64,000 bases of DNA from NCBI GenBank assembly GCA_030613505.1, contig JAUWLW010000002.1:49424-113423 (forward strand), read 5' to 3'. Below, piece by piece: positions 1-64,000 of the stretch. Made by a program: the position numbers and the translations under genes. Numbering within the stretch: the first letter of the stretch is position 1; each line of letters starts with the position of its first letter. Below the pieces are notes generated by a model, which saw only the letters and a program-made list of their open reading frames with translations, had not been told where the DNA came from and did not search any database. The DNA comes from Candidatus Zixiibacteriota bacterium (GTDB lineage: Bacteria; RBG-13-66-14; B26-G2; WVWN01).

Positions 1-408
1 CCCTTGCCGCTGCTTCGCCAAGATGACGAAGGGCTCGGTGTCTTTCCACCAGTAGTCGATGCCTTTGTAGCTCACCCAGCCGCCGTGGTCGTACGTGAAT
101 GTCTTGGGGCCCCATACGCGCTTGCCTGGGGCCGGCGGCGTCGAGGTGGCGTCCCAATTCCAGATCTCAAGATTGAAGCCTTCCCAGCCGGTATGCCCCG
201 GGGGGTTGCCGACGTATAGCCTGACGCGCTGGATGTAGCCCGGCAGCGGCGGCACGAACTTCACCGCCCAGCCGTCGTTCGCGCTCTCGCGGTATACCGG
301 CTGGTAGGGGGTGCCGTCGTCGTATTGGAGCCACGCCGGCGGCGGCGACGCCGCGGCCGTGCAGACGAATATTAGAAAAGCTACGGTCAAACCAAGCGGT
401 CGCAACAT
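1..408 (-). CDS. Secreted protein of unknown function, N-terminal part (runs off the window)
   Basis: Reading the minus strand from the ATG at 408 gives 136 codons that stay open to the window edge, so the C-terminus is missing. The first 22 or so residues form a signal peptide (MLRPLGLTVAFLIFVCTAAAS). The mature part is rich in Tyr, Trp, Gly and Pro and looks like a beta-sandwich domain of an extracytoplasmic protein. I recognise no family. The start is supported by a strong Shine-Dalgarno (AGGAAAGAGG) 2-3 bases upstream and by a matching promoter at 457-485. Confidence 0.7.
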   Translation of the reverse strand, partial: MLRPLGLTVAFLIFVCTAAASPPPAWLQYDDGTPYQPVYRESANDGWAVKFVPPLPGYIQRVRLYVGNPPGHTGWEGFNLEIWNWDATSTPPAPGKRVWGPKTFTYDHGGWVSYKGIDYWWKDTEPFVILAKQRQG

Positions 409-456
409 GGCCTCTTTCCTCCATGGAAGGTTTGAAACCAAGGCTTTGACGGCAAT

Positions 457-485
457 ATTATAATACTGGTTTAACGTATCGTCAA
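457..485 (-). promoter_or_regulatory. Sigma-70-type promoter of the gene starting at 408
   Basis: On the minus strand TTGACG (480-485) and TATAAT (457-462) are separated by 17 bp. The predicted transcript starts near 450 and has a leader of about 40 nt with a good Shine-Dalgarno. Confidence 0.65.
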
Positions 486-540
486 TAATTTTATGGAAAA
501 AAGGGTTTTTGGGAGCTGGGGCCGGGGGTTCATTTTTTAC

Positions 541-569
541 TTGACTACTCAACACCTGTTGAGTATAAT
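541..569 (+). promoter_or_regulatory. lexA promoter with a palindromic operator filling the spacer
   Basis: TTGACT (541-546) and TATAAT (564-569) are 17 bp apart. The 18-base perfect inverted repeat ACTCAACA-CC-TGTTGAGT (547-564) occupies the whole spacer and shares its last base with the -10 box. A dimer bound here would block RNA polymerase, which is the arrangement expected for LexA autorepression. The sequence matches neither the CTGT-N8-ACAG nor the GAAC-N4-GTTC consensus, so it is inferred to be the operator of this lineage's LexA. Confidence 0.75.
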
Positions 570-607
570 GGTAGCGGCGGCTCGAGCCGCCGGAAGAGGT
601 GATGGCG

Positions 608-1207
608 ATGGAGAAGCTTACGAACAGGCAGCGCGAGGTTTTGGCCGCGGTGCGGGAGTTGACCGGCCGGCACGGCTTCCCGCCGACGGTGCGGGAGCTG
701 GCGGAGTTTCTGGAGATAGGGCCCCGCGCGGCCTTCGAGCACCTGGCGGCGCTGGTCCGCAAGGGGCATCTGGAGAAGGAGGACGGCAGGCCGCGGGCGC
801 TGGCGGTCGCGGGGTACGTGCCGGCGCTCGAGCTGCCGGTGGTGGGCCGGGTAGCCGCCGGGCCGCCCATCACGGCGCTGGAGGAGGCCGAGGAGACGAT
901 GGCGGTCGACCGCTCGCTGGGCGCCGCGGAGGGGGACTTCCTGCTGCGCGTCAAGGGCGACAGCATGGATGGCGAGCACATCGTCGACGGCGACATGGTG
1001 ATCGTGAGGCCGCAGCCGGTGGCGGAGAACGGCGCCGTCGTCGTGGTGTTGGTGGGCGACGAGGCCACGGTAAAGCGGATGTACCTGCGCGGCGACCGCG
1101 TCATCCTGCGCGCCGCCAACCCGGCCTATGCGGACCTGGTGCTGGGCGAAGAAGAGGACGTGGCGGTGATAGGCCGCGTCGTGGGCGTTATACGGCGTTA
1201 TAAGTAG
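608..1207 (+). CDS. lexA: LexA repressor (SOS master regulator, self-cleaving)
   Basis: LexA represses SOS genes and cleaves itself when RecA filaments form on single-stranded DNA. The product is 199 residues. Residues 1-65 form the winged helix-turn-helix DNA-binding domain and the rest is a peptidase S24 domain. Counting from the ATG at 608, the scissile bond is Ala84-Gly85, the nucleophile is Ser119 (GDSMDG) and the general base is Lys156 (ATVKRMY), the same numbers as in E. coli LexA. This supports 608 over the upstream GTG at 599 and ATG at 602, which also overlap the Shine-Dalgarno GGAAGAGG (592-599). It is followed after 8 bp by a small gene and then a Y-family polymerase gene, forming an SOS cassette behind the autoregulated promoter at 541-569. 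Confidence 0.95.
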   Translation: MEKLTNRQREVLAAVRELTGRHGFPPTVRELAEFLEIGPRAAFEHLAALVRKGHLEKEDGRPRALAVAGYVPALELPVVGRVAAGPPITALEEAEETMAVDRSLGAAEGDFLLRVKGDSMDGEHIVDGDMVIVRPQPVAENGAVVVVLVGDEATVKRMYLRGDRVILRAANPAYADLVLGEEEDVAVIGRVVGVIRRYK

Positions 1208-1215
1208 GAGCGGCC

Positions 1216-1467
1216 ATGGACGTCGTGGATTTGGGCGACAGCGTCCGCGTGGGCGCCATCTTCGAGGAGTCGGGCCGGCTGAAGCCGGTGTGGTTCGCCT
1301 ACGACGGCCGGCGCCTCGCCGTGGAGCGCGTTACGTACAGCTGGCGCGACCGCGACGGCGACGTGAAAATTTTGCACTACGCCGTGAAGGTGGGCGGGAC
1401 CGTCTACGAGCTGGCGCTCGACACCTCCACCCTCAGCTGGCGCCTCGAGCGCAGCTACGTGGAGTAG
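1216..1467 (+). CDS. Small protein of unknown function in the SOS cassette
   Basis: This 83-residue, charged, probably all-beta protein lies 8 bp after lexA and 59 bp before the polymerase gene, so it is probably transcribed with them. It resembles in size and pattern (beta strands with Trp, Tyr and basic positions) the short proteins often encoded next to DinB/ImuB-type polymerases, such as DUF6504. That similarity is an impression, not an established match. It has no signal peptide or membrane segment and should be cytoplasmic. A role in translesion synthesis or damage tolerance is inferred only from position. Confidence 0.75.
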   Translation: MDVVDLGDSVRVGAIFEESGRLKPVWFAYDGRRLAVERVTYSWRDRDGDVKILHYAVKVGGTVYELALDTSTLSWRLERSYVE

Positions 1468-1487
1468 GGAGGAGGGTTGTTAAGCCT

Positions 1488-1505
1488 CGGGGCCTGCGGG
1501 CCCCG
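1488..1505 (+). terminator. GC-rich hairpin between the small SOS gene and the polymerase gene
   Basis: A perfect 7-bp stem (CGGGGCC / GGCCCCG) with a TGCG loop sits in the 59-bp gap. It lacks a U-tract (TTCTA follows), so it may act as an attenuator or mRNA-stability element rather than a full terminator. Confidence 0.35.
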
Positions 1506-1526
1506 TTCTAATCTCGGCCGATAAAA

Positions 1527-2834
1527 ATGTGGGCATCGACGACAGGACTGGCGCACGGCAGGCCGCTGTTGGGCGGCGAGCGGCCCGGGCCCGTGGGCCT
1601 GGGCCCCGGCGCCGAGGCCTACGGCGAGCGCTGGGAGCGCGTCGTCATCTTCCTGGACATGAACGCGTTCTTCGTCAACGTCGAGGCGCGGGCCAAGCCG
1701 TGGCTCCGCGGCAAGCCGGTGTTGGTGGTCGGCTCGCGCAAGGCGCGCTCCGTCGTCGCGGCCTGCTCCTACGAGACGCGCAAGTTCGGCGTCAAGTCCG
1801 GCATGCCCTCCGAGGAGGCGCGGCGCCTCTGCCGCGACGCCATAGTCGTCCCCGCCGACATTCCCAAGTACACCCACGCCATCCGCGAGGTCGTCGCCCG
1901 CGCGCACAACTACACCCCCGTCGTCGAGATCACCTCCATCGACGAGCTGGCCCTCGACGCCACGACGACGTTCCGCCGGTGGGGGACGCCGCGCGACTGC
2001 GCCGCGGCCTTCGCCCGCGAGGTCCGCGAGGACCTTGGCCTCCCGTGTTCGCTGGGCGTGGCGCCCAACAAGATGATGGCCAAGGTGGCCGCCGGCCTCG
2101 AGAAGCCCAACGGCCTCACGGTCCTCAGGCCCTCCCAGCTCGAGCCCTTCCTGGAGGAGCTGCCGGCGACGGAGCTGCCCGGCATCGGCGACAAGCTGGG
2201 CGAACACCTGCGGCGGCTGGGAGCGAGCACGTGCGGCCAGCTCGGCCGGCTGCCCTTGTCGCGCCTGAAGGCGCGCTTCGGCATCGTCGGCGACGTCTTA
2301 CAAGACATGGGGCGGGGGATAGACCGCCGGCCGCTGATGGCGCACTACGACTACGAGGAGGCCAAGTCCGTCGGCAACACCATCACGCTCAACCGCGACA
2401 CCTACGACGCCGCGGAGCTCCGGCGGACGTTCCTGTGGCTGTGCGAGCGGGTGGCGCGGCGGCTACGCGGCGAGGGGTACTGCGGCCGGTGCGTCTACGC
2501 CGTCGCGCGCTACCCGGACTTCTACACCGTGGGCCGCTCGCACCGGTTGTCGCATTACGTGGACGAGGGGATGGACGTCTTCCGGGCGGCGTGGCCTCTC
2601 CTGCCGAAGGATTTAGGCGAGCGCGGCGTGCGGATGCTGGGGGTCTCGGTCTCGATGCTGCTGTACCACTGCAAGCCGGGCAACCTCTTCGAGATAAGGC
2701 GCGACCGCTTCACGGCGACGCTGGACGAGCTGAACCGGAGGTATGGCCGCGGCGCGCTCGAGCGGGCGGAGCTGCTGCCCGGCCTCCCCGGCGGCCTCTA
2801 CGAGACCGTCAAGGCGGGCTGGCACCCGGGGTAG
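1527..2834 (+). CDS. dinB: Y-family DNA polymerase (Pol IV / DinB type)
   Basis: This is an error-prone translesion polymerase. The catalytic metal ligands are visible as Asp44 (FLDMNAFF) and Asp139-Glu140 (TSIDELALD), followed by the helix-hairpin-helix thumb (ELPGIGDKLGEHLRRLG) and the little-finger domain. The length of 435 residues is longer than the usual 350-420, partly because about 38 residues precede the first catalytic strand. The ATG at 1527 is the only good start in that extension but has no Shine-Dalgarno, so the true start is uncertain. It closes the lexA cassette, which fits SOS induction. A bidirectional terminator follows at once. Confidence 0.92.
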   Translation: MWASTTGLAHGRPLLGGERPGPVGLGPGAEAYGERWERVVIFLDMNAFFVNVEARAKPWLRGKPVLVVGSRKARSVVAACSYETRKFGVKSGMPSEEARRLCRDAIVVPADIPKYTHAIREVVARAHNYTPVVEITSIDELALDATTTFRRWGTPRDCAAAFAREVREDLGLPCSLGVAPNKMMAKVAAGLEKPNGLTVLRPSQLEPFLEELPATELPGIGDKLGEHLRRLGASTCGQLGRLPLSRLKARFGIVGDVLQDMGRGIDRRPLMAHYDYEEAKSVGNTITLNRDTYDAAELRRTFLWLCERVARRLRGEGYCGRCVYAVARYPDFYTVGRSHRLSHYVDEGMDVFRAAWPLLPKDLGERGVRMLGVSVSMLLYHCKPGNLFEIRRDRFTATLDELNRRYGRGALERAELLPGLPGGLYETVKAGWHPG

Positions 2835-2844
2835 CTTTTCCAAT

Positions 2845-2876
2845 AAAAAAGCCGGGCTTTGCGCCCGGCGTTTTTT
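2845..2876. terminator. Bidirectional rho-independent terminator
   Basis: A6, stem GCCGGGC (2851-2857), 5-nt loop, GCCCGGC (2863-2869), then T6. It serves the polymerase gene on the plus strand and the convergent MFS gene on the minus strand, whose stop codon it overlaps. Confidence 0.85.
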
Positions 2877-4137
2877 ACCTCACCCCACGCAGGCGCGGGA
2901 AACGCCAGGCGACCAGGGCGGCCCAGACGAGCGAGGCCGAGGCGCCGATGAGCAGCGCCGCCTGAACGTCGACGTACCGCGCGACGTACCCCGCCTGCAG
3001 CGAGCCCAACCGCATCGCCCCCATAAACGCCAGGAAGTAGATGCTCATCACGCGGCCGCGCAGCCGGTCCGGCACGTTTAGCTGGATAAGCGTGTTGGCG
3101 AGCGAGTTCTGGACGACGAAACAGAACCCGACCGCCGCCAACACCGCCGCCGCGAGCCAGAACGTCCGGATAAACGTGAACGAGAAGACGAGCGCCGCGA
3201 ACGCGACGTTTGCCCCGGAGAGCAGCAGGCCCCGCGGGCTCTTCGGCCCCAGGCTCGCCACCGTGAGCGCGCCCACCAGCGCCCCCAGGCCGACGAACGT
3301 CATCAAGTAACCGTATACGTCGGCGCCGCCGCGGAAGACCTGCTTCGCGAATACCGGCAACAGTATCGAGTACGGCATAACGAAGAACGCCGAGACGCCG
3401 ACCAGCGAGATTACCACCCACACCAGCGTGTTCCGGCCGGCGTATTGGATCCCCTCGGCGATTTGGCGGTGAGCCGGGCCCTTCACCTCCCGGCGGGTGG
3501 AGGACGTTCGGATGGCCAGCAGCGCGGCGAGAGCGGGGAGGAACGTCGCCGCGTTGACGACGAAGGCGAGCCCCTCGCCGACGGCTACGATCAGCAGGCC
3601 GGCGACGGCCGGGCCCGCGCTCCGGGCTACGTTGAAAATTGTGGAGTTGAGCGCTATGGCGTTGGTGAGGTCTTCCTTGCCGACCATCTCGACGACGAAC
3701 GCCTGCCGCGCCGGGACGTCGAGCGCGCGCCCTACGCCGAAGACGAAGGCCAGCGCCATTACGTGCCACACCTGGACGAGGCCGGTGACGGTGAGGGTCG
3801 CGAGGATCGCGGCCTGGATGAACAGCAGCGTTTGCGCGATGAGGACGAGGCGCTTTTTATCGAAGCGGTCCGCGAGCGAACCGGCCCATAGGCCCATCGG
3901 CAGCGCCGGCACGAGCGCGACGAAGTTGACCAGGCCCAGCATCGCCGGCGAGCCGGTAAGGCGGTATATCAGCCAGTTCTGCGCGACGAACTGAATCCAC
4001 GTGCCGACGAGCGACACCATCTGGCCGAACCACCACAGCCGGAAGTCGCGATGGCGGAGCGCGCTGAAAGTCCGCGGTAGCGTTACGCGGCGCCGCAGGT
4101 ACTCGCCTACGGAGTTGCTTTTGGGGTGTTTACGCAT
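2875..4137 (-). CDS. MFS transporter, EntS/MFS_3-like exporter
   Basis: This is a 12-helix major facilitator of 420 residues from the ATG at 4137. The N-terminal block with LRHRDFRLWWFGQMVS followed by the loop motif GSLADRFDKKRL is typical of the MFS_3 branch that includes the enterobactin exporter EntS, so it probably exports a small molecule; the substrate cannot be read from sequence. The reading frame is open further upstream to 4206, but the ATG at 4137 overlaps the stop of the upstream MFS gene by 8 bp, which suggests translational coupling. Confidence 0.85.
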   Translation of the reverse strand: MRKHPKSNSVGEYLRRRVTLPRTFSALRHRDFRLWWFGQMVSLVGTWIQFVAQNWLIYRLTGSPAMLGLVNFVALVPALPMGLWAGSLADRFDKKRLVLIAQTLLFIQAAILATLTVTGLVQVWHVMALAFVFGVGRALDVPARQAFVVEMVGKEDLTNAIALNSTIFNVARSAGPAVAGLLIVAVGEGLAFVVNAATFLPALAALLAIRTSSTRREVKGPAHRQIAEGIQYAGRNTLVWVVISLVGVSAFFVMPYSILLPVFAKQVFRGGADVYGYLMTFVGLGALVGALTVASLGPKSPRGLLLSGANVAFAALVFSFTFIRTFWLAAAVLAAVGFCFVVQNSLANTLIQLNVPDRLRGRVMSIYFLAFMGAMRLGSLQAGYVARYVDVQAALLIGASASLVWAALVAWRFPRLRGVR

Positions 4138-5305
4138 TACGCAACTTACGGCCGGCGGGCTGTCGGGTCCGCGTGAAATCGTAATAAAGGATGCCGACGG
4201 CGGCAAGAGCCGCGCACGCCGCGCCGAAGGCGAACGTCCCGGCGCCCTGCCAGCGGTCCCATATCAAACCGGCCACGATAGAACCGGGCAAGATGGCGAG
4301 GCCGCTTGCCATATGGAGGAGGCCCAACGCGGCGCCGCGCCGTTCGGCCGGTACCGCGTTCGAGACGAAGGCCGGCGGCAGCGCCATGAAAGCTTGGTAG
4401 TAGAGAGCGTAGAGGGCGAAAAGGGGCCAAAGGGTCCACATGTGATCCAGAGTCCCGGCTACGATTAGGACCGCCGCCTGGAAGAAGTAAATGCCGGCGA
4501 GCACCGGTAGTATCCGTAACCGGTCCGCGAGCCAGCCGATCGGGAAAGGCCAGACGACTTGCGCGACGGTGAAGCTAAGGTAGACCAGCGGGAGCGTGGC
4601 CAGCGGCAAACCGAGTTCGTTTGCCCGGAGTATGTAGAACGCGTACGAGAGCATGCCGAAGGAGTATAAAGTATGGCATATTAAAAACGGCCACCACGGC
4701 GCTGCCGCGGCCCGGTCGAATATCTTGGGGGGACTTTCCCGAGGCGCCCGTTTAGGTTGGCGGACGAGTAGCGCGATGACCAAAGCTACCGCTATGCCCG
4801 GGACGATGGTCCACTTGAAGATACCGCGCGTCGTGAGGTCGGTGTAGTTTAATAGAAAGTATAATATCAGCACGCCGCCCACCGCTCCCGCGGAATCGAG
4901 CACGCGATGAAGGCCGAAGGCGCGGGCGCGTTGTTTTTCGGTAACGTAACCGGCCAGTAGCGCGTCTCGCGGCGACGTACGGACGCCTTTGCCGAGACGG
5001 TCGGCGACGCGGAGGGCGAGTACCGCGGGCCCCGAGCGGGCGAAGGCCATCAACGGTTTGCTGATTACCGACAGCGCGTACCCGGCGAACATGAGCCATT
5101 TGTGCCGGCCCGCCCGGTCGCAGATATACCCCGAGAGGTATTTAAAGACGGCGGCGGTCGCTTCGGCCGCCCCTTCGATAAGGCCCAGGAAGGCGGCGGC
5201 CAGGCCGAGGTCTAGCGTTATGAAAATCGGCAGTAGGGGGAATATTATTTCGGATTGGAGGTCTGCGAAGAACGAGACGACGCCGAGTAACAGTACGTTT
5301 AGCAT
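4130..5305 (-). CDS. MFS transporter, second of a coupled pair
   Basis: This inner-membrane facilitator has 391 residues and about 12 helices. The signature VADRLGKGVRTSPRDALL near residue 100 is shared by a widespread family of bacterial MFS proteins, mostly uncharacterised. It is the first gene of a two-gene minus-strand operon with the MFS_3 protein. Its promoter (5317-5345) lies only 11 bp before the ATG and no Shine-Dalgarno is present, so translation is probably leaderless. The upstream neighbour, a NosR-like protein gene, is divergent. Confidence 0.85.
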   Translation of the reverse strand: MLNVLLLGVVSFFADLQSEIIFPLLPIFITLDLGLAAAFLGLIEGAAEATAAVFKYLSGYICDRAGRHKWLMFAGYALSVISKPLMAFARSGPAVLALRVADRLGKGVRTSPRDALLAGYVTEKQRARAFGLHRVLDSAGAVGGVLILYFLLNYTDLTTRGIFKWTIVPGIAVALVIALLVRQPKRAPRESPPKIFDRAAAAPWWPFLICHTLYSFGMLSYAFYILRANELGLPLATLPLVYLSFTVAQVVWPFPIGWLADRLRILPVLAGIYFFQAAVLIVAGTLDHMWTLWPLFALYALYYQAFMALPPAFVSNAVPAERRGAALGLLHMASGLAILPGSIVAGLIWDRWQGAGTFAFGAACAALAAVGILYYDFTRTRQPAGRKLRNA

Positions 5306-5316
5306 GTTAGTTTAAC

Positions 5317-5345
5317 ATTTTAAATGATTAACCTGCCGCGCGCAA
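5317..5345 (-). promoter_or_regulatory. Promoter of the MFS pair, near-leaderless
   Basis: On the minus strand TTGCGC (5340-5345) and TAAAAT (5317-5322) are 17 bp apart. The ATG at 5305 begins 11 bases after the -10 box, leaving a leader of about 5 nt at most. Confidence 0.5.
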
Positions 5346-5357
5346 GGCCGATATTCC

Positions 5358-5386
5358 TTGAAGGGTTGCCCGCCCGGACTTATAAT
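5358..5386 (+). promoter_or_regulatory. Promoter of the NosR-like gene, near-leaderless
   Basis: TTGAAG (5358-5363), 17 bp, TATAAT (5381-5386). The ATG at 5398 starts 11 bases after the -10 box, so the mRNA leader would be 0-5 nt. It is back to back with the minus-strand promoter at 5317-5345. Confidence 0.65.
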
Positions 5387-5397
5387 ACGAATTAAAT

Positions 5398-6732
5398 ATG
5401 TCCGGTGGCGTGCCGAGGCGCCGGCGGGTATGGCTTCGCCGGTTAATATTTATAGTCGTCGTTGCGGCGACCCTTACCGGCTCCTACTTTTGGGGTCGGC
5501 ACGTCGAACCGCCGCCCAGGGAGCTCGACGCCGAACGCGTGGCGTTGCTCACCGGCGCGACCGAGCCTCCGGAGAGGGTCGACGGGGAGATTACCTATTG
5601 GCGCATAAGGCGCGGCGACGAGACGCTCTACGCCGCCGAGAGCGCATCGTCCGCGCCGGAGGTGGTCGGTTACGGCGGCCGATTCGACCTCCTGGTGGTC
5701 GTAGACGGCTCGGGGAACGTCGAACGCGTCGTCTTGGTGCGGCACGACGAAACGCCGTCGTACGTCGAGAACGTCGCCGATTTTCTCTCGTCTTTCGTCG
5801 GCCTTCCGGCGACCGCGCCGCTCGAACCCGGCCGCGACGTCGACGCCATAACGCGGGCGACGGTAACGAGCCAGGCCTTCGCCGCCGCTACGCGGGTAAC
5901 GAGTAGGAAGATATTAAACGCGGCTCTCGGCCGCGACGTCGGGCTCGACGGCGAGCGAGAGGGTTGGGATTGGCGCTGGGCGTTAGTAGTGGCGGCGTTC
6001 TTCGGCGCCGCGATTTGGGTGAGGCGGCGGCCTGCGGAGTGGGTGCGCGTATTATTCGCGGCCGCGGCGTTCGGGGTATTGGGTCTTTGGGCCGGTCGGT
6101 TCGTTTCCGTCGGCGACGTAGGCCGGCTGGTTTTGTGGAAGTTCCCGCCGTTCGGACCGCGCCTTTCGGTCTATTTACTGTTGGGGGGCGGCGCGGCGCT
6201 GGCGCTGTTTTTCGGTAACGTATATTGCGGGTGGCTTTGTCCCTTTGGCGCGCTGACGGAACTGTTGTATAAAATACCGATTCGGAAATTAAAAGTAGCA
6301 CCTGAGTTCGCGCGGCGCCTTGGCGGCCTGCGGTTCATTATATTATGCGTCGTCGTAGCGGCCTTCGTGGCGAATTGGGACCTGGGCGTCGCGCGGTACG
6401 AACCTTTTGACGACTTGTTCGCGTACGCGGCGGCGGGGATATCGCTCCTGTTTCTGGTAGCAGTCTTGGCGGTTTCCGCGTTCCATTATCGGTTCTTTTG
6501 CCGATATCTGTGTGCGGCCGGCGCGTTATTGGGCGAGGTGGCCGCGGTGGGGCGGCCGCCGCCTAGGCTCGAGTGCCGGGAGTGCGGCGAGTGCGCGAAA
6601 GTTTGCCCGACGGCGGCGATAATCGTGAACCGTGAGGTCATAGACGCGGCGTTGTGCATAGAATGCGGCCGATGCCGGCGCGATTGCGAGGCCGAGAAAC
6701 AAGCCGCGCAGGCGCGAAGCGGGAATATTTAG
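5398..6732 (+). CDS. NosR/PceC-like membrane flavin and iron-sulfur protein
   Basis: This 444-residue inner-membrane protein combines an N-terminal anchor, an extracytoplasmic FMN-binding domain (about residues 60-185), several transmembrane helices with the polyferredoxin motifs CGWLCPFG and CRYLCAAG, and a C-terminal 2x[4Fe-4S] ferredoxin (CRECGECAKVCP and CIECGRCRRDC). Such proteins (NosR, NirI, PceC) move electrons across the membrane to periplasmic reductases. The flavinylation motif is divergent: ITRATVTS where SGATxT is usual, with the acceptor Thr kept. No nosZ, reductive dehalogenase or ApbE flavin transferase is in the window, so the partner is unknown. Confidence 0.85.
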   Translation: MSGGVPRRRRVWLRRLIFIVVVAATLTGSYFWGRHVEPPPRELDAERVALLTGATEPPERVDGEITYWRIRRGDETLYAAESASSAPEVVGYGGRFDLLVVVDGSGNVERVVLVRHDETPSYVENVADFLSSFVGLPATAPLEPGRDVDAITRATVTSQAFAAATRVTSRKILNAALGRDVGLDGEREGWDWRWALVVAAFFGAAIWVRRRPAEWVRVLFAAAAFGVLGLWAGRFVSVGDVGRLVLWKFPPFGPRLSVYLLLGGGAALALFFGNVYCGWLCPFGALTELLYKIPIRKLKVAPEFARRLGGLRFIILCVVVAAFVANWDLGVARYEPFDDLFAYAAAGISLLFLVAVLAVSAFHYRFFCRYLCAAGALLGEVAAVGRPPPRLECRECGECAKVCPTAAIIVNREVIDAALCIECGRCRRDCEAEKQAAQARSGNI

Positions 6733-6733
6733 T

Positions 6734-6762
6734 TTGGCCGCGCGCCCTCCCTATGGTATAAG
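6734..6762 (+). promoter_or_regulatory. Promoter of the AsmA-DsrE-FtsE-FtsX run
   Basis: TTGGCC (6734-6739), 17 bp, TATAAG (6757-6762). The predicted leader before the ATG at 6781 is about 11 nt and shows no Shine-Dalgarno. Confidence 0.5.
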
Positions 6763-6780
6763 ATTGCCGATTTTCACGTT

Positions 6781-9072
6781 ATGAAAAAACGCAGACTGCT
6801 TACTTTCGTATCCGTTTTCGCGCTAGTCGCGCTGGGCGTCTTCTACTACGCGGCGGTGGCGCCGGCGGTCGTGGGGAAAGAGCGCGTGGCGAAGGCGTTT
6901 GCGCAGGTCGTGAAGGACGGCCCCGGCCTCGACGTTAAATACGCGAAAGCGCGCTTCAAACTCTTACCCCGGCCGGCGGTTACGCTGGGCGACGTCGTCT
7001 TCGTTAATGGAGCCGGCAAAGAGGTCGTCCGCGCCGACGAGGTTAGCCTGGGGTTGTCGTACGTCGGCTTCGTAACCCTCAATCCGAGCGTCGCCGTTGT
7101 GGCGTTCGTCCGGCCGCGGGTCGACCTGGCGCCGGGCGACGTGGCGTTCGGCGAGGCGGGGGAGGGGTCGCCGTTCCGCGGGACCGTCGCCGTGGCGGAG
7201 GGGTTCGTCCGGTACGCCGGTAAAACGCGGACGGTGCTTGTAGACGGCCTTAGCGGCCGCCTCCGCTGCAGGGCTTTGTGGGGCGAGGAGTTCGACGTAC
7301 GCGGCAAACTGCACGCCGACAAGTTCAGGTTTGCAGCGGGGGCGGGGGAGGCCGGCGGCGGGATGGCCGTCGCGGCCGAGGGCGGGATACGCTACCGGCC
7401 CGAGGCCCCGGGCGGTCGCGTCTTCTTCGAGGAGCTCGACTTTCTGTTCGGCAAAGCCCGCTTGACCGTCGCCGGCGAGCTGCAAACCGGCCCGGGCGAG
7501 AACGACGTCGACCTGGCCGTTAAAGGTAAACGGATGGCGCTCGACCAGGTCCTCCCGGCGCTCGCGCCGCGCTTCTGCGACGCCGACGTAGAAGGCGAGA
7601 TGGACCTGAACCTGACGGTCAAAGGTAAATGGGGCGAGGGCCGTAACCCGGACGTGCGGGGCGAGCTCGAGGTGAGAAAGGGCGCGCTGAAACCGTTCGA
7701 GGGGAACGGAATATCGAGCGTTGCCGCCAAAGTACGTTTCGAGGGCGAGAAGTACGTGGTCGAGAACTTCCGGGGCCAGACTAAGAAGGGCGGTTTCAAA
7801 GGATACGCGACGATAAGACCCGACAGAAACTGGCCGTACCAACTCAGGTTCGAGGGCGCTATGCCTCTTGAGGTGGCGGCCGTCATGCTCGCCGTGCCCG
7901 ACGCCTATATGCTCGCGGGCCCGGCGCGGCTAAACGTCGACGTCGACGGCGAATTATCTTCGCTTGGGCGGACGTCGGTCGACGGGACGGTCGAGCTCCT
8001 GGGTTGTCAGGTACGGCTTAAGCCGTTCGTATCCCCCTTCCAGGATCTCGCCGGCACGGCGTACTGCGAGGGTTATAAAATAAAGGTCGGCAAGTTGAAG
8101 GGGCAACTGGCGGGTCACGATTTCGAGATCGGCGGCAGTTGGCAAGGGTTCGAGACGCCGCGGCTGGACTTCGTCGCCGTCGCCGACGAGCTGGACCTCG
8201 ACGCGGCGTTGCCCACCGGGGAGATGCGGCGCCGCCACGCCGAGCGCGGCTCGTCGCCGCTGGGCCTACCGGGCAAAGATATTACGGCGAAGGGCCGGGT
8301 ACGCTTCAAGAAGTTCAAGCTCCTTTCCGTGACCGGTAAAAAATTGGAATCGGATTTCGAATACGGCGGCGGTATACTAAACGTCAAAAAGCTCGACTTC
8401 GCGGCGTACGACGGCAAGGTGCGGGCGCAGCTAACGGTGTACCTCGGCGCCCGGCCGCGGTACACTTGTTCGGCGGCCGTTCGAGGCGCGCGGCTGGGCG
8501 TCTTCCTAACCGAAAACGAATACTCGGAGAACGTCCTTACCGGACGCTTCTCGGCCGACGTCACTTTCTCTGCCGAGGGGACGGCGTACGACGACGTAAA
8601 GCGGTCGTTCGGCGGCAAGGGCTCGCTCGAGTTGGAGGGAGGCCGCGTCGCCGAACTGGCCCTTCTTGCCGAATTGGTGAAGTGGTCGCGCATAGACTTA
8701 TTCGAGCCGCTGCAGGTGTCCAAGTTATGGGTTATGTGTAACGCGCGGGACGGCGTGATCCGGACCGCCGACCTGAAGCTCGAGAACCCGGATATGGTTA
8801 TCGAAGCAGCCGGAGAGGTCACGCTCGAGAAAAAGCTGGATTTCGTCGTACGAACGACTTTTAGTAAAAAGGCCGCCGAACGCCTGGCTCGGGACGGTAA
8901 AGCGCTCGCGCTCGTCCGGGACGAGGACGGCCGGGGCCGCTTCAACTTCGTCGTTACGGGCGAGGCCGCCACACCGGCGTTCCGGCTCGACGCCGGGTCC
9001 ATGTTGAGAGCCGCGGGGGAGGGGCTGCCGGGCGGCGAGGAAGAATTCGGCGGCCCGGGCGACCTGTTTTAA
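6781..9072 (+). CDS. AsmA-family envelope protein
   Basis: This is a 763-residue protein with one N-terminal signal anchor (about residues 5-28) followed by a large periplasmic region of repetitive beta structure, ending in an AsmA C-terminal-like domain (about residues 560-740). AsmA and TamB relatives form hydrophobic grooves that bridge the inner and outer membranes and carry phospholipids or help outer-membrane assembly. The repeated pattern of charged beta strands, with phrases such as VDVDGELSSLG and DLKLENPDMVIEAAGEV, supports the family. It heads a compact run with dsrE-like, ftsE and ftsX genes 15 bp or less apart. Confidence 0.85.
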   Translation: MKKRRLLTFVSVFALVALGVFYYAAVAPAVVGKERVAKAFAQVVKDGPGLDVKYAKARFKLLPRPAVTLGDVVFVNGAGKEVVRADEVSLGLSYVGFVTLNPSVAVVAFVRPRVDLAPGDVAFGEAGEGSPFRGTVAVAEGFVRYAGKTRTVLVDGLSGRLRCRALWGEEFDVRGKLHADKFRFAAGAGEAGGGMAVAAEGGIRYRPEAPGGRVFFEELDFLFGKARLTVAGELQTGPGENDVDLAVKGKRMALDQVLPALAPRFCDADVEGEMDLNLTVKGKWGEGRNPDVRGELEVRKGALKPFEGNGISSVAAKVRFEGEKYVVENFRGQTKKGGFKGYATIRPDRNWPYQLRFEGAMPLEVAAVMLAVPDAYMLAGPARLNVDVDGELSSLGRTSVDGTVELLGCQVRLKPFVSPFQDLAGTAYCEGYKIKVGKLKGQLAGHDFEIGGSWQGFETPRLDFVAVADELDLDAALPTGEMRRRHAERGSSPLGLPGKDITAKGRVRFKKFKLLSVTGKKLESDFEYGGGILNVKKLDFAAYDGKVRAQLTVYLGARPRYTCSAAVRGARLGVFLTENEYSENVLTGRFSADVTFSAEGTAYDDVKRSFGGKGSLELEGGRVAELALLAELVKWSRIDLFEPLQVSKLWVMCNARDGVIRTADLKLENPDMVIEAAGEVTLEKKLDFVVRTTFSKKAAERLARDGKALALVRDEDGRGRFNFVVTGEAATPAFRLDAGSMLRAAGEGLPGGEEEFGGPGDLF

Positions 9073-9087
9073 AGGAGGTCAATTGCT

Positions 9088-9441
9088 ATGAAGCTACTCG
9101 TCGTAACGTACCGCGACCCGTACGACGGCGGCGACGTCGTTTGGAACGCGCTACGGGTCGCCACGTTCCAAAAAGAACTCGGCGACGAAGTGAACGTTTT
9201 TTTGATGTCGGACGCCGTAACGTTAGCGCACGAGAACACCCCTCAACCCGAGAATCCCGAGTACGACGCCGATACGGAGTTCGAGGTCGCCGTACACGCC
9301 GGCGCGACGTTTAAGACTTGCGGTACCTGTCTGAAGAACCGCGACCTTCCCGCGGACAAAGTACATACCCAGGCGCCGGCGGCGACGTTGAAGGACCTGG
9401 CCGATTGGCTCCACTGGGCGGATAAGGTGTTGACCTTTTAG
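9088..9441 (+). CDS. DsrE-family sulfur-relay protein
   Basis: This 117-residue cytoplasmic protein has the DsrE/DsrF fold: an N-terminal strand (KLLVVTYRD), a helix containing ALRVATFQKEL, the FLMSDAV strand, and a Cys pair Cys78-x-x-Cys81 (KTCGTCLKNR) where DsrE/TusD proteins carry a persulfide. It may relay sulfane sulfur or sense redox state; no sulfite reductase genes are present. A strong Shine-Dalgarno (AAAGGAGG) precedes the ATG. It sits between asmA-like and ftsE genes. Confidence 0.85.
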   Translation: MKLLVVTYRDPYDGGDVVWNALRVATFQKELGDEVNVFLMSDAVTLAHENTPQPENPEYDADTEFEVAVHAGATFKTCGTCLKNRDLPADKVHTQAPAATLKDLADWLHWADKVLTF

Positions 9442-9455
9442 AGAAGCGGAAGGCT

Positions 9456-10133
9456 ATGGCGGCGCCTATGATAAAGATGTTAAACGTCACCAAAGTTTTC
9501 GAGAACGGCGTCGTCGCGCTCGACGACGTCTCGGTGGAAATCGGCAAGGGCGAACTGGCTTTCCTCACCGGTCCTTCGGGAGCCGGCAAGTCGACGTTTC
9601 TCAAGTTGATAACCGTGGAGGAAAAGCCTACCGACGGGTTGGTGGAAGTCGCCGGGCACGACGTCGGCGCGCTCAGGAGGCGCGACATTCCGTACTTACG
9701 CCGGCGCATCGGCGTCGTCTTCCAGGATTTTCGGCTCTTGAGCGAACGGACCGTTTTGGAAAACGTAATGCTGCCGTTGACGATCCTGGGTTTGACGCCT
9801 TCGGAACAGCGACGCCGGGCGCTGCAAGTTCTTACGGTTGTCGGCCTGGCCCAGCGCAAGGACGCGAAGCCGCTCGAGCTTTCGGGGGGCGAGCAGCAGC
9901 GCGTCGCCATCGCCCGGGCCATAGCGCTCGACCCCGCTATATTGCTCGCCGACGAGCCTACCGGCAACCTCGACCCGGACATAACCTGGCACGTAATGAA
10001 GCTCTTCCGCGTCATCAACGCCCGAGGCACCGCGGTAATCATAGCGACCCACGACTACGACGTCGTCAAGAGGATGGACGCCCGAATAATAAAGATCCTC
10101 GACGGGAAAGTACACCGGGAGACGGCGGAGTGA
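9456..10133 (+). CDS. ftsE: Cell-division ABC ATPase FtsE
   Basis: FtsE is the ATPase of the FtsEX complex, which couples the divisome to peptidoglycan hydrolases. The 225 residues show Walker A (GPSGAGKST), the Q-loop (VFQDFRLL), the signature (LSGGEQQR), Walker B with the FtsE-typical ILLADEPTGNLD, and the switch His (ATHDYD). The ATG at 9456 has GGAAGG upstream. Its TGA overlaps the GTG start of ftsX by 4 bases, so the two are coupled. Confidence 0.95.
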   Translation: MAAPMIKMLNVTKVFENGVVALDDVSVEIGKGELAFLTGPSGAGKSTFLKLITVEEKPTDGLVEVAGHDVGALRRRDIPYLRRRIGVVFQDFRLLSERTVLENVMLPLTILGLTPSEQRRRALQVLTVVGLAQRKDAKPLELSGGEQQRVAIARAIALDPAILLADEPTGNLDPDITWHVMKLFRVINARGTAVIIATHDYDVVKRMDARIIKILDGKVHRETAE

Positions 10134-10993
10134 AAAACGTCGGCTTTTTCCTTCGAGAGGCTTTTAAAAATATAGGCCGCGGCGGGATCCTTACCGCGGC
10201 GGCGGTACTAGCGATAACGTTCGCGGCGCTCATCGCCGGGATATTCGCCACGGCGTATTATAATCTCCGGACGATATACGAGGAGGTTAGGAGCGAGCTT
10301 TACGTCGACGTTTATTTGAAATATGAGGTTGACGAGGAACGGGCCGGGGCCGTCGGCGAGCACCTCCGGAAGTTGCCGGGGGTAGTGCGCGTCGATTACA
10401 TATCGCGCGAGAAGGCCGCGGAGGAATTCGTCGGCCTATTCCCCGAGGATAGCAACCTATTGGACGCGTTGGGCGAGAACCCTTTGCCGGCGTCGTACCG
10501 GGTGTACCTGGTCGGCGAAGAGGAGGCGTCCGAAGAGGTCGCGACGTTGGTAGAGGAAATGAAAACCGTAGACGGCGTGGACGACGCCGTATACGCCCAA
10601 GAGTGGCTATCCAATTTGGAGCGAGCGGGGCGCGTCGTCGGCGTTGTAGGGGCAGCGGTGGGTGTAGTGCTCGGCGCCGCGGCGATATTGGTCGTTATCA
10701 GTACTATAGGGCTGGCGGTGTACGCCCGTCGCGATACTATAACGATTATGAAGATGGTCGGCGCCACGGACGGGTTCGTACGGGCGCCCTTCGTTGTGGA
10801 GGGTTTTTTAATAGGCGTCTTCGGCGGCCTGCTCGCGTTGGCCGCGTTATACGGCGGCGTCCAGTTTTTACAAACGTACGACGTGGTGGTCCGTTTTTTA
10901 CCGGGGACGTACGTCGGCGCGGGCTTGGCCGTATTCGCTCTCGGCGGCGGGTTGGGCTCGAGCGTAGCGGTGCGACGTTTCTTGAAGGTTTAA
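10130..10993 (+). CDS. ftsX: Cell-division protein FtsX
   Basis: FtsX is the membrane subunit of FtsEX. The 287-residue product has the expected order: a cytoplasmic N-terminus, TM1 near residues 20-42, an extracellular domain of about 120 residues that would contact a hydrolase or its activator, and three C-terminal TM helices. It begins with GTG inside the ftsE stop codon (GTGA overlap). No EnvC or hydrolase gene is adjacent, so the partner must be encoded elsewhere. Confidence 0.93.
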   Translation: MKNVGFFLREAFKNIGRGGILTAAAVLAITFAALIAGIFATAYYNLRTIYEEVRSELYVDVYLKYEVDEERAGAVGEHLRKLPGVVRVDYISREKAAEEFVGLFPEDSNLLDALGENPLPASYRVYLVGEEEASEEVATLVEEMKTVDGVDDAVYAQEWLSNLERAGRVVGVVGAAVGVVLGAAAILVVISTIGLAVYARRDTITIMKMVGATDGFVRAPFVVEGFLIGVFGGLLALAALYGGVQFLQTYDVVVRFLPGTYVGAGLAVFALGGGLGSSVAVRRFLKV

Positions 10994-11082
10994 ATCCCCC
11001 GAAATAAAGGCGAATTAAGACGGCGGCAACCTAGCGGCCGGATTTACGTATTTATCTATACAAATTCACGTCGAGGTAGTTT

Positions 11083-13197
11083 GTGGCACGGGTTCAAATA
11101 GTTATTAATTTAATCCTGTTCGTCGCCGCGGCGGCCTGCGGGGCCGACGACGGCGAGTGGGTTATGCGCGCGCGCCGTGCCGAGACGCCGCCCGTAATCG
11201 ACGGCGTGATGGAGGAATTATGGTTCGAGGCGGACCCGGGGAGCGGGTTCAAGCAATTCCGGCCTACGTCGAACCAACCGGCTTTGAAGGACACCGAGGT
11301 CTACGTCCTGTACGACGACGAAGCGCTGTACGTGGGATGGGTATGTTACGAAGAAGACGTGTCCCGTTTGGTAGCGGGTGCGACGGTGCGCGATATGTTT
11401 ATGAACGACGACGATTGCGTAGACCTCATGCTCGACGCCAACAACGACCGCCAATCGGCGTACGACTTCATGGTCAATTGGCGGGGCGTGCGGTACGACG
11501 GGAGCATTGCGAAGGACGGTTCGGTAGGGGGGCCGGCGTGGGACGGGTACTGGGAGGCGGCGACGTCCGTCGGCGACGACGCTTGGTATTGCGAGATGGC
11601 GATACCGTGGTCGACGCTGCGTTACGACCGGGACGCGGGTTACTTCGGCATCCAGTTCTTGAGGTTCCGCAAGCCGACGTACGAGGAGACGTACTGGGCC
11701 GGCGACGGCAGCTTCATCAACCGCGTTTCGACCTTCGGCCGCGTCGAGGGTTTAGAAGACTTACCCCGGCCGCGGCGGTGGAAGTTTACGCCGTACGTAA
11801 CGGGGCGCGGCGAAGAAAAATTCGATACGCCCGCCTACGACTTCGAGGCCACCGACGGGTGGGAATTCAAACCGCGCTACGGCCTGGATTTCGAGTACCG
11901 GGCCGGCGCTAAGGCGAGCGTCCTCGCTACGGTTTGGCCCGATTACGCGTACATCGAGGCCGACCCCGCCCAAATAAACCTGGAGCCCACCGAAATATGG
12001 CTGGAGGAGAAGCGGCCTTTCTTCACCGAGGGATACGAGCTTTTCGATACTCACACCGACTTCGTGTACACGCGGCGTCTTACGGAAATCGCGGGCGGCG
12101 CGAAAGTAACGGGCCGCGCGGGTCCCATTAACTACGGCGTCCTGGACGCGGCGTTGACGGGCGACGACCCGCTTTACCCCCACAACAATTTCGGCGTGGC
12201 CCGGGCGACGTACGATACGGCGGGCGGTTCGTCGTTAGGTATTATGGCCGTCGACCGGCGCGAGTTCGGCCGGGAGGCCTCCGCCGGGGAGGGGGGTAAC
12301 GGTTTACCGCGGTACAACGACGTCGTCATGGCGGACGGCAGGGTGGTGTTACCGGCGAGGTTCGGTTTTAGTTTCGAGGGCGCCAGGTCCTATACCGCGG
12401 GCGAAGGGGGCGACGACTACGCGGTTCTCCTGGGCTTCGGCAGGTACGGCATAACGGAGAATTTCGACGTGTGGGGTTTTGGGATCGGCGAGGATTTCCG
12501 GGCGGATATGGGTTTCCTGCAGCCGGAAGATTTGGGTAAACGCGAGCTCGGCTGTTCGGCGTTGAAGGAGTTGCAGATTAACCGGGGCGGCGTGCGTGCG
12601 CTCAGGATAAACGGGTATTACGAGCACGAGCGTAACCTAGCCGGCGAAACGGTGAGCAATTTCATGTCGTCCACGGCCAGGTTGGTTTCCGAGAACGATT
12701 ATTACGTAACGTTGAATTACCGAGGCGGGAGGGATTTACGCTACGTCCCTTCCGGATACCCGGACTTCCACAACGGCATCTTCGACTTGGCGGTAGGCCG
12801 CACCCCTGCGTCTTGGGGTAGCTTCCGCCTGGGTCACTGGCGCGGGATGTGGTACGGATACTTCTACCACTACTATACGTTGGGGGGCAGCATAATACCG
12901 GTTCCCGTTCTAGTCATTAACGGCAACGTGGAGGTGGGCGACCGTCGGCCCGCGGACCGCTTTGTCGTGGGGAACTTGAAGGTTACGTACAATTTGACCG
13001 ACGCCCTCTTCTGGAGGATTATCGTACAGGGCAATTCGGACGTCGAGATGAATTCCGTGAGTACGCTGTGGGGTTGGGACTTCCTCCCGGGCAGCACGGC
13101 CTACCTCGCGTACGAGCAACGCCGCGATTCCACCGGCCAGTTCCTATTGGCTGAACAGGTGGCGTTCCTGAAAGTATCCTATATGATCCCGCTGTAA
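11083..13197 (+). CDS. CBM9-like plus DUF5916 outer-membrane barrel protein
   Basis: This 704-residue protein has a signal peptide (about residues 1-20) and an N-terminal CBM9-like beta-sandwich (about 25-220: PPVIDGVMEELWFEAD, then DTEVYVLYDDEALYVGW), as in carbohydrate-binding module 9. The remainder fits the DUF5916 family, a predicted outer-membrane beta-barrel with alternating aromatic strands, starting with phrases such as RPFFTEGYELF. The function is unknown; glycan binding at the cell surface is inferred. The start is a GTG with GAGGT upstream. It is followed by a bidirectional terminator. An alternative reading of the signal peptide as lipoprotein (AAAC) is weaker. Confidence 0.85.
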   Translation: MARVQIVINLILFVAAAACGADDGEWVMRARRAETPPVIDGVMEELWFEADPGSGFKQFRPTSNQPALKDTEVYVLYDDEALYVGWVCYEEDVSRLVAGATVRDMFMNDDDCVDLMLDANNDRQSAYDFMVNWRGVRYDGSIAKDGSVGGPAWDGYWEAATSVGDDAWYCEMAIPWSTLRYDRDAGYFGIQFLRFRKPTYEETYWAGDGSFINRVSTFGRVEGLEDLPRPRRWKFTPYVTGRGEEKFDTPAYDFEATDGWEFKPRYGLDFEYRAGAKASVLATVWPDYAYIEADPAQINLEPTEIWLEEKRPFFTEGYELFDTHTDFVYTRRLTEIAGGAKVTGRAGPINYGVLDAALTGDDPLYPHNNFGVARATYDTAGGSSLGIMAVDRREFGREASAGEGGNGLPRYNDVVMADGRVVLPARFGFSFEGARSYTAGEGGDDYAVLLGFGRYGITENFDVWGFGIGEDFRADMGFLQPEDLGKRELGCSALKELQINRGGVRALRINGYYEHERNLAGETVSNFMSSTARLVSENDYYVTLNYRGGRDLRYVPSGYPDFHNGIFDLAVGRTPASWGSFRLGHWRGMWYGYFYHYYTLGGSIIPVPVLVINGNVEVGDRRPADRFVVGNLKVTYNLTDALFWRIIVQGNSDVEMNSVSTLWGWDFLPGSTAYLAYEQRRDSTGQFLLAEQVAFLKVSYMIPL

Positions 13198-13212
13198 AGG
13201 AAGCGGTTGACC

Positions 13213-13244
13213 AAAAAGAAGCGGCCCCGGCGGGCCGCTTTTTT
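13213..13244. terminator. Bidirectional rho-independent terminator
   Basis: A-tract, stem AAGCGGCCC (13219-13227), loop CGGC, GGGCCGCTT (13232-13240), T-tract. It separates the barrel protein gene from the convergent histidine kinase gene. Confidence 0.85.
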
Positions 13245-16200
13245 ATTCGTTTTCGGCGGGGGGTTCGGTCCGAAGCGGCAGGAAGATGGTAAAGGTCGAA
13301 CCGACGCCTACTTCCGACGAGACGTCGATGCGGCCGCCGTGGGATTCGATAGCCCTTTTGGCGATGGTAAGGCCGAGGCCGGTTCCGCCTACCGCGCGCG
13401 TACTGGAGCCGTCTACTTGGTAGAACGTGGAGAAGATAGTATCCAGTTGGTCCTGGGAGATGCCGGGGCCGTCGTCGGCGACGGCGAGCGCTACGTCGCC
13501 GTCCTGGACCTTCGTCGATACGCGGACGCGCCCTCCCGCCGAGTTGAACTGGATGGCGTTCTTAATCAGGTTCGCGAGGGCGCTTTGCACCAGGTTCGGG
13601 TCGGCGTACGTACCGGGGATATCCGAACCCGCGTCGAATTCGAGCGAAATGCCGTTCCGGTCCGCCATTTGTTGGTACTTGCGCGTCGTCTCCGCGGCCA
13701 GATCGTTGACGTCGACGGGCTCGAGTTTCAGCTCCAGCCGTCTCGTTTCCAAGAGGGAGAAATCGAGGATGCTGTCAACCAGCTCGCGCAGCCGGCGCGC
13801 CTCTTTATCGATGATGCGTACGAATTGGGAGTAGGGAAAAGTGCCGGCTTTATCGTCGGCTATTATTAGCTCGGCGCTCCCGATTATCGAGGTGAGCGGC
13901 GTCCGCAACTCGTGGCTCACGTTGGCGATGAAGTTCTCCTTGAGGAACGTCAGCTCTTTGGATTCCGTAACGTCTCGGAACGTGGCGACGTATCCGACCC
14001 GTTCGCCGGCCGGGTTGGCGACGGCGTTGGCCAACACGCGATAATAACCCGTCTTGCCGGCCCCGCCGGGAGGATTAACCGCGAGTTCGAATTCCGCCAC
14101 GTCCTTGTCCTGGAGCATGTTGCTTGCTTTTTCGAACGTCTCGTGGAGCGTCGGGGTCTCGATTATAGAACGTACGTGGCGGTTGATAATGCTCTCCGCC
14201 TGCCGCCCCAACATTTTCTCGGCCGCGGGGTTGACTTCGACTACCCGTAGGCCCATATCGGTAACGACGATGGCGTCGGCGATGCTCGCGAAGATGGCGT
14301 CCAATTTGCGCCGGTGCTCTTCGGCAATCGATATCGACGACAGTACGCGGTCGAAGAGGCGGGCGTTCTCGATCGAACCCGCCACCTGCCCCGCGAAGAG
14401 CGTGACGAGTTGTAGGTCGCGGTCGGTGAAGATCTCGCCCCTCAGACGGCCCAGCGTCATGACCCCTATGGCTTCTTCGCGGGCAATCAACGGTACGCAC
14501 AACAGCGATTCCGATTCCTCGTACGGCGTCCCAGGGACTTCCAACGAGCGATGGTCCAGAACGGCGTCGTTGACGTATTCGCCAACGCCGGTTAACGCCA
14601 CGTGGCCGGTAATACCTTCTCCCAACTTCAACCTTATTTTCATTACCTCCTCGGGGTACGCAGTCAAGCTGACTATGGGCTCGAGGATGCCGGCGTCCCG
14701 GTCCAGCAGGAATACGGTGCACGCGTCCGCGCCGATCAGATCTTTGACTTTCTGGGCGATGTTGTAGATGATTTCCTCGGTATCCAGCGAAGAGGATAAC
14801 GTTTTGGAAGTATCCAGCAAAGTTACCAACTCTTCCATGCGGCTGACGTTTTGGGAGAATAGTTGGGTGTTTTCAAGGAAGATGGATAGTTGGTCGCATA
14901 TAGTTTTGAGGAGGTCCGCGTCCTCGGCGCGGAACGTTCTTCCCTTCCGGGAGAACAACGTCAGCCGGCCGAGCACTTGTTGTTTGGCGACCAGGGGGAA
15001 CGAGACGTACGACGCCGGTCCCTCGGCGTCGGCGAGCGGGAGGCCGAAGGGGTCGGCGTCGACCGGCTTTTCCCTCACTATGACGGCGTCCGTCAGAAGA
15101 GCCGAGGCACGCTCGCCGCCGATATCGGCGAAACCCTCCCAGCGTTTTTTCATTCCTTCGTCGGCGCCTGCGGTCGCGGTCAGGACCAGCGATCGACGTT
15201 TCGCGTCGTGAAGGTGGATGGCGCCGGCGTCCAGTTCGGCGAAGGCGCGGATCTCTTCGAGCGCGGCGCCGAGCAATTCGTCGAGCGGCGGCAGGCGGGC
15301 GGCGTCGGCCGCGATCGAGCCGATGATGGCGAGGTAGTCCGTTTGGCGCTTGACGTTTTCGAGATACAGTAAATTTTCGACGCCGATGGCTGTTTGGAAA
15401 GCGATGCCTTCGAACAACGCGAGATCCGATTCCGAAACGGTCGGCCGGGGCGTTTGCCAAATCGACAGGAGAAAGCCGAGGACGCGGTTTTTCTTTCGTA
15501 TGGCCGCGACGGCTAGCGAACGGGCGGTCAGCCCCGGCAGCAAGTCGCCTTTAACCTCGTCGTCCTTTGGGCCGACGTCGGCCAGGAATACCGGTTTACT
15601 TCGGGTCGCCGCCTCTTCGAATATCGGGTGACGTCCCACGTCGAGTTTGCCCGAGCGAAGGAGTTTTTCGGTTTCTTCAGGTAAACGGGCGGAAGCTATA
15701 AATTGCTTCGTTCCTTTCCCGTCGTCGAGGAGTATTAACGCCGACGCGTCGGCGTCCATAATGGTCCTCGTCTCTTCGACGAGGAACTCGAGAGATTTTT
15801 CCAAATCAGGCGTCTGACTTACTATATGGCCGATGTGGAGGAGGACCTCGGCGTTGTGGGTGGCGGTTTGTTCGTCGGCAAGTAGGTTTACGTTTTGGAT
15901 GGCGACGGCGAGTTGGTCGGCGAAGGTCCGTAGGAGTTCCAGGTCGTGTTTGGTCAACGCGTCCTTGGCGTTTTCCTGGACGTCGAGGACGCCGAGGACG
16001 CGATCGCCGATTTTAATGGGGACGGCGATTTCGGAGCGGGCTTCGCCGGGGATGGGATCGGGCGCATAGCGCGGGTCGTTGGTGGCGTCGTTGGAGAATG
16101 CGACGTCACCCTTCTCGGCGGCCCAGCCGATGAAGCCCTCACCGAGTTTAATGCGGGGCGGGCTATCGATCGCTTTCTCGTATGCGCCCTCGATGACGCT

Positions 16201-17922
16201 GCCGATAATCGTCTGAACGTCGTTCGGGTCTACCAGGAAAACCGACACGTTGAAATATTTGAAATGTCTCCTTATGGCCGCCGATGCCGTCCGCAACAAG
16301 GCCGGCACGTCCTGCGCGGCGAGTATTTCTTTACCCAGGTCCCCGATTAATGCTATCTCGCTCGCCCGTTGCCGTTCTTCGCGTAGCAGGACGGCGTTTT
16401 CGATTATTACGCCGACTTGGTCGGCCAGCGTCTCGAGTACCAGCGTGTCGCCTTCCTCGAAAGCGCCGGTACGTCTGCTTTGGACGTCGATTACCGCCGC
16501 TACGCCCCCGCGGCTGATTACCGGTACGCACAACTCGGACTTCGTTTCCATCAACGCTGGGTTGGCCGCGAAGAATCGATCGTCTTTAGTCACGTCGTTG
16601 ATTAGTATAGTGCGTTTCGCCTCGACCGCGGCGCCGACAAGACCGGCGCCGCGGCGCTGGCGGTAACCAACAGGAAGGTGGTCGGCGTAACCCCCCACTA
16701 TAGTTTCGAGGAACAGCTCGTCTTCACGCGCGTCGACCGAAAATATGGCGACGTTGTAATAATTGAATTTGTCCTTTATAGCGGCCGCGAGCTCTTTGTA
16801 TAGCTCGCGAGTCGACGTGCTGAGCAGCGCTTTCTTGCCGATCTCATTTATGAGACTTAGTTGGAGGGCGCGCTTCCGTTCGCCCTCCAAGCGGCGGGCG
16901 TTTTCGACCGCGGCGGCTGCACAAGCCGCGAGCGCTTTTACGAAAGCGACGTCTTCTTTTTCGAAGGCGTCTCGCACGTCGCTCCCCAAGGTGATGACGC
17001 CGAAGGCGTTTTCGCCGACGGCGATGGGGACGGCGAGGGATGAACCGACGCTGGTTTCGGCGGTCATTAGGCCGCCGGCCGCGGCCGATACGTCGGCGAC
17101 GTAGACCGTTTCGTTGTCTTGCAGGGCTTGGTTGGCCAGGCTCTCGCGGAAAGTCTCGCTTACGAGTTGAGCCTCTTCGGGAGCGTAGCCGATAGTAGCC
17201 AATTGTTTTACGGCGTCGCTTCTCTCGTCGTAAAAATAGACGGCGCCTTTGTCGAACGAGATGCCCTTTCTCGTTTCTTCCAGGAGCCGTTCCAAAGGCG
17301 TCTGTAGGTCTTGGGCCGAGGATAGGGCGGGAGCGGACTCTATGACGAGGCGTAGTTGTTTGTTCTCCCATTTCAGGCGGTCGAGTTCGGCGGACAACTT
17401 CTCGCGCCCGCTAATCGCGGCCAGCGTCGCCGCTATTTCGTCTGCGAAGGACCGACCTAGGGCTTCGTCTTCCGGCGAAAACGCGCCGGCCTCGGCGCCT
17501 TTCACTAAGACGGTTACACCGGTCACGCCGTCTCCCGATTTTAACGGCACGGCCAATACCGAAGCACCAGCGTAACCCTCGAGAAGGGGAAGGCCGGCGA
17601 GGTCGTCCGCGGACGCCGACGGGAGGTTCAGAACGCGACCGGATCGCAGGGCTCGGGTGGCGACGTTTTCATCCGCGGCCGGCGAAAAGAGCTGACGGTA
17701 TTTTCCGGACGGCTTGGTTGAGAGCGCGATTTCGAGTTTGTCGTCGCTTTCGCGTGACACTATAGCGCACACTTCTGCGCCGAAATATTCGGCCAGCCCG
17801 TTCGTCGCTAGCGGCAGTAATTCAGCCCGCGAAGTGGTCCCGTGAAGCCGTATTTTTAAAGCCCGAGCGGCTTTTTCGCGAGTTGCGTCCGCGGGTCCGT
17901 TATTTTGGGAGGGCAAAACCAT
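13243..17922 (-). CDS. Cytoplasmic sensor histidine kinase with seven tandem GAF domains
   Basis: The 1,559-residue protein has no signal peptide or membrane helix. I count seven GAF domains in series (approximately residues 20-175, 205-350, 360-510, 525-680, 690-850, 860-1015 and 1030-1190), then a PAS domain (about 1210-1320), a HisKA dimerisation domain with phospho-acceptor His1337 (NVSHELRTPL), and a HATPase with N-box (LIKNAIQFN), G1 (DDGPGIS) and G2 (GGTGLGL). It should autophosphorylate in response to small cytoplasmic ligands. No response regulator gene is adjacent, so it is an orphan. The ATG at 17922 lacks a clear Shine-Dalgarno; a TATAAT lies at 17942-17947 on the minus strand. 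Confidence 0.93.
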   Translation of the reverse strand: MVLPSQNNGPADATREKAARALKIRLHGTTSRAELLPLATNGLAEYFGAEVCAIVSRESDDKLEIALSTKPSGKYRQLFSPAADENVATRALRSGRVLNLPSASADDLAGLPLLEGYAGASVLAVPLKSGDGVTGVTVLVKGAEAGAFSPEDEALGRSFADEIAATLAAISGREKLSAELDRLKWENKQLRLVIESAPALSSAQDLQTPLERLLEETRKGISFDKGAVYFYDERSDAVKQLATIGYAPEEAQLVSETFRESLANQALQDNETVYVADVSAAAGGLMTAETSVGSSLAVPIAVGENAFGVITLGSDVRDAFEKEDVAFVKALAACAAAAVENARRLEGERKRALQLSLINEIGKKALLSTSTRELYKELAAAIKDKFNYYNVAIFSVDAREDELFLETIVGGYADHLPVGYRQRRGAGLVGAAVEAKRTILINDVTKDDRFFAANPALMETKSELCVPVISRGGVAAVIDVQSRRTGAFEEGDTLVLETLADQVGVIIENAVLLREERQRASEIALIGDLGKEILAAQDVPALLRTASAAIRRHFKYFNVSVFLVDPNDVQTIIGSVIEGAYEKAIDSPPRIKLGEGFIGWAAEKGDVAFSNDATNDPRYAPDPIPGEARSEIAVPIKIGDRVLGVLDVQENAKDALTKHDLELLRTFADQLAVAIQNVNLLADEQTATHNAEVLLHIGHIVSQTPDLEKSLEFLVEETRTIMDADASALILLDDGKGTKQFIASARLPEETEKLLRSGKLDVGRHPIFEEAATRSKPVFLADVGPKDDEVKGDLLPGLTARSLAVAAIRKKNRVLGFLLSIWQTPRPTVSESDLALFEGIAFQTAIGVENLLYLENVKRQTDYLAIIGSIAADAARLPPLDELLGAALEEIRAFAELDAGAIHLHDAKRRSLVLTATAGADEGMKKRWEGFADIGGERASALLTDAVIVREKPVDADPFGLPLADAEGPASYVSFPLVAKQQVLGRLTLFSRKGRTFRAEDADLLKTICDQLSIFLENTQLFSQNVSRMEELVTLLDTSKTLSSSLDTEEIIYNIAQKVKDLIGADACTVFLLDRDAGILEPIVSLTAYPEEVMKIRLKLGEGITGHVALTGVGEYVNDAVLDHRSLEVPGTPYEESESLLCVPLIAREEAIGVMTLGRLRGEIFTDRDLQLVTLFAGQVAGSIENARLFDRVLSSISIAEEHRRKLDAIFASIADAIVVTDMGLRVVEVNPAAEKMLGRQAESIINRHVRSIIETPTLHETFEKASNMLQDKDVAEFELAVNPPGGAGKTGYYRVLANAVANPAGERVGYVATFRDVTESKELTFLKENFIANVSHELRTPLTSIIGSAELIIADDKAGTFPYSQFVRIIDKEARRLRELVDSILDFSLLETRRLELKLEPVDVNDLAAETTRKYQQMADRNGISLEFDAGSDIPGTYADPNLVQSALANLIKNAIQFNSAGGRVRVSTKVQDGDVALAVADDGPGISQDQLDTIFSTFYQVDGSSTRAVGGTGLGLTIAKRAIESHGGRIDVSSEVGVGSTFTIFLPLRTEPPAENE

Positions 17923-18230
17923 AACTCAAGCACACCAATATATTATATTTTAACCTCGCATAGATAAATATCAAGGTTAATTTTAGGTTGAGGCGGCGCT
18001 TTTCTAACGTAGCCCCACGATGCCGATGACGCCGGCGCCCGTATACGGCCGGAGGCGGCGGCCCCCTCCGGGGTTGGCGTACGCCTTCGCCCGCCGTCGT
18101 CGCATAATCCGCGCCTATCAAAGGTGCTGCGGGCCCGAAGTGGCCCCGCGATTTCTTAAAAAACTTGATTTCTATTGCCTAAGACTATAACATATGGAAA
18201 GGGTCAATTACCGATAGGGTGTTTTTAAAC
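17923..18230. other. Intergenic region between divergent kinase and aldehyde dehydrogenase genes
   Basis: About 310 bp without a convincing gene. It contains an AT-rich minus-strand promoter zone (17940-17990), a GC-rich middle with an inverted repeat CCGGAGG...CCTCCGG (around 18049-18079) and a bulged hairpin GCGGGCC...GGCCCCGC (around 18129-18150), and a plus-strand promoter zone (TTGATT at 18165-18170 and TATAAC at 18186-18191, a short 15-bp spacer). I could match none of this to a known riboswitch or small RNA. Confidence 0.5.
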
Positions 18231-18244
18231 GGAGGAGCGCTACG

Positions 18245-19732
18245 ATGTCTCATCACTTCCAAAATTACGTGGCCGGCAAATGGGTACCGGCGAAATCCGG
18301 TAAAACGGTCGAGAATCGTAATCCGGCCGATGATGGTCTGGTCGGCGTATTTCCCGACTCGGCGGCGGAAGATTTGAACGAAGCGGTAGCTGCCGCCCGC
18401 GACGCTTACGGCCGTTGGCGGAAGGTCCCGGCGCCGGCCCGGGCGCTAAAAATACAGCGGGCGGGCGAACTTATGCGCGAGCGTAAGGAAGAGATATCCC
18501 GCCAGATGACGCGCGAAATGGGTAAGGTCGTCGCCGAAACGCGCGGCGATACGCAGGAGGGGATAGACACCGCGTTCTATATGGCGGGCGAGGGTAGGCG
18601 GCTCTTCGGCGTGACGACGCCGGTCGAGTTACCGGATAAATTCGGCATGGCGGTCCGGCGGCCTATCGGCGTGGCGGGCCTCATTACGCCGTGGAACTTC
18701 CCAATGGCGATTCCCACCTGGAAAGTCTTTCCGGCTTTAGTCGCCGGCGATACGGTGGTCATAAAGCCGGCTACCTATACGCCGGCGACGGTATGCGAAT
18801 TGGGCCTGATATTGGAGGAGGCCGGCGTACCGCCGGGCGTCTTCAATATCGTGTGCGGCTCCGGGGGGACGGTGGGCGAAGCGATACTGGGCCATCCGGA
18901 CGTCGACGTCATATCGTTCACCGGCTCGAGTGCGGTAGGCCGCCGCATCAACGAGGTGGGCGGAAAGAACCTCAAGCGCGTGTCGCTTGAGCTTGGGGGC
19001 AAGAACGCGCAAATAGTCCTCGCCGACGCGGACTTGGACCTCGCTCTCGAGGGCGTGCTATGGGGCGCCTATGGTACGACGGGACAGCGGTGCACCGCCA
19101 CCAGCCGCCTGATACTCGAGGAAAAAATTCACGACGAGTTCGTGAATATGCTTGTCGGCGCCGCCGCGGCGTTGAAACTCGGTAACGGCCTGGACGAATC
19201 GTTCCAGGTGGGGCCGCTGGTGAGCGCCGCGCAACGCGAGACGGTCCATTCGTACGTTGACGTGGGTAAGGAAGAAGGAGCTGAGCTCGCGCTGGGCGGT
19301 GAATTCTACGAGGAGGGCGAGTGCAAAAAGGGCTTCTTCTACAAGCCGACCGTCTTCTTGGGCGTAAAGCCTACGATGAGGATAGCCCGCGAGGAGATCT
19401 TCGGGCCCGTACTGTCGGTCCTCAAGGTTGGGGACGCGGACGAGGCTATCCGCGTTCTGAACGATTCTTCGTACGGCCTCTCGAGCTCTATATACACGCG
19501 CGACGTCAATCTGGCCTTTAGGGCCGTCGAAGACATAGAGGCCGGCATCACGTACGTCAACGGCCCCACCATCGGCGCGGAAGTCCACCTGCCGTTCGGC
19601 GGCGTCAAGGATACCGGCAACGGCCACCGCGAGGGTTCCTTTACGGTGTTCGACATCTTCACGGAGTGGAAATCGGTTTACTTCGACTATTCGGGTAAGT
19701 TGCAGCGGGCGCAGATAGACGTCGAGGAATAG
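18245..19732 (+). CDS. NAD(P)-dependent aldehyde dehydrogenase
   Basis: This 495-residue enzyme of the ALDH superfamily oxidises an aldehyde to a carboxylate. Visible are the NAD-binding core (TPWNFPMAIPTWKVFPAL, FTGSSAVGRRI), the general-base region LELGGKNAQIV, the catalytic Cys in TTGQRCTATSR and the EEIFGPVLSVL segment. GQRCTATSR and VHLPFGGVKDTGNGHRE resemble the group with alpha-ketoglutaric semialdehyde and aminoadipic semialdehyde dehydrogenases; the true substrate is undetermined. A strong Shine-Dalgarno (GGAGGAG, 18231-18237) precedes the ATG. It stands alone, closed by a hairpin at 19764. Confidence 0.92.
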   Translation: MSHHFQNYVAGKWVPAKSGKTVENRNPADDGLVGVFPDSAAEDLNEAVAAARDAYGRWRKVPAPARALKIQRAGELMRERKEEISRQMTREMGKVVAETRGDTQEGIDTAFYMAGEGRRLFGVTTPVELPDKFGMAVRRPIGVAGLITPWNFPMAIPTWKVFPALVAGDTVVIKPATYTPATVCELGLILEEAGVPPGVFNIVCGSGGTVGEAILGHPDVDVISFTGSSAVGRRINEVGGKNLKRVSLELGGKNAQIVLADADLDLALEGVLWGAYGTTGQRCTATSRLILEEKIHDEFVNMLVGAAAALKLGNGLDESFQVGPLVSAAQRETVHSYVDVGKEEGAELALGGEFYEEGECKKGFFYKPTVFLGVKPTMRIAREEIFGPVLSVLKVGDADEAIRVLNDSSYGLSSSIYTRDVNLAFRAVEDIEAGITYVNGPTIGAEVHLPFGGVKDTGNGHREGSFTVFDIFTEWKSVYFDYSGKLQRAQIDVEE

Positions 19733-19763
19733 TCGGAAGGGTCGCGAGCCGTGGCGTTACGTG

Positions 19764-19788
19764 CGGGGCGGCCGCGACCGCCCCGTTT
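19764..19788 (+). terminator. Terminator-like hairpin after the aldehyde dehydrogenase gene
   Basis: Perfect 8-bp stem CGGGGCGG / CCGCCCCG with a 6-nt loop, followed by only TTTAA, so it is a weak intrinsic terminator. Confidence 0.55.
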
Positions 19789-19809
19789 AACTTAGAAGTT
19801 GGTGCGGCG

Positions 19810-19984
19810 ATGGACGTCTTCATCTTCATGACCGATATAATCGGCAAGGCGTTGCGCGCGTGCCGTGGCGGTAGGATTTCCGCTTGCGACGGCTGCTCAT
19901 ATCGCCTCTTACCGGGGCGTAACCTGGGCAGCTGCGGTGCTGACGGCATTATCCGTCACCATAGTAGTTGTTTCGGTTTTATAG
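19810..19984 (+). pseudogene. Possible frameshifted small membrane protein gene
   Basis: An ATG at 19810 opens with good codon use (MDVFIFMTDIIGKAL), then the frame turns Cys/Gly/Arg-rich and implausible. Skipping one base in the GCGCGCG run near 19850-19857 joins it to a second frame that is strongly hydrophobic (ATAAHIASYRGVTW, then ALSVTIVVVSVL) and ends with TAG at 19982-19984, just before the next gene's GTG. The joined product would be a membrane protein of about 57 residues. Start support is weak, and it could be chance. Confidence 0.3.
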
Positions 19985-19987
19985 GCC

Positions 19988-21013
19988 GTGGCGGATTTCC
20001 CCCAAAACCTGCCTAAAAACTCGGCGGCGAATTTCAGGGCCGACCCGGCGCGGTGGCTCTTGAAAGCGCGGTCGCCGCTCGTCCGGTACCGCGCCGCGGT
20101 AGACCTCCTGAGGTGGCCGGCCGATTGCGGCGAGGCGGCGGCCTTGTGGGAGCGGCGGTACGAAGACCCGAACCTGGCCGCTATAAAGGACGCGCAGGCC
20201 CCGGACGGCCTTTGGTACCCGCCGGGGCCGTTTTACCGGCGGCGGCCGAGTTTATATGTACCGAAGTACCTGGCGGCGATTTGGCAGCTGCCGGTTCTAG
20301 CGGACTTGGGTATCGGCTTGGAAGACCCGGTAGCGGCGCGGGCGGCGGAGGCCGTACTCGCGCGGCGGACCGGGGACGGTTTCTTCGAGTTGGGCCCGGG
20401 CGGCCCTTTCGTCGTTGCCAACGCGTTGGCCGTGAGCTCGCTCGCGGCGTGGGGCGTCGGCGGCGCGGCTTTGGCATCGGCGCGGGCTTGGTTGTACGGC
20501 CGCCAACGTAGCGACGGCGGATGGGCGGACGAATTCGAGGTGGAAGATAACGCGGCGCTCAGCGCGGTGGGTACGACGGCCGAGGTCGTCCGAGCGCTGG
20601 CCGGCGGCGCCGCCGGCCCCGAGGAACGGGCCCTCGCCAAGGGGAAGGCGTACCTCCTCTCTAATCTATTTACGGATTACAACGGCCGCTTTCCGCGCTC
20701 GAGCCGGGGGTGGCGGCGGCTGAGCTGGCCTCAGTACCGATACGACGCGTTGACGGTAGCGTCGGCGCTCGCGGCGGCGGGCGCGTCCCGGCTCGACGTT
20801 GCGCCCCTCGCCCAGGCCGTTCGCGCGTTGCAGATGCGGCGCGGCTTCTGGCGGCAGCAGGTGCCGTTCGGCGAGCGGTGTTGGCTCGAGCCGGTCCGAG
20901 CGGGCCGGGCGTCGCGGTGGGTCACGTACCGCGCGGCTAAGTTCCTTTTATGGTATTACAGCGCCGGCAGCCCTCAGGAAAGTGATTGCGATGTTAGCTG
21001 TTATCAATTATAA
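19988..21013 (+). CDS. Alpha/alpha-toroid protein, prenyltransferase/terpene-cyclase-like fold
   Basis: The 341-residue protein has no signal peptide and a repeating two-helix pattern with glycine turns (DGLWYPP, RQRSDGGWADEF, TGDGFFELG), typical of the six-hairpin toroid of squalene-hopene cyclases and protein prenyltransferases. The cyclase DxDD acid motif is not seen, so activity as a terpene cyclase is doubtful. It starts with GTG, and a UbiA-family isoprenoid enzyme gene follows 27 bp later, which suggests a role in isoprenoid-linked chemistry, but this is inference from position. Confidence 0.75.
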   Translation: MADFPQNLPKNSAANFRADPARWLLKARSPLVRYRAAVDLLRWPADCGEAAALWERRYEDPNLAAIKDAQAPDGLWYPPGPFYRRRPSLYVPKYLAAIWQLPVLADLGIGLEDPVAARAAEAVLARRTGDGFFELGPGGPFVVANALAVSSLAAWGVGGAALASARAWLYGRQRSDGGWADEFEVEDNAALSAVGTTAEVVRALAGGAAGPEERALAKGKAYLLSNLFTDYNGRFPRSSRGWRRLSWPQYRYDALTVASALAAAGASRLDVAPLAQAVRALQMRRGFWRQQVPFGERCWLEPVRAGRASRWVTYRAAKFLLWYYSAGSPQESDCDVSCYQL

Positions 21014-21040
21014 TCGCGTCAAGCGAGTGGAGCCCGTTTG

Positions 21041-21928
21041 ATGATTGCGGCAGTTATAAAGTTAATGAGGCCTCGGCAGTGGACGAAGAACCTAATCGTC
21101 TTCGTGGCGGTAGTTTTTTCGGGTCGCGCTTTGATATTGGCGGACGGTTTCCATGCCGTACTGGGTTTCGTTTTGTTTTGTTTTCTTTCCAGTAGCGTTT
21201 ACATTTTAAACGACGTCTTGGACGCGCCCTACGACCGGCGGCACCCGGAGAAGAGGAACCGCCCCATAGCTTCCCGTAAGATTTCGCCGACCGCCGGCGT
21301 GTTGCTATTTACGGCCTTCGCCGCGGCGTCGCTCGCGGGGTCGTTCTGGTGGTTGGGTTGGAAGTTCGGCGTATGCGCGACGACGTACTTCGTCATTAAC
21401 CTCTTCTATTCGTTCGGCGTAAAGAGAGTCGTCATCCTCGATTCCGTGACCATCGCGTTGGGTTTCGTATTGCGGGCCATCGCCGGCATCTACGCCATAG
21501 TTGCCGAGCCGGGCCAACTATCGGAGTGGCTACTGATATGTACCTTCTTCCTGGCGTTGTTTTTGGCGTTTTCGAAGCGGCGCGGCGAAATTACGGACCT
21601 CTCGGGGAATGCGGCGGATCACCGCCCGATTCTGGCCTCCTATTCCCCCAAGTTAATCGACGAGATGATAGGCGTCACCACCGCGTCGTCGGTGATGTCC
21701 TATTCCCTCTACACCATTTGGCCCGGGACGGTCGCGCGTTTGGGTACCAACAAAATGATCTATACCATCCCGTTTGTGGTATACGGGATATTTCGCTACC
21801 TGTACCTCATATATAAGAAAGGACAAGGCGCGCAGCCGTCCGCGATTTTGATTACCGACCGGCCGTTGCAGGTGAACATTCTGCTATACGTAGCGGCGGT
21901 CTTCTTCATTCTGTACGTCGTTAAATAA
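21041..21928 (+). CDS. UbiA-family prenyltransferase, decaprenyl-phosphate phosphoribosyltransferase-like
   Basis: This 295-residue polytopic enzyme carries the first Asp-rich motif NDVLDAPYDRRHPEKRNRPIA and begins RPRQWTKNLIVFVAVVFSG. Both features match the DPPR synthase branch (mycobacterial Rv3806c), which moves phosphoribose from PRPP to a polyprenyl phosphate for arabinose donors. The TTG at 21038 is also possible, but the ATG at 21041 is better spaced from GAGTGGAG (21026-21033). It lies between a toroid-fold protein gene and a UPF0104 membrane protein gene, suggesting a lipid-linked sugar pathway. The oxidoreductase pair that completes the arabinose pathway is not in the window. Confidence 0.88.
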   Translation: MIAAVIKLMRPRQWTKNLIVFVAVVFSGRALILADGFHAVLGFVLFCFLSSSVYILNDVLDAPYDRRHPEKRNRPIASRKISPTAGVLLFTAFAAASLAGSFWWLGWKFGVCATTYFVINLFYSFGVKRVVILDSVTIALGFVLRAIAGIYAIVAEPGQLSEWLLICTFFLALFLAFSKRRGEITDLSGNAADHRPILASYSPKLIDEMIGVTTASSVMSYSLYTIWPGTVARLGTNKMIYTIPFVVYGIFRYLYLIYKKGQGAQPSAILITDRPLQVNILLYVAAVFFILYVVK

Positions 21929-21947
21929 CTGCGGCCGGCCGCTGGGC

Positions 21948-22991
21948 GTGAAGATAACCAAAAAAGCGCGGATATTGTTGGGGTTGGGCGTCAGCCTGGT
22001 CTCGGCCGTCGTGTTGGCGGCCGTGATCGACTGGCGCGAGTTCGTAGCATTACTCGCCCGCGTCAACTACTGGTATTTAATCCCTGCCACTTGTTGTATC
22101 GTGGCTTCGTATTACTGCCGGGCGCTGCAATGGCGGTACGTCCTCGGCGGCGTCCGGCGGCTGCCCGTCTATCCCCTTTTTCGCATTACGATGTTGGGGT
22201 TTTTGGCCAATACGCTCCTGCCGGCGAGGTTGGGCGAAGTCGTGCGGGCGTACATCCTGGCCCGTAAGCAACGATTATCAAAGGGGACCGCTTTCGGTTC
22301 CGTTATCGTAACGCGCCTTCTGGACGGCGCTATATTATTCTTGATATTGGGCGGCTTCGCGATTTTGATACCGGCAAAAATCGCGGGCTTCAAAGCCGGC
22401 GGGACGACCGGTTTCATAATTTACGCCGCCATCGTGAGCTTCTTCGTGTTATTCTATTTCAAACGCGAAACGGCGACGTCCATCGTCAAGTTCGTATTCG
22501 GGCCGTTCTCGAAAAGGCTCGCCGTAAAGATCGTCCGGTCTTTGGATAAATTCATCCACGGCTTTAGCTGCTTCAGGAGCCCGGCGGATTTGGGGAAGGC
22601 ATTCCTCTACTCGTGTGCGATTTGGTTGCTCGTAGCGTTATCGTACTATTTCGTTAACCTCGGCTTTGAATTTACGTCGTCTCTGCCGCTCTACGCGCCG
22701 TTTCTACTCGTTGCCATCGTCAGCCTCGCGATATCCATACCGTCGTCGCCCGGCTTCATAGGGACGATGGAACTCGGCGTATTGGCCGCGCTACACATAA
22801 TCGAACCGGCGCTTACCCGCAACGAGGGGTTATCGTACGCCATCGTCGTTCACGTCGTCCAAGTTCTACCCGCGGTCGGGATCGGCCTTTTTTACCTGTG
22901 GACGGAACACCTGACCATTGCCGAGTTGGTAAAACCAGAGGAAATCCAAACGGAGGCCGCGTATACCGAGAAGGGAGTAGGCTATGAATGA
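21948..22991 (+). CDS. Lysylphosphatidylglycerol synthase-like (UPF0104) integral membrane protein
   Basis: The 347 residues contain about eight TM helices and family landmarks: ARLGEVVRAYILARK (the GEL/R motif after TM3), SVIVTRLLDG, and SLAISIPSSPGFIGTMELG. These proteins are related to the flippase domain of MprF and often accompany glycolipid or polyprenyl-lipid genes. The start is a GTG 19 bp after the UbiA gene. Its end overlaps the PilZ gene by 8 bp, so both are probably co-translated. Confidence 0.87.
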   Translation: MKITKKARILLGLGVSLVSAVVLAAVIDWREFVALLARVNYWYLIPATCCIVASYYCRALQWRYVLGGVRRLPVYPLFRITMLGFLANTLLPARLGEVVRAYILARKQRLSKGTAFGSVIVTRLLDGAILFLILGGFAILIPAKIAGFKAGGTTGFIIYAAIVSFFVLFYFKRETATSIVKFVFGPFSKRLAVKIVRSLDKFIHGFSCFRSPADLGKAFLYSCAIWLLVALSYYFVNLGFEFTSSLPLYAPFLLVAIVSLAISIPSSPGFIGTMELGVLAALHIIEPALTRNEGLSYAIVVHVVQVLPAVGIGLFYLWTEHLTIAELVKPEEIQTEAAYTEKGVGYE

Positions 22992-23364
22992 TACCTTTAT
23001 CGAGCGCCGCCGGTACCCCCGCGCCGACGTAGACTACAAAGCCGTTTTGGAGACGGCCTCCGGCGACAAGGTCAACTTGCGCACCCAGAATATTTCCGGC
23101 TCCGGGATTTACTTTTACACCGATAAGAGGCTTACGGAGTTCACGGAGGTGTCGCTCACGGTGTCGTTACCGGCCGTAGGGAAGATGAAAGAGCTTTCCT
23201 TCTGTTGCCCAGGCGTGATAGTCCGCGTTGAAGGGGGGGCGGATATATCGGATTGGCCGTTCGCCGCGGCGATACATTTCGCCGGGATCGACGACAGCCA
23301 CCGTGCAGCTATATGCGCTTACGTCGACGCGGTGTTGGCGGAGCGGAAGAAAGAGAGCCGGTAG
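22984..23364 (+). CDS. PilZ-domain cyclic-di-GMP receptor
   Basis: This 126-residue single-domain protein binds c-di-GMP if typical: it has the RxxxR motif (R9-R-Y-P-R13) and NxSxxG (N36-I-S-G-S-G41). It overlaps the UPF0104 gene and precedes rlpA, so it could regulate envelope or exopolysaccharide output from this cluster. No diguanylate cyclase is encoded nearby. Confidence 0.9.
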   Translation: MNDTFIERRRYPRADVDYKAVLETASGDKVNLRTQNISGSGIYFYTDKRLTEFTEVSLTVSLPAVGKMKELSFCCPGVIVRVEGGADISDWPFAAAIHFAGIDDSHRAAICAYVDAVLAERKKESR

Positions 23365-23376
23365 TAGAGCTTCGAA

Positions 23377-23778
23377 GTGAAGGCCGGGTTTAGATACGGC
23401 ATATCGGTGGCGCTGTGTGCGGCGTTGGCGGTTTCGGCTTGCAGCTTCTCCAGGCGCTACCCGCGAAGTTACAGCCGACCCGGCGCTTATCGCGAGGTCG
23501 GCGAGGCTTCGTATTACGGCCGCGAAGCGCACGGGAAGGCCACGGCCTCCGGCGAGAAATTTAACATGAACGCCTACACCGCGGCCCACAAGACGTTGCC
23601 ATTTGGGACCAAAGTCCGCGTTACCAACTTAACCAACAATAAGAGCGTCGTCGTGCGCATCAACGACCGCGGCCCCTTCGTCGCCGGTCGCATAATCGAC
23701 TTGTCGTACGCCGCCGCTAAATATATTAAAATGCTCGACGCCGGCATCACCGACGTCGAGCTCGTCGTCGTAAAATAA
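23377..23778 (+). CDS. rlpA: RlpA-like septal lytic transglycosylase, lipoprotein
   Basis: This 133-residue lipoprotein (lipobox VSAC, Cys22) carries a double-psi beta-barrel with the RlpA hallmarks [29 protein letters not shown] and [16 protein letters not shown]. RlpA cleaves peptidoglycan strands stripped of stem peptides and acts at the septum. It lacks a SPOR domain, shorter than E. coli RlpA. The start is a GTG 12 bp after the PilZ gene; the convergent M20 peptidase gene begins its stop only 2 bp beyond. Confidence 0.9.
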
Positions 23779-23780
23779 CC

Positions 23781-24887
23781 TTAGTGCGTTTGGGCCAAGG
23801 CCGTCGCGAGCTCCGCCAGCTTGTAGAGTGAGGCGACGGCGATTCTTTCCTCGGTGGTGTGCGGTTTTTCCATGCCGCAGCCGAGGACGACGGCAGCGAT
23901 GCCGCGCTCGTTGAAGACGTTGGCGTCCGAGCCGCCGCCCCCCGCGACGAATTTCGGTTTCAGCCGTACGGCTCGAGCGGCGCGTGAGAACAACGCTACC
24001 GGCGCGGCGTCTTCAGTAAGGTGGTAGGAAAAGTAAGCTTTTTCCCACGTGATGTCGACGTCGCCGCCGAATTCCGCGGCGGCTTTTTTCGCGACGTCGG
24101 TTACGTGGGCGACTTGGGCCGCTAATTTCGAAGCGTCGTGAGAACGTACTTCGCCTTCGATCCGGGCGCTCTCCGACACGATGTTCGTCGCCCGGCCGCC
24201 GGAGATAAGGCCGATGTTGGCCGTGGTTTCGTGGTCTATCCGCCCCAACCGCATGCCGGCTACGGCCGAGGCCGCCATTTGGATGGCGTTGATGCCTTTT
24301 TCGGGCTCTATGCCGGCGTGGGCGGCGCGGCCGCGAAAGGTCGCCTTTACGATTTCCGATCCGGGGGCGGCGTTGACGGCGTACCCGGGCGGTTCCGACG
24401 CGTCGAGGACGAAGGCCGTTTTACTAACTATGGGGCCGTAGTCGGCGTGTTTCGCCCCCAGAAGGCCGATCTCTTCGGCGACGGTGAACAATATCTCGAG
24501 CGGCCGGGGCTTAATTAGGCCGTCGGCGACTTCGGCCAACTCGAGCAGCACGGCGACCGCGGCGCGGTCGTCGGCGCCGAGTATCGTATCGCCCTTACTG
24601 TAGACGTAGCCGTTCCTGACCCGGGGCTGAACGCCGACGCACGGCTCAACCGTGTCCAGATGCGCCACCAGTAGAATGGGTTCCCCCCGGCCGTCTATTT
24701 TTACGAGTACGTTGCCGGCGTCGCCGCCTATGGCGTCGCCCGCGCCGTCTTCGGCGACGGGTATATTGCCGTCGAGCCGTTCTAAGATATAATCGGCTAC
24801 GTCGCGTTCCCTTTTGCCCGGGCCGTAGAGAGCGGCGAGTTCTTTAAACGTCCGGAGGAGTTTGCGCCGGTTTATCTTGGCTGCCAT
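23781..24887 (-). CDS. M20-family metallopeptidase (tripeptidase T-like)
   Basis: This 368-residue cytoplasmic exopeptidase has a two-zinc site read from AHLDTV, GADDRAAVA, TVAEEIGLLGA and VLDAS, and the C-terminal His in MEKPHTTEE; the lid domain sits about residues 180-290. Sequence style matches PepT-like tripeptidases. It follows the NHL-repeat lipoprotein gene with a 3-bp gap on the minus strand. Confidence 0.9.
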   Translation of the reverse strand: MAAKINRRKLLRTFKELAALYGPGKRERDVADYILERLDGNIPVAEDGAGDAIGGDAGNVLVKIDGRGEPILLVAHLDTVEPCVGVQPRVRNGYVYSKGDTILGADDRAAVAVLLELAEVADGLIKPRPLEILFTVAEEIGLLGAKHADYGPIVSKTAFVLDASEPPGYAVNAAPGSEIVKATFRGRAAHAGIEPEKGINAIQMAASAVAGMRLGRIDHETTANIGLISGGRATNIVSESARIEGEVRSHDASKLAAQVAHVTDVAKKAAAEFGGDVDITWEKAYFSYHLTEDAAPVALFSRAARAVRLKPKFVAGGGGSDANVFNERGIAAVVLGCGMEKPHTTEERIAVASLYKLAELATALAQTH

Positions 24888-24890
24888 AAC

Positions 24891-25934
24891 TCAGTTTTCG
24901 CTCCAAACGGCCAGCGCCGCGGGGCCGCTAAACCCCGAAATCGTATTTACTAGTTTTCCGTCGCGGTCGTATATTTTTACGTTACCGCCGCCCATCTCGG
25001 CGACGCATATCCGGCCGGTCTTCTCGTCGACGAAGACGTCCTCGGGGTGGGCGAGGCCGGACACGACGAAGGTCGCTACAGCGGCGTAATTTTTATGCGT
25101 ACCCGTTACGCCCCGCGGCAAAGCCACAAGTAAGCCTTTGCCCGTATCCACGACGTACACCACTTTCGCCGTCTCGGCCACGGCCAGGGCGACCGGCGCG
25201 TCGAAACCCTCTACCGACGCGAGCTCGGCGGCGTTGACGGAGAGCCGAACGACGCGTCCTTCCACGCGGCTGCTAGCCCAACCTTTGCCGTCGGCGTCCG
25301 CCGCGACCGCCCACGGGTTTTCCATACCCGTGAAGCGCCCTACCTCCACCGTCCTGACCGAGATATTACCTGTCGCCGTCGCCGCCACTTTCACGACGGC
25401 GTCGTTACCTTCGTCCGCTACCCACACGTCGCCGGCGGCGGGGTCGGCCGAAATGCCGCGCGGGTACTTAAAACCCGAGACCTTGGCCAGTACGTTGCCG
25501 TCGGCGTCGAGGCGCAATACGCGGTTGTTGCCGCGGTCCGAGATCCAACATTCGGCGGACGATTGAGATACCGAGAGGTCCGCGGCGTTGAGAACGAGGG
25601 CTTCCACCTCCGGGTCGGGAGAAGCGTAGAGCGGGTTGCCGCCGGCGTCGAACTTCCGGATCCGGTTAGTGTAGAAGTCGCATACCCACGCCGCGCCGTC
25701 TTTCGCGTATACGTCTATGGCGTTGGGCTTGCTGAAGATGCCCGGGCCGCCGACGAATTTGAGGAGGTTTCCCGTGTCGTCGTATATGACTACTTCTGAG
25801 TCCGGTTGGTCGGCGATCCAAATCCTCGTACCGGCGATTGGGCCGCCGTTGCCTTCCGTGTCCGGGCCGCAGCCGGCCAGGACGCCGGCTAAGGTCAGGA
25901 CAGCGGCGCAGAGTATCAATTTTTTCGAAAGCAT
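24891..25934 (-). CDS. NHL-repeat beta-propeller lipoprotein
   Basis: The 347-residue protein has a lipobox (LAGC, Cys22) and then six or so NHL-type blades with repeated phrases such as NAIDV...WVCDFYTNRIRKFD, GNNRVLRLDADGNVL and GNDAVVKV. Such propellers usually bind ligands or proteins at the cell surface or periplasm; no catalytic motif is visible. It is the first gene of a pair with the M20 peptidase. The Shine-Dalgarno is AGAAGGA. Confidence 0.85.
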   Translation of the reverse strand: MLSKKLILCAAVLTLAGVLAGCGPDTEGNGGPIAGTRIWIADQPDSEVVIYDDTGNLLKFVGGPGIFSKPNAIDVYAKDGAAWVCDFYTNRIRKFDAGGNPLYASPDPEVEALVLNAADLSVSQSSAECWISDRGNNRVLRLDADGNVLAKVSGFKYPRGISADPAAGDVWVADEGNDAVVKVAATATGNISVRTVEVGRFTGMENPWAVAADADGKGWASSRVEGRVVRLSVNAAELASVEGFDAPVALAVAETAKVVYVVDTGKGLLVALPRGVTGTHKNYAAVATFVVSGLAHPEDVFVDEKTGRICVAEMGGGNVKIYDRDGKLVNTISGFSGPAALAVWSEN

Positions 25935-26028
25935 TTTTTATCCTTCTATGCGCGTAGATTAACCGCGACTTTTTAATGGTGAGACTTAAATTACGATCCC
26001 GGCTAACGATAATATACGTCGCCGCTTT

Positions 26029-27327
26029 TCACAATACGGCTTTCGCCGCGCCCGGCTTTGGGGGCGATTTAATTGAGGCGAATACAAAGGCCGCGGCGAC
26101 TTCCAACACCGCGAGGGAAGCGACGGCGAGGCGGTACTTCCCGACGGGCCACGCCGCGGCGAAATATACGATTGTGCCCCACAATAGCGGCCCGATTATG
26201 GCGGCGACGCGGCTGGAGAGCGAGTACAAACCGAAAAATTCTCCTTGTTCGTGCTCGCCGACCAGGCTGGCCAAAAAAGGCCTGGCCGCGGTCCAGGTGA
26301 AACCCAGGCCCACGCCCACCAACGCGCCGCCGACCCAAAATAGAACAGGGTGATTTGCGACAGCGATAAAGATAAAAGTCGCCGCCCAACCCACAGCCGT
26401 CGCGATGGTCGTCTTGCGGGGGCCCCACCGGTCCGTTACGAACCCCGCGACCGCTGCCCCCGCTACCGCGAACGTCGTCGCGACGATGAAAAACGGGATC
26501 TTGGCGGCGTCGGGCATGCCGAAGACGACGTTGGCGTACACCGCCATGAAGATTATCGCCGTAGCCACCGGGTCCTGTAGGAGTACGTTTCCGATCAAGA
26601 ACCTAAATACGTCGGGCCGTTCGCGCGCCCGTTTGAACGTATTTACGACTTTACGCAGACCCCACCACGCGGACCGGCGTTCCGCCCCCGCCGCGGCTTC
26701 TTTTACCAAAAGGAAGGTCGGTATCGAAAAAATCAGGAATATAAGAGCGGTCGGTACAAAAGCCGACGTCCGGCCCTCCGCGAAGCCCGGTATCCACCCT
26801 TTGACGAACGGCCACACGAGTAGAAGGCCGGCGATGGCGCCGACGTACCCCAACGCCGTCCCGAGCCCAGAGACGCGGCCGATTTGCCCGCGCGGCGCCG
26901 CGCCGCGAAGAAGCGCGTTGTAGAACGTCTGGCCACCGATGTAAAAGTAGTTAGCCAGCGCAAACGCGGCGAGTGCCAATACCCCTTTCCAGTAGATAGG
27001 GCGGATAAACGTTGCGACGTTGCCTATGGTTATCGTGAAGGCGACGCAGGCGCCGGTATAGACGAGTAGGCAGCGCAGCCGGTTTTTACGCGCGTCGGCG
27101 AGCGCGCCCAGCGCGGGCATCGTCAAGCCTACCGCCACCATCGACGCGGCGTAAGCTATGCTGTACGATATGTCCTCGAACCCCAGGTCTACGATTATCC
27201 ACTGGGCGAAGTACATCGTTATGATGTTCATCGAGAAGATCGTGTTGGCGAAGTCGTACGTCGCCCACGCCCACGCTCGCCTGGGGAGCGAGAGGTATAA
27301 CGCGTCGGCTATGCGGCGCCAAAACAT
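26029..27327 (-). CDS. MFS transporter, UMF1 (Atg22-like) family
   Basis: The start ATG at 27327 gives 432 residues with 12 helices and the UMF1 landmark WATYDFANTIFSMN. Family members efflux amino acids from fungal vacuoles; bacterial roles are less known. The frame stays open to 27612, but that extension overlaps hutI and is arginine-rich, so it is not coding. It begins 2 bp after the hutI stop and is the last gene of a minus-strand operon, consistent with transport of amino acids or their breakdown products. Confidence 0.85.
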   Translation of the reverse strand: MFWRRIADALYLSLPRRAWAWATYDFANTIFSMNIITMYFAQWIIVDLGFEDISYSIAYAASMVAVGLTMPALGALADARKNRLRCLLVYTGACVAFTITIGNVATFIRPIYWKGVLALAAFALANYFYIGGQTFYNALLRGAAPRGQIGRVSGLGTALGYVGAIAGLLLVWPFVKGWIPGFAEGRTSAFVPTALIFLIFSIPTFLLVKEAAAGAERRSAWWGLRKVVNTFKRARERPDVFRFLIGNVLLQDPVATAIIFMAVYANVVFGMPDAAKIPFFIVATTFAVAGAAVAGFVTDRWGPRKTTIATAVGWAATFIFIAVANHPVLFWVGGALVGVGLGFTWTAARPFLASLVGEHEQGEFFGLYSLSSRVAAIIGPLLWGTIVYFAAAWPVGKYRLAVASLAVLEVAAAFVFASIKSPPKPGAAKAVL

Positions 27328-27329
27328 TT

Positions 27330-28595
27330 TTAAGGATTGAAACGAGGCGGGGCGTCGCGGTATACGACTTTTCCGTCCGCGACCGTGGCCCAGGCGCGCG
27401 TAGGTCCCCAGTCGTAGAATAGTTCGTCGACGTCGGCCGCGTCGAAGACGGCGACGTCCGCGGCCTTGCCCGGCTCGAGGGAACCGAGCCGGTCCGCGCG
27501 CCCCAGCGAATAGGCCGCGTTTATAGTAACGGCGTGGAGCATCTCGGTCGGCGTCATCTTCAAATAAGTCGTCCCGGGCGTGAGTATCGTGCGCAGCGAC
27601 GCGGCGTGGCACGAGCCCGGGTTGTGGTCGCTCGCGACCGCTACCAACGCGCCGGCATCTATCAGTTTCCGCGCCGGCGCGAAATGGCTCGAGCCCAGGA
27701 AGACGGTCGTCCCGGGAAGCAAAACCGCCACCGTATCCGAGCCGGCCAACGCGTCAATCCCGGCCGTCGTCACGACCGCCAGGTGGTCGACGGACGCCGC
27801 GCCCATCTCGACGGCCAACTCCGTGCCGCCCAGGGGCTCGAATTCGTCGGCGTGGAGGCGCAGCTTCAGGCCGGCGTCGCGGGCCGCGGCGAGGACGGCA
27901 CGCGTCTCGTCGACGTTGAAGGCGCCGCGGTCGCAGAAGACGTCGGCATATTCGGCGAGGCCTTCCGCGGTTACGGCTGGAATCATTTCGTCTGTCAATA
28001 ACGCGACGAAGTCGTCGCGGCGGTCTGCGTACTCGGACGGTATCGCGTGGGCCCCCAGGAAGGTGGGGATAATTTTTAGCGGGAGTTCTTTACCCAAACG
28101 CGCCGCGGCCCGGAGCATTTTGAGTTCGTCCTCGGTCGTCAGGCCGTAGCCGCTCTTTACTTCCGCGGCCGTGGTCCCGTGGCTTAAAAATACTTCGGCA
28201 CGGCGGCGGGCCGACGATAGGAGGTCGTCTTCGCTCGCGGCACGCGTATCTCGGACCGTGGCGTGGATGCCGCCGCCGCCCTCGAATATCTCCAAGTAAG
28301 AAGCGCCGGCCAGGCGGCGTTCGTACTCGTCGGCCCGGGAGCCGCCGTAAACCAGGTGGGTGTGGCAGTCGACCAGGCCCGGGGTGACGAGGCGGCCGCC
28401 GCAGTCGAGGACTTCGCAATCGGCGCCCGCTAGCTTCTCGACGTCGGTCCGGGGCCCGGCGGCGACTATAAGGCCGTCCCGCGCGAGCAGCGCGTCGCCC
28501 GCGGCAACCGTCTTTTCGGCCAGCGCGGCGCCGCGCCTCGGCCCGCCCGCCGCTGTGAATATCTGGCCGGCGTTATATATTAACAATTCGCCCAT
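27330..28595 (-). CDS. hutI: Imidazolonepropionase
   Basis: HutI hydrolyses 4-imidazolone-5-propanoate to N-formimino-L-glutamate, the third step of histidine degradation. The 421 residues show the metal site VDCHTHLVYGGSR, the EVKSGYGLTTEDELKML stretch, LHADEFEPLGG and ASDHNPGSCH. It lies between the M29 peptidase gene (2-bp gap) and a UMF1 transporter gene. hutH, hutU and the later hut genes are not in the window, so the pathway is split. Confidence 0.95.
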   Translation of the reverse strand: MGELLIYNAGQIFTAAGGPRRGAALAEKTVAAGDALLARDGLIVAAGPRTDVEKLAGADCEVLDCGGRLVTPGLVDCHTHLVYGGSRADEYERRLAGASYLEIFEGGGGIHATVRDTRAASEDDLLSSARRRAEVFLSHGTTAAEVKSGYGLTTEDELKMLRAAARLGKELPLKIIPTFLGAHAIPSEYADRRDDFVALLTDEMIPAVTAEGLAEYADVFCDRGAFNVDETRAVLAAARDAGLKLRLHADEFEPLGGTELAVEMGAASVDHLAVVTTAGIDALAGSDTVAVLLPGTTVFLGSSHFAPARKLIDAGALVAVASDHNPGSCHAASLRTILTPGTTYLKMTPTEMLHAVTINAAYSLGRADRLGSLEPGKAADVAVFDAADVDELFYDWGPTRAWATVADGKVVYRDAPPRFNP

Positions 28596-28597
28596 CG

Positions 28598-29560
28598 TTA
28601 GAAGTTGGGTACGCCCTCCTCCAATATGGTCGCGCCGCCGTCGGTGACGAGCGTCGGCGACAGGATTACGCCGTCGACGTGCACGGCGACGTCGTTGGCG
28701 CCGCCGAAGCCGACGTTGTTTCCGAGCGCGAGGTGGACAGTGCCGGCGATTTTTTCGTCCTCCAGGACTACGCCCGTGAGTTGGGCCGTGGGGTGGGTGC
28801 CGATGCCTATTTCGGCCAGTACCCTTCCGCCCTTGCCGAAGGGCTCGAGCAAAGCGCGGAGGGCGTCGGCCTTCTCGCCGCCCTCGATAAACGTCGCGAC
28901 GCCGTCCTCGAAGGTAATTCTAATCGGTTCGGTCATAAGGCCCAGGCCGGCGAACGAGCCGTCGAATACCGCCACGCCCGTGCTGCCTTCCGAGGCCGGC
29001 CCCGCGCATACTTCGCCCGCCGGTAAGTTGCCGAAATCGCCCGGGTCGTAGTACGTGCCGGTATCGGCGAAGTATTCGAGGTCCGTGGCGTTAATCGTCA
29101 TGTCTGTCCCGGCCGGCGACGTAAGGCGGAAGTGTTTTACGCCCGCGAGCGAATCGGCCAGTTTACGGCTTCGGGCGGCGACGTCGCGGTAGTCGACGGC
29201 CATCGTGCGGACCATTATGTCTTCGGTTATGCCGGGCATGGACGCGCAGCGGGCGCCCGCTTTGCTGGCGGCCTTGCGGGCGCGGGTGTGCGACAACGAA
29301 GCTTTCGTCGCCAGCAATAAAACTTGGCTCTCACGCATAAGGGCCGCGACCGGCTCCGGCGGCTCCTCACCGCTGACGCGCCGAGGTTTCATAATATTGA
29401 GTATTGGGTCCGCCCCCAGTTCGCCCGCTTCGCGCGCCAACGCTTCGCCTACGGCGCGGACGACGTCGTCGGTTACGACCGTTACGACCTCGCCGGCGCG
29501 GACGCCCATGCAATCCGACAGCGTGCGTCGCGCGGCATCCTTCAAGTTGAAGTTACCCAT
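28598..29560 (-). CDS. M29-like metallo-aminopeptidase
   Basis: This 320-residue protein resembles the thermophilic aminopeptidase (M29) family: the C-terminal metal-binding stretch reads LAEIGIGTHPTAQLTG, then GTVHLALGNNVGFGG and DVAVHVDGVI. It would release N-terminal residues from peptides. It is shorter than the usual 400 residues. GGAGGAAC precedes the ATG; it follows the phosphatase-fold membrane gene by 19 bp and precedes hutI, suggesting a peptide and amino-acid catabolic operon. Confidence 0.87.
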   Translation of the reverse strand: MGNFNLKDAARRTLSDCMGVRAGEVVTVVTDDVVRAVGEALAREAGELGADPILNIMKPRRVSGEEPPEPVAALMRESQVLLLATKASLSHTRARKAASKAGARCASMPGITEDIMVRTMAVDYRDVAARSRKLADSLAGVKHFRLTSPAGTDMTINATDLEYFADTGTYYDPGDFGNLPAGEVCAGPASEGSTGVAVFDGSFAGLGLMTEPIRITFEDGVATFIEGGEKADALRALLEPFGKGGRVLAEIGIGTHPTAQLTGVVLEDEKIAGTVHLALGNNVGFGGANDVAVHVDGVILSPTLVTDGGATILEEGVPNF

Positions 29561-29579
29561 ATCGTTCCTCCGGCCGGGC

Positions 29580-31373
29580 TTATAGGTACCCTAGGCTGTG
29601 CAGTTTCTTCATCATATCGGCGTCGGCGGGGGCGCCCGCCGGCAGCGGCGGTTGGGCCGCAAAATGTTCCTCCAGCCGCTTGAGCAGCGCGCGCGTGATA
29701 TCCAAACTGGCCCGCGCCAGATTTTGCGTTTCTCCCGGGTCGGCTTCCAGGTCGTATAGTTCAACCGCGCCGGTGCCGGCGTCGAGGACGAGTTTGTATA
29801 GCGGGCTCGAGCCGTCGGCGCGGGAGATTACCATTCGATAGTTGAGGTCTCCCTCCAACGATTCGCCGAAGACGACGTCGCCGGCCATAAGGGTTGACTC
29901 GTCCCCGCCACGTGCCGGGTCGGAGGAATCAGCCGCGAGATTGTCCAATAAGAAATCGTACAACGTTCCCAGCGCAACCAAGTCATGTTCGATTTTGATT
30001 GCTGCGCGGGTTAGGCCGCCGAACCCGGGCGGCGCGGCGACGAGCAGCGGTACGCGCATGCACGGCTCGTAGACGTAACGGCCGTGGTCGTAGTAATAGT
30101 CATGCTCGCCCAAACTCTCGCCGTGGTCGGCGACGGCGACGACGACCGTATTTTCGCGCAGGCCCAAATCGTGAAGGGCTGCGAGCAGTTGCCCTACGTG
30201 GGCGTCCATAAACGCGACCTCGCCGTCGTATAGTCGGACCTGGGCGCTTTCGGCGTCGGTTAAGCCCCGGTACGCGTCCGGCGGTTCGTACGGCGTATGC
30301 GGGTCGAAGTAATGGACCCACAGGAAGAACGGCCTGTTTACTGGATTTTCGAGCCAACGGATCGCCGGCGGCGTTACTTCGTCGGCGGGGCGTTGGAGGC
30401 GCGCTTTGGCGTCGATAACCCCGAGCGAGCCGGCGAGACGTAGGAAGGTAAGGCGGCTCAACGCGTCGGCCGCGGCGAAGTCGTCGTCGAAAAACTCGAA
30501 TCCCCGAGCGAAACCGAGCTTCGACGAGACGGTGAAAGCCGCGACGACGGCTCCGGTCCGATAGCCGCGGGACCGGAGGACCTCGGCCATAGTAGGCGGG
30601 TCTGCCCCCAGCGGCACGCCGTTTTGGACTACGCCGTTCTCGCGCGGCGTTAGGCCGGTAAGAAGCGCCGCGTGGCTTGGCCCCGTCAGCGGCATGGGGC
30701 AGTACGCACGGGCGAAGGTCACGCTCGAGGCGGCCAAGCGGTCGAGGTTAGGGGTGAGGCCGGGCGGGCCGCCGTACGTGCCCAGGCGGTCGGCGCGGGT
30801 GGTATCCATGGTGATGAGTAATAAGTTTGCGGCGTCTTTGGGGGGCGATGTTTCGGGGGGGCCGAGGCGCAGGCTCGAGCCGGCCGCGGCTACGCTTACG
30901 GCTACGGCGCCGGCGAGAAGTAACGCGAACGCCGCCGCCGGCCAGCGACGGCGGACCTTGATGGGCGGCGCGAACCGCACCAGGAGCCAACATACCGCGA
31001 GCAACGCGGCGTCGGCGCCAAGGCTCGCCGGGTGGAGTTTAGCCGGGAGGACGTTGGCGTTTAAGTAGTACCCGCCGTAGAACAGAAGGGCCGCGGCGAC
31101 GGCGAACGTAACGCCGGCGGTGCGTTCGCCTAGTATAAACCGCCCGGGCCGCGTCCGACGGGCCAGCGCGAATACTAACCCCGCCAGAAGCGCGGCCGCC
31201 CCGGCGAAAGCGAACGCGGCGAGTACGAGTAGGACGACGCCTATCCGTGAAGTCGTCAGCTCAACGTCGAAAGCCGCGAGGGCCGCGGCCTCCCAAGCGC
31301 CGATAAGGCCCCCTGTCAAGGAGGCCCCCAAGGCGAACATAATTATGGACGGTTGGTGCGTACCAGTATTCAT
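29580..31373 (-). CDS. Membrane alkaline-phosphatase-superfamily enzyme (sulfatase-like, Thr nucleophile)
   Basis: The 597 residues comprise about five N-terminal TM helices (to residue 165) and an extracytoplasmic sulfatase-fold domain starting at LLLITMDTTRADRLG (metal ligand Asp190). The position of the formylglycine Cys/Ser is Thr230 (PLTGPSHAALLTG), and the second metal site reads ADHGESLGEH. A Thr nucleophile is typical of phospho-transferases such as LtaS and EptA rather than sulfatases, so transfer or hydrolysis of a phosphate ester at the envelope is more likely. It is coupled to the lipoprotein gene upstream. Confidence 0.82.
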   Translation of the reverse strand: MNTGTHQPSIIMFALGASLTGGLIGAWEAAALAAFDVELTTSRIGVVLLVLAAFAFAGAAALLAGLVFALARRTRPGRFILGERTAGVTFAVAAALLFYGGYYLNANVLPAKLHPASLGADAALLAVCWLLVRFAPPIKVRRRWPAAAFALLLAGAVAVSVAAAGSSLRLGPPETSPPKDAANLLLITMDTTRADRLGTYGGPPGLTPNLDRLAASSVTFARAYCPMPLTGPSHAALLTGLTPRENGVVQNGVPLGADPPTMAEVLRSRGYRTGAVVAAFTVSSKLGFARGFEFFDDDFAAADALSRLTFLRLAGSLGVIDAKARLQRPADEVTPPAIRWLENPVNRPFFLWVHYFDPHTPYEPPDAYRGLTDAESAQVRLYDGEVAFMDAHVGQLLAALHDLGLRENTVVVAVADHGESLGEHDYYYDHGRYVYEPCMRVPLLVAAPPGFGGLTRAAIKIEHDLVALGTLYDFLLDNLAADSSDPARGGDESTLMAGDVVFGESLEGDLNYRMVISRADGSSPLYKLVLDAGTGAVELYDLEADPGETQNLARASLDITRALLKRLEEHFAAQPPLPAGAPADADMMKKLHSLGYL

Positions 31374-31374
31374 A

Positions 31375-32109
31375 TTATCCGAACTCCACGTAGAATTCCG
31401 TGGTTACCTTTATAAGTTCGTCGAGCTCCGCCCGGCGCGTTTCCCGGTCGGCCGCTTCGGCGAATTTCTCGACGCCGTCGTAGACTTTATCTTTAAGGTC
31501 GTCGAACTTGTCTTCGCGGCCGCGGGCGGACGGCGGCATCGTCGAGCCGAAGAAGTTTTTTTGCGCCTCGCGCATGTTGGGCATAATGTGCTTCATGTCG
31601 TTGAAGCGCTTCTCGGCGAACGCGAGGTTCATCTCGTCGGCGATCACGAGCAGCCGCACCGCTTCGTCGCCGGCGGTATTTGTATTATTTTTCTCGTGCA
31701 ACACGAGGATTAATTTTTGGGCTTCTAAAATGCTGGCCTTGGCGCCGTCGGAATCGTCGGCGCCCACCTGGCTTTTTATATCGCCCATTATTTTGGTAAG
31801 CGAGGCGATGCGGTCGGCCCACTCGTTGTCGCCCTCCAATTCGTCGGGCGGCTCGTCCGGCCAGGCGTGCATAACTTCGCCGAACGCTTCCTCGCTTTGG
31901 GCCGCGGCTTCGGCCGCCTTCCCTTCATTTGGGGTCAGCGAGACGAAGCGAATGGCTTCCCGGAAAGCGGCGCAACCTTCGTCGAACTTCGCGATATCGG
32001 CCGCGGCGGCGGTCTCGCCGGTGCCCGGCCCTTCGGCCTTTTTCTTGGCGCAACCGAAAGCCAAAACCAGTAGTATTATTATACTTACGTAGACGAGAGC
32101 TTTTTTCAT
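31375..32109 (-). CDS. Lipoprotein of unknown function, helical
   Basis: This 244-residue protein has a lipobox (AFGC, Cys20), a short linker, and a mostly alpha-helical, Glu/Lys/Ala-rich body without Cys or heme motifs. I recognise no family. AGGAGG lies just before the ATG. The downstream phosphatase-fold gene begins 1 bp after its stop, so the two probably act together at the envelope. Confidence 0.8.
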   Translation of the reverse strand: MKKALVYVSIIILLVLAFGCAKKKAEGPGTGETAAAADIAKFDEGCAAFREAIRFVSLTPNEGKAAEAAAQSEEAFGEVMHAWPDEPPDELEGDNEWADRIASLTKIMGDIKSQVGADDSDGAKASILEAQKLILVLHEKNNTNTAGDEAVRLLVIADEMNLAFAEKRFNDMKHIMPNMREAQKNFFGSTMPPSARGREDKFDDLKDKVYDGVEKFAEAADRETRRAELDELIKVTTEFYVEFG

Positions 32110-32169
32110 TTCGTCCTCCTGTTAAACTTTTAGCCGAAGCTGTAGCGCCGGAACGTTCGTGGCGTGAAT

Positions 32170-33315
32170 TTAACACCCCGCGTCGAGGCTGTCAAGGAAA
32201 TCGTAAATGAGAGAAGCCGCGCCCGAGGCCGTTATCGCAGTTAGGCAACGGCGGTGGTCGCAGTCGGGGAAGTAGCCGTCTTCGTAGCAAGGGTGGCAAT
32301 CGGTTTCGTGCGTGAGAATTAGTGTCGGCGTATGCCACGGGCCGTTCACTTTAGGGTCGGTGGGGCCGAAGAAGGCTACGGTGGGCGTCCCCGCGGCCGC
32401 GGCGAGATGCATGGGCGCCGAGTCGTTACCTATGAAAGCCTTGGCTTTTTTGAATAGAAGGTATAAAGCCGGCAAGGACGTCTTGCCGGTGAGGTCGGCG
32501 ACGCCGGTGGCGGCGGCGACATCGGCGTTTAACGCCGCGTCGGAGGGGCCGCCCACGAGCGCGACGTTGTAGTCCGCTTTAAGGATATTGACGAGTTTTA
32601 CGTAACGTTCGGCGGGCCAGCGTTTAGCCTCCATTCGCGTCTTGGGATTAACGCCGCCGCCGGGCGCGACCAGCACCGGCGCCGAGTCGGCGAAGGGCGG
32701 TTCTCGGGAAAAATGCTCGGCTTCGGCCTCCGCCTCTTCACCCGACACGACCGTCAGCGGGCCCGGGTCGCCGGAGGCGCCGCAGGCGCGGGCGAGGTCG
32801 AAGTATTCCTCTACCTGGTGTCGGCGCTTGAGGCGAAGCACTTTCACGGTATGGGCGAAGCCGTCGCCGTCGCGGTCTAAGCCGACGCGGTTAGGTATGT
32901 CGGTCCAAGCGGCAAAGGCCGAGAATTCCCAGGCGTGGTGGAAAATTACGGCGAGGTCGAATTTTTCGCGCCCGAGCCGCTTCCTGAGTCGGCGCAACTT
33001 GCCGACGCGTCTTTTTACGAATAGTTCTTCCGGTACGGTCCAGACGCGGTCGAAGGCCGGCGCCGCCGCGGCGAGGGGCGCGGCCGCGGTGCCGGCGAGC
33101 AGCGTGACCTCGGCTCGAGGGAACAGTTGGCGTAAGGCGGCGAAGGCCGGCGTAGCCATCAAATATTCGCCGATGGCCCATAGTTTGACGACCAAGACCT
33201 TGCGTATTTCTTCGCGCGGCGGAAGCGGCGCTTCCCGCGGCCTGAGGGCCACTTTGGCGGTTGTTATCGCCGCGGCGCGAACGGCCCTTTTGAATATGTT
33301 TCGTTTCTTCGACAA
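32170..33315 (-). CDS. Glycosyltransferase family 9 (ADP-heptose:LPS heptosyltransferase-like)
   Basis: A GT-B enzyme of 381 residues. The GT9 signatures are KVLVVKLWAIGEYLMATPAFAALR, VAPGGGVNPKTRMEAKRWPAERY and FIGNDSAPMHLAAAAGTPTVAFFGPTDP. It would add heptose or a related sugar to the LPS inner core. The start is a TTG at 33315; the conserved domain begins only at residue 38, so a later start is possible. A 25-bp gap separates it from the GT39-like gene upstream. Confidence 0.9.
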   Translation of the reverse strand: MSKKRNIFKRAVRAAAITTAKVALRPREAPLPPREEIRKVLVVKLWAIGEYLMATPAFAALRQLFPRAEVTLLAGTAAAPLAAAAPAFDRVWTVPEELFVKRRVGKLRRLRKRLGREKFDLAVIFHHAWEFSAFAAWTDIPNRVGLDRDGDGFAHTVKVLRLKRRHQVEEYFDLARACGASGDPGPLTVVSGEEAEAEAEHFSREPPFADSAPVLVAPGGGVNPKTRMEAKRWPAERYVKLVNILKADYNVALVGGPSDAALNADVAAATGVADLTGKTSLPALYLLFKKAKAFIGNDSAPMHLAAAAGTPTVAFFGPTDPKVNGPWHTPTLILTHETDCHPCYEDGYFPDCDHRRCLTAITASGAASLIYDFLDSLDAGC

Positions 33316-33340
33316 GGTTAGTGACGCTGACGCGGCGGGT

Positions 33341-34765
33341 TTATTCGCCGGTTTTGTATCGCCAAAACGTTACGCCTCGGCGATAGGTTGTCTTCTCGAA
33401 GTATTCGGCCAACGTCGGCTCGAGTACCTCGGGGGTATCCAGGCCGTCGAGCGCGAACCGGGCTCCGCCGGCGGCGAGGGCTTCCGCCGTTTCTTCGTAC
33501 GTCATCAAGTGGTAGCGGCGACGCTCCGCGGCGCTCAGCCTTTCGCCGACGCGATGCGTGAAGTAGCCGAGCTCCCAACCCGGCAATACCCGCCGCCGGG
33601 CGAGCGCGGCATAGCCGGGCCAGGCGGTGTAGGTCACTTCGTCGGGTTGCGTGCGCTCGGCCAGCAGGCGAGCCGCGGCGTAAACCTCGGCCGGGCCGAC
33701 GAGCTCTTTGCGCGCCCGGTCGAAGGCGACTTTGGCGGCGGGTCGGGCGGCGCCTAAGACGGCCGCGGCGGCCACGACCGCCACCGCGACGGCTTTTTTC
33801 CGCCGCCACAACCACGCGGCGCCCACGCCGGCGGCGGCGGCGAGCGGCGGTACGGCGAGGACGAAGTACTGACGTTGGCTGCTCCCCGGTACGAGATTGG
33901 CAAGTACGATAAGGATGCCGGCGGCGAGGGGGAACGCTAAAATTTTACGCCGTGCCGTTCGAAGGGCCAGAAACGCCGTTACGACCAGAATCGCCGGGTC
34001 CGGCGGCAGCAGGAGGCTCAACGCCGCGGCCCATCGGCCCGTTGCCCCGCCTTCCAGGAATAGCTTGTGTATACCCCAAACGTTAAAGGCGAACGCGTCC
34101 GCCGCGGCGGCGCGGAAATAGACGATTACGGGGGTTAAGGCCAGGAAGCCGACGCACAGCGCGCCGACGGCGGCCGTTCGCCGGCCCGGCTGCGACGACG
34201 ACGAAAGCCAGATACCGAACGCCGCGGCCGGGAGGGTTACTATGAGCGTTAACCGCGCGAGCGTAGCCGCGCCCAGTAGGGCGCCGATAACCAGCGCGCG
34301 GCGGAGGACCGTTTTATCAATATCGCCGGGCCAGAGCCAGGCGGCGACGGCGAACGTTAACGCAGCGGCAGCAGGCGCGTACGTTTTGACCGGAACGAGC
34401 CACGTGAGCGTAAGCGACGACGAAGCAAAGAAAACGATGGCGAAGAACGACGCCGGCCCGCCGAAGCGGCGGGCGACCGCGACGGCGAGGAAAGCCGCGG
34501 AAAGGGCGAAGAGGGCGACGTTTAAACCGCGCAGCGCGTAGAGCGAAGGCCCGAAGATTTTTATCGCGCCGGCGTAGTAGAGCGACGCTAGCGGCAAGTG
34601 GGGCAAGGCGAAGTCTCGGTAGGGTAGCGCCCCCTCGGCGAAGCGCCAGGAGGTATATAGCCAGAACCCCTCGTCGCGGTCGACGGGGCGGTACCAGATC
34701 TGCGCTACGGCGAGTACTAATAGGACGGCCAATACGGCCGCGGCGGCGATTTTTTTAGCGTTCAA
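33341..34765 (-). CDS. GT39/ArnT-like membrane glycosyltransferase
   Basis: The 474-residue protein has about ten TM helices. The first loop carries the catalytic Asp-Glu of GT-C enzymes (RPVDRDEGFW). It probably transfers a sugar from a polyprenyl-phosphate donor. The start is TTG at 34765 with AGAGGAG upstream (34774-34780). It heads an envelope-glycan pair with the GT9 gene, driven by a strong promoter at 34790-34818. Confidence 0.85.
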   Translation of the reverse strand: MNAKKIAAAAVLAVLLVLAVAQIWYRPVDRDEGFWLYTSWRFAEGALPYRDFALPHLPLASLYYAGAIKIFGPSLYALRGLNVALFALSAAFLAVAVARRFGGPASFFAIVFFASSSLTLTWLVPVKTYAPAAAALTFAVAAWLWPGDIDKTVLRRALVIGALLGAATLARLTLIVTLPAAAFGIWLSSSSQPGRRTAAVGALCVGFLALTPVIVYFRAAAADAFAFNVWGIHKLFLEGGATGRWAAALSLLLPPDPAILVVTAFLALRTARRKILAFPLAAGILIVLANLVPGSSQRQYFVLAVPPLAAAAGVGAAWLWRRKKAVAVAVVAAAAVLGAARPAAKVAFDRARKELVGPAEVYAAARLLAERTQPDEVTYTAWPGYAALARRRVLPGWELGYFTHRVGERLSAAERRRYHLMTYEETAEALAAGGARFALDGLDTPEVLEPTLAEYFEKTTYRRGVTFWRYKTGE

Positions 34766-34789
34766 CGGTTCGGCTCCTCTCGCCCCGGC

Positions 34790-34818
34790 ATCATAATATA
34801 CGGCGCAACCGCGGTCAA
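34790..34818 (-). promoter_or_regulatory. Promoter of the GT39-GT9 operon
   Basis: On the minus strand TTGACC (34813-34818) and TATGAT (34790-34795) are 17 bp apart. The leader carries AGAGGAG ahead of the TTG start. Confidence 0.65.
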
Positions 34819-34846
34819 GGCCGTGGGCGGCCGCGGGCGAAATCGT

Positions 34847-34875
34847 TTGCGCGGTACGGCTTCATTTGGTATATT
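34847..34875 (+). promoter_or_regulatory. Promoter of the purine permease gene
   Basis: TTGCGC (34847-34852), 17 bp, TATATT (34870-34875). The predicted leader is about 15 nt with no Shine-Dalgarno. It is divergent from the promoter at 34790-34818. Confidence 0.5.
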
Positions 34876-34896
34876 GATGCCGTTTGGGGCGTCGCG

Positions 34897-36339
34897 ATGC
34901 TTGAGCGATTTTTCCATATAAGAGAAAGGGGCTCGACGGTTCGTCGCGAGCTTTTGGGCGGCGTCGTCACTTTCATGACGATGTCGTACATTATTTTCGT
35001 GAACCCGGCTATTCTCAGCGCCGCGGGTTTGGATTTCGGGGGAGCCCTCGTCGCGACCTGTGTCGCCGCGGCGACCGGTACCCTTCTCATGGCCCTCCTG
35101 GCTAATTACCCCATAGCGCAAGCGCCGGGGATGGGGCTCAACGCGTACTTCGCGTACACCGTCGTCCTTATGATGGGGGTGCCGTGGCAAACCGCGCTCG
35201 GCGCCGTTTTCATTTCGGGTATAATATTCACGGTATTAACCGTTTTACGGATCCGCTCGCTCATCGTCGACGCGCTGCCGCCGTCGCTGCGGAAGGCAAT
35301 TGCCGCCGGCATCGGCCTCTTCATCGCTTTCATAGGCTTTGAAAAAGCGGGTTTCATTACGTTGAATCAGGCCACCTTCGTCACGCTGGGCGACTTGACG
35401 CATCCCGCGGCGTTGCTCGCCGTCTTCGGCCTCGTCGCCACCGCCGTAATGTTGGTATTGAAATGGCGGGGCGCGCTGCTCTACGGGATGCTGTTAACGG
35501 CCGCGGCGGCGCTCATATTCGGCCAGATAAAGTACACGGGTATCTTCGCCGTACCCGAGAGCATCGCGCCTGTTTTCGTGGGGCCGCTGAGGTACCTGGT
35601 CGAAGTGGGGCCGCTGCCCACGGCGACGTTGTTCTTGAAGATGGACCTGGCGGGCGCGTTCAACCTGGGCCTACTAAACGTCGTCTTCGTCTTCCTCTTT
35701 ATGGATATGTTCGACACGCTGGGGACTTTCCTGGGCGTGGCGGAGCAGGGTAAATTCCTGGACGAGAAGGGGCGAATGCCCCGCATCAATCGCGCTCTCA
35801 TCTCCGACGGGGTCGCGACGTCGGTGGGCGCGGTTTTCGGAACGTCGACGACTACCTCATATATCGAGTCCGCGGCCGGCATCGCGGCCGGCGCCCGCAC
35901 CGGCCTCGCGAACGTCGTGACCGCGGCCCTCTTCCTGGTCGCGCCGCTGTTCTTACCGTTTGCCAAGATGGTCGGCGGCGGCATAATGGTGACGCAGGGC
36001 GCCCCGCTCGAAGGCGTGCTGGAGGGCGCGTCGATACGCGGCTTCTTCGAGATGACGCGCTTTCTGCAACCTATAACGGCGCCGGCGCTTATCATAGTTG
36101 GTTCTTTCATGTTGACGGGCCTCAAGGACATCCGGTGGAGCGTTCCGGTGGAGGCTATTCCGGCGTTTTTAACTTTGATCGCCATACCGTTTACGTTCTC
36201 GATCGCGAACGGCATCACGCTCGGCTTCATATCGTACCCCGTAGTGATGATGGTCGCGGGCCGGTGGCGTGAGGTGAGCCCGCTGGCGTACGTGCTGGCC
36301 GCGCTCTTCGTCGCGCGTTTGATATTCCTGGCGGCATAA
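34897..36339 (+). CDS. NCS2 purine permease, AzgA/PbuG-type
   Basis: This 480-residue inner-membrane transporter of the NCS2 (AzgA-like) family imports adenine, guanine or hypoxanthine with protons. Characteristic segments are GVVTFMTMSYIIFVNP, QAPGMGLNAYFAYTVV and DMFDTLGTFLGVAEQ, then FGTSTTTSYIESAAGIAAGARTG shared by the family. No purine-riboswitch sequence is visible in its short leader. Confidence 0.93.
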   Translation: MLERFFHIRERGSTVRRELLGGVVTFMTMSYIIFVNPAILSAAGLDFGGALVATCVAAATGTLLMALLANYPIAQAPGMGLNAYFAYTVVLMMGVPWQTALGAVFISGIIFTVLTVLRIRSLIVDALPPSLRKAIAAGIGLFIAFIGFEKAGFITLNQATFVTLGDLTHPAALLAVFGLVATAVMLVLKWRGALLYGMLLTAAAALIFGQIKYTGIFAVPESIAPVFVGPLRYLVEVGPLPTATLFLKMDLAGAFNLGLLNVVFVFLFMDMFDTLGTFLGVAEQGKFLDEKGRMPRINRALISDGVATSVGAVFGTSTTTSYIESAAGIAAGARTGLANVVTAALFLVAPLFLPFAKMVGGGIMVTQGAPLEGVLEGASIRGFFEMTRFLQPITAPALIIVGSFMLTGLKDIRWSVPVEAIPAFLTLIAIPFTFSIANGITLGFISYPVVMMVAGRWREVSPLAYVLAALFVARLIFLAA

Positions 36340-36361
36340 GGCGGACTATAGATTCCTTAAT

Positions 36362-38329
36362 ATGACTAGCGAATTTTCGATACCTCGTGAACGTTTCTAC
36401 GTCGCCGCGGCGGTCGCGCTGGCGGCCTTCGTCGTATACGCCAAGACGCTGTGCGGCGACATCTTTTGGCAAGACTCCGGCCTGTTCAACCGTTCCGTCG
36501 GCCTTCTCGGCAGCGGCGTACCGCCGGGGTTTCCGGGGTGGCATTTGGCGTGTTATCTCTTCGCGATGCTGCCCGGAATAAATCCCATCTTGGGGATGAA
36601 CCTCTTTTCCGCGGTCGCGGGCGCGGCCACGGCCTTTTTCGTCGTCCTCCTCGTTTACGAGCTCGCGGACGGCGGTTGGGCCGCCGCGGCGGGCGCGGCC
36701 GTAGCAGGCCTCGCGTATTCGCTGGCGCCTACGGTTTGGATCCAATCCACGACATGCGAAGTATATACGATGAACATGGCGCTCACCGCGGCGACGATAC
36801 TCGCGCTTTTCGTATGGCGCCGACAGGCCGACGTTCGGTGGTTCTACGTCGCGGCCTTCACGTACGGTATGGCATGTACCAACCACCCCCAACAAGCGGT
36901 CCTGTTGATTCCGTACGCGGCGTTCGTCTTTTGGCAGCGGCGCGACGCCGGCCTTCGCTCCCGCCACCTCTACGCGGCGGCGGCGTTGTGGTTGCTCGCG
37001 ATGTCTACCTATCTTTATTTACCGGTACGTTCCGCGACCGGCGTCGTACAGAATTGGGGCAAACCGGGAACCTTGTACGGCTTGTACTTCCACCTGACCT
37101 GCAAAGAGTTCCAGCACCAAATGTTCAGCGCGCCGTGGGCGGTCGTCGGGTGGCGGATGAAGACCGCGGCCTGGTTGTATTTGGACCAATTCCGGTGGGT
37201 GGGTATCGCAACGGGGGCGGTCGGAGCCGCGTGGCTCGCGTGGCGGCGCCGCGGCGATTTCCTGTATTTCGTCGCGATCGGTTTCTTCACGTTGATCCTT
37301 ACCGTCAACTACCCGTCTTTCGGCTTCCGGGCGTGGTACTTCCCGTTCTATATGTTGACGGCGATATGCGCGGGCGTCGCGGTAACGCGAGTCGGCGAGG
37401 CGTTGGCGAAGTGGCGGCGCGCCGCGACGTACGTATTTTTAGGGCTGGCGGTGGTCGTCGCGCTGTCGCCGGTACTTACGCGTTTCTACCAGGCGGACCG
37501 CACGTATTACCCGTACGTCCGGGATTTTGGGGCGAATTATTTACGTTCGGTGGGGTACGCGGACTTCCTTTTCCTGGGCGAGGAGAACTCCGCGCCCACG
37601 ACCGGCATACAGGCGCTGACGACGTTGGAGTACGCGCGTCCCGATATCTTCTTCGTAGATACCACGGGCAACGCTAATTATTTCGACGTATTCGACTTCG
37701 GCGGCCGGGACCTGTCCCACGCGCCGGTCGACGTAATCGTCAAATATTTCTACGAAATTATGCGGGGCGTTCTCGCGGAGGAACGCCACGATTATTACTT
37801 CCTTTACCCGTACGACTTCGTCCGTCCGTGGGGTTACGGCCTCGCAAAAGACGGCGCGGTTTACCGTGTTATTCGGCGCGGTTCGCCGCCTCCCCGCGAC
37901 GACGTCATAACCCGTTACGTGGTCCGCGGCGTCGACCCGCCCGCCACTTATTTGGACCATTGGGCGCGGGGGACTGTCGGGAATTTTCTCTACGAAATGT
38001 ACCAGCGTTATGAGCCGCGAGACGAAGCTCGGGCCGAAGAGTATTTTGTGCTCGCCGACCGCGTAGGCCGCCGCGCGCACGAAGTGCAACATAATTTGGG
38101 GACCGTCTTTTACCTCAAAAGAGATTACGCCGGCGCCGTTCCCTATTTCGAACGGGCCGTAGTTCTCGAGCCGACCGATTCCTTCACCCGTTATTTGCTT
38201 GCCGACTGTTACCACGAGCTTGGGCGGACGGACGACTCGCGCCGCGAGGTCGAGACCGCGCTGCGGTATAAGCCGGGTTACGGGCCGGCGACGTTTACGC
38301 TGGAAACGGGTTCCTTCATCAAGTGGTAA
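36362..38329 (+). CDS. DUF2723 membrane glycosyltransferase-like protein with C-terminal TPRs
   Basis: The 655-residue protein begins with a polytopic DUF2723 domain (DSGLFNRSVGLLG, GFPGWHLACY, TTCEVYTMN, TNHPQQ), a family classed with PMT/GT39-type GT-C enzymes. After about residue 560 come two or three tetratricopeptide repeats (VQHNLGTVFYLKRDYAGAVPYF, YLLADCYHELG). It probably glycosylates proteins or lipids from polyprenyl donors. A possible promoter (TTCCTG, 16 bp, TATAGA at 36347-36352) lies directly before the ATG. The stop overlaps the ksgA GTG by 7 bp. Confidence 0.85.
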   Translation: MTSEFSIPRERFYVAAAVALAAFVVYAKTLCGDIFWQDSGLFNRSVGLLGSGVPPGFPGWHLACYLFAMLPGINPILGMNLFSAVAGAATAFFVVLLVYELADGGWAAAAGAAVAGLAYSLAPTVWIQSTTCEVYTMNMALTAATILALFVWRRQADVRWFYVAAFTYGMACTNHPQQAVLLIPYAAFVFWQRRDAGLRSRHLYAAAALWLLAMSTYLYLPVRSATGVVQNWGKPGTLYGLYFHLTCKEFQHQMFSAPWAVVGWRMKTAAWLYLDQFRWVGIATGAVGAAWLAWRRRGDFLYFVAIGFFTLILTVNYPSFGFRAWYFPFYMLTAICAGVAVTRVGEALAKWRRAATYVFLGLAVVVALSPVLTRFYQADRTYYPYVRDFGANYLRSVGYADFLFLGEENSAPTTGIQALTTLEYARPDIFFVDTTGNANYFDVFDFGGRDLSHAPVDVIVKYFYEIMRGVLAEERHDYYFLYPYDFVRPWGYGLAKDGAVYRVIRRGSPPPRDDVITRYVVRGVDPPATYLDHWARGTVGNFLYEMYQRYEPRDEARAEEYFVLADRVGRRAHEVQHNLGTVFYLKRDYAGAVPYFERAVVLEPTDSFTRYLLADCYHELGRTDDSRREVETALRYKPGYGPATFTLETGSFIKW

Positions 38330-39144
38330 AGCGGGCGCATAAAGGCCAGGTATTCCTCGTCGACAATGACGTACTGCGGCGCATCGCCGACGCCGCCCGG
38401 ATAGCGGTTGACGACACCGTTCTCGAGATCGGTATGGGACGGGGCGAGCTGACGCAGCATTTGGTGCGGAGAGCTCGCGAAGTCGTTGCCGTCGAGTTGG
38501 AGGAGGCCTTCGTAGATGCCGCGGCGCGTGACTTCGAACGATACGACAACCTCACCATAGTGCACGCCGACGTTTTGGACGTCGACTGGGCCGAGCTGGT
38601 TCCGGAAGGGCGGCGGGTGGTGGTAGTCGGCAACGTCCCGTTTTACATTACCGGGCCGATATTGAAGCTACTCTCGGACCGCCGGGCTCAGATAAGCCGG
38701 TGGACGTTGACGCTGCAGAAGGAGGTCGCCGAGCGCATTTGCGCCTCGCCCGGCGGTAAGGTCTACGGCGGCCTGTCGGTAAAAATGCAGGCGCGGGGCG
38801 AGCCGTATCTCGCGTTCGTGATACCGGCCGGAGCTTTCGAGCCGAAGCCGAAGGTGGACGCGGCCCTCGTAACGTACCGGTACTACGACGAACCGCCGGC
38901 CCGGGTCGTAGATTCGGAACTCTTCGGCTATTTCGTCGACTTCGTCTTCGCCGCGCGGCGCAAGAAGGTCGGCAATCGCCTGGCTACGCTTCTGGGCGGC
39001 AGCCTTTCGGCGGCGGAGGTAACCGCCAAGCTCCGCGAGGCCGGTTTCGAGCCGTCGGCAAGGCCGGAGAACTTTTCGCCGGGCGAGTTCGCCGAACTTT
39101 ACGGATTGTTCGAGCCGTACTTAAACGCTGATGTCAAGGGGTAG
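38323..39144 (+). CDS. rsmA: 16S rRNA adenine dimethyltransferase-like protein (KsgA/RsmA)
   Basis: This S-adenosylmethionine-dependent enzyme of 273 residues dimethylates two adenines near the 3' end of 16S rRNA. Motifs are KGQVFL near the N-terminus (usually GQNFL), LEIGMGRGELTQHL (SAM-binding), HADVLDVDW, and GNVPFYITGPI (usually NLPY). The variants NVPF and QVFL make it a divergent member. It starts with GTG overlapping the DUF2723 stop and ends 4 bp before manC. Confidence 0.88.
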   Translation: MVKRAHKGQVFLVDNDVLRRIADAARIAVDDTVLEIGMGRGELTQHLVRRAREVVAVELEEAFVDAAARDFERYDNLTIVHADVLDVDWAELVPEGRRVVVVGNVPFYITGPILKLLSDRRAQISRWTLTLQKEVAERICASPGGKVYGGLSVKMQARGEPYLAFVIPAGAFEPKPKVDAALVTYRYYDEPPARVVDSELFGYFVDFVFAARRKKVGNRLATLLGGSLSAAEVTAKLREAGFEPSARPENFSPGEFAELYGLFEPYLNADVKG

Positions 39145-39148
39145 TAAT

Positions 39149-40228
39149 ATGGCGGGTGCAAGTAGAGCGGTTTTAATTATGGCCGGCGGTCGGGGTACGA
39201 GGCTCTGGCCGCTCTCGCGCCGCGACCGACCCAAGCAGTTTCTATCGTTGGTTACGGGCCGTACGTTAATCGAGGACGCATACGAGCGCGTCGCGCCGCT
39301 GGTAGATACCTCGCACGTGTACGTGGTCGCCGAGGAAGACATCTTGCTCAACGCGCGGCCGTTATTGCGGGAAATACCGCTGGCAAACTTCATCGCCGAG
39401 CCGGCGGCCCGGAATACCTGGCCCAGTTGCGTACTGGGTACGTTGGAGATCGTGGACCGCCTAGGCTCGAGAGCCACAGTCCTCGTTTTACCGGCCGACC
39501 ACGCTGTCGAAAACGAGGATGCGTTCCGGGAGGCGTTGGCGGCGGGTTTTCGGCGCGCCGAGGAGGGGGCCATAGTCACCTTCGGCGTCAAACCCGACCG
39601 GCCCGAGACCGGTTACGGCTACGTCAGGTGCGGTGAGGTATTGGAGGCCGGCCCGCCGCGCGTACGGCAGGGCCTTGAGTTCAAGGAGAAACCGGGCGAG
39701 GAGACGGCGCGCGAGTACCTGTCGTCGGGGGATTACCTGTGGAACAGCGGCATGTTCGTTTGGCGCGCCGACCGCTTTCTCGAGTCAATGCGCGGATGTT
39801 ACTCGGCGCAGTTTGCTGTAGCGAAAAACCTGAAGAGGCCGCTCGCCGCGGGCGAGACGGCGAAAGTGGCGGATATATACGATAAGCTCGAGGCGACGTC
39901 CGTAGACTACGCCTTTATGGAGAAGTTGGCCGCGTTCGAGGTGGTCGAAGCCGATTGCGGGTGGGACGACATCGGTTCCTTCGACGCGCTCGAGCGTGTG
40001 TTGCCGCGTGACGACCGCGGGAACATAGGCCGGGGCGTCGTCTACCAATTGGAGGGGGTTGGGAACATCGTCCTCGCCGGCGGCCGGCGGCCGGTAGTGT
40101 TGTTCGGCGTGGACAACAACGTCGTCGTCGACGCCGGCGACGTCGTCCTCGTCTACCCGAAGGGGGCGGGGCAGGACGTACGGCGAGTAGTCGAGTTGAT
40201 GAAGAAGGAGCGGCCGGACCTCGTGTGA
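39149..40228 (+). CDS. manC: Mannose-1-phosphate guanylyltransferase
   Basis: The enzyme makes GDP-mannose from GTP and mannose-1-phosphate. The 359-residue protein has the pyrophosphorylase loop AGGRGTRLWPLSRRDRPKQF, the PADH motif, ETGYGYV and FKEKP, and lacks the isomerase domain of bifunctional enzymes. I prefer the ATG at 39149 because AAGGGG lies 8 bp upstream; the ATG at 39131 lies inside ksgA. The product feeds the surface glycan enzymes around it. Confidence 0.93.
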   Translation: MAGASRAVLIMAGGRGTRLWPLSRRDRPKQFLSLVTGRTLIEDAYERVAPLVDTSHVYVVAEEDILLNARPLLREIPLANFIAEPAARNTWPSCVLGTLEIVDRLGSRATVLVLPADHAVENEDAFREALAAGFRRAEEGAIVTFGVKPDRPETGYGYVRCGEVLEAGPPRVRQGLEFKEKPGEETAREYLSSGDYLWNSGMFVWRADRFLESMRGCYSAQFAVAKNLKRPLAAGETAKVADIYDKLEATSVDYAFMEKLAAFEVVEADCGWDDIGSFDALERVLPRDDRGNIGRGVVYQLEGVGNIVLAGGRRPVVLFGVDNNVVVDAGDVVLVYPKGAGQDVRRVVELMKKERPDLV

Positions 40229-40247
40229 TTACCGCTTAACGAGTTGT

Positions 40248-40275
40248 AAAGGCGGGCCTCGGGCCCGCCTTTTTG
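40248..40275. terminator. Bidirectional terminator after manC
   Basis: AAAGGCGGGCC, loop TCG, GGCCCGCCTTTTT: an 11-bp stem with a T-tract in both directions, between convergent genes. Confidence 0.88.
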
Positions 40276-40282
40276 TCGCCGT

Positions 40283-41605
40283 TCAGTGGCTGACCGGTTC
40301 GAGGTACGGGGCGTAGTCGAACGACGGGCTGCGCTCCGCGTCGTGGCAGCGCGTGCAAGTCTTTTCGTTTATAGGGGGCGTTTTAATAGCGGGCGATTGG
40401 GCGTGCCCTTCGCCCGGGCCGTGGCATTCCTCGCAGCCTACGTTTAAACGAGCCGGTTTTTGCCCGGCGACGAAGCCGCCGCGGAAGCCGTAGCCGGTTA
40501 CGTGGCAGCCGATGCACTCCGGGTCCGTCTCGCGGCCGGCGTCTTCGAGGGATGCGTAAGCCGCGGCGTGTGTCGTCCCGCGCCACTGTTTCTTTTGAGG
40601 GGCGTGGCACTCGGCGCACCGGCTCGAGCCCACGTAGATGAAACCGCCCGGCGGCACGTCCTCCGGCGGTTTTAGCAACTTCTTCTCGTCGACGACCTTG
40701 CGGAGCGCGGCGTAATACTTCTCGACCAGTACCTGCGTAGCCTCGTCTTTCGCCGTCTCCCTCGTAACCGGTAAGACGTGGTTTTCGGCCGCGACGACGT
40801 TAAACTCCTCGTCGAGCGTGAGCTTGAGCATGCCGACGTGGCGGTTGCGGCTTCGCGTGTAGACCATCCAGCGGCCTTTGACGTTCTCCGCTTGCGGCGT
40901 CTGGCCGCCGCGATGGCCGGCGACGACGACGTCTATCTCTTTGGGACACTTGGCGGCGAAAGCGCGCGCCTTGTCGACGTTGCCGATATGGGCGAGGCAG
41001 ATGACGACGTCGGCCTGCCGCCCGAGTTCGGACGTCGCCGCTTTGAGGTTCTTTTTATGCGGTTTAACGTCGACGCCGCGGAAATCTTTTCCGGCGACGA
41101 GCTCGGCGTTTAGGAAACCGACGACGCCGACTTTCACGCCGGCGCGGTCGACAACTTTAAAGGCCGGCGCGAACGGTTTGCCCTCCGCGACGACGTTGGA
41201 CGATATTATCGGGATGTCGTTGATTTCGACGAGGTTCTTTAAGAAATCGAGGCCGAAGTTGAAGTCATCCTCGCCCAGGTTAACGGCGTCGTAACCGAAG
41301 GCGCCGTATGCCTCGGCCGAGATTTCGCTTTTTAGGCGGTCCTGTTCGCCGACGTTGGGGCTGAGGAAGTCGCCGACGTCGACGAAGACGGCGTCGGGAT
41401 GGGCGGCGCGGATAACGTTGACGAGCGTGGCGCGCCGGGCCAGGCCGCCGTACGCCAGGAGGTTACAGCCGCAGGACTCGACTTCGGCGCCGCTGTCGCC
41501 GGTATATATAATTACTAATTCGCGGCGCCCGTTTCCTTGGGGCGAAGCCGACAAGGCGCATAGCGCCAGGCCGCAAACCAGAGCCGTTCTGAGCTGCGAA
41601 TACAT
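40283..41605 (-). CDS. Tetraheme cytochrome c fused to a degenerate metallophosphatase
   Basis: The 440-residue exported protein has a signal peptide (residues 1-22), a 5'-nucleotidase/UshA-like metallophosphatase domain (about 28-300) and a C-terminal cytochrome c554-like region with four heme sites (CAECH, CIGCH, CEECH, CTRCH). Metal-ligand motifs are altered: the usual NDxHG start reads TGDSGAE, and GNHE reads GEDD. ESCGCN near residue 45 is typical of this cytochrome-linked group. It may be a redox protein that keeps the phosphatase fold only as a scaffold. Its ATG follows directly on the GHL10 hydrolase stop (TAAATG). Confidence 0.85.
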   Translation of the reverse strand: MYSQLRTALVCGLALCALSASPQGNGRRELVIIYTGDSGAEVESCGCNLLAYGGLARRATLVNVIRAAHPDAVFVDVGDFLSPNVGEQDRLKSEISAEAYGAFGYDAVNLGEDDFNFGLDFLKNLVEINDIPIISSNVVAEGKPFAPAFKVVDRAGVKVGVVGFLNAELVAGKDFRGVDVKPHKKNLKAATSELGRQADVVICLAHIGNVDKARAFAAKCPKEIDVVVAGHRGGQTPQAENVKGRWMVYTRSRNRHVGMLKLTLDEEFNVVAAENHVLPVTRETAKDEATQVLVEKYYAALRKVVDEKKLLKPPEDVPPGGFIYVGSSRCAECHAPQKKQWRGTTHAAAYASLEDAGRETDPECIGCHVTGYGFRGGFVAGQKPARLNVGCEECHGPGEGHAQSPAIKTPPINEKTCTRCHDAERSPSFDYAPYLEPVSH

Positions 41606-43021
41606 TTAATAGCCGAGGCGCGCGAGTTTATCGCGAAGTTCGGCCGCGGCGCGGCGGTCGTCGTACGCGCCGGCGTAGACGCGGTACGTTAGGTCGGGGG
41701 CGGCCTTTATAAACACGTCGGCGTCCGCGCGCGCCGAGATCTCTTTGGCGAGCAGGTAGGCGTGGCGCCGCGGGACGCCTTGTTCGACGCGCACCGCGAA
41801 TCTCGGTTCGCCTTTTACGTAGACGGCAACGACGTCCGCCCCCGTAGCTATGGCGACTTCGCCCTTCCAGGCCATTTCGGGGGGCGCGGCCGGTTCGCGG
41901 AACAAACCTTCGCGCAGCGCCCGCGCGACGAGCGCGTCTTCTCGTAACGCGCCTTTAATGGAGAAGACCACGACGCCTTTTGCGCCGGCTTCTCGCGCCG
42001 CGCGGCCTTTCGCGACCATCTCCTCGCCGACGGCGTCGTCGAATTCGTCGGCCGCAACCTCGGGGACCATAATGCCGGCATATATATGGCGGCCGGACGC
42101 GACGCCGAAGGCGTCTTCGATTTGTTTGCCTACCACGCCGGCGTCGCGGCTGTACGCCATCGGCATTACGGCGTCTACGTAACCGCCCTCAAGCCAGGCG
42201 GTCCAATCCTGGAGGCAGTCGTTGTAGGCGGTCCCGGTTCGAGAGGCGAAGACGGCCGCGGTTAGGGAGCACGTCGGCTCGAGTTTCGCGAGGCCGTTGT
42301 AGAGGCGGTTGATGAAGGCGCTAATCTTGTGTCGCCGCCAATCCGCGAAGGCCTGCGCGTCGTCCAGCGTCTTCCCGGTTTCGGCTTGATATAACTCTAT
42401 GGCTTTGGGGTGCCGGCCGAAGGCGGGCGTGGGGTAGCGGACGTAGTCGAGGTGTAGGCCGTCGACGTCGTAGTTGGCGACGATATCGCCGAATACGTTA
42501 TACAGGTAATCCTGGACTTCGGGCAGCGCGGGCTCGAGCCACGCCATGCCGTAGCGGTCCCACGTTTCGCCGCGGCCGTTTTGGCTCAGCCACTCCGGGT
42601 GCTCGAGCGCGGGGTGCCCGGGCGGCGTGGGCGTCTTCCGGTTTAAAACGACGTACGTCGTGACCCAGGCGTGGACTTCCAGGCCGGCGCCGTGCCCTTT
42701 ATTTATTATATCTTCTAACGGGTCGAAGTCGGCCGGCCGGCCGGCGACGTGTGGAGAGCGGGGTTCCGGGTTGGTGAACCGAGCGTCGTTTTTATTGGGG
42801 ACGTAAAGCGCGTCGCCGCGATAGCGGACCTCGACGAAGAGCGCGTTGAAGTTGTGGCTCGCGGCGGCGCTCACGACTTGGCCCACGGCCGCGGGCGAGT
42901 TCATGTCCCACGGGCAAACCCACAGGCCCCGGAGTTCGTCGGCCGTTTCGGCAACGCCGGTTAGCGGCGCGACGGTGAGTAGCAATAACGTATATGGACG
43001 TAGGACCTTGGCGCGTTCCAT
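41606..43021 (-). CDS. GHL10-type glycoside hydrolase-like protein with SPOR domain
   Basis: The protein is 471 residues from the ATG at 43021, with a signal peptide (LLLLTVAPLTGVA). Residues 25-350 form a TIM barrel of the GHL10/DUF187 family (ELRGLWVCPWDM, VEVRYRGDALY, DGLHLDYVRYP, VMPMAYSRDAG). The last 70 residues look like a SPOR peptidoglycan-binding domain (YLLAKEISARADADVFI, YRVYAGAYDDRRAAAELRDKL). It probably acts on cell-wall or exopolysaccharide glycans, and SPOR would place it at denuded septal peptidoglycan. The upstream ATG at 43057 is less likely because a promoter sits directly before 43021. Confidence 0.85.
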   Translation of the reverse strand: MERAKVLRPYTLLLLTVAPLTGVAETADELRGLWVCPWDMNSPAAVGQVVSAAASHNFNALFVEVRYRGDALYVPNKNDARFTNPEPRSPHVAGRPADFDPLEDIINKGHGAGLEVHAWVTTYVVLNRKTPTPPGHPALEHPEWLSQNGRGETWDRYGMAWLEPALPEVQDYLYNVFGDIVANYDVDGLHLDYVRYPTPAFGRHPKAIELYQAETGKTLDDAQAFADWRRHKISAFINRLYNGLAKLEPTCSLTAAVFASRTGTAYNDCLQDWTAWLEGGYVDAVMPMAYSRDAGVVGKQIEDAFGVASGRHIYAGIMVPEVAADEFDDAVGEEMVAKGRAAREAGAKGVVVFSIKGALREDALVARALREGLFREPAAPPEMAWKGEVAIATGADVVAVYVKGEPRFAVRVEQGVPRRHAYLLAKEISARADADVFIKAAPDLTYRVYAGAYDDRRAAAELRDKLARLGY

Positions 43022-43028
43022 CGAAACT

Positions 43029-43057
43029 ATGATATGTAAAAACGCGGGCCGACGCAA
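43029..43057 (-). promoter_or_regulatory. Leaderless promoter of the GHL10-cytochrome operon
   Basis: On the minus strand TTGCGT (43052-43057) and TATCAT (43029-43034) are 17 bp apart, then 7 bases, then the ATG at 43021. Transcription would start at the initiation codon. Confidence 0.6.
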
Positions 43058-43070
43058 ACCTTTATTTATA

Positions 43071-43100
43071 TTGAGGGCGGCGTCCGACAGGTGTTATATT
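43071..43100 (+). promoter_or_regulatory. Leaderless promoter of the GT39-TPR gene
   Basis: TTGAGG (43071-43076), 18 bp, TATATT (43095-43100), then 6 bases to the ATG at 43107, which would be the transcription start. Divergent from the promoter at 43029-43057. Confidence 0.55.
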
Positions 43101-43106
43101 CCGGCG

Positions 43107-45287
43107 ATGGTTGCGGAAGTTGCGGAGAAGAGTTGGACGCGCCGGGACTGGTTTATATTAGCCGCGGTCGTGGCCTGGGCCGTCGGGGTCCGGCTCCTTT
43201 TACTCGCGACGGCCGGCGACCACGCGTACTACCGGACGCCGGTGATGGATATGGCCTACCACGACGCGTGGGCGCGCCGTATCGCCGACGGCGACTTTTG
43301 GGGGAGCGAGATTTTCTTCCGGGCGCCGCTGTACCCGTATTTTTTAGGGTTATTGTATTGGTTGGGTAAAGGGTCCATCCTGTTTGCGCGCGTCGCGCAG
43401 GGTTTCGTCGGCGGCGTGAGCGCGGGGCTTTGTTTCTTGCTTGGCCGCGAGTTCTTTGACAGGCGGGTGGGCGCCGTGGCGGCGGTCGCCCTCGGTACAA
43501 TATGGATCGCGATTTTCTACGACGTGGAGTTGCTGCTTGTCGTGCTCGAGGTCCCGCTGGGGCTCGCGTTCGTGTACGCCGTCGTACGATCGGTGAAGAC
43601 CGGTAAATACCGGTGGGCGGCGGCCGCGGGTGGAGCGTTGGGGCTGGCCGCGATAACCAGGCCCAACGTCCTTGCCGTGGCGGCTTTTATCTGGCTGGCG
43701 TACGTCGCGGCCCGGGCCGGGACGCGGTTGCCCCGGCGACGAATAATCGTGTCGCTCGTGCTCTTATACGGCCTCGCCGCGGCGGTGGTGGGAGCGGTCG
43801 CGGCGCGGAACTACGCCGTCGCGCGGGAGCCGGTTCTGATATCATGCCAGGGCGGCGTCAACTTGTGGATGGGCAACAACCCCGAAGCGGACGGAATGAC
43901 GGCGATAGTCCCGGGCACCCACGGCGATTGGTGGCGGGGTTATTACGAATCGATACGGATGGCGGAGGAGGCCGCCGGTAGGCCCCTTGCCCGTTCGGAG
44001 GTGGACCGCTACTACCTGGCGCGCGTGGCCGAGTTTGCCCGCACGCAGCCGTTGACGGCGCTCAAGTTGCTTACGCAGAAAACCTATTTCTTTACGAACG
44101 CGTACGAAGTGGCGAATAATTTCGACCTCTATTACCTGAAAAAGCATTTCCGGGTGTTGAAATACGACCCCGTAAGCCTGTACGTCGTTTTACCGTTCGC
44201 CTTTTTCGGGATGATTCTGTGCGCGCGGCGATGGCGGCAATTGGCGCCGTCATATATCTACGTCGTCGTCTATTCCGCGTCGGTGATATTGTTCTTCGTG
44301 AACGCGCGGTTTCGGATGCCCGTCGTACCGTATTTTTGCGTGTTCGCCGCGGCCGCTTTCTTTTATTTTTGGGATAATTTGCGAAGGTGGCGCGGCGTAC
44401 AAATAGGTTGGCGCGTCGCGGCGCTCGCGGCGTTGTTCGTCTTCTGCGACGCGGACCCGTTCGGTATAGGCCGTCAATCGAAGTTCGAGGCGCAAGGCCA
44501 CTATTCGATGGGTACGGTGTACCTCGCGGACGGCGACCTGGACGCCGCCGAGCGCGAGTACGAGGCGGCGCTGGAGGCGAATTGGGAAATAGCCGGCATG
44601 AACACGCTAAACGACCTCGGCATCATCGCGGCGCGGCGTGGCGATATGGCGAAGGCCGAGCATTACTTCCGGCTGGCGGTAAGGGTCAAACCCGATTACA
44701 GCAAGGGGTGGAACAACATAGGCAACATCCGCGCGCAGGCCGGCGACGTCGAGGGGGCGCGCGAGTGCTACGAGCGCGCGCTGGCCGTGGAGCCGGAGGA
44801 CGGCCGGGCGTACTATTTTTACGGGAAGCTCCTGTTGCAGGAGGGCGACGTGGACGGCGCCGCGGAGAAATTCGAACGTTCCGTTCACTTCCAGCCCAAT
44901 TTGAGCGCGGCCTGGTACGAGCTGGGCAACGTTACCCGCGACGGGGGCGACCTCGAGCGTGCCCGCGACTGTTACAAGGAGGCGGCGTACTACGAGCCTA
45001 AGGCTTTGGACGTTAAGCACCGGCTGGGAGAGGTCCTCCTACGGATGGGCGATTACGCCGCCGCGGAACGGGAGTACCTTCTTATCCTCGATATCGCGGA
45101 GGACCCGCGCGCGCGGTACAACCTGGCGTGCGCGTTGGCGTGGCAAGGCCGCGGCGACGAGGCGATGGCCCATCTAAGCCGCGCCGTCGAGCTTGCGCCC
45201 GGGCGTTATAAGGAGATGGCGGCTCGAGATGAGGACCTCGCGTCGCTGCGCGGCAGGCCGGATTTCGAGCGCCTGGTAGTCCGGTAG
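43107..45287 (+). CDS. GT39-like membrane glycosyltransferase with C-terminal TPR array
   Basis: From the ATG at 43107 the protein has 726 residues: about ten TM helices with a PMT_2-like N-terminus (MDMAYHDAWARRIADGDFWG, FFRAPLYPYFLGLLYW) to residue 450, then six or so TPRs (AQGHYSMGTVYLADGDLDAA, GWNNIGNIRAQAGDVEGA, AWYELGNVTRDGGDLERA). It likely glycosylates exported proteins or lipids, with TPRs binding the acceptor. The open frame extends upstream to 42846, but that part overlaps the divergent gene and promoter and is not coding. Confidence 0.87.
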   Translation: MVAEVAEKSWTRRDWFILAAVVAWAVGVRLLLLATAGDHAYYRTPVMDMAYHDAWARRIADGDFWGSEIFFRAPLYPYFLGLLYWLGKGSILFARVAQGFVGGVSAGLCFLLGREFFDRRVGAVAAVALGTIWIAIFYDVELLLVVLEVPLGLAFVYAVVRSVKTGKYRWAAAAGGALGLAAITRPNVLAVAAFIWLAYVAARAGTRLPRRRIIVSLVLLYGLAAAVVGAVAARNYAVAREPVLISCQGGVNLWMGNNPEADGMTAIVPGTHGDWWRGYYESIRMAEEAAGRPLARSEVDRYYLARVAEFARTQPLTALKLLTQKTYFFTNAYEVANNFDLYYLKKHFRVLKYDPVSLYVVLPFAFFGMILCARRWRQLAPSYIYVVVYSASVILFFVNARFRMPVVPYFCVFAAAAFFYFWDNLRRWRGVQIGWRVAALAALFVFCDADPFGIGRQSKFEAQGHYSMGTVYLADGDLDAAEREYEAALEANWEIAGMNTLNDLGIIAARRGDMAKAEHYFRLAVRVKPDYSKGWNNIGNIRAQAGDVEGARECYERALAVEPEDGRAYYFYGKLLLQEGDVDGAAEKFERSVHFQPNLSAAWYELGNVTRDGGDLERARDCYKEAAYYEPKALDVKHRLGEVLLRMGDYAAAEREYLLILDIAEDPRARYNLACALAWQGRGDEAMAHLSRAVELAPGRYKEMAARDEDLASLRGRPDFERLVVR

Positions 45288-45318
45288 TAGTTATTGCGTC
45301 GGCAGGCCGGGCATTAGT

Positions 45319-45324
45319 TATAAT
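45319..45324 (+). promoter_or_regulatory. -10 box of the small membrane protein gene
   Basis: Perfect TATAAT; the best -35 is TTGCGT at 45294-45299 with a long 19-bp spacer. The leader carries AAGAGGTG. Confidence 0.4.
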
Positions 45325-45346
45325 ACCCCGGTAAGAGGTGAACGTT

Positions 45347-45835
45347 ATGTTGGTATGGAACCCCGAAGTCACGATGGGCAACGTCATCCTGGCGAGTCTG
45401 TTGTTGCTGACGTTCGTCGGCCTGATTATGAATTATTTCCAAATGCGCAAGACTATAACGCAGAAGCGCGCCGAGTTCCTGATAACGCTGGCGAGGGATT
45501 ACCTCCTGGACCCGGACTTGATTGAATTGTATTACGAGATAGACTACGAGAAGTTCGAGTTCGACGAGGGGATGCTGCAAACCGACCGGGAGAAGAAGCT
45601 GGACAAACTGCTCTATGTCTACGAGAACATCGCTCGGATGTACGTTATGGACAACATCAATAAGAACGACATCAAATACTTCGCGTACCGCTTCATCCGG
45701 GTCTACCAGAACCCGGAAGTGAAGAAGTACGTCGCGTTCTTAAACGAGTGGTATGGGAAGAAGCTGTCGGTCAAGCCATTCGAGGCGTTCCAGAAGGTCG
45801 GGCCGATACTCGAGAGGGAATTCCGGCGCCGATAA
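45347..45835 (+). CDS. Small membrane-anchored protein of unknown function (DUF4760-like)
   Basis: This 162-residue protein has one TM helix near the N-terminus (NVILASLLLLTFVGLIMNYF) followed by a helical cytoplasmic domain rich in Tyr, Glu and Asp. The pattern resembles DUF4760-type proteins, but I would not assign a function. GAGGTG lies 6 bp before the ATG at 45347; the in-frame GTG at 45338 overlaps that site. A strong terminator follows. Confidence 0.8.
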   Translation: MLVWNPEVTMGNVILASLLLLTFVGLIMNYFQMRKTITQKRAEFLITLARDYLLDPDLIELYYEIDYEKFEFDEGMLQTDREKKLDKLLYVYENIARMYVMDNINKNDIKYFAYRFIRVYQNPEVKKYVAFLNEWYGKKLSVKPFEAFQKVGPILEREFRRR

Positions 45836-45850
45836 GGGCGTTATTGATTT

Positions 45851-45886
45851 AGGAAAAAACCGCCGGCTGGGCCGGCGGCTTTTTCC
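45851..45886. terminator. Bidirectional terminator between convergent genes
   Basis: AGGAAAAAA, stem CCGCCGGC (45860-45867), loop TGG, GCCGGCGG (45871-45878), then CTTTTTCCT. Confidence 0.88.
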
Positions 45887-45905
45887 TATTTATTTTCCGT
45901 ATTAA

Positions 45906-47009
45906 TTATACCAGCGCCCGGGCGCCCTCGAGGACCTGGTTCAACAGCGACGACGTACTCGTGAAGTAGCCGCCGCCGAGGCAGGCTATCACTATCACGA
46001 TTAATACGATGACGATTATCGCGACGACGACCGCGATTATCACCTTCGTTTTACTTACGGGCTTCTTGCCGGTCACCGCTCCCGTCACGCCGTCCATGAC
46101 GCAGTTGTACGGCTTGGCCTTGTACGTGTACGTGAGCCACCAGAAGGGGTGGTACGAGAGGCGCGCGGTGAGGTTGGAGAGCTGCGTACTACAAGACTCG
46201 AGGCGCTCCACCTCGCCGTCGCAGGCCTTGCGCTCGAGCGCCTCCACCTTCATATTGGCGCGTCGTTTGGCCTCCGCGGCGTCGAAGGCCGCGCGTTCGA
46301 CGGGAAAGTCGTCCTCGCGGACGGCGCGGCCGTACGGCTCGGCCCCCTCGTCGCGCGTGAAGTTGCCCGGGTCGCCGGCCAGCTTGTCGAGGTCGTCCTG
46401 GGACAGGCCGCTCGAGGCCGCCAACCCCACGCGGTAGTGGCCTACGTGGGTCCCGGAGGTGCTGTGCCATTCTTTGTACGGTTCATCCTCCTGATACGTT
46501 GAGCGCGCGCCCTGGGCGTTAGTGCGCGTCTTCGTTACGGTGCGGTATCTGGTGGTGCTGTTCCGGCCCGTCCACGCCGAGGTCGCGTCGCAGTTGCAGA
46601 CGTACAGCGGCACGTATTTGGCGGTTACTTTCGTTACGGTCGCTGCGGTGTCGGCGTCGCCGGCGGTGAAGACTCCCTTATCGAGCCATTCGTTCAAGTG
46701 CTCCAACATGTTGCTCTGGAAGATTTTAAACGTCGTAATATATTCCGGAACTTCGGCCTTCTCGGCCGCCGGCGCCGCCGCGGCCGGCAGAAGGTACGAC
46801 GCGCCGCAATATTGACACACGGCCTCCGCCATCCCGGGCCGTAGGTCTATCTTGCCGCCGCACCCGGCGCACTTCAGGCTGATGAGTTTTTCGGCGGCCT
46901 CGACCGCGAACACCTCGGCGCCGCAGCTCGCGCACTTGACGGCTTTTCCCGCGTTGGCGTCGGTGTAGGTTATGGCGGCCTCGCATTTAGGGCATTTGAT
47001 CTCGGGCAT
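45906..47009 (-). CDS. Double zinc-ribbon protein with C-terminal membrane anchor
   Basis: The 367-residue protein starts with two zinc ribbons (CPKC...CASC at residues 6-31 and CAGC...CQYC at 47-70), continues with a soluble domain of unknown type (about 90-310) containing conserved Trp, Tyr and Cys, and ends with a hydrophobic helix (KVIIAVVVAIIVIVLIVIVI). No enzymatic motif is visible. A strong Shine-Dalgarno (AAAGGAGG) precedes the ATG. A possible promoter is TTGACT (47063-47068), 17 bp, TAATTT (47040-47045) on the minus strand. Confidence 0.82.
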   Translation of the reverse strand: MPEIKCPKCEAAITYTDANAGKAVKCASCGAEVFAVEAAEKLISLKCAGCGGKIDLRPGMAEAVCQYCGASYLLPAAAAPAAEKAEVPEYITTFKIFQSNMLEHLNEWLDKGVFTAGDADTAATVTKVTAKYVPLYVCNCDATSAWTGRNSTTRYRTVTKTRTNAQGARSTYQEDEPYKEWHSTSGTHVGHYRVGLAASSGLSQDDLDKLAGDPGNFTRDEGAEPYGRAVREDDFPVERAAFDAAEAKRRANMKVEALERKACDGEVERLESCSTQLSNLTARLSYHPFWWLTYTYKAKPYNCVMDGVTGAVTGKKPVSKTKVIIAVVVAIIVIVLIVIVIACLGGGYFTSTSSLLNQVLEGARALV

Positions 47010-47116
47010 GGTGCTACCTCCTTTTGGCGTTGGCGCCGAAAATTATCATAACGGCGGCGTTAAGTCAAAACGAAAAAGGTCGCTAACAGGACAGCAGCGG
47101 TTTTTTAAAAATTATA

Positions 47117-47166
47117 TTGACTGTGGAAGGTGCGTATATTACTAAAAGCATAGACAATATTACTAA
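47117..47166 (+). promoter_or_regulatory. AT-rich promoter region with direct repeats before the octaheme cytochrome
   Basis: TTGACT (47117-47122), 17 bp, TACTAA (47140-47145). The 10-mer ATATTACTAA occurs twice, at 47136-47145 and 47157-47166, 21 bp apart, which is two helical turns. One copy covers the -10 region and the other the start of the transcript, as expected for a repressor or for an operator that responds to electron-acceptor supply. The leader is about 110 nt. Confidence 0.4.
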
Positions 47167-47263
47167 GAAAGACGGGTGCTCGCAATATTTCGTTCGGGGT
47201 TTCGAAGCGTACGAATTCGGGCCTTTGAAAATCCAGTTAGCGTTGGTATCTTAAGGAGGCTCC

Positions 47264-48613
47264 ATGGCCTTTAAATTGAAAAATATAACGGCCGCCGCGT
47301 CGGCGGTGGCGTTCGTCGCCGGCGTAGTAATATTCGGCTTTATGGAACGGGCGCAGGCGGAGGAGGCGGGAGAAGCTGCGGCCCCGCGGGTTGACGCGAC
47401 TACTAAAAAGTGTATCGATTGCCATCTGGAACAAAAGATAGCCGTTGATTGGATACGCCAGTGGTCGTTGTCGAGGCACGGAGCGAAAGGCGTAGGTTGC
47501 CCCGCTTGCCACCGCGCCCAGCCGACGGACGCCGACAAATGGGAACACGAGGGTTTCCTGTTGACCCACGTACCGACGCCGCGCGACTGCGCGAAGTGCC
47601 ACAAGCGGGAAGGCCGCGAGTTCGAGGAGTCGCACCACGCCAAAGCCGCGCAGTTCATCGGTTCGCTGGATAACTTCCTCGGCGAAGTCGTCGAGGGAAG
47701 CCCGGCGGCCAACCTGGGATGCAAACAGTGCCACGGCTCTACCGTCGAACTCGAAGAGAAGGGCATCCCTGTCGCCGGCACGTGGCCGAACACAGGCATC
47801 GGACGCATAAACCCGGACGGCTCCCGGGGTGCTTGTACCGCATGCCATACCAGGCACATATTTAGTAGACGGCAGGCCCGCGAGCCGGCTACTTGCGGCC
47901 GCTGCCACATGGGCCCCGACCATCCCCAGCTCGAGATCTACGAGGAGTCCAAGCACGGCATCAACTTCGCGGCCTATCGCGGCGAGATGGCTTTGGATGC
48001 CGACGAGTGGATCGTCGGCGAGACTTATACCGCCGCGCCCACGTGCGCTACCTGCCACATGAGCGCTACGTCGACCGTTGGGGTTACCCACGACGTCGGC
48101 GCGCGCATCGCTTGGACCTTGCGGCCCGTCGTCTCCAAGCGTTTAGAAGATTGGGAGACGAAGCGCGCGGCGATGAAGAATGTCTGTTTTGAATGCCACG
48201 GGAAGACCTGGGTCGATAACTATTTCCTGATGTACGAAGACGCGATAGCGTTGTACAACGACAAATTCGGCCGCCCCGCCGCCGGGATTATGACGGCCCT
48301 CAAGGAGCGAGGCGCGATAACGGCGACGCCGTTCGACGACAAGATCGAGTGGACGTTCTTCGAGCTATGGCACCACGAGGGACGGCGCGCGCGCATGGGC
48401 GCCTCGATGATGGGGCCCGATTTCACGCAGTGGCACGGCTTCTACGAGGTCGCGAACCATTTCTACAACAAGTTTATACCCGAAGCAGAGGCGTTGAGCC
48501 CCGGCGTCGCCGCCACGGTCCTCGATATGCCCGAGCATAGATGGCGCAAAGGCCTGACTTCTGAAGAGATACAGGAAATGCTGGACTTCTATGATAAGCG
48601 ATATGGTGAATGA
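47264..48613 (+). CDS. Octaheme cytochrome c, hydroxylamine oxidoreductase-like
   Basis: This exported 449-residue protein has a signal peptide or anchor (about residues 8-32) and eight CxxCH heme sites (CIDCH, CPACH, CAKCH, CKQCH, CTACH, CGRCH, CATCH, CFECH), with no CxxCK. The stretch WPNTGIGRINPDG followed by ACTACHTRH and GPDHPQLEIYEESKHG is diagnostic of the HAO family. These enzymes oxidise hydroxylamine or, in the branch without the cross-linking Tyr, reduce nitrite or hydroxylamine. No membrane quinol oxidase partner (NrfH, NapC, c_M552) is adjacent. AAGGAGG precedes the ATG. Confidence 0.93.
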   Translation: MAFKLKNITAAASAVAFVAGVVIFGFMERAQAEEAGEAAAPRVDATTKKCIDCHLEQKIAVDWIRQWSLSRHGAKGVGCPACHRAQPTDADKWEHEGFLLTHVPTPRDCAKCHKREGREFEESHHAKAAQFIGSLDNFLGEVVEGSPAANLGCKQCHGSTVELEEKGIPVAGTWPNTGIGRINPDGSRGACTACHTRHIFSRRQAREPATCGRCHMGPDHPQLEIYEESKHGINFAAYRGEMALDADEWIVGETYTAAPTCATCHMSATSTVGVTHDVGARIAWTLRPVVSKRLEDWETKRAAMKNVCFECHGKTWVDNYFLMYEDAIALYNDKFGRPAAGIMTALKERGAITATPFDDKIEWTFFELWHHEGRRARMGASMMGPDFTQWHGFYEVANHFYNKFIPEAEALSPGVAATVLDMPEHRWRKGLTSEEIQEMLDFYDKRYGE

Positions 48614-48640
48614 CGCGCGACCGCGATTTTTGAAGGTAAC

Positions 48641-48671
48641 AAAACCGCGCCGCGAGGCGCGGTTTGATTTT
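48641..48671 (+). terminator. Terminator after the octaheme cytochrome gene
   Basis: AAACCGCGCC (48642-48651), loop GCGA, GGCGCGGTTT (48656-48665), then GATTTT. Confidence 0.75.
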
Positions 48672-48698
48672 CCGAGGGTGGCGTTCCATAAGAGAAGC

Positions 48699-48727
48699 TT
48701 TTTTCGCGTCCGAGGCCGTGGTATAAT
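48699..48727 (+). promoter_or_regulatory. Promoter of the lipoprotein gene at 48797
   Basis: TATAAT (48722-48727) with a T-rich, poor -35 (48699-48704) 17 bp upstream. The leader is about 60 nt. Confidence 0.4.
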
Positions 48728-48796
48728 AGCTTTGGAAACATGCTTGAGAACGTTCGAAACTATGAAGGGTAGTTTGAAGTAAGAGGAGGAGGTTGC

Positions 48797-49273
48797 ATGT
48801 CGGCGAAGAAAACGGTTCTTGTAACCGTATGCTTGTTCGTTCTGGCGTGCGGTTCGGGCCCCACGGGCCCGTCGGTACCGCTTAAGCAGTTGGAAGGGGC
48901 TCCGGAAACGGTCGTGATAGAGGGGCGCGATTTTACTTTGGAGACCTTCCTCAACCGCGACTTTTTCCCGATTTGCCCGCCGGACGGGCGACCGCTGATC
49001 GCCGTAGCGTACGTTGTCGCGAGCGGAGAGGAAAAGTTTCCGACCTGGCTTGATGCCGACCGCCTGTGGGTCGTGAACGACGAGGAGGTGTGGGAAGCGG
49101 TGCCGGTGGACGAGAAGTCGCCCTGCCCTGCCAACCAGTTCAAACGGTTCGCCCGGGGCGGGCCCAAGTGGAAGCCGTACATTTACGTCGACGTTATAAT
49201 CCGCTTGGTAGACCCTAAGGGGAATACGTACTTGCTCCGCGCGGCCGACCAACAGATTGGCCTGAGCAGGTAA
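48797..49273 (+). CDS. Small lipoprotein of unknown function
   Basis: The 158-residue protein has a lipobox (VLAC, Cys18) and a beta-rich body with Pro and Trp; no family recognised. A strong Shine-Dalgarno (AGGAGGAGG) is 6 bp before the ATG. It opens a run of secreted proteins extending to 51581. Confidence 0.8.
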   Translation: MSAKKTVLVTVCLFVLACGSGPTGPSVPLKQLEGAPETVVIEGRDFTLETFLNRDFFPICPPDGRPLIAVAYVVASGEEKFPTWLDADRLWVVNDEEVWEAVPVDEKSPCPANQFKRFARGGPKWKPYIYVDVIIRLVDPKGNTYLLRAADQQIGLSR

Positions 49274-49328
49274 CCGCGGTTTCGTAAACGGTTTCATACG
49301 AAAAGCATTCCTCGGGAGGTATCCAAGA

Positions 49329-50406
49329 ATGTTGCGTAATCGCTATGCGATTTTCAAGTTAACGGCTGCCGTTTCGTGGATCGCCGCTGCCTTGCCGGGG
49401 TGGGCCGTGGGCGGAGGCATCGACGCCGGTACCTTCTCCATCGTGGCCTACGACGCGGACGCCGGCGAGTGGGGCGTGGCCGTCGCCTCGAAGGTCCTCG
49501 CGGTGGGATACATCGTCCCGTGGGCGAAGGCCGGCGTGGGTGCGGTGGCGACGCAATCCTACGCCAACCTCGACTACGGCGTCGAGGGTCTCGAGCTGCT
49601 GGCGCAGGGCTTGTCGGCGCAGGAGGTGCTCGAGCGCCTGCGCGAGAAGGACGCGGAGGCCGGCCGGCGCCAGGTCGCGATAGTCGACGCCGCCGGTAAC
49701 GTCGCCGTCTTCACCGGCGAGGATACGCTCGCCTGGTCGGGCCACGTTGCCGGCGACGGCTACTCGGTCCAGGGCAATATTCTGGTCGGCGAGGAAGTTT
49801 TAACGGAAATGGAGCGGGCGTACGTCTCGGCCGAGGGGCCGTTGGCGCGCAGGCTGCTAGCGGCGCTCAAGGCCGGCGACGCCGCGGGCGGCGATAAACG
49901 CGGCAAAGGAGTCCGCGGCGCTCCTCGTCGTCCGCGAGGGCGGCGGTTATCAGGGTAAGACGGACCGTATGGTCGACGTCCGCGTCGACGACCACGCCGA
50001 GCCGGTGGCCGAGCTCGAGCGCATCTACGAGCTGTGGGAACGCCGGTTCCTCGTCGACCGGTACCTCGAGTTGGGCGGCGAGAGGGAGGCCGCCTACGCG
50101 CTCGCTATTATGGACCGCGTCGCCGAGGAGGGCGCCGCCGACGCCGCGACCCTCAACGACTTCGCCTGGACCCTCGCGACGCGCAAGCTCTACCCGGCCC
50201 GAGCACTCGAGCTCGCGCTCTTGGCGTACGAGCTTACGCCGGACGACGCCAACGTTATGGACACCGTGGCGGAGGCGTACTACGCCGCGGGCGAGTACGG
50301 TAAGGCCGTCGAGTGGGAAAAGAAGGCGCTCGGGGCGGACGTTGCGAATAAATTCTTCGTCGACCAGTTAAAGAAATTCGAGTCGGCACGGGAAGGGATT
50401 AAATGA
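49329..50406 (+). pseudogene. DUF1028 Ntn-hydrolase-like protein, split by a +1 frameshift
   Basis: The first frame (ATG 49329 to TAA 49958) encodes a signal peptide and the DUF1028 domain (DAGTFSIVAYDADAGEWGVAVASK, GVGAVATQSYANLDYG, EDTLAWSGHVAGDGYSVQGN). After GGC AAA at 49902-49907 it turns arginine-rich. Skipping one G at 49908 restores the family sequence (ESAALLVVREGGGYQGKTD, VRVDDHAEPVAEL) and continues as a helical TPR-like tail to TGA 50406. So an extra base splits one gene of about 358 codons. It may be a sequencing indel, a true inactivating mutation or, less likely, programmed +1 shifting. The stop overlaps the next gene's ATG. Confidence 0.85.
50353..50382 (+). repeat. 30-bp direct repeat, copy 1 (in the DUF1028 tail)
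   Basis: An exact 30-base match encoding FFVDQLKKFE recurs at 51164-51193, 811 bp away. Confidence 0.95.
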
Positions 50407-50861
50407 ATAAGAGAATGCTTGCCGGAGTGATTTTCGCCGCGGCTTTCGTCGCAACCGCCGCCGGCGCGGGGCCGGTCTTCGAATTCTCGAGCGGGGGGGC
50501 TTATCACGTCGAGGGATATGGCGAGTGGGTCTTAGCCGTCGACGGCGCCGGGAAGATGACCATTAAACATAATACGCACGGCGAGATCGTCACGTACGGG
50601 CCGTACGACCTAACCGCCGCCGAGGGCGCCAGTCTGAGGGAGCTCGTCGACGCCGCGGAACTGGACGCTGTGGACTTCCCGTCGCGCCCCGGCGTACCGG
50701 ACGAGGTCTCCTACCGGTTCGAGGTCCACCGGAAAGGGGAGGATATCGTTCTGGGGGTGTGGAAAAACGACGCTCGCGAGCACGACGACCTCGCCGCGCT
50801 CGTGAATTACTCCGGTACCTTAATTAAGCAATACACCGGTGTTAAGCCGGTATTGTGGTAA
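50403..50861 (+). CDS. Small secreted protein of unknown function
   Basis: This 152-residue protein has a signal peptide (AGVIFAAAFVATAAGA) and a compact beta-rich domain with repeated Gly, Tyr and Val. I recognise no family. Its ATG lies within the stop of the DUF1028 gene (ATGA), so the two are translationally coupled. Confidence 0.78.
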   Translation: MNKRMLAGVIFAAAFVATAAGAGPVFEFSSGGAYHVEGYGEWVLAVDGAGKMTIKHNTHGEIVTYGPYDLTAAEGASLRELVDAAELDAVDFPSRPGVPDEVSYRFEVHRKGEDIVLGVWKNDAREHDDLAALVNYSGTLIKQYTGVKPVLW

Positions 50862-50922
50862 TATCGGTCAGCGTATAAATGAAATTCGCCGCGGCCCCCA
50901 GCTCGTGAAAGGCGGAAGATAA

Positions 50923-51157
50923 TTAACCCGGAACGCGAAGATCTGGCTCCTCGTCGGCCTCACGGCCGCCGTAGTGCTGTGCTGCTACGTCGTAACCGTC
51001 CTGGCTTGGCAGGCGGTAGGAGACGTATTCAACTTCGGCGATATAATGAAGGTGTCGTGGGCGCCGGCCTCGCCGGGAGTCACGCCCGCCAACTACGAGC
51101 GGGTCGAGGTCGGGATGACTTACCGCGAGGTGGCGGCTATTTTCGGCGGCTCCGGAC
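50923..51157 (+). pseudogene. Truncated duplicate of the small DUF3862-like membrane protein gene
   Basis: Codons 50923-51150 align with the intact gene at 51213: KIWLLVGLTAAVVLCC versus KIWLVIVLVAVALLLCC, then YERVEVGMTYREVAAIFGG versus YERVQIGMTYNEVAAVFGG. Where the intact copy has a GTG start, this copy has TTA (50923-50925), and it breaks off at about 51151-51157, where the tail of a DUF1028 gene follows. Both the start and the C-terminal half are lost. An internal GTG at 50974 could still initiate a short peptide. Confidence 0.75.
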
Positions 51158-51220
51158 AAAGAGTTCTTCGTCGACCAGTTAAAGAAATTCGAGGAGGCGG
51201 CGGGGGGACGCGGTGACTAG
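51152..51220 (+). pseudogene. Orphan tail of a second DUF1028 gene
   Basis: Reading CCG GAC AAA GAG from 51152 gives PDKEFFVDQLKKFEEA and ends at TAG 51218-51220. It matches the tail of the gene at 49329-50406, including a 30-bp exact repeat (51164-51193). Its stop overlaps the GTG of the next gene, as a real operon junction would. It is left over from a tandem duplication followed by deletion. Confidence 0.75.
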
Positions 51221-51581
51221 GACCGCTAAAATTTGGCTGGTGATCGTCCTCGTGGCGGTAGCGCTGCTGCTTTGCTGCGTCGTGACGCTGGCGGCGGGTA
51301 TATTTCTGGCCGGCGTCTTCAACGTCGACGACATAATTGAGGTGGCGCAAGGGCCGGGCTCGCCGCGCGTCACGCTGGCGAGCTACGAGCGGGTCCAAAT
51401 AGGCATGACGTACAACGAGGTCGCCGCCGTCTTCGGCGGCCCGGGCGTCCGGACCGCGCAGATAAAAGTGGGCGGCGAGTGGCTCGAGTTCTACAGCTGG
51501 AAGGACATCGGGGACGGCCACGCGACGATCGTATTCAAGAACGGCCGCGTCTCTGAAAAAAACCAGAACGGGTTGAGGTGA
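51213..51581 (+). CDS. Small membrane-anchored BLIP/SmpA-like (DUF3862) protein
   Basis: The 122-residue protein has an N-terminal TM helix (KIWLVIVLVAVALLLCC) and a C-terminal domain with the pattern YERVQIGMTYNEVAAVFGG...FYSWKD...IVFKNGRV, typical of the BLIP-like SmpA/OmlA and DUF3862 fold. It is anchored in the membrane and likely faces outward; such domains bind other proteins. The start is a GTG overlapping the orphan DUF1028 tail. It is the intact copy of the pair with 50923-51157. Confidence 0.78.
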   Translation: MTRTAKIWLVIVLVAVALLLCCVVTLAAGIFLAGVFNVDDIIEVAQGPGSPRVTLASYERVQIGMTYNEVAAVFGGPGVRTAQIKVGGEWLEFYSWKDIGDGHATIVFKNGRVSEKNQNGLR

Positions 51582-51600
51582 CGGCAGCGGCCGGCTTGGA

Positions 51601-52428
51601 TTATTCCTTCGCTATTGTCCCCAAGTCGTAATATTCCAATATCTCGTCGAGGAGTTCCATCTTCCAGCTCTGGTCCTTCATGTCGTAGTACGCGTACGTG
51701 CCGAGGACCTTCTCGCGGCCCCAAGGCGACGACATCAAACCCTCCATCTTTTTCTGGTTTTTCCGGAACAACTTCTGCGCGTCGCCGTCGCGGTTGTACG
51801 GAAAATCCTTAAACGTCAACGCGTCCACGACGGCGGCGACCTCAAAGTCGCAATATAATTTACCGGCGTCCTCTTCGGCCGACAAGACCACGTCGCCGTA
51901 CGTCAGGCCCGAGCCGTATTCGCAAGATAGGCGGTAGGTGGGCCCTTCCGCCGCGCCGGCGCCGCTTTTCTTCCCGGGGGCGGCCTTCTTCGTAGCCGGT
52001 TTTCTTCCGGCCTTCTTCGGCGGCGCCTCGGCCTGGCCCACGCTCCGTTTCTTTCCCTCGCCGGCGGGGGGCGATTCGCGCAGCTTATACGTCACCTTCT
52101 TGCCGTCCGCCGTCAGCGTTACGCCCGCGGCCGCCATGGCCCGCAAGAACGCGCTCAGCTGAGCCTTCGTCACGGCGGTTTCTTCGCCGTCCACTCGCAT
52201 CCAAAGGTCCTCGGCCGTCAGCTCGGCGAGGTCCCACACGACGGGGAAGGCGTAGCTCGAGCCGGTGGCGGCGAGTTCCTCGAAGAAGCTCCGCGCCTTC
52301 TCGTCCTCTATTTGCGAAACGATCTTCGCAAAGCCGTCTCGGCTTAGGTTTCCCTCCGCGGCGCCGTGGCTCAGCTGCGCCCAGGCGAGGAGCGAGCACA
52401 GTACGATAAACGCCGTTCTGTTGAACAT
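51601..52428 (-). CDS. Secreted protein of unknown function with a Lys/Ala/Pro-rich linker
   Basis: The 275-residue protein has a signal peptide (residues 1-23), an N-terminal helical part (about 25-115), a basic low-complexity linker (about 118-160, PPKKAGRKPATKKAAPGKK) and a C-terminal alpha/beta domain rich in Tyr and Asp. No known domain is recognised. The linker resembles cell-wall- or nucleic-acid-binding linkers. Confidence 0.75.
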   Translation of the reverse strand: MFNRTAFIVLCSLLAWAQLSHGAAEGNLSRDGFAKIVSQIEDEKARSFFEELAATGSSYAFPVVWDLAELTAEDLWMRVDGEETAVTKAQLSAFLRAMAAAGVTLTADGKKVTYKLRESPPAGEGKKRSVGQAEAPPKKAGRKPATKKAAPGKKSGAGAAEGPTYRLSCEYGSGLTYGDVVLSAEEDAGKLYCDFEVAAVVDALTFKDFPYNRDGDAQKLFRKNQKKMEGLMSSPWGREKVLGTYAYYDMKDQSWKMELLDEILEYYDLGTIAKE

Positions 52429-52464
52429 AAACCGGCCCTCCGATTTCGGGCGGCGTGACCCGTT

Positions 52465-52971
52465 TTATTTGCCGAGGAAATTCGCGGCGTGCTTGGCGTA
52501 CTTCTCGGCCCAGTAGCGGTTGTGGCGTATTTCGTCCTCCGAGAGCTTTCTTGCCACTTTGGCGGGTGAGCCGAGGGCGAGGACGCCGGCCGGGATTTCC
52601 TTGCCGGGCGGTACTAGCGAGCCCGCGCCGACGATTGCGCCGTCGCCCACTTTAGCGCCGTTCAGTACGATGGCGCCCATGCCGACCAGGCAGCCGTCGC
52701 CCACCTCGCAGGCGTGCAGGATCGCGCCGTGGCCTACCGTCACGTACGCGCCCACGACGAGGGGCAGGTCGTCCTCCAGGTGGCCTACGCAGAGGTCCTG
52801 GATATTGGTGTGCTCGCCGACTATTATCTCGTTGATGTCGCCGCGCAGAACTACGCCCGGCCACACCGAGGCCCGGTCGCCCAACGTCACGCGCCCCAAA
52901 ACCAGCGCCGTGGGCGCGACGTAGACGTCCCGCCCCAGTTGGGGTTCGTATTCCAAATATTTCTCGATCAT
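52465..52971 (-). CDS. Gamma-class carbonic anhydrase family protein
   Basis: The 168-residue protein is a left-handed beta-helix of hexapeptide repeats (GDRASVWPGVVLRGD, VGEHTNIQDLCVGH). The three zinc-binding histidines are His64, His81 and His86 (HACEVGDG). Such proteins hydrate CO2 as trimers or, like PaaY/YrdA, act as thioesterases or uncharacterised metalloproteins. AGGAGA precedes the ATG. It is a single-gene unit on the minus strand. Confidence 0.9.
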   Translation of the reverse strand: MIEKYLEYEPQLGRDVYVAPTALVLGRVTLGDRASVWPGVVLRGDINEIIVGEHTNIQDLCVGHLEDDLPLVVGAYVTVGHGAILHACEVGDGCLVGMGAIVLNGAKVGDGAIVGAGSLVPPGKEIPAGVLALGSPAKVARKLSEDEIRHNRYWAEKYAKHAANFLGK

Positions 52972-53049
52972 ATATTCTCCTAGTACGCTTCGAAGGGCAA
53001 ACTAACACACGACGCCCAAGGTGTCAACGTCGGCCGCGGCCGAAAATGG

Positions 53050-53078
53050 TTGATATAGGCCGGTAAAGATGTTACAAA
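53050..53078 (+). promoter_or_regulatory. Promoter of the secreted protein gene at 53110
   Basis: TTGATA (53050-53055), 17 bp, TACAAA (53073-53078); leader about 25 nt with AAGGGCGG. Confidence 0.45.
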
Positions 53079-53109
53079 AGTCCAAGTATTAAAGGCATTA
53101 AGGGCGGAT

Positions 53110-53949
53110 ATGTATAGGCCCAATTACTGGATGGCGACGTTGTTAGCGGCCGCCGCGGGGGCTTCCGCCGCGCCCATGAATTACGCCGTTAACGTCGTCG
53201 CGACGCACGAGATCGACGAAGCGTCCGCGGAATTAGCGAACGCGTTCGGGATCCCGTCGATAAGCCGCACCGATACTTCGGCGACTTTCTCGCTGGAGGA
53301 GATCGACGGCGGCGTGTACCGTTTGACGTTCCTCACCGCGAGCCAGCAAACGCTCGCCGGCGACGCGGTGATACCGGACGTGGAGAAGGTGGGCGACTTT
53401 TTGCCGGGGCGGTGGCTCGAGTTCGCGCCCTGGACGTTGGCCGAGGGCGGCGTAAAGCGCGCGCCGGATTTCGTAAAAGACAGCGAGGAAATCAGTTATA
53501 ACTTGTTGGCGTTGATGCTTTTTCCGCCCGGCGGCCCGAAGGCCGCTTTGTGGCGCGGCGGCGCCCGGGCGGCGGCAGCGCGTTCCTACGGCGTGAGCGT
53601 AATCTCTATGGAAGCGGCCGAAGCGCAGCCGTTGCCGGCTTTCGAGGGAGAGGAGAGCGAACAAGTCGAATTTTCGGTCGTTTTCAACCAAAAGCTCAGC
53701 CAGGATACGAGTTATAGCGCTATGAAGGGGCGGTGTTCGTACGAGGGCGCGGGTACGGTCGTCCCGGCTCCCGACGGTTTGCCGGCGTACGCCCGCCTCG
53801 ACGTCGCCGGCACCCGCGATCGGTCGTATATAATAGCCGGCAAGCAGCGGGACCTGGCGGAACATATCGGGACGTCGATAAAACTCGTCCGGGAAGGTTA
53901 CGAGTTACCCGCGGAGTGGGTCGCGGCCGAGGAGGTTACCGCGGAATAG
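53110..53949 (+). CDS. Secreted protein of unknown function
   Basis: This 279-residue protein has an N-terminal signal peptide (about residues 1-21) and a beta-rich body, with recurring strands such as THEIDEASAELAN and DTSATFSLEEIDGGVYRLTF. I recognise no family or catalytic motif. It is followed 24 bp later by a chemoreceptor gene, so it could provide a periplasmic sensing partner, but this is inference. Confidence 0.75.
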   Translation: MYRPNYWMATLLAAAAGASAAPMNYAVNVVATHEIDEASAELANAFGIPSISRTDTSATFSLEEIDGGVYRLTFLTASQQTLAGDAVIPDVEKVGDFLPGRWLEFAPWTLAEGGVKRAPDFVKDSEEISYNLLALMLFPPGGPKAALWRGGARAAAARSYGVSVISMEAAEAQPLPAFEGEESEQVEFSVVFNQKLSQDTSYSAMKGRCSYEGAGTVVPAPDGLPAYARLDVAGTRDRSYIIAGKQRDLAEHIGTSIKLVREGYELPAEWVAAEEVTAE

Positions 53950-53973
53950 ATGCGGCCGGAGTAGGAGTCCAAG

Positions 53974-55668
53974 GTGGTAGCTAAAGTAGCTGCGCGAGAT
54001 GAAACCGGCGTCGACGTCCCCCGAGTGGCGTTTACGCAAGCGTTATTGTTCGTAACGTTTTACGTGTTGCCGGCGGCGGCGGCCTTGTTTCTGGCTACCG
54101 GCCTCGAGGCCGCGGTGCAACGCCGCCTCGCTTTCGCCCATCTGTACGTCGTCGCGCCGCTCGGCTTGGCGTCGGTCGTCGTCGTCGCGGCTATGGTGGC
54201 GTCGCTGGCGCGGGCGGTTTCGCTATTGACGCCGGCCGCTACCCAAGACGATTTCGAGCCGCCGGCCGCCAAGCGGATCAGGACGTTCCCGCCTTTAACT
54301 GCCCTCGTTGCTTTCCTGAGCGGCGTAGCGGCGTACGTCGTATGCGGCGCCGCGGTAGCAGAACCCGGCGGTGGTTACGCCGGGGTGGCGGCGATCTGGT
54401 GTATCGGCGTCGCGGCCGCGCTCGTCTACGGCCTCGTGTCGTACGTAGCCGCCGAACGTTACATGAGGCCGATTTTCGCGTTCCTGACGGCGAAGAGAGT
54501 TAGGTTCGCGCCGCGGCGGGCCGTATCGCTCGGCCTTCGGTGCTTTATTGCGGGCGGGGCCGGCGCCGCGGCCTTGATCGCGTTAGCGGCAATCGGCCCC
54601 GGCTTAAGCGGTGCGGCCGCTTGGGGGTCGGGCCAGTGGTTGGCCGCGGCAATATTGGTAACCGTGTCTGCGGCCGCGGCGTACGTCGTTTCCGGTCACG
54701 TAACGGGACCGCTTAGGAGTACCGGCGCGGCGGTGCCGATAACGTACTACGTCGGCGATGAGCTCGAGGAGTTAACGAGGGCTTGCCGGTATTTCTTCGA
54801 CGAAGTTCGCGCGTTCGAAGATAAGGTCCGGGGCGTAGCGGAGGAGCTCTCCGGGGGAGTCGCCCGCGTGCGCGAGAGCCTGACGGAGCAGGCGAGCATA
54901 ACGTCGGAGCAGGCCTCGGCCATTTCCCAAACGTCGGTTACGATGAAGGAATTGACCGGGACCGTTAAGCAGACGGCGGCGCGGGCGGAGGAAATTTCGG
55001 GACGCGTCGAATCGTCGGCGGGATTGGTAAAGACGGCTCACGACCAGATATTGACGAACACCGAACGGATAGATGCGTTGACGGAAGAGGCGCAGACGGC
55101 CGCTAAACTCGCGGTGACGTTAAACGAGAGCGCGCGCCGAATGGACCAGATAGTGGCTCTGGTCAACGACCTCGCGGAGCAGTCGACGGTCTTAGCCCTA
55201 AACGCCGCCATTGAGGCGGCGAAGGCCGGCGAGTTCGGCCGGGGCTTCTCCGCGGTGGCGCGGGAAGTGAAGAACCTGGCCGGTTCGTCGAAAAAGGGAA
55301 CTGAGGAGATAAGAAAAGTCTTACACGACATCCGGGACGGGACGGTGAAGACGGTGACGTCGGCGCGGGAGAGCGCCGAAAAGTCGAGTATCCTAAGCGA
55401 AGGCGCTGCGAAGGCCAAGAGTCTGGTCGGGGAGCTCGTTCCTTTTGTAGACGAGATAGGACGTACCTCTAAACAAATAGCGGCGTCCGCGCGACAACAG
55501 AGCTTGGGGTTAGAGCAAGTCACGACCGCGGTCGAGAATATAAACGAAGCCGCGGCCGAAGCTTTGGGCCAGGTCAAGGCGGTGCGCGACGCCGTCGATA
55601 ATATGGCGCAGATAAGTTCGCGGCTCGCCGAAGAAGCCGACGCGTCCCGCCGGTGGAAAAGCCGGTAA
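53974..55668 (+). CDS. Methyl-accepting chemotaxis protein with a six-helix membrane domain
   Basis: The 564-residue protein has about six predicted TM helices (to residue 250) with no large periplasmic ligand domain and no clear HAMP. The signalling part (about 290-560) has the conserved hairpin tip NDLAEQSTVLALNAAIEAAK, the GRGFSAVAREVKNLA flank and the Ala/Glu/Gln-rich methylation helices. It would report to CheA/CheW on a membrane or cytoplasmic signal. The start is GTG. It lies directly before a branched-chain amino-acid binding-protein gene. Confidence 0.9.
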   Translation: MVAKVAARDETGVDVPRVAFTQALLFVTFYVLPAAAALFLATGLEAAVQRRLAFAHLYVVAPLGLASVVVVAAMVASLARAVSLLTPAATQDDFEPPAAKRIRTFPPLTALVAFLSGVAAYVVCGAAVAEPGGGYAGVAAIWCIGVAAALVYGLVSYVAAERYMRPIFAFLTAKRVRFAPRRAVSLGLRCFIAGGAGAAALIALAAIGPGLSGAAAWGSGQWLAAAILVTVSAAAAYVVSGHVTGPLRSTGAAVPITYYVGDELEELTRACRYFFDEVRAFEDKVRGVAEELSGGVARVRESLTEQASITSEQASAISQTSVTMKELTGTVKQTAARAEEISGRVESSAGLVKTAHDQILTNTERIDALTEEAQTAAKLAVTLNESARRMDQIVALVNDLAEQSTVLALNAAIEAAKAGEFGRGFSAVAREVKNLAGSSKKGTEEIRKVLHDIRDGTVKTVTSARESAEKSSILSEGAAKAKSLVGELVPFVDEIGRTSKQIAASARQQSLGLEQVTTAVENINEAAAEALGQVKAVRDAVDNMAQISSRLAEEADASRRWKSR

Positions 55669-55729
55669 GGCGGGCCGGTGCCGTTTGGGCCGAATCGCGC
55701 CCGAGGCTTTTACGTAGGAGGAAAACAAG

Positions 55730-56938
55730 ATGAGTAGGCTATTTAAGGCTGCCTTCGTTGCAGCCCTCGTTTTAGTCGCCTTCGGCGGTTGCGGCAAGAA
55801 GGCGGAAAAGACGTACTTGGTAGGCGTGACCGGCCCGTTTACGGGAGACGGCGCCCAGTACGGCGAAATGTTGCGAATGGCGGCCGAGATGCGGGCCGAC
55901 GAAATCAACGCGGCCGGAGGGATTAACGGCATTCCCCTCGAGCTCGAGTTCCAGGACGACAAGGGCGACCCGAAGGAAGCCGCCAACGCGGCGCAGAAAT
56001 TGGGCTCCAACCCGAACGTCTTGGCCGTGCTCGGCCACTTTAATTCCAGTTGCTCGCTCGCGGGGAAAGAGGTGTACAACTCGATGGGCGTGCTCCAGCT
56101 TTCGCCCGGCTCCACCAACGTGACGGTTTGCGAGGGCGGCGACTGGACCTTTCGCAACGTCTACCGCGACGATTTCCAAGGGCAGTTTATCGCCGATTTT
56201 ATCAAATACGTCCTGGGCTACGGTCGCGTAGCCGTGTTTTTCGATAACGACGATTACGGCCGCGGTTTGCGGGACTCGTTTGCGGAACGGGCCGAGGAGA
56301 TCGGTTTGGAGATAGTGCGCGAGGAGGCGTACGTCCGCGACACTCAGGAGTATACGCCTCAGCTTACCCAGATCATCGCCAAGAAACCCGATATCATATT
56401 TATATCGGGTCTTTACGCCAACGGTGCCATGATCCTCACGCAGGCGCGGAACCTAGGCGTTGAAACGCCTTTTATCGGCGGCGACGGCTTACTCTCCGCG
56501 GACCTGGTGACGAACGCCGGCAAGGCCTCGGAGGGTGTTATCGTTACCTGCCCGTTCTTGCCCACCGTGGGGGAAGAGAAGACGCGGAACTTCGTCACGT
56601 CCTTCAAACAACGCTACGGTACCGAGCCCGACGCGTGGGCGGCGCTGACGTACGACGCGTTGGGTATCGTAGCGGAGGCCGTAGAGAAAGCGGGGCCGGA
56701 CCGCAAGGCCATCCGCGACTACGTGGCGGCAATGGACTCGCCGGAGAAGGGCTACGACGGCGTAGCCGGCCTTACTTACTTTAACGCCGACGGCGATTGT
56801 CTGAAACCGCTCATCGTCGCGGTCGTAAAGGACGGCGAGTTCGTCCCCTTCGAAAAACAAGCCGAGGACCTCGAACGGGCCAAGGAAGCGTTGAGGGTGT
56901 CGGCGCCCGCGGAGCCGAGCCCGCCTGAAGGGAGTTAA
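55730..56938 (+). CDS. ABC transporter substrate-binding lipoprotein (LivJ/K-type)
   Basis: This periplasmic binding protein of 402 residues has a lipobox (FGGC, Cys21) and the type-1 fold seen in YLVGVTGPFTGDGAQYGEML, the ADEINAAGGINGIPLELEFQDD segment, and GHFNSSCSLAGKEVYN at the ligand cleft. It should deliver branched-chain amino acids or related ligands to LivH/LivM. A strong Shine-Dalgarno (AGGAGG) precedes the ATG. Between it and livH lies an unrelated membrane glycosyltransferase-like gene. Confidence 0.92.
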   Translation: MSRLFKAAFVAALVLVAFGGCGKKAEKTYLVGVTGPFTGDGAQYGEMLRMAAEMRADEINAAGGINGIPLELEFQDDKGDPKEAANAAQKLGSNPNVLAVLGHFNSSCSLAGKEVYNSMGVLQLSPGSTNVTVCEGGDWTFRNVYRDDFQGQFIADFIKYVLGYGRVAVFFDNDDYGRGLRDSFAERAEEIGLEIVREEAYVRDTQEYTPQLTQIIAKKPDIIFISGLYANGAMILTQARNLGVETPFIGGDGLLSADLVTNAGKASEGVIVTCPFLPTVGEEKTRNFVTSFKQRYGTEPDAWAALTYDALGIVAEAVEKAGPDRKAIRDYVAAMDSPEKGYDGVAGLTYFNADGDCLKPLIVAVVKDGEFVPFEKQAEDLERAKEALRVSAPAEPSPPEGS

Positions 56939-56978
56939 GGCGCCGCGCTCAGTCGCGTCGGCGCCCGGGACGTCTGTC

Positions 56979-58559
56979 TTGCGCGAGCGGTGGCAATATT
57001 TTTGGGTTTTGGCGGTGGCCGCCGCGGCCTTGGCCGTGGCGGCGATTTACCTTATATTCCGATCCGCCTATTATTTCCCTGACGGCATGCGGTGGGAGTT
57101 GGCGATTGCCGAACTCGGGGCACCCGCCGTATGGCATCAGCACCACCTCTTGTATAACCCGTTGGCGTTAGCTTTCCACGCGGCCTTGAGACTGTTCGGG
57201 TACGGCGGCCGCCTACTCGGCGCGATGCAGATTTTGGATGTCTTGGTAGGCGCGGTCGGGTTCGGTCTTTGTTATTTAATATTAAGGAAGGCTGAGGCGT
57301 CTCGGCCTTTAGCCTTGGCGGGGGGTTTCGCGCTCGCGTTTTCTTACGGGTACTGGGCGTACTCGTGCAACGCTGAGTGCGTGATCCTCAGTACGGTAGC
57401 CGCGATGGCCACCTTCCTTTCGGCGCAATGGGCGTCGGACGGGCGCGGTTTCGGCCGCTGGGCGTTTTGCGCGGCGGTAGCCGGCGCCGCCGTTTTAACG
57501 CACATTACCAACGGCCTACTTTTCTTGTTCCTGGTTGGGGCATACTTCATCTCGAGGCCGGAGAAATATTTGCGACGCCTGCCGGCGTTGGTCTTGGCTT
57601 ATTTATCGCCGGTGGTAGTCGCGTACTTAGCGGTTGGCGTCGGCGTTTTGGGTTACCGCGGCCCGGGTGAGCTTTGGCGCTGGGCTTTCGGTACGCCTGG
57701 CCGGACCCATTACTACATGACCTATCACTTGGTCAACGTCGCGCTCGACTTCTACGCGTTGGCCCGCAACGTCTTCGGCCTGCGTTGGATAAAAGACGTA
57801 TTGGCCGGCGGTTGGACCTGGCAGTCGTACGCGGTGGCGACCTTGATTGTATTGGGCGCGGCGGTTTTGCTCGCGGCCTTCGTGGGCGCCGTGTCGCGCT
57901 TCTCCGCCCGAGGGGCGCCGCGGCGGCAGGCGTGGCTCGCGTTGGCGTTTTTTATGCCGTACGCCGTCTTCTTCACTTTCCGCGACGCGGGCGGCACGGA
58001 CCGGTGGACGCCGCAGGCGTTCGCGCTTATTTTCTTTTTATATGCGAGTGCCGGGGCCGCGGTGCCGAAACGCTTCGGCCGCGTCGCACTATACGCGTTG
58101 CCGGTTCTATTATTCGCCGGGAACTTTTGGGGCTCGATTTACCCCGAGTCCAAGCCTGAGTACAACGAGCATTTGTCGTTCGCCAGGTTCGTGGATGACG
58201 TGACGGCTCCGGGCGACCTGGTAGTGTTTTCAGGTTTGGACGGCCTCGGGCCGGGGATATACGCCGACTACTTCGCGGGCGTCGAGACCGCGGGCATTTA
58301 TTTCGGCGCACGGAACCCCGACAACTTCAAGCGGCGGATGAACGATAAACTCGCCGCGGGCCGCGCGGTTTACGTCAGCGACGCCCGGCCGGCGACGACG
58401 TCTACCGACCTGCTCGCTCCCGGCGCGCGCGACGAATACGGCGTTACCGGCGCGGAGGCGGAGAAGCTTTTAGCGGGATACGGCTGGGAGTTCGTAGCGA
58501 CGTACGAGGGGCCACGCTACGAGCCGAGTAATTTCTGGCGGCTGGTTCCGAAAAAATAA
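56979..58559 (+). CDS. Polytopic GT39/DUF2723-like membrane protein
   Basis: The 526 residues form about ten TM helices with a C-terminal soluble domain from about 400. The extracytoplasmic first loop and motifs such as HHLLYNPLALAFHAALRLFG and SYGYWAYSCNAECVI resemble DUF2723/GT-C proteins. The TTG start at 56979 has only a weak Shine-Dalgarno. It breaks the liv operon between the binding protein and the permeases; no role in transport is evident. Confidence 0.78.
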   Translation: MRERWQYFWVLAVAAAALAVAAIYLIFRSAYYFPDGMRWELAIAELGAPAVWHQHHLLYNPLALAFHAALRLFGYGGRLLGAMQILDVLVGAVGFGLCYLILRKAEASRPLALAGGFALAFSYGYWAYSCNAECVILSTVAAMATFLSAQWASDGRGFGRWAFCAAVAGAAVLTHITNGLLFLFLVGAYFISRPEKYLRRLPALVLAYLSPVVVAYLAVGVGVLGYRGPGELWRWAFGTPGRTHYYMTYHLVNVALDFYALARNVFGLRWIKDVLAGGWTWQSYAVATLIVLGAAVLLAAFVGAVSRFSARGAPRRQAWLALAFFMPYAVFFTFRDAGGTDRWTPQAFALIFFLYASAGAAVPKRFGRVALYALPVLLFAGNFWGSIYPESKPEYNEHLSFARFVDDVTAPGDLVVFSGLDGLGPGIYADYFAGVETAGIYFGARNPDNFKRRMNDKLAAGRAVYVSDARPATTSTDLLAPGARDEYGVTGAEAEKLLAGYGWEFVATYEGPRYEPSNFWRLVPKK

Positions 58560-58713
58560 GAGGTGGGCCTCCGCCGCCGTAAGGTAGTCCCGCTCGCGGT
58601 CGCGATTATTATAACCGCCAAGATCGCGGGTATAGGCTAAGCGACCGTCGGTCCGGCCTTGAAGTCCGGGCGCCTATAGCATATTATTAGCGTATACTTT
58701 AGACGGCTTAGCG

Positions 58714-59616
58714 ATGTTCCTCCAACAGCTCATCAACGGATTGACCATAGGCGCGGTGTACGCGCTCATCGCCGTCGGCTACACGATGGTCTACGGCATC
58801 GTGGAGCTTATCAACTTCGCCCACGGCGAGATCTACATGATGGCGACGTTCGTCGCCATGACGCTCTTCCGGCTGGCGGGTTACCCGTTATGGATCGCCG
58901 CGCCGGCGGCCATCGTAGCTGCGATGATTATGGGCGTCACGTTGGAATACATCGCGTACAGGCCGCTGCGCCGGAGCCCCCGGCTGGTGGCGCTTATCTC
59001 CGCCATCGGCGCGTCGCTCTTCCTCCAGAACCTGGCGATGAAGATCTGGGGCGCGCGCCGCCAACCGTTCCTCGACGCCGAGCGGCCGCTCGCGTTCTTC
59101 CAGGTGAAGCACCAGCTCGTCGTACCGGTCCTGGGCGAGGCGACGTTCTCCAACATGCAGATAACGATACTCGGGACCGCCGCGGCGATGATGATCTTCC
59201 TGACGTTGATAGTCGGCAAGACCAAGTTGGGGCGGGCGATGCGGGCCTGCGCCCAGGACCAGGTGGCGGCGAAGCTTATGGGCGTCAACGTCGACCGGAC
59301 CATCTCGGCCACGTTCGCCATCGGCTCGGCGATGGCCGCCGTCGCCGGCATCCTCGTCGGCATGAAATACAACCAGGTGTGGCCCATGATGGGGTACATG
59401 GCCGGCCTGAAGGCGTTCACCGCGGCGGTGCTGGGCGGCATCGGCAACATGCCGGGGGCGTTCGTGGGGGGCCTCGTCCTGGGCCTGGCGGAGGGGTTCG
59501 CCGGCGCGTACATCTCATCGCTGTGGATGGACGCCATCGCCTTCGCGCTTCTGATTATCGTTTTGATCTACCGGCCCTCGGGAATATTGGGCCAGCAGAT
59601 CCCGCGGAGGACGTAG
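58714..59616 (+). CDS. livH: Branched-chain amino-acid ABC permease LivH
   Basis: This 300-residue permease of the LivH family has eight or so TM helices with the signatures NGLTIGAVYALIAVGYTMVYG, NFAHGEIYMM, and GLKAFTAAVLGGIGNMPGAFVGG (cytoplasmic coupling region). It pairs with LivM downstream. A RAYT gene with flanking hairpins separates the two. Confidence 0.95.
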   Translation: MFLQQLINGLTIGAVYALIAVGYTMVYGIVELINFAHGEIYMMATFVAMTLFRLAGYPLWIAAPAAIVAAMIMGVTLEYIAYRPLRRSPRLVALISAIGASLFLQNLAMKIWGARRQPFLDAERPLAFFQVKHQLVVPVLGEATFSNMQITILGTAAAMMIFLTLIVGKTKLGRAMRACAQDQVAAKLMGVNVDRTISATFAIGSAMAAVAGILVGMKYNQVWPMMGYMAGLKAFTAAVLGGIGNMPGAFVGGLVLGLAEGFAGAYISSLWMDAIAFALLIIVLIYRPSGILGQQIPRRT

Positions 59617-59620
59617 CCGG

Positions 59621-59666
59621 TAGCACAGACATTCCTGTCTGTGTAGCATAGACATTCCTGTCTGTG
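59621..59666 (+). repeat. Tandem REP-like hairpins upstream of the RAYT gene
   Basis: A 23-bp unit occurs twice in tandem (59621-59643 and 59644-59666) with one mismatch. Each unit contains a hairpin with stem CACAGACA / TGTCTGTG and loop TTCC (59624-59643; in the second copy the C at stem position 3 becomes T, giving a G-U pair). Confidence 0.85.
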
Positions 59667-59674
59667 TAGCCTAA

Positions 59675-60145
59675 ATGGACGCTGAAAATAACATCCCCGT
59701 TTTAAAAGTCCGCCAGCGTAACCTACCGCATTGGGAACTCGCAGGTTCAACGTATTTCATTACTTTCCGGCTTAAAAACGGACAGCTTTCGACCGAAGAA
59801 GTCGTTACGGTTTTGGAGCACGTTAAGAGGGGCGACCCGGCCTATTACGACCTGTTCGCGGCAACCGTCATGCCTGACCACGTGCACGTCGTATTGCGGC
59901 CCAAGGCCGGCGTGTCGCTTTCGCGCATTACGAAAGGGGTAAAGGGAGTGACGGCCAGGTTAATAAACGCGCGTCGGGGCCGGCGAGGCGCCTTGTGGCA
60001 AGACGAGTCGTACGACCGCATAATCCGTGACGATACGGAAATGGGAGAGAAGACGGAATATATATTTGAAAATGCTATCAAGCAGGGATTGTGCAACGAC
60101 GGGTGGGATTACGAAGGTTTTTATTTGAAAGACGGGCCTTGGTAA
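59675..60145 (+). mobile_element. REP-associated tyrosine transposase (RAYT, Y1 HUH family)
   Basis: The 156-residue protein is a Y1-type HUH transposase of the TnpA-REP group. The metal-binding pair is His69-x-His71 (VMPDHVHVVL), LWQDESYDRIIRD is the conserved C-terminal block, and the nucleophile is Tyr129 (KTEYIFENAIKQG). Such enzymes mobilise REP hairpins; they are usually single-copy and domesticated. It sits between livH and livM in the same direction, with REP-like hairpins on both sides, and appears intact. Confidence 0.92.
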
Positions 60146-60148
60146 TTA

Positions 60149-60168
60149 TACAGGCAGGAATGCCTGTA
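60149..60168 (+). repeat. REP-like hairpin downstream of the RAYT gene, inverted orientation
   Basis: Stem TACAGGCA / TGCCTGTA with loop GGAA. Its reverse complement gives ACAGGCA-TTCC-TGCCTGT, matching the upstream units but with one A-T pair changed to G-C on both arms, so the hairpin is kept. Confidence 0.85.
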
Positions 60169-60203
60169 CCACAAACGAGAAACGGTGTAGCAATAAGTTC
60201 TAT

Positions 60204-61319
60204 ATGAAGACCTTAGTCGCATCCGATCTCGAGCGCTTCGAGCGCAACGTAGGCGCGCTGCTGCAGTACCCGGTGCGGGCCGCGGCCATATTCGTCGCGA
60301 TAGGTGCGGCCGCGGGGCTGGGCCTGACGGTCCTGGACTTGCCCGTCGGCCTCGTCGCCGTTGCCGCCGCCGTTACCATCGGCTCGCTGTTGTTCGCGCG
60401 CACTAAGGTCCTCCTTGTCGTGTTCTTCGTCGTAGCGCTCGCTATAGTACCGTTCGTAGTCCGCGACCAATACTGGCTCCGCGTAATAGTGACTATCGGT
60501 ATCTATGCCGTCCTGGCGTTGGGGCTTAACGTCATCGTCGGCTTCACCGGCGTCCTGGACCTGGGCTTCATCGCGTTCTACGGCATCGGCGCTTATACGG
60601 CGGCGCTGTTGATGCTCAAGTGCGGCTGGTCGTTCTGGGCCGCGCTGCCGGTGGCGACGGCGGCCGGGGCGTTGTTGGGCGTCCTGCGCGGTCTGCCGAC
60701 GCTGCGCCTCTCCGGCGACTACCTCGCCATCGTGACGCTGGGCTTCGGCGAGATCGTGCGCCTGACGTTTAACAACTGGGTCGGTCTGACCAACGGCCCG
60801 ATGGGCCTGCGCGGCATCGAGCCGCCGACGATAGGCTCGTTCTCGTTCGGCTTCGACGCGGCGCGGGGCGGGTACATGCGCTACTACTTCCTGGTTTTGG
60901 TTCTGCTCGCGCTCGCCGTGTACGTCGCGTATCGCCTGCGGCGCTCGCGGCCCGGGCGCGCGCTGTTGGCCATCCGCGATAACGAGACCGCCGCGGCGGC
61001 GATGGGCGTACATCTTTCCAGATATAAGACGCTGGCGTACGCGCTGGGGGCGGCCTTCGGCGGCGCCGCGGGAGCGTTATTCGTTTCGTTCAACCTCTTC
61101 GTCTCGCCCAACTCGTTCGTTTTCTTCGAATCGGCGATAGTGCTGTGCATGGTGGTCGTCGGCGGTATGGGGTCCATCCCGGGCGTTATTATAGGCGCCG
61201 TTATTCTGGCGTCGTTCCCGGAGCTGCTGCGCTTCCTGGCGGGGTTCCGCTACCTCATCTTCGGCGCGTTGATGGTCGCGGTGGCGGTCTTCAGGCCGCG
61301 GGGCTTGATGCGGGCTTAG
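60204..61319 (+). CDS. livM: Branched-chain amino-acid ABC permease LivM
   Basis: This 371-residue permease has LivM landmarks: NVIVGFTGVLDLGFIAFYGIGAY, LRLSGDYLAIVTLGFGEIVR, NWVGLTNGPMGLRGIEPP, and the coupling region with GGMGSIPGVIIGAV. The first 90 residues are an N-terminal extension with helices, as in LivM. It completes the permease heterodimer with LivH. The expected ATPase genes livG and livF do not follow; the next gene is unrelated. Confidence 0.94.
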   Translation: MKTLVASDLERFERNVGALLQYPVRAAAIFVAIGAAAGLGLTVLDLPVGLVAVAAAVTIGSLLFARTKVLLVVFFVVALAIVPFVVRDQYWLRVIVTIGIYAVLALGLNVIVGFTGVLDLGFIAFYGIGAYTAALLMLKCGWSFWAALPVATAAGALLGVLRGLPTLRLSGDYLAIVTLGFGEIVRLTFNNWVGLTNGPMGLRGIEPPTIGSFSFGFDAARGGYMRYYFLVLVLLALAVYVAYRLRRSRPGRALLAIRDNETAAAAMGVHLSRYKTLAYALGAAFGGAAGALFVSFNLFVSPNSFVFFESAIVLCMVVVGGMGSIPGVIIGAVILASFPELLRFLAGFRYLIFGALMVAVAVFRPRGLMRA

Positions 61320-61330
61320 CTTTTTAGAGT

Positions 61331-61359
61331 TTGACACGCCTTCGGCGATATTATAGAAT
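61331..61359 (+). promoter_or_regulatory. Promoter of the SecD-like/SecD pair
   Basis: TTGACA (61331-61336), 17 bp, TAGAAT (61354-61359). This separates the secD operon from the liv genes. Confidence 0.65.
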
Positions 61360-61379
61360 TCTGGAGCCGAAAGGCCGCT

Positions 61380-62357
61380 ATGGTTAAAAAACTGGCTTTT
61401 TTTATTTTAACGGCCGTTCCGTTGGCCTGGGCGTCGGGCTTGCCGGAAACGTACGTCCCGACGCCGGCGCCCAAACCGAAGGCTAAGCCCCCCGAGGTTG
61501 AGAAAAAGCCGCGGGTAGAGAAGCCGAGCGTCCGCGTCCCCGGGGCCGAGCTGTACGACGTGCGCGTCGTCCTGGCCGGGGGCGGCGTGGCCGAGACGGA
61601 CGTCCCGGCCGCAACGGCGAAGTTATTGCCGATTCTCGAGCGGCGGGCGTCGCAGCTCGCGCGGCGGCACACGCTCGAGCGGGGCCCGGGCGAGGCTCGG
61701 ATAACGGTCGAGCTCTTCGGTTGTCCGGACCCGGCGCGGGCGCTCGAGATCCTGACGGCGCCGGGCCTGTTGGAGCTGCAGGCCGTGGCGGAGCGCGACT
61801 TGTTCGTCGACACGCTGGCCGCGGCGGGGTGGCCTGTCGACCGGCTCTTGCCCTACGAACACGGCGACGTGATATTGGTTGCCGCGTCGGACCGCGAGGA
61901 TGTGGCGGAGACGCTTCGGGCCGCGCTCGAGCCGGGCGAGAGGGTATTTTGGACCCGGAGGCTCGAGGCCGAAGAGGGTGACGTCTACAAGGCGGCGCTA
62001 GCGACCGGCGACGGCATGGCCGTCACGAGCGCCGTGGATGCCGCGGTAGTAACCGGCGCGGGCGGCGAGCCGGAGGTCTACTTCGACCTGAGCGAGCGCG
62101 ACGGTACAATTTTCTCGGGCCTTACGGCCCGCCACGTCGGCGAAGCGCTCGCGGTGGTGTTCGACGACGAGCTGTTCTACACGGCTCGCGTGAAAGAGCA
62201 GACTTACAGGAGCGGCCGGATAATAGGCGAGCTCGACGAGGCGCGCGCCGCGGACATCGCGCTGCTGCTGTCGTCCGGTTCGCTGCCGGCGACGCTGACG
62301 CCGCTCGAGTATTACGTGGACGGCGAGAGCCGCCCGATACCGCAACCGTCGAAATAA
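61380..62357 (+). CDS. Stand-alone secreted protein related to the SecD periplasmic domain
   Basis: The 325-residue protein has a signal peptide (residues 1-18), a Pro/Lys-rich linker (about 24-52) and two domains. The second (about 215-315: GEPEVYFDLSERDGTIFSGL, RHVGEALAVVFDDELFYTARV, RSGRIIGELDEARAADIALLL, SGSLPATLTPLE) aligns in order with the P1 head region of the SecD encoded next door. It has no transmembrane translocon part. It may assist or regulate SecDF or be a dedicated chaperone. Confidence 0.82.
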   Translation: MVKKLAFFILTAVPLAWASGLPETYVPTPAPKPKAKPPEVEKKPRVEKPSVRVPGAELYDVRVVLAGGGVAETDVPAATAKLLPILERRASQLARRHTLERGPGEARITVELFGCPDPARALEILTAPGLLELQAVAERDLFVDTLAAAGWPVDRLLPYEHGDVILVAASDREDVAETLRAALEPGERVFWTRRLEAEEGDVYKAALATGDGMAVTSAVDAAVVTGAGGEPEVYFDLSERDGTIFSGLTARHVGEALAVVFDDELFYTARVKEQTYRSGRIIGELDEARAADIALLLSSGSLPATLTPLEYYVDGESRPIPQPSK

Positions 62358-62380
62358 CCGCTTCCCGGAGGTAACCAGCT

Positions 62381-63982
62381 TTGCGTTATCGCACCGTCTT
62401 ACGCGCGACCTTAATCATAGTCGTCGCCGTCCTGGCGTTACTCTACGTCTGTCCGACGATCAACTTCTATCAATGGTGGCAGGACGAGTACGAGGAGGAC
62501 CATTTCGCACTCAATTGGCCCGGCGGGTACGAGACCGAGTTCCCGTCGTGGCTCGCGCCCGTCGGCCGGGTCTTGCCTAAGCGGCCTATTAAACTGGGCC
62601 TGGACCTCAAGGGTGGGATATACCTCATTTACGAGGTCGACGAGACCGGCCTCTCCGACAAGGAGCTCCGCGACGCCGTCAACTTGACGGTCGAAATAAT
62701 CCGCAAGCGCGTCGACGAGTTGGGCGTGGCGGAGCCCGAGATCCAGAGCGAGGGCCGCAACCGCATCGTCGTCAAATTGCCGGGCATCAAGGACCCGGCG
62801 CGGGCCAAGGAACTCATCGGCACTACGGCGCTATTGGAGTTCAAGCTCGTCAATCCCGCCGACGCGCTGTATAAGTTGATTCAGGAGTGCGACAGGATTA
62901 AGGCCGAGGAGGCCGCCGGTGGCAAGTACGTCGCGCTGGGCGACAAACTCCAGACCATCCGCGGCGACACCGTCTTCTACGACGACGACTACGAGTGGGT
63001 AAAGGAGGCCTTCGCCGCCGCGGCCGAGACGGGGCTCGTTCCCGACGGGTGGATGGTTGTGTACTCCAACGCCGTGCGGGCCGAGGGTGACGAGACGTAC
63101 GTCGCGCTGGGCGGCGACTACCGGTCCGTCTACCTGGTGACCGAGGAGACGCCCATCACCGGGAAGTACTTGCGCAACGCCCAGATGGCGTACGACCAGT
63201 ACGGCCAGCCCAACGTCGAGTTCACGTGGAACAGCGAGGGGGCCCGCATCTTCGGCGATTTGTCCGGCGCCCACATCAAAGAACGGCTCGCCATCCTGCT
63301 CGACGGCTTCGTCCAGTCGGCGCCCGTCATCCAGTCGCGCATTACGACCCGCGGCGAGATAACCGGCAACTTCTCGAGCGAGGAGGCGTCGGACCTGGCG
63401 CTCGTCCTCCGCTCGGGCGCGCTGCCGGCCAAGCTGTGGCAGATCCAGGAGCAGGTCGTCGGGCCGTCGCTGGGCCGCGACGCCATCCGCAACGGCGTTA
63501 TCGCCATGCTCGTGGCCTTCGTCGTCATCATCTTTCTGACGGTGTTCTACTATCACCTCGCCGGCATCGTCGCCGATATGGCCCTTCTCTTCAACCTCGT
63601 TATAGTCGTCGCCGTTATGGTCCTGCTGCACGCGACGCTCACGCTGCCGGGCATCGCCGGCCTGATACTCTCGGTGGCGATGGCCATAGACGCCAACGTC
63701 CTGATATACGAGCGAATAAGGGAGGAGCTGCGGGCCGGGAAGACGGTCAAGGCCGCGGTGGATACCGGCTACCGCCGCGCCTTCCTGACGATTTTCGACT
63801 CCAACGTAACCACCGTCATCGCCGCGGTTTTCTTGTACCTCTTCGGCACCGGGCCCGTGCGCGGCTTCGCCGTAACGCTCACCATCGGTATCCTGGCGTC
63901 GATGTTCACCGCCATCGTCGTCACTAAATCCGTATTCGACTTCTTCACCGACCGGCGGGTTAAGAGGCTATATATCGGCTAA
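62381..63982 (+). CDS. secD: Protein translocase subunit SecD
   Basis: SecD with SecF uses the proton gradient to pull exported proteins out of SecYEG. The 533 residues show TM1, the large periplasmic P1 domain (LGLDLKGGIYLIYEVD, RKRVDELGVAEPEIQSEG, PNVEFTWNSEGARIFGDLS), the conserved LRSGALPAKL, and five C-terminal TM helices with IAGLILSVAMAIDANVLIYERI. The TTG start at 62381 is preceded by GGAGGT at a good distance. The gene is complete; secF is expected just past the right edge. Confidence 0.95.
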   Translation: MRYRTVLRATLIIVVAVLALLYVCPTINFYQWWQDEYEEDHFALNWPGGYETEFPSWLAPVGRVLPKRPIKLGLDLKGGIYLIYEVDETGLSDKELRDAVNLTVEIIRKRVDELGVAEPEIQSEGRNRIVVKLPGIKDPARAKELIGTTALLEFKLVNPADALYKLIQECDRIKAEEAAGGKYVALGDKLQTIRGDTVFYDDDYEWVKEAFAAAAETGLVPDGWMVVYSNAVRAEGDETYVALGGDYRSVYLVTEETPITGKYLRNAQMAYDQYGQPNVEFTWNSEGARIFGDLSGAHIKERLAILLDGFVQSAPVIQSRITTRGEITGNFSSEEASDLALVLRSGALPAKLWQIQEQVVGPSLGRDAIRNGVIAMLVAFVVIIFLTVFYYHLAGIVADMALLFNLVIVVAVMVLLHATLTLPGIAGLILSVAMAIDANVLIYERIREELRAGKTVKAAVDTGYRRAFLTIFDSNVTTVIAAVFLYLFGTGPVRGFAVTLTIGILASMFTAIVVTKSVFDFFTDRRVKRLYIG

Positions 63983-64000
63983 GGCGCGGCGCGGCCTTCC

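Follow-up and report, generated by a model that had tools for sequence, protein, structure and literature searches.

A probable REPtron, a single-copy RAYT gene with inverted tagged REP hairpins, between livH and livM of a Candidatus Zixiibacteriota bacterium

Introduction

REPs are palindromes with a tag at the foot, and a RAYT (TnpAREP) gene flanked by GT[AG]G-tagged REPs is termed a REPtron. The TnpAREP enzymes studied so far act strand-specifically on single-stranded REP, and in the 8-bp class cleavage needs both the tag and a matched stem (PMC8266576). In the REPtron Sm of Stenotrophomonas maltophilia, a group 3 TnpAREP system, an 8-bp perfect palindrome with a loop of three bases (GCT) directly follows GTAG, and there is one TnpAREP gene (PMC8266576). 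E. coli TnpAREP (4er8) combines the HUH/Tyr fold with a W-Q...R tag-contact region, and its gene carries inverted, unlike Y/Z REPs, which are long and contain a bulge (PMC6006769, PMC8266576). GTAG-tagged REPs also form inverted heterodimers whose partners differ in the stem; a bias towards unlike partners has been described in other REP families, with no obvious explanation for it (PMC3733652). Insertion sequences of the IS200/IS605 family (IS608, ISDra2) share the Y1 HUH fold and hairpin recognition.

Here we describe an element in 64,000 nucleotides of contig JAUWLW010000002.1 (the window). Like REPtron Sm, it has an 8-bp perfect palindrome directly after the tag, a small loop and one TnpAREP gene; unlike it, the loop has four bases (TTCC), the tags read GTAG and GTGG, dispersed copies are few, the host lineage is uncultured and relatives extend over several phyla. 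It shares the fold, the tag-contact region and the inverted unlike REPs of the E. coli system, but its stems are short and perfect, and identity in the structure match is 23%. As in the tagged heterodimers, the inverted partners are unlike in the stem; in the window lineage they differ mainly at stem position 6 (and 2), and two species retain this difference at one shared junction, though with the sides of the two types reversed. From IS200/IS605 elements it differs in scoring below the cut-off of the family model, in having no multiple near-identical copies and in carrying tagged REPs in place of IS ends.

Results

Tagged hairpins at the livH-livM junction

The features of the locus, in window positions, are as follows.

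58714..59616, plus strand: livH, branched-chain amino acid permease, upstream neighbour (ORF; PF02653, 161 bits)
59620..59623, plus strand: GTAG tag of hairpin 1 (sequence)
59624..59643, plus strand: REP hairpin 1, CACAGACA-TTCC-TGTCTGTG, A-type arm (DNA fold -7.9 kcal/mol, z -5.4)
59643..59646, plus strand: GTAG tag of hairpin 2, its G being the final base of hairpin 1 (sequence)
59647..59666, plus strand: REP hairpin 2, CATAGACA-TTCC-TGTCTGTG, with one T-G wobble (DNA fold -4.5 kcal/mol, z -3.7)
59675..60145, plus strand: RAYT/TnpAREP gene, 156 aa (NF047646, PF01797 and 4er8 matches)
59879..59887, plus strand: HUH motif, His69-Val70-His71 (both His invariant in 17 aligned sequences)
59996..60028, plus strand: W108 Q109 ... 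D114 R115 ... R118, equivalent to W94 Q95 E100 H101 R104 in the tag-contact region of E. coli TnpAREP (4er8 alignment; roles from PMC6006769)
60059..60061, plus strand: Tyr129, predicted catalytic (invariant; aligned with the YIYINP tyrosine of 4er8)
60149..60168, minus strand: REP hairpin 3 (inverted), TACAGGCA-TTCC-TGCCTGTA, G-type arm (DNA fold -7.7 kcal/mol, z -4.8)
60169..60172, minus strand: GTGG tag of hairpin 3 (sequence)
60204..61319, plus strand: livM, branched-chain amino acid permease, downstream neighbour (ORF; PF02653, 171.8 bits)

Reading from livH, two tandem tagged hairpins precede the 156-codon RAYT gene, and one inverted tagged hairpin stands between it and livM. Each hairpin combines an 8-bp stem, a TTCC loop and a GTRG tag, and the arrangement is inverted across the gene. 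This pattern occurs three times in the window, against 0.17 expected from shuffles, and, as single strands of DNA, all three hairpins fold better than almost every shuffled version (z scores above). Both these hairpins and the family copies described below are palindromes with a tag at the foot, that is, REPs, and the RAYT gene has such GT[AG]G-tagged REPs on both sides, as in a REPtron. A literature search with the hairpin sequences found no paper.

A preliminary description, made from the sequence, had proposed a RAYT with REP-like hairpins; the profiles, the 4er8 match and the tagged hairpins at related RAYT genes bear this out. It did not contain the GTRG tags, which are the diagnostic feature of the hairpins, and several stem details are corrected here. 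The downstream stem, reported as 7 bp, has 8 bp with GTGG directly at its foot. The two upstream copies, assigned one common stem, are not identical: stem position 3 of hairpin 2 is a T-G wobble. The A-T to G-C swap described between the arms is real (position 6), but hairpins 1 and 3 differ by two full pair swaps rather than one, the other being C-G to T-A at position 1.

The RAYT protein

The protein scored 80.0 bits against the REP-associated tyrosine transposase equivalog of NCBIfam (NF047646), exactly at the cut-off of 80, and also matched PF01797 (Y1_Tnp, Y1 transposase). Its sole PDB sequence match (phmmer) was TnpAREP 4er8, and the same structure, TnpAREP bound to a REP hairpin, was the top PDB fold match of its AF2 model (mean pLDDT 88; E 2e-9, 23% identity). 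His69, His71, Trp108, Arg118 and Tyr129 are invariant in the 17 aligned sequences, and sequence and AF2 model together place an HUH motif and a predicted catalytic tyrosine in a Y1 fold, as in TnpAREP. The segment WQDESYDRIIR aligns with WQPRFWEHAIR of 4er8 and retains the Trp, Gln and Arg of the tag-contact region. Glu100 and His101 of the E. coli enzyme are replaced by Asp and Arg; such replacements are known from other RAYT subclasses (PMC6006769). The class 2 signature Y---NP reads Y-I-F-E-N-A in the window RAYT, and NP or NA in its relatives.

The Y1 transposase match, the subterminal hairpins and the next fold matches of the model, the IS200, ISDra2 and IS608 transposases, would also suit an ordinary insertion sequence of the IS200/IS605 type, mobile as a unit and with the hairpins as its subterminal ends. 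However, the IS200/IS605 model NF033573 gave 28.3 bits against a cut-off of 55. Where multiple near-identical copies would be expected, the exact gene is single-copy in the window genome, and the next homologue is 35% identical. In addition, the hairpins are GTRG-tagged, and members of the hairpin family are also found where the gene is absent. We consider this origin very unlikely and retain the REPtron interpretation.

Five more, distant RAYT-like genes were observed in the window genome (L005-L009; G000 contigs C18, C95, C7, C91 and C85). Several of these have hairpins of their own, for example GTAGGGGCGTAA-CGCG-TTACGCCCCTAC at L007, similar to REPs of the 'double foot' type.

Related RAYT genes and their hairpins

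One scan yielded 60 relatives of the RAYT, 45 of them with flanks that could be examined. These flanks contained 131 hairpins with stems of at least 7 bp, compared with 3.15 after shuffling and 5 in control stretches at a distance of 1.2-1.4 kb, and hairpins lay on both sides of 37 of the 45 genes. The plan is uniform: the tag abuts an 8-bp stem, which is closed by a loop of 3-4 bases, most of them pyrimidines. The tag was GTGG at 68 hairpins and GTAG at 39, with GGAG instead in a few. Loss of the hairpins in relatives had been named in advance as evidence against the proposal; the relatives keep them. At three loci (L046, L077 and L074), GGAG, within a larger CAGGAGG motif, or TGCC replaces GTRG at the stem foot, possibly reflecting a change in guide sequence and cleavage site.

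In the tree, the window RAYT groups with L045 (Ignavibacteriota) and L046 (Planctomycetota) with support of 100/99, at 51-53% identity. The hairpins of all three have a common core, CAGACA or CAGGCA, and a TTCC or TTCT loop, except that the second arm at L045 reads CAAGCA. RAYT matches in the congeners G001-G003 are distant, the best of those listed having 30% identity over most of its length, and the other RAYTs of the window genome fall elsewhere in the tree. Because the closest RAYTs, with the same hairpin core, are in other phyla and the congeners have no near RAYT, the simplest reading of the sequences is that this RAYT lineage was probably acquired horizontally.

These comparisons also bear on the idea that the hairpins serve the liv operon, as transcription terminators or in RNA processing, and are unrelated to the RAYT. 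The hairpins do lie in a probable operon and would be expected to fold in RNA too. Yet no T-run follows the window hairpins, the same tagged inverted arrangement is found at related RAYT genes in unrelated contexts and phyla, and the hairpin core follows the RAYT clade. We therefore regard an origin as operon signals as very improbable, although the hairpins may have a secondary RNA role.

Dispersed copies of the hairpin family

Copy numbers come from pattern searches. The exact 23-bp unit has no copy elsewhere in the window genome, and an exact-core search in 40 relatives missed most family members because their stems diverge. The family search, in which only the tag, loop and inner stem were fixed and the outer stem was left free, detected six tagged copies in the window genome, 23 in G001, eight in G003 and one in G002, with 0-1 per strand in controls. 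The same pattern was not found in ten other genomes of the phylum. The further copies that the preliminary description had suggested counting are thus absent as exact repeats but present as family members, three elsewhere in the genome and 23 in the congener G001. The three of six window-genome copies outside the RAYT locus are apparently intergenic and lie beside other REP-like palindromes. The family is sparse here, at six tagged copies compared with 106 perfect core copies in the Pirellulales genome of L046 (G042), and these six do not demonstrate proliferation of hairpins by the window RAYT gene.

The 23 tagged copies of G001 (loci L167-L200), which has no RAYT nearer than ∼30% identity, are apparent orphan REPs; the RAYT gene may have been lost or not assembled. 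One REP copy in this genome, GTGG-GACAGACA-TTCC-TGTCTGTC (L117/L196, G001:C64:1666-1690), apparently falls within a methylase-like reading frame, to which it adds a short peptide.

Pairing is kept while stem letters change

Covariation was assessed in 39 copies (37 of the window's genus, two of a distant genome) that had been selected only by tag, inner stem and loop. Because the search left the five outermost bases of the 3' arm free, they give an unbiased test of pairing. The outer pairs were Watson-Crick in 182 of 195 cells. All four pair types occur at positions 1 and 2, and two each at positions 4 and 5. The copies are related by duplication and the 182 pairs are not independent events; however, such a variety of pair types cannot arise from copying alone. 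A looser test of arm pairing gave 164 Watson-Crick pairs among 277 changed positions, and is the weaker of the two because it includes chance matches with up to four differences.

The livH-livM junction of G003 gave a second view of the same change. Past livH, one contig of this congener carries GTAG and CGCCGGCA-TTCC-TGCCGGTG, followed by another hairpin and then a start codon; 19 bases further on the contig breaks off, so that the gene body is unassembled, and the frame may be that of the same RAYT. The livM contig opens with CACCGACA-AGAA-TGTCGGTA directly before livM, which on the other strand reads TACCGACA-TTCT-TGTCGGTG. Relative to the window, positions 4 and 6 differ in each hairpin, on the 5' and the 3' side of the stem alike, and pairing is kept. 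The arm types are reversed: A-type upstream and G-type downstream in the window, the opposite in G003. Selection on the fold, claimed earlier from a single swap, is supported by the genus-wide covariation and these junction hairpins rather than by that swap. The least credible alternative is that two mutations coincided by chance to give the swap between the arms, the fold being under no selection: a single swap would be weak evidence by itself, but there are two in the window and further ones at the same junction in G003, and pairing is retained in 182 of the 195 unconstrained pairs of the family.

Across the phylum, the junction (window 59617-60203; L106, L108, L109 and L111) is variable. 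It holds an unrelated ORF of ∼340 codons in G001 and other ORFs in G004, G005 and G006, glycosyltransferase-like in two. Occupancy of the site in relatives, proposed earlier as a check, accordingly differs, with different genes in G001 and G004-G006 and the hairpins kept in G003. By livH and livM comparison, whether G001 or G003 is nearer to the window species is too close to call.

Inverted arms of two types

In G042, where the core occurs 106 times without mismatch, 23 of 29 inverted pairs among the copies listed combine an A-type with a G-type arm (P 0.001); at standard spacing (up to 28), the arms are unlike in 21/21. RAYT loci with 4-base loops have unlike arms in 13 of 17 cases, differing at position 6 in 10 and at position 2 in 8 of those 13, whereas like arms are found at 14 of 20 loci with 3-base loops (Fisher P 0.008, uncorrected for kinship). 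Because unlike arms recur in tree neighbours and in the G042 pairs, the position-6 swap probably reflects a two-arm-type system, a regular feature of the lineage. Of the compensatory change first described, the swap on both arms with pairing kept stands; a lone compensatory mutation is unlikely, given the 21/21 unlike pairs of G042. The notion that the difference is orientation-specific, the upstream arm always being A-type, was dropped: G003 and L046 show the opposite arrangement.

More tentatively, the inverted arms could be obligately unlike, each REPtron or REPIN needing one A-type and one G-type hairpin, unlike at position 6 and each fully paired. Since two species carry the types on opposite sides at the same junction, selection might then keep the rule of unlike arms rather than a left/right assignment, which, as part of the same reading, we put forward with equal reserve. 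The enzyme might treat unlike arms as two distinct ends; alternatively, like arms might fold on each other and be destroyed.

RAYT genes in frame inside housekeeping genes of Phycisphaerae

In Phycisphaerae, we observed whole REPtrons (hairpin-RAYT-hairpin), related to the window's, embedded in frame in housekeeping genes. For example, L060:387-4352 is a single frame of 1322 codons encoding valine--tRNA ligase, with the RAYT at residues 549-682, and the remainder of the ligase with KMSKS. Such valS frames, of ∼1300 codons, were found at about 15 loci (L060:387-4352, L058:189-4307, L049, L054, L056, L059, L061-L065, L067, L068, L071, L072 and L080), and the host enzyme profile matches on both sides of the transposase. 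In-frame RAYTs were also present in purH at three loci (L073, L075 and L078), in an HSP70/HscA-type gene (L069:858-3572) and in a Ham1/RdgB-like gene (L057:1419-2714). Profiles were run on nine in-frame loci, and the rest were judged by open frame and KMSKS motif. Sampling one order (121 genomes) gave 21 RAYT matches, 17 of which sit in open frames at least 399 codons long. Gene-call error as the source of 'RAYTs' of 750-850 aa in Phycisphaerales was rejected: the translations show valyl-tRNA synthetase around them. One family survey excluded proteins that were longer than expected, regarding them as fusions or annotation errors (PMC6006769), and our literature search found no report of RAYTs in frame inside housekeeping genes. 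These insertions merit separate study.

Discussion

The locus is very probably a REPtron, in which a single-copy gene for a RAYT (TnpAREP, an HUH/Y1 nuclease) and its cognate inverted REP hairpins on both sides are lodged between livH and livM. Directly established are the gene family, the tagged inverted hairpins, the dispersed family copies in the genus and the kept pairing. The kind is already known, and the window element adds another member to it.

Cleavage, mobility and a cause for the unlike arms are proposed here; for the first two, the studied enzymes serve as the model. The hairpin would fold when its strand is single, probably during replication; the protein would read the tag, loop and stem of the folded, tagged strand of either arm; and Tyr129 would cut beside the hairpin and rejoin strands, by which REP or REPIN copies could move.

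The arm types of this lineage bear on a question that has been stated as open, namely, why inverted REP pairs so often have unlike partners (PMC3733652). In the hairpin family, stem letters vary at positions 1, 2, 4, 5 and 6 while pairing, tag and loop stay constant, and the copies offer a natural mutation series for the co-change of an HUH enzyme and its DNA hairpin.
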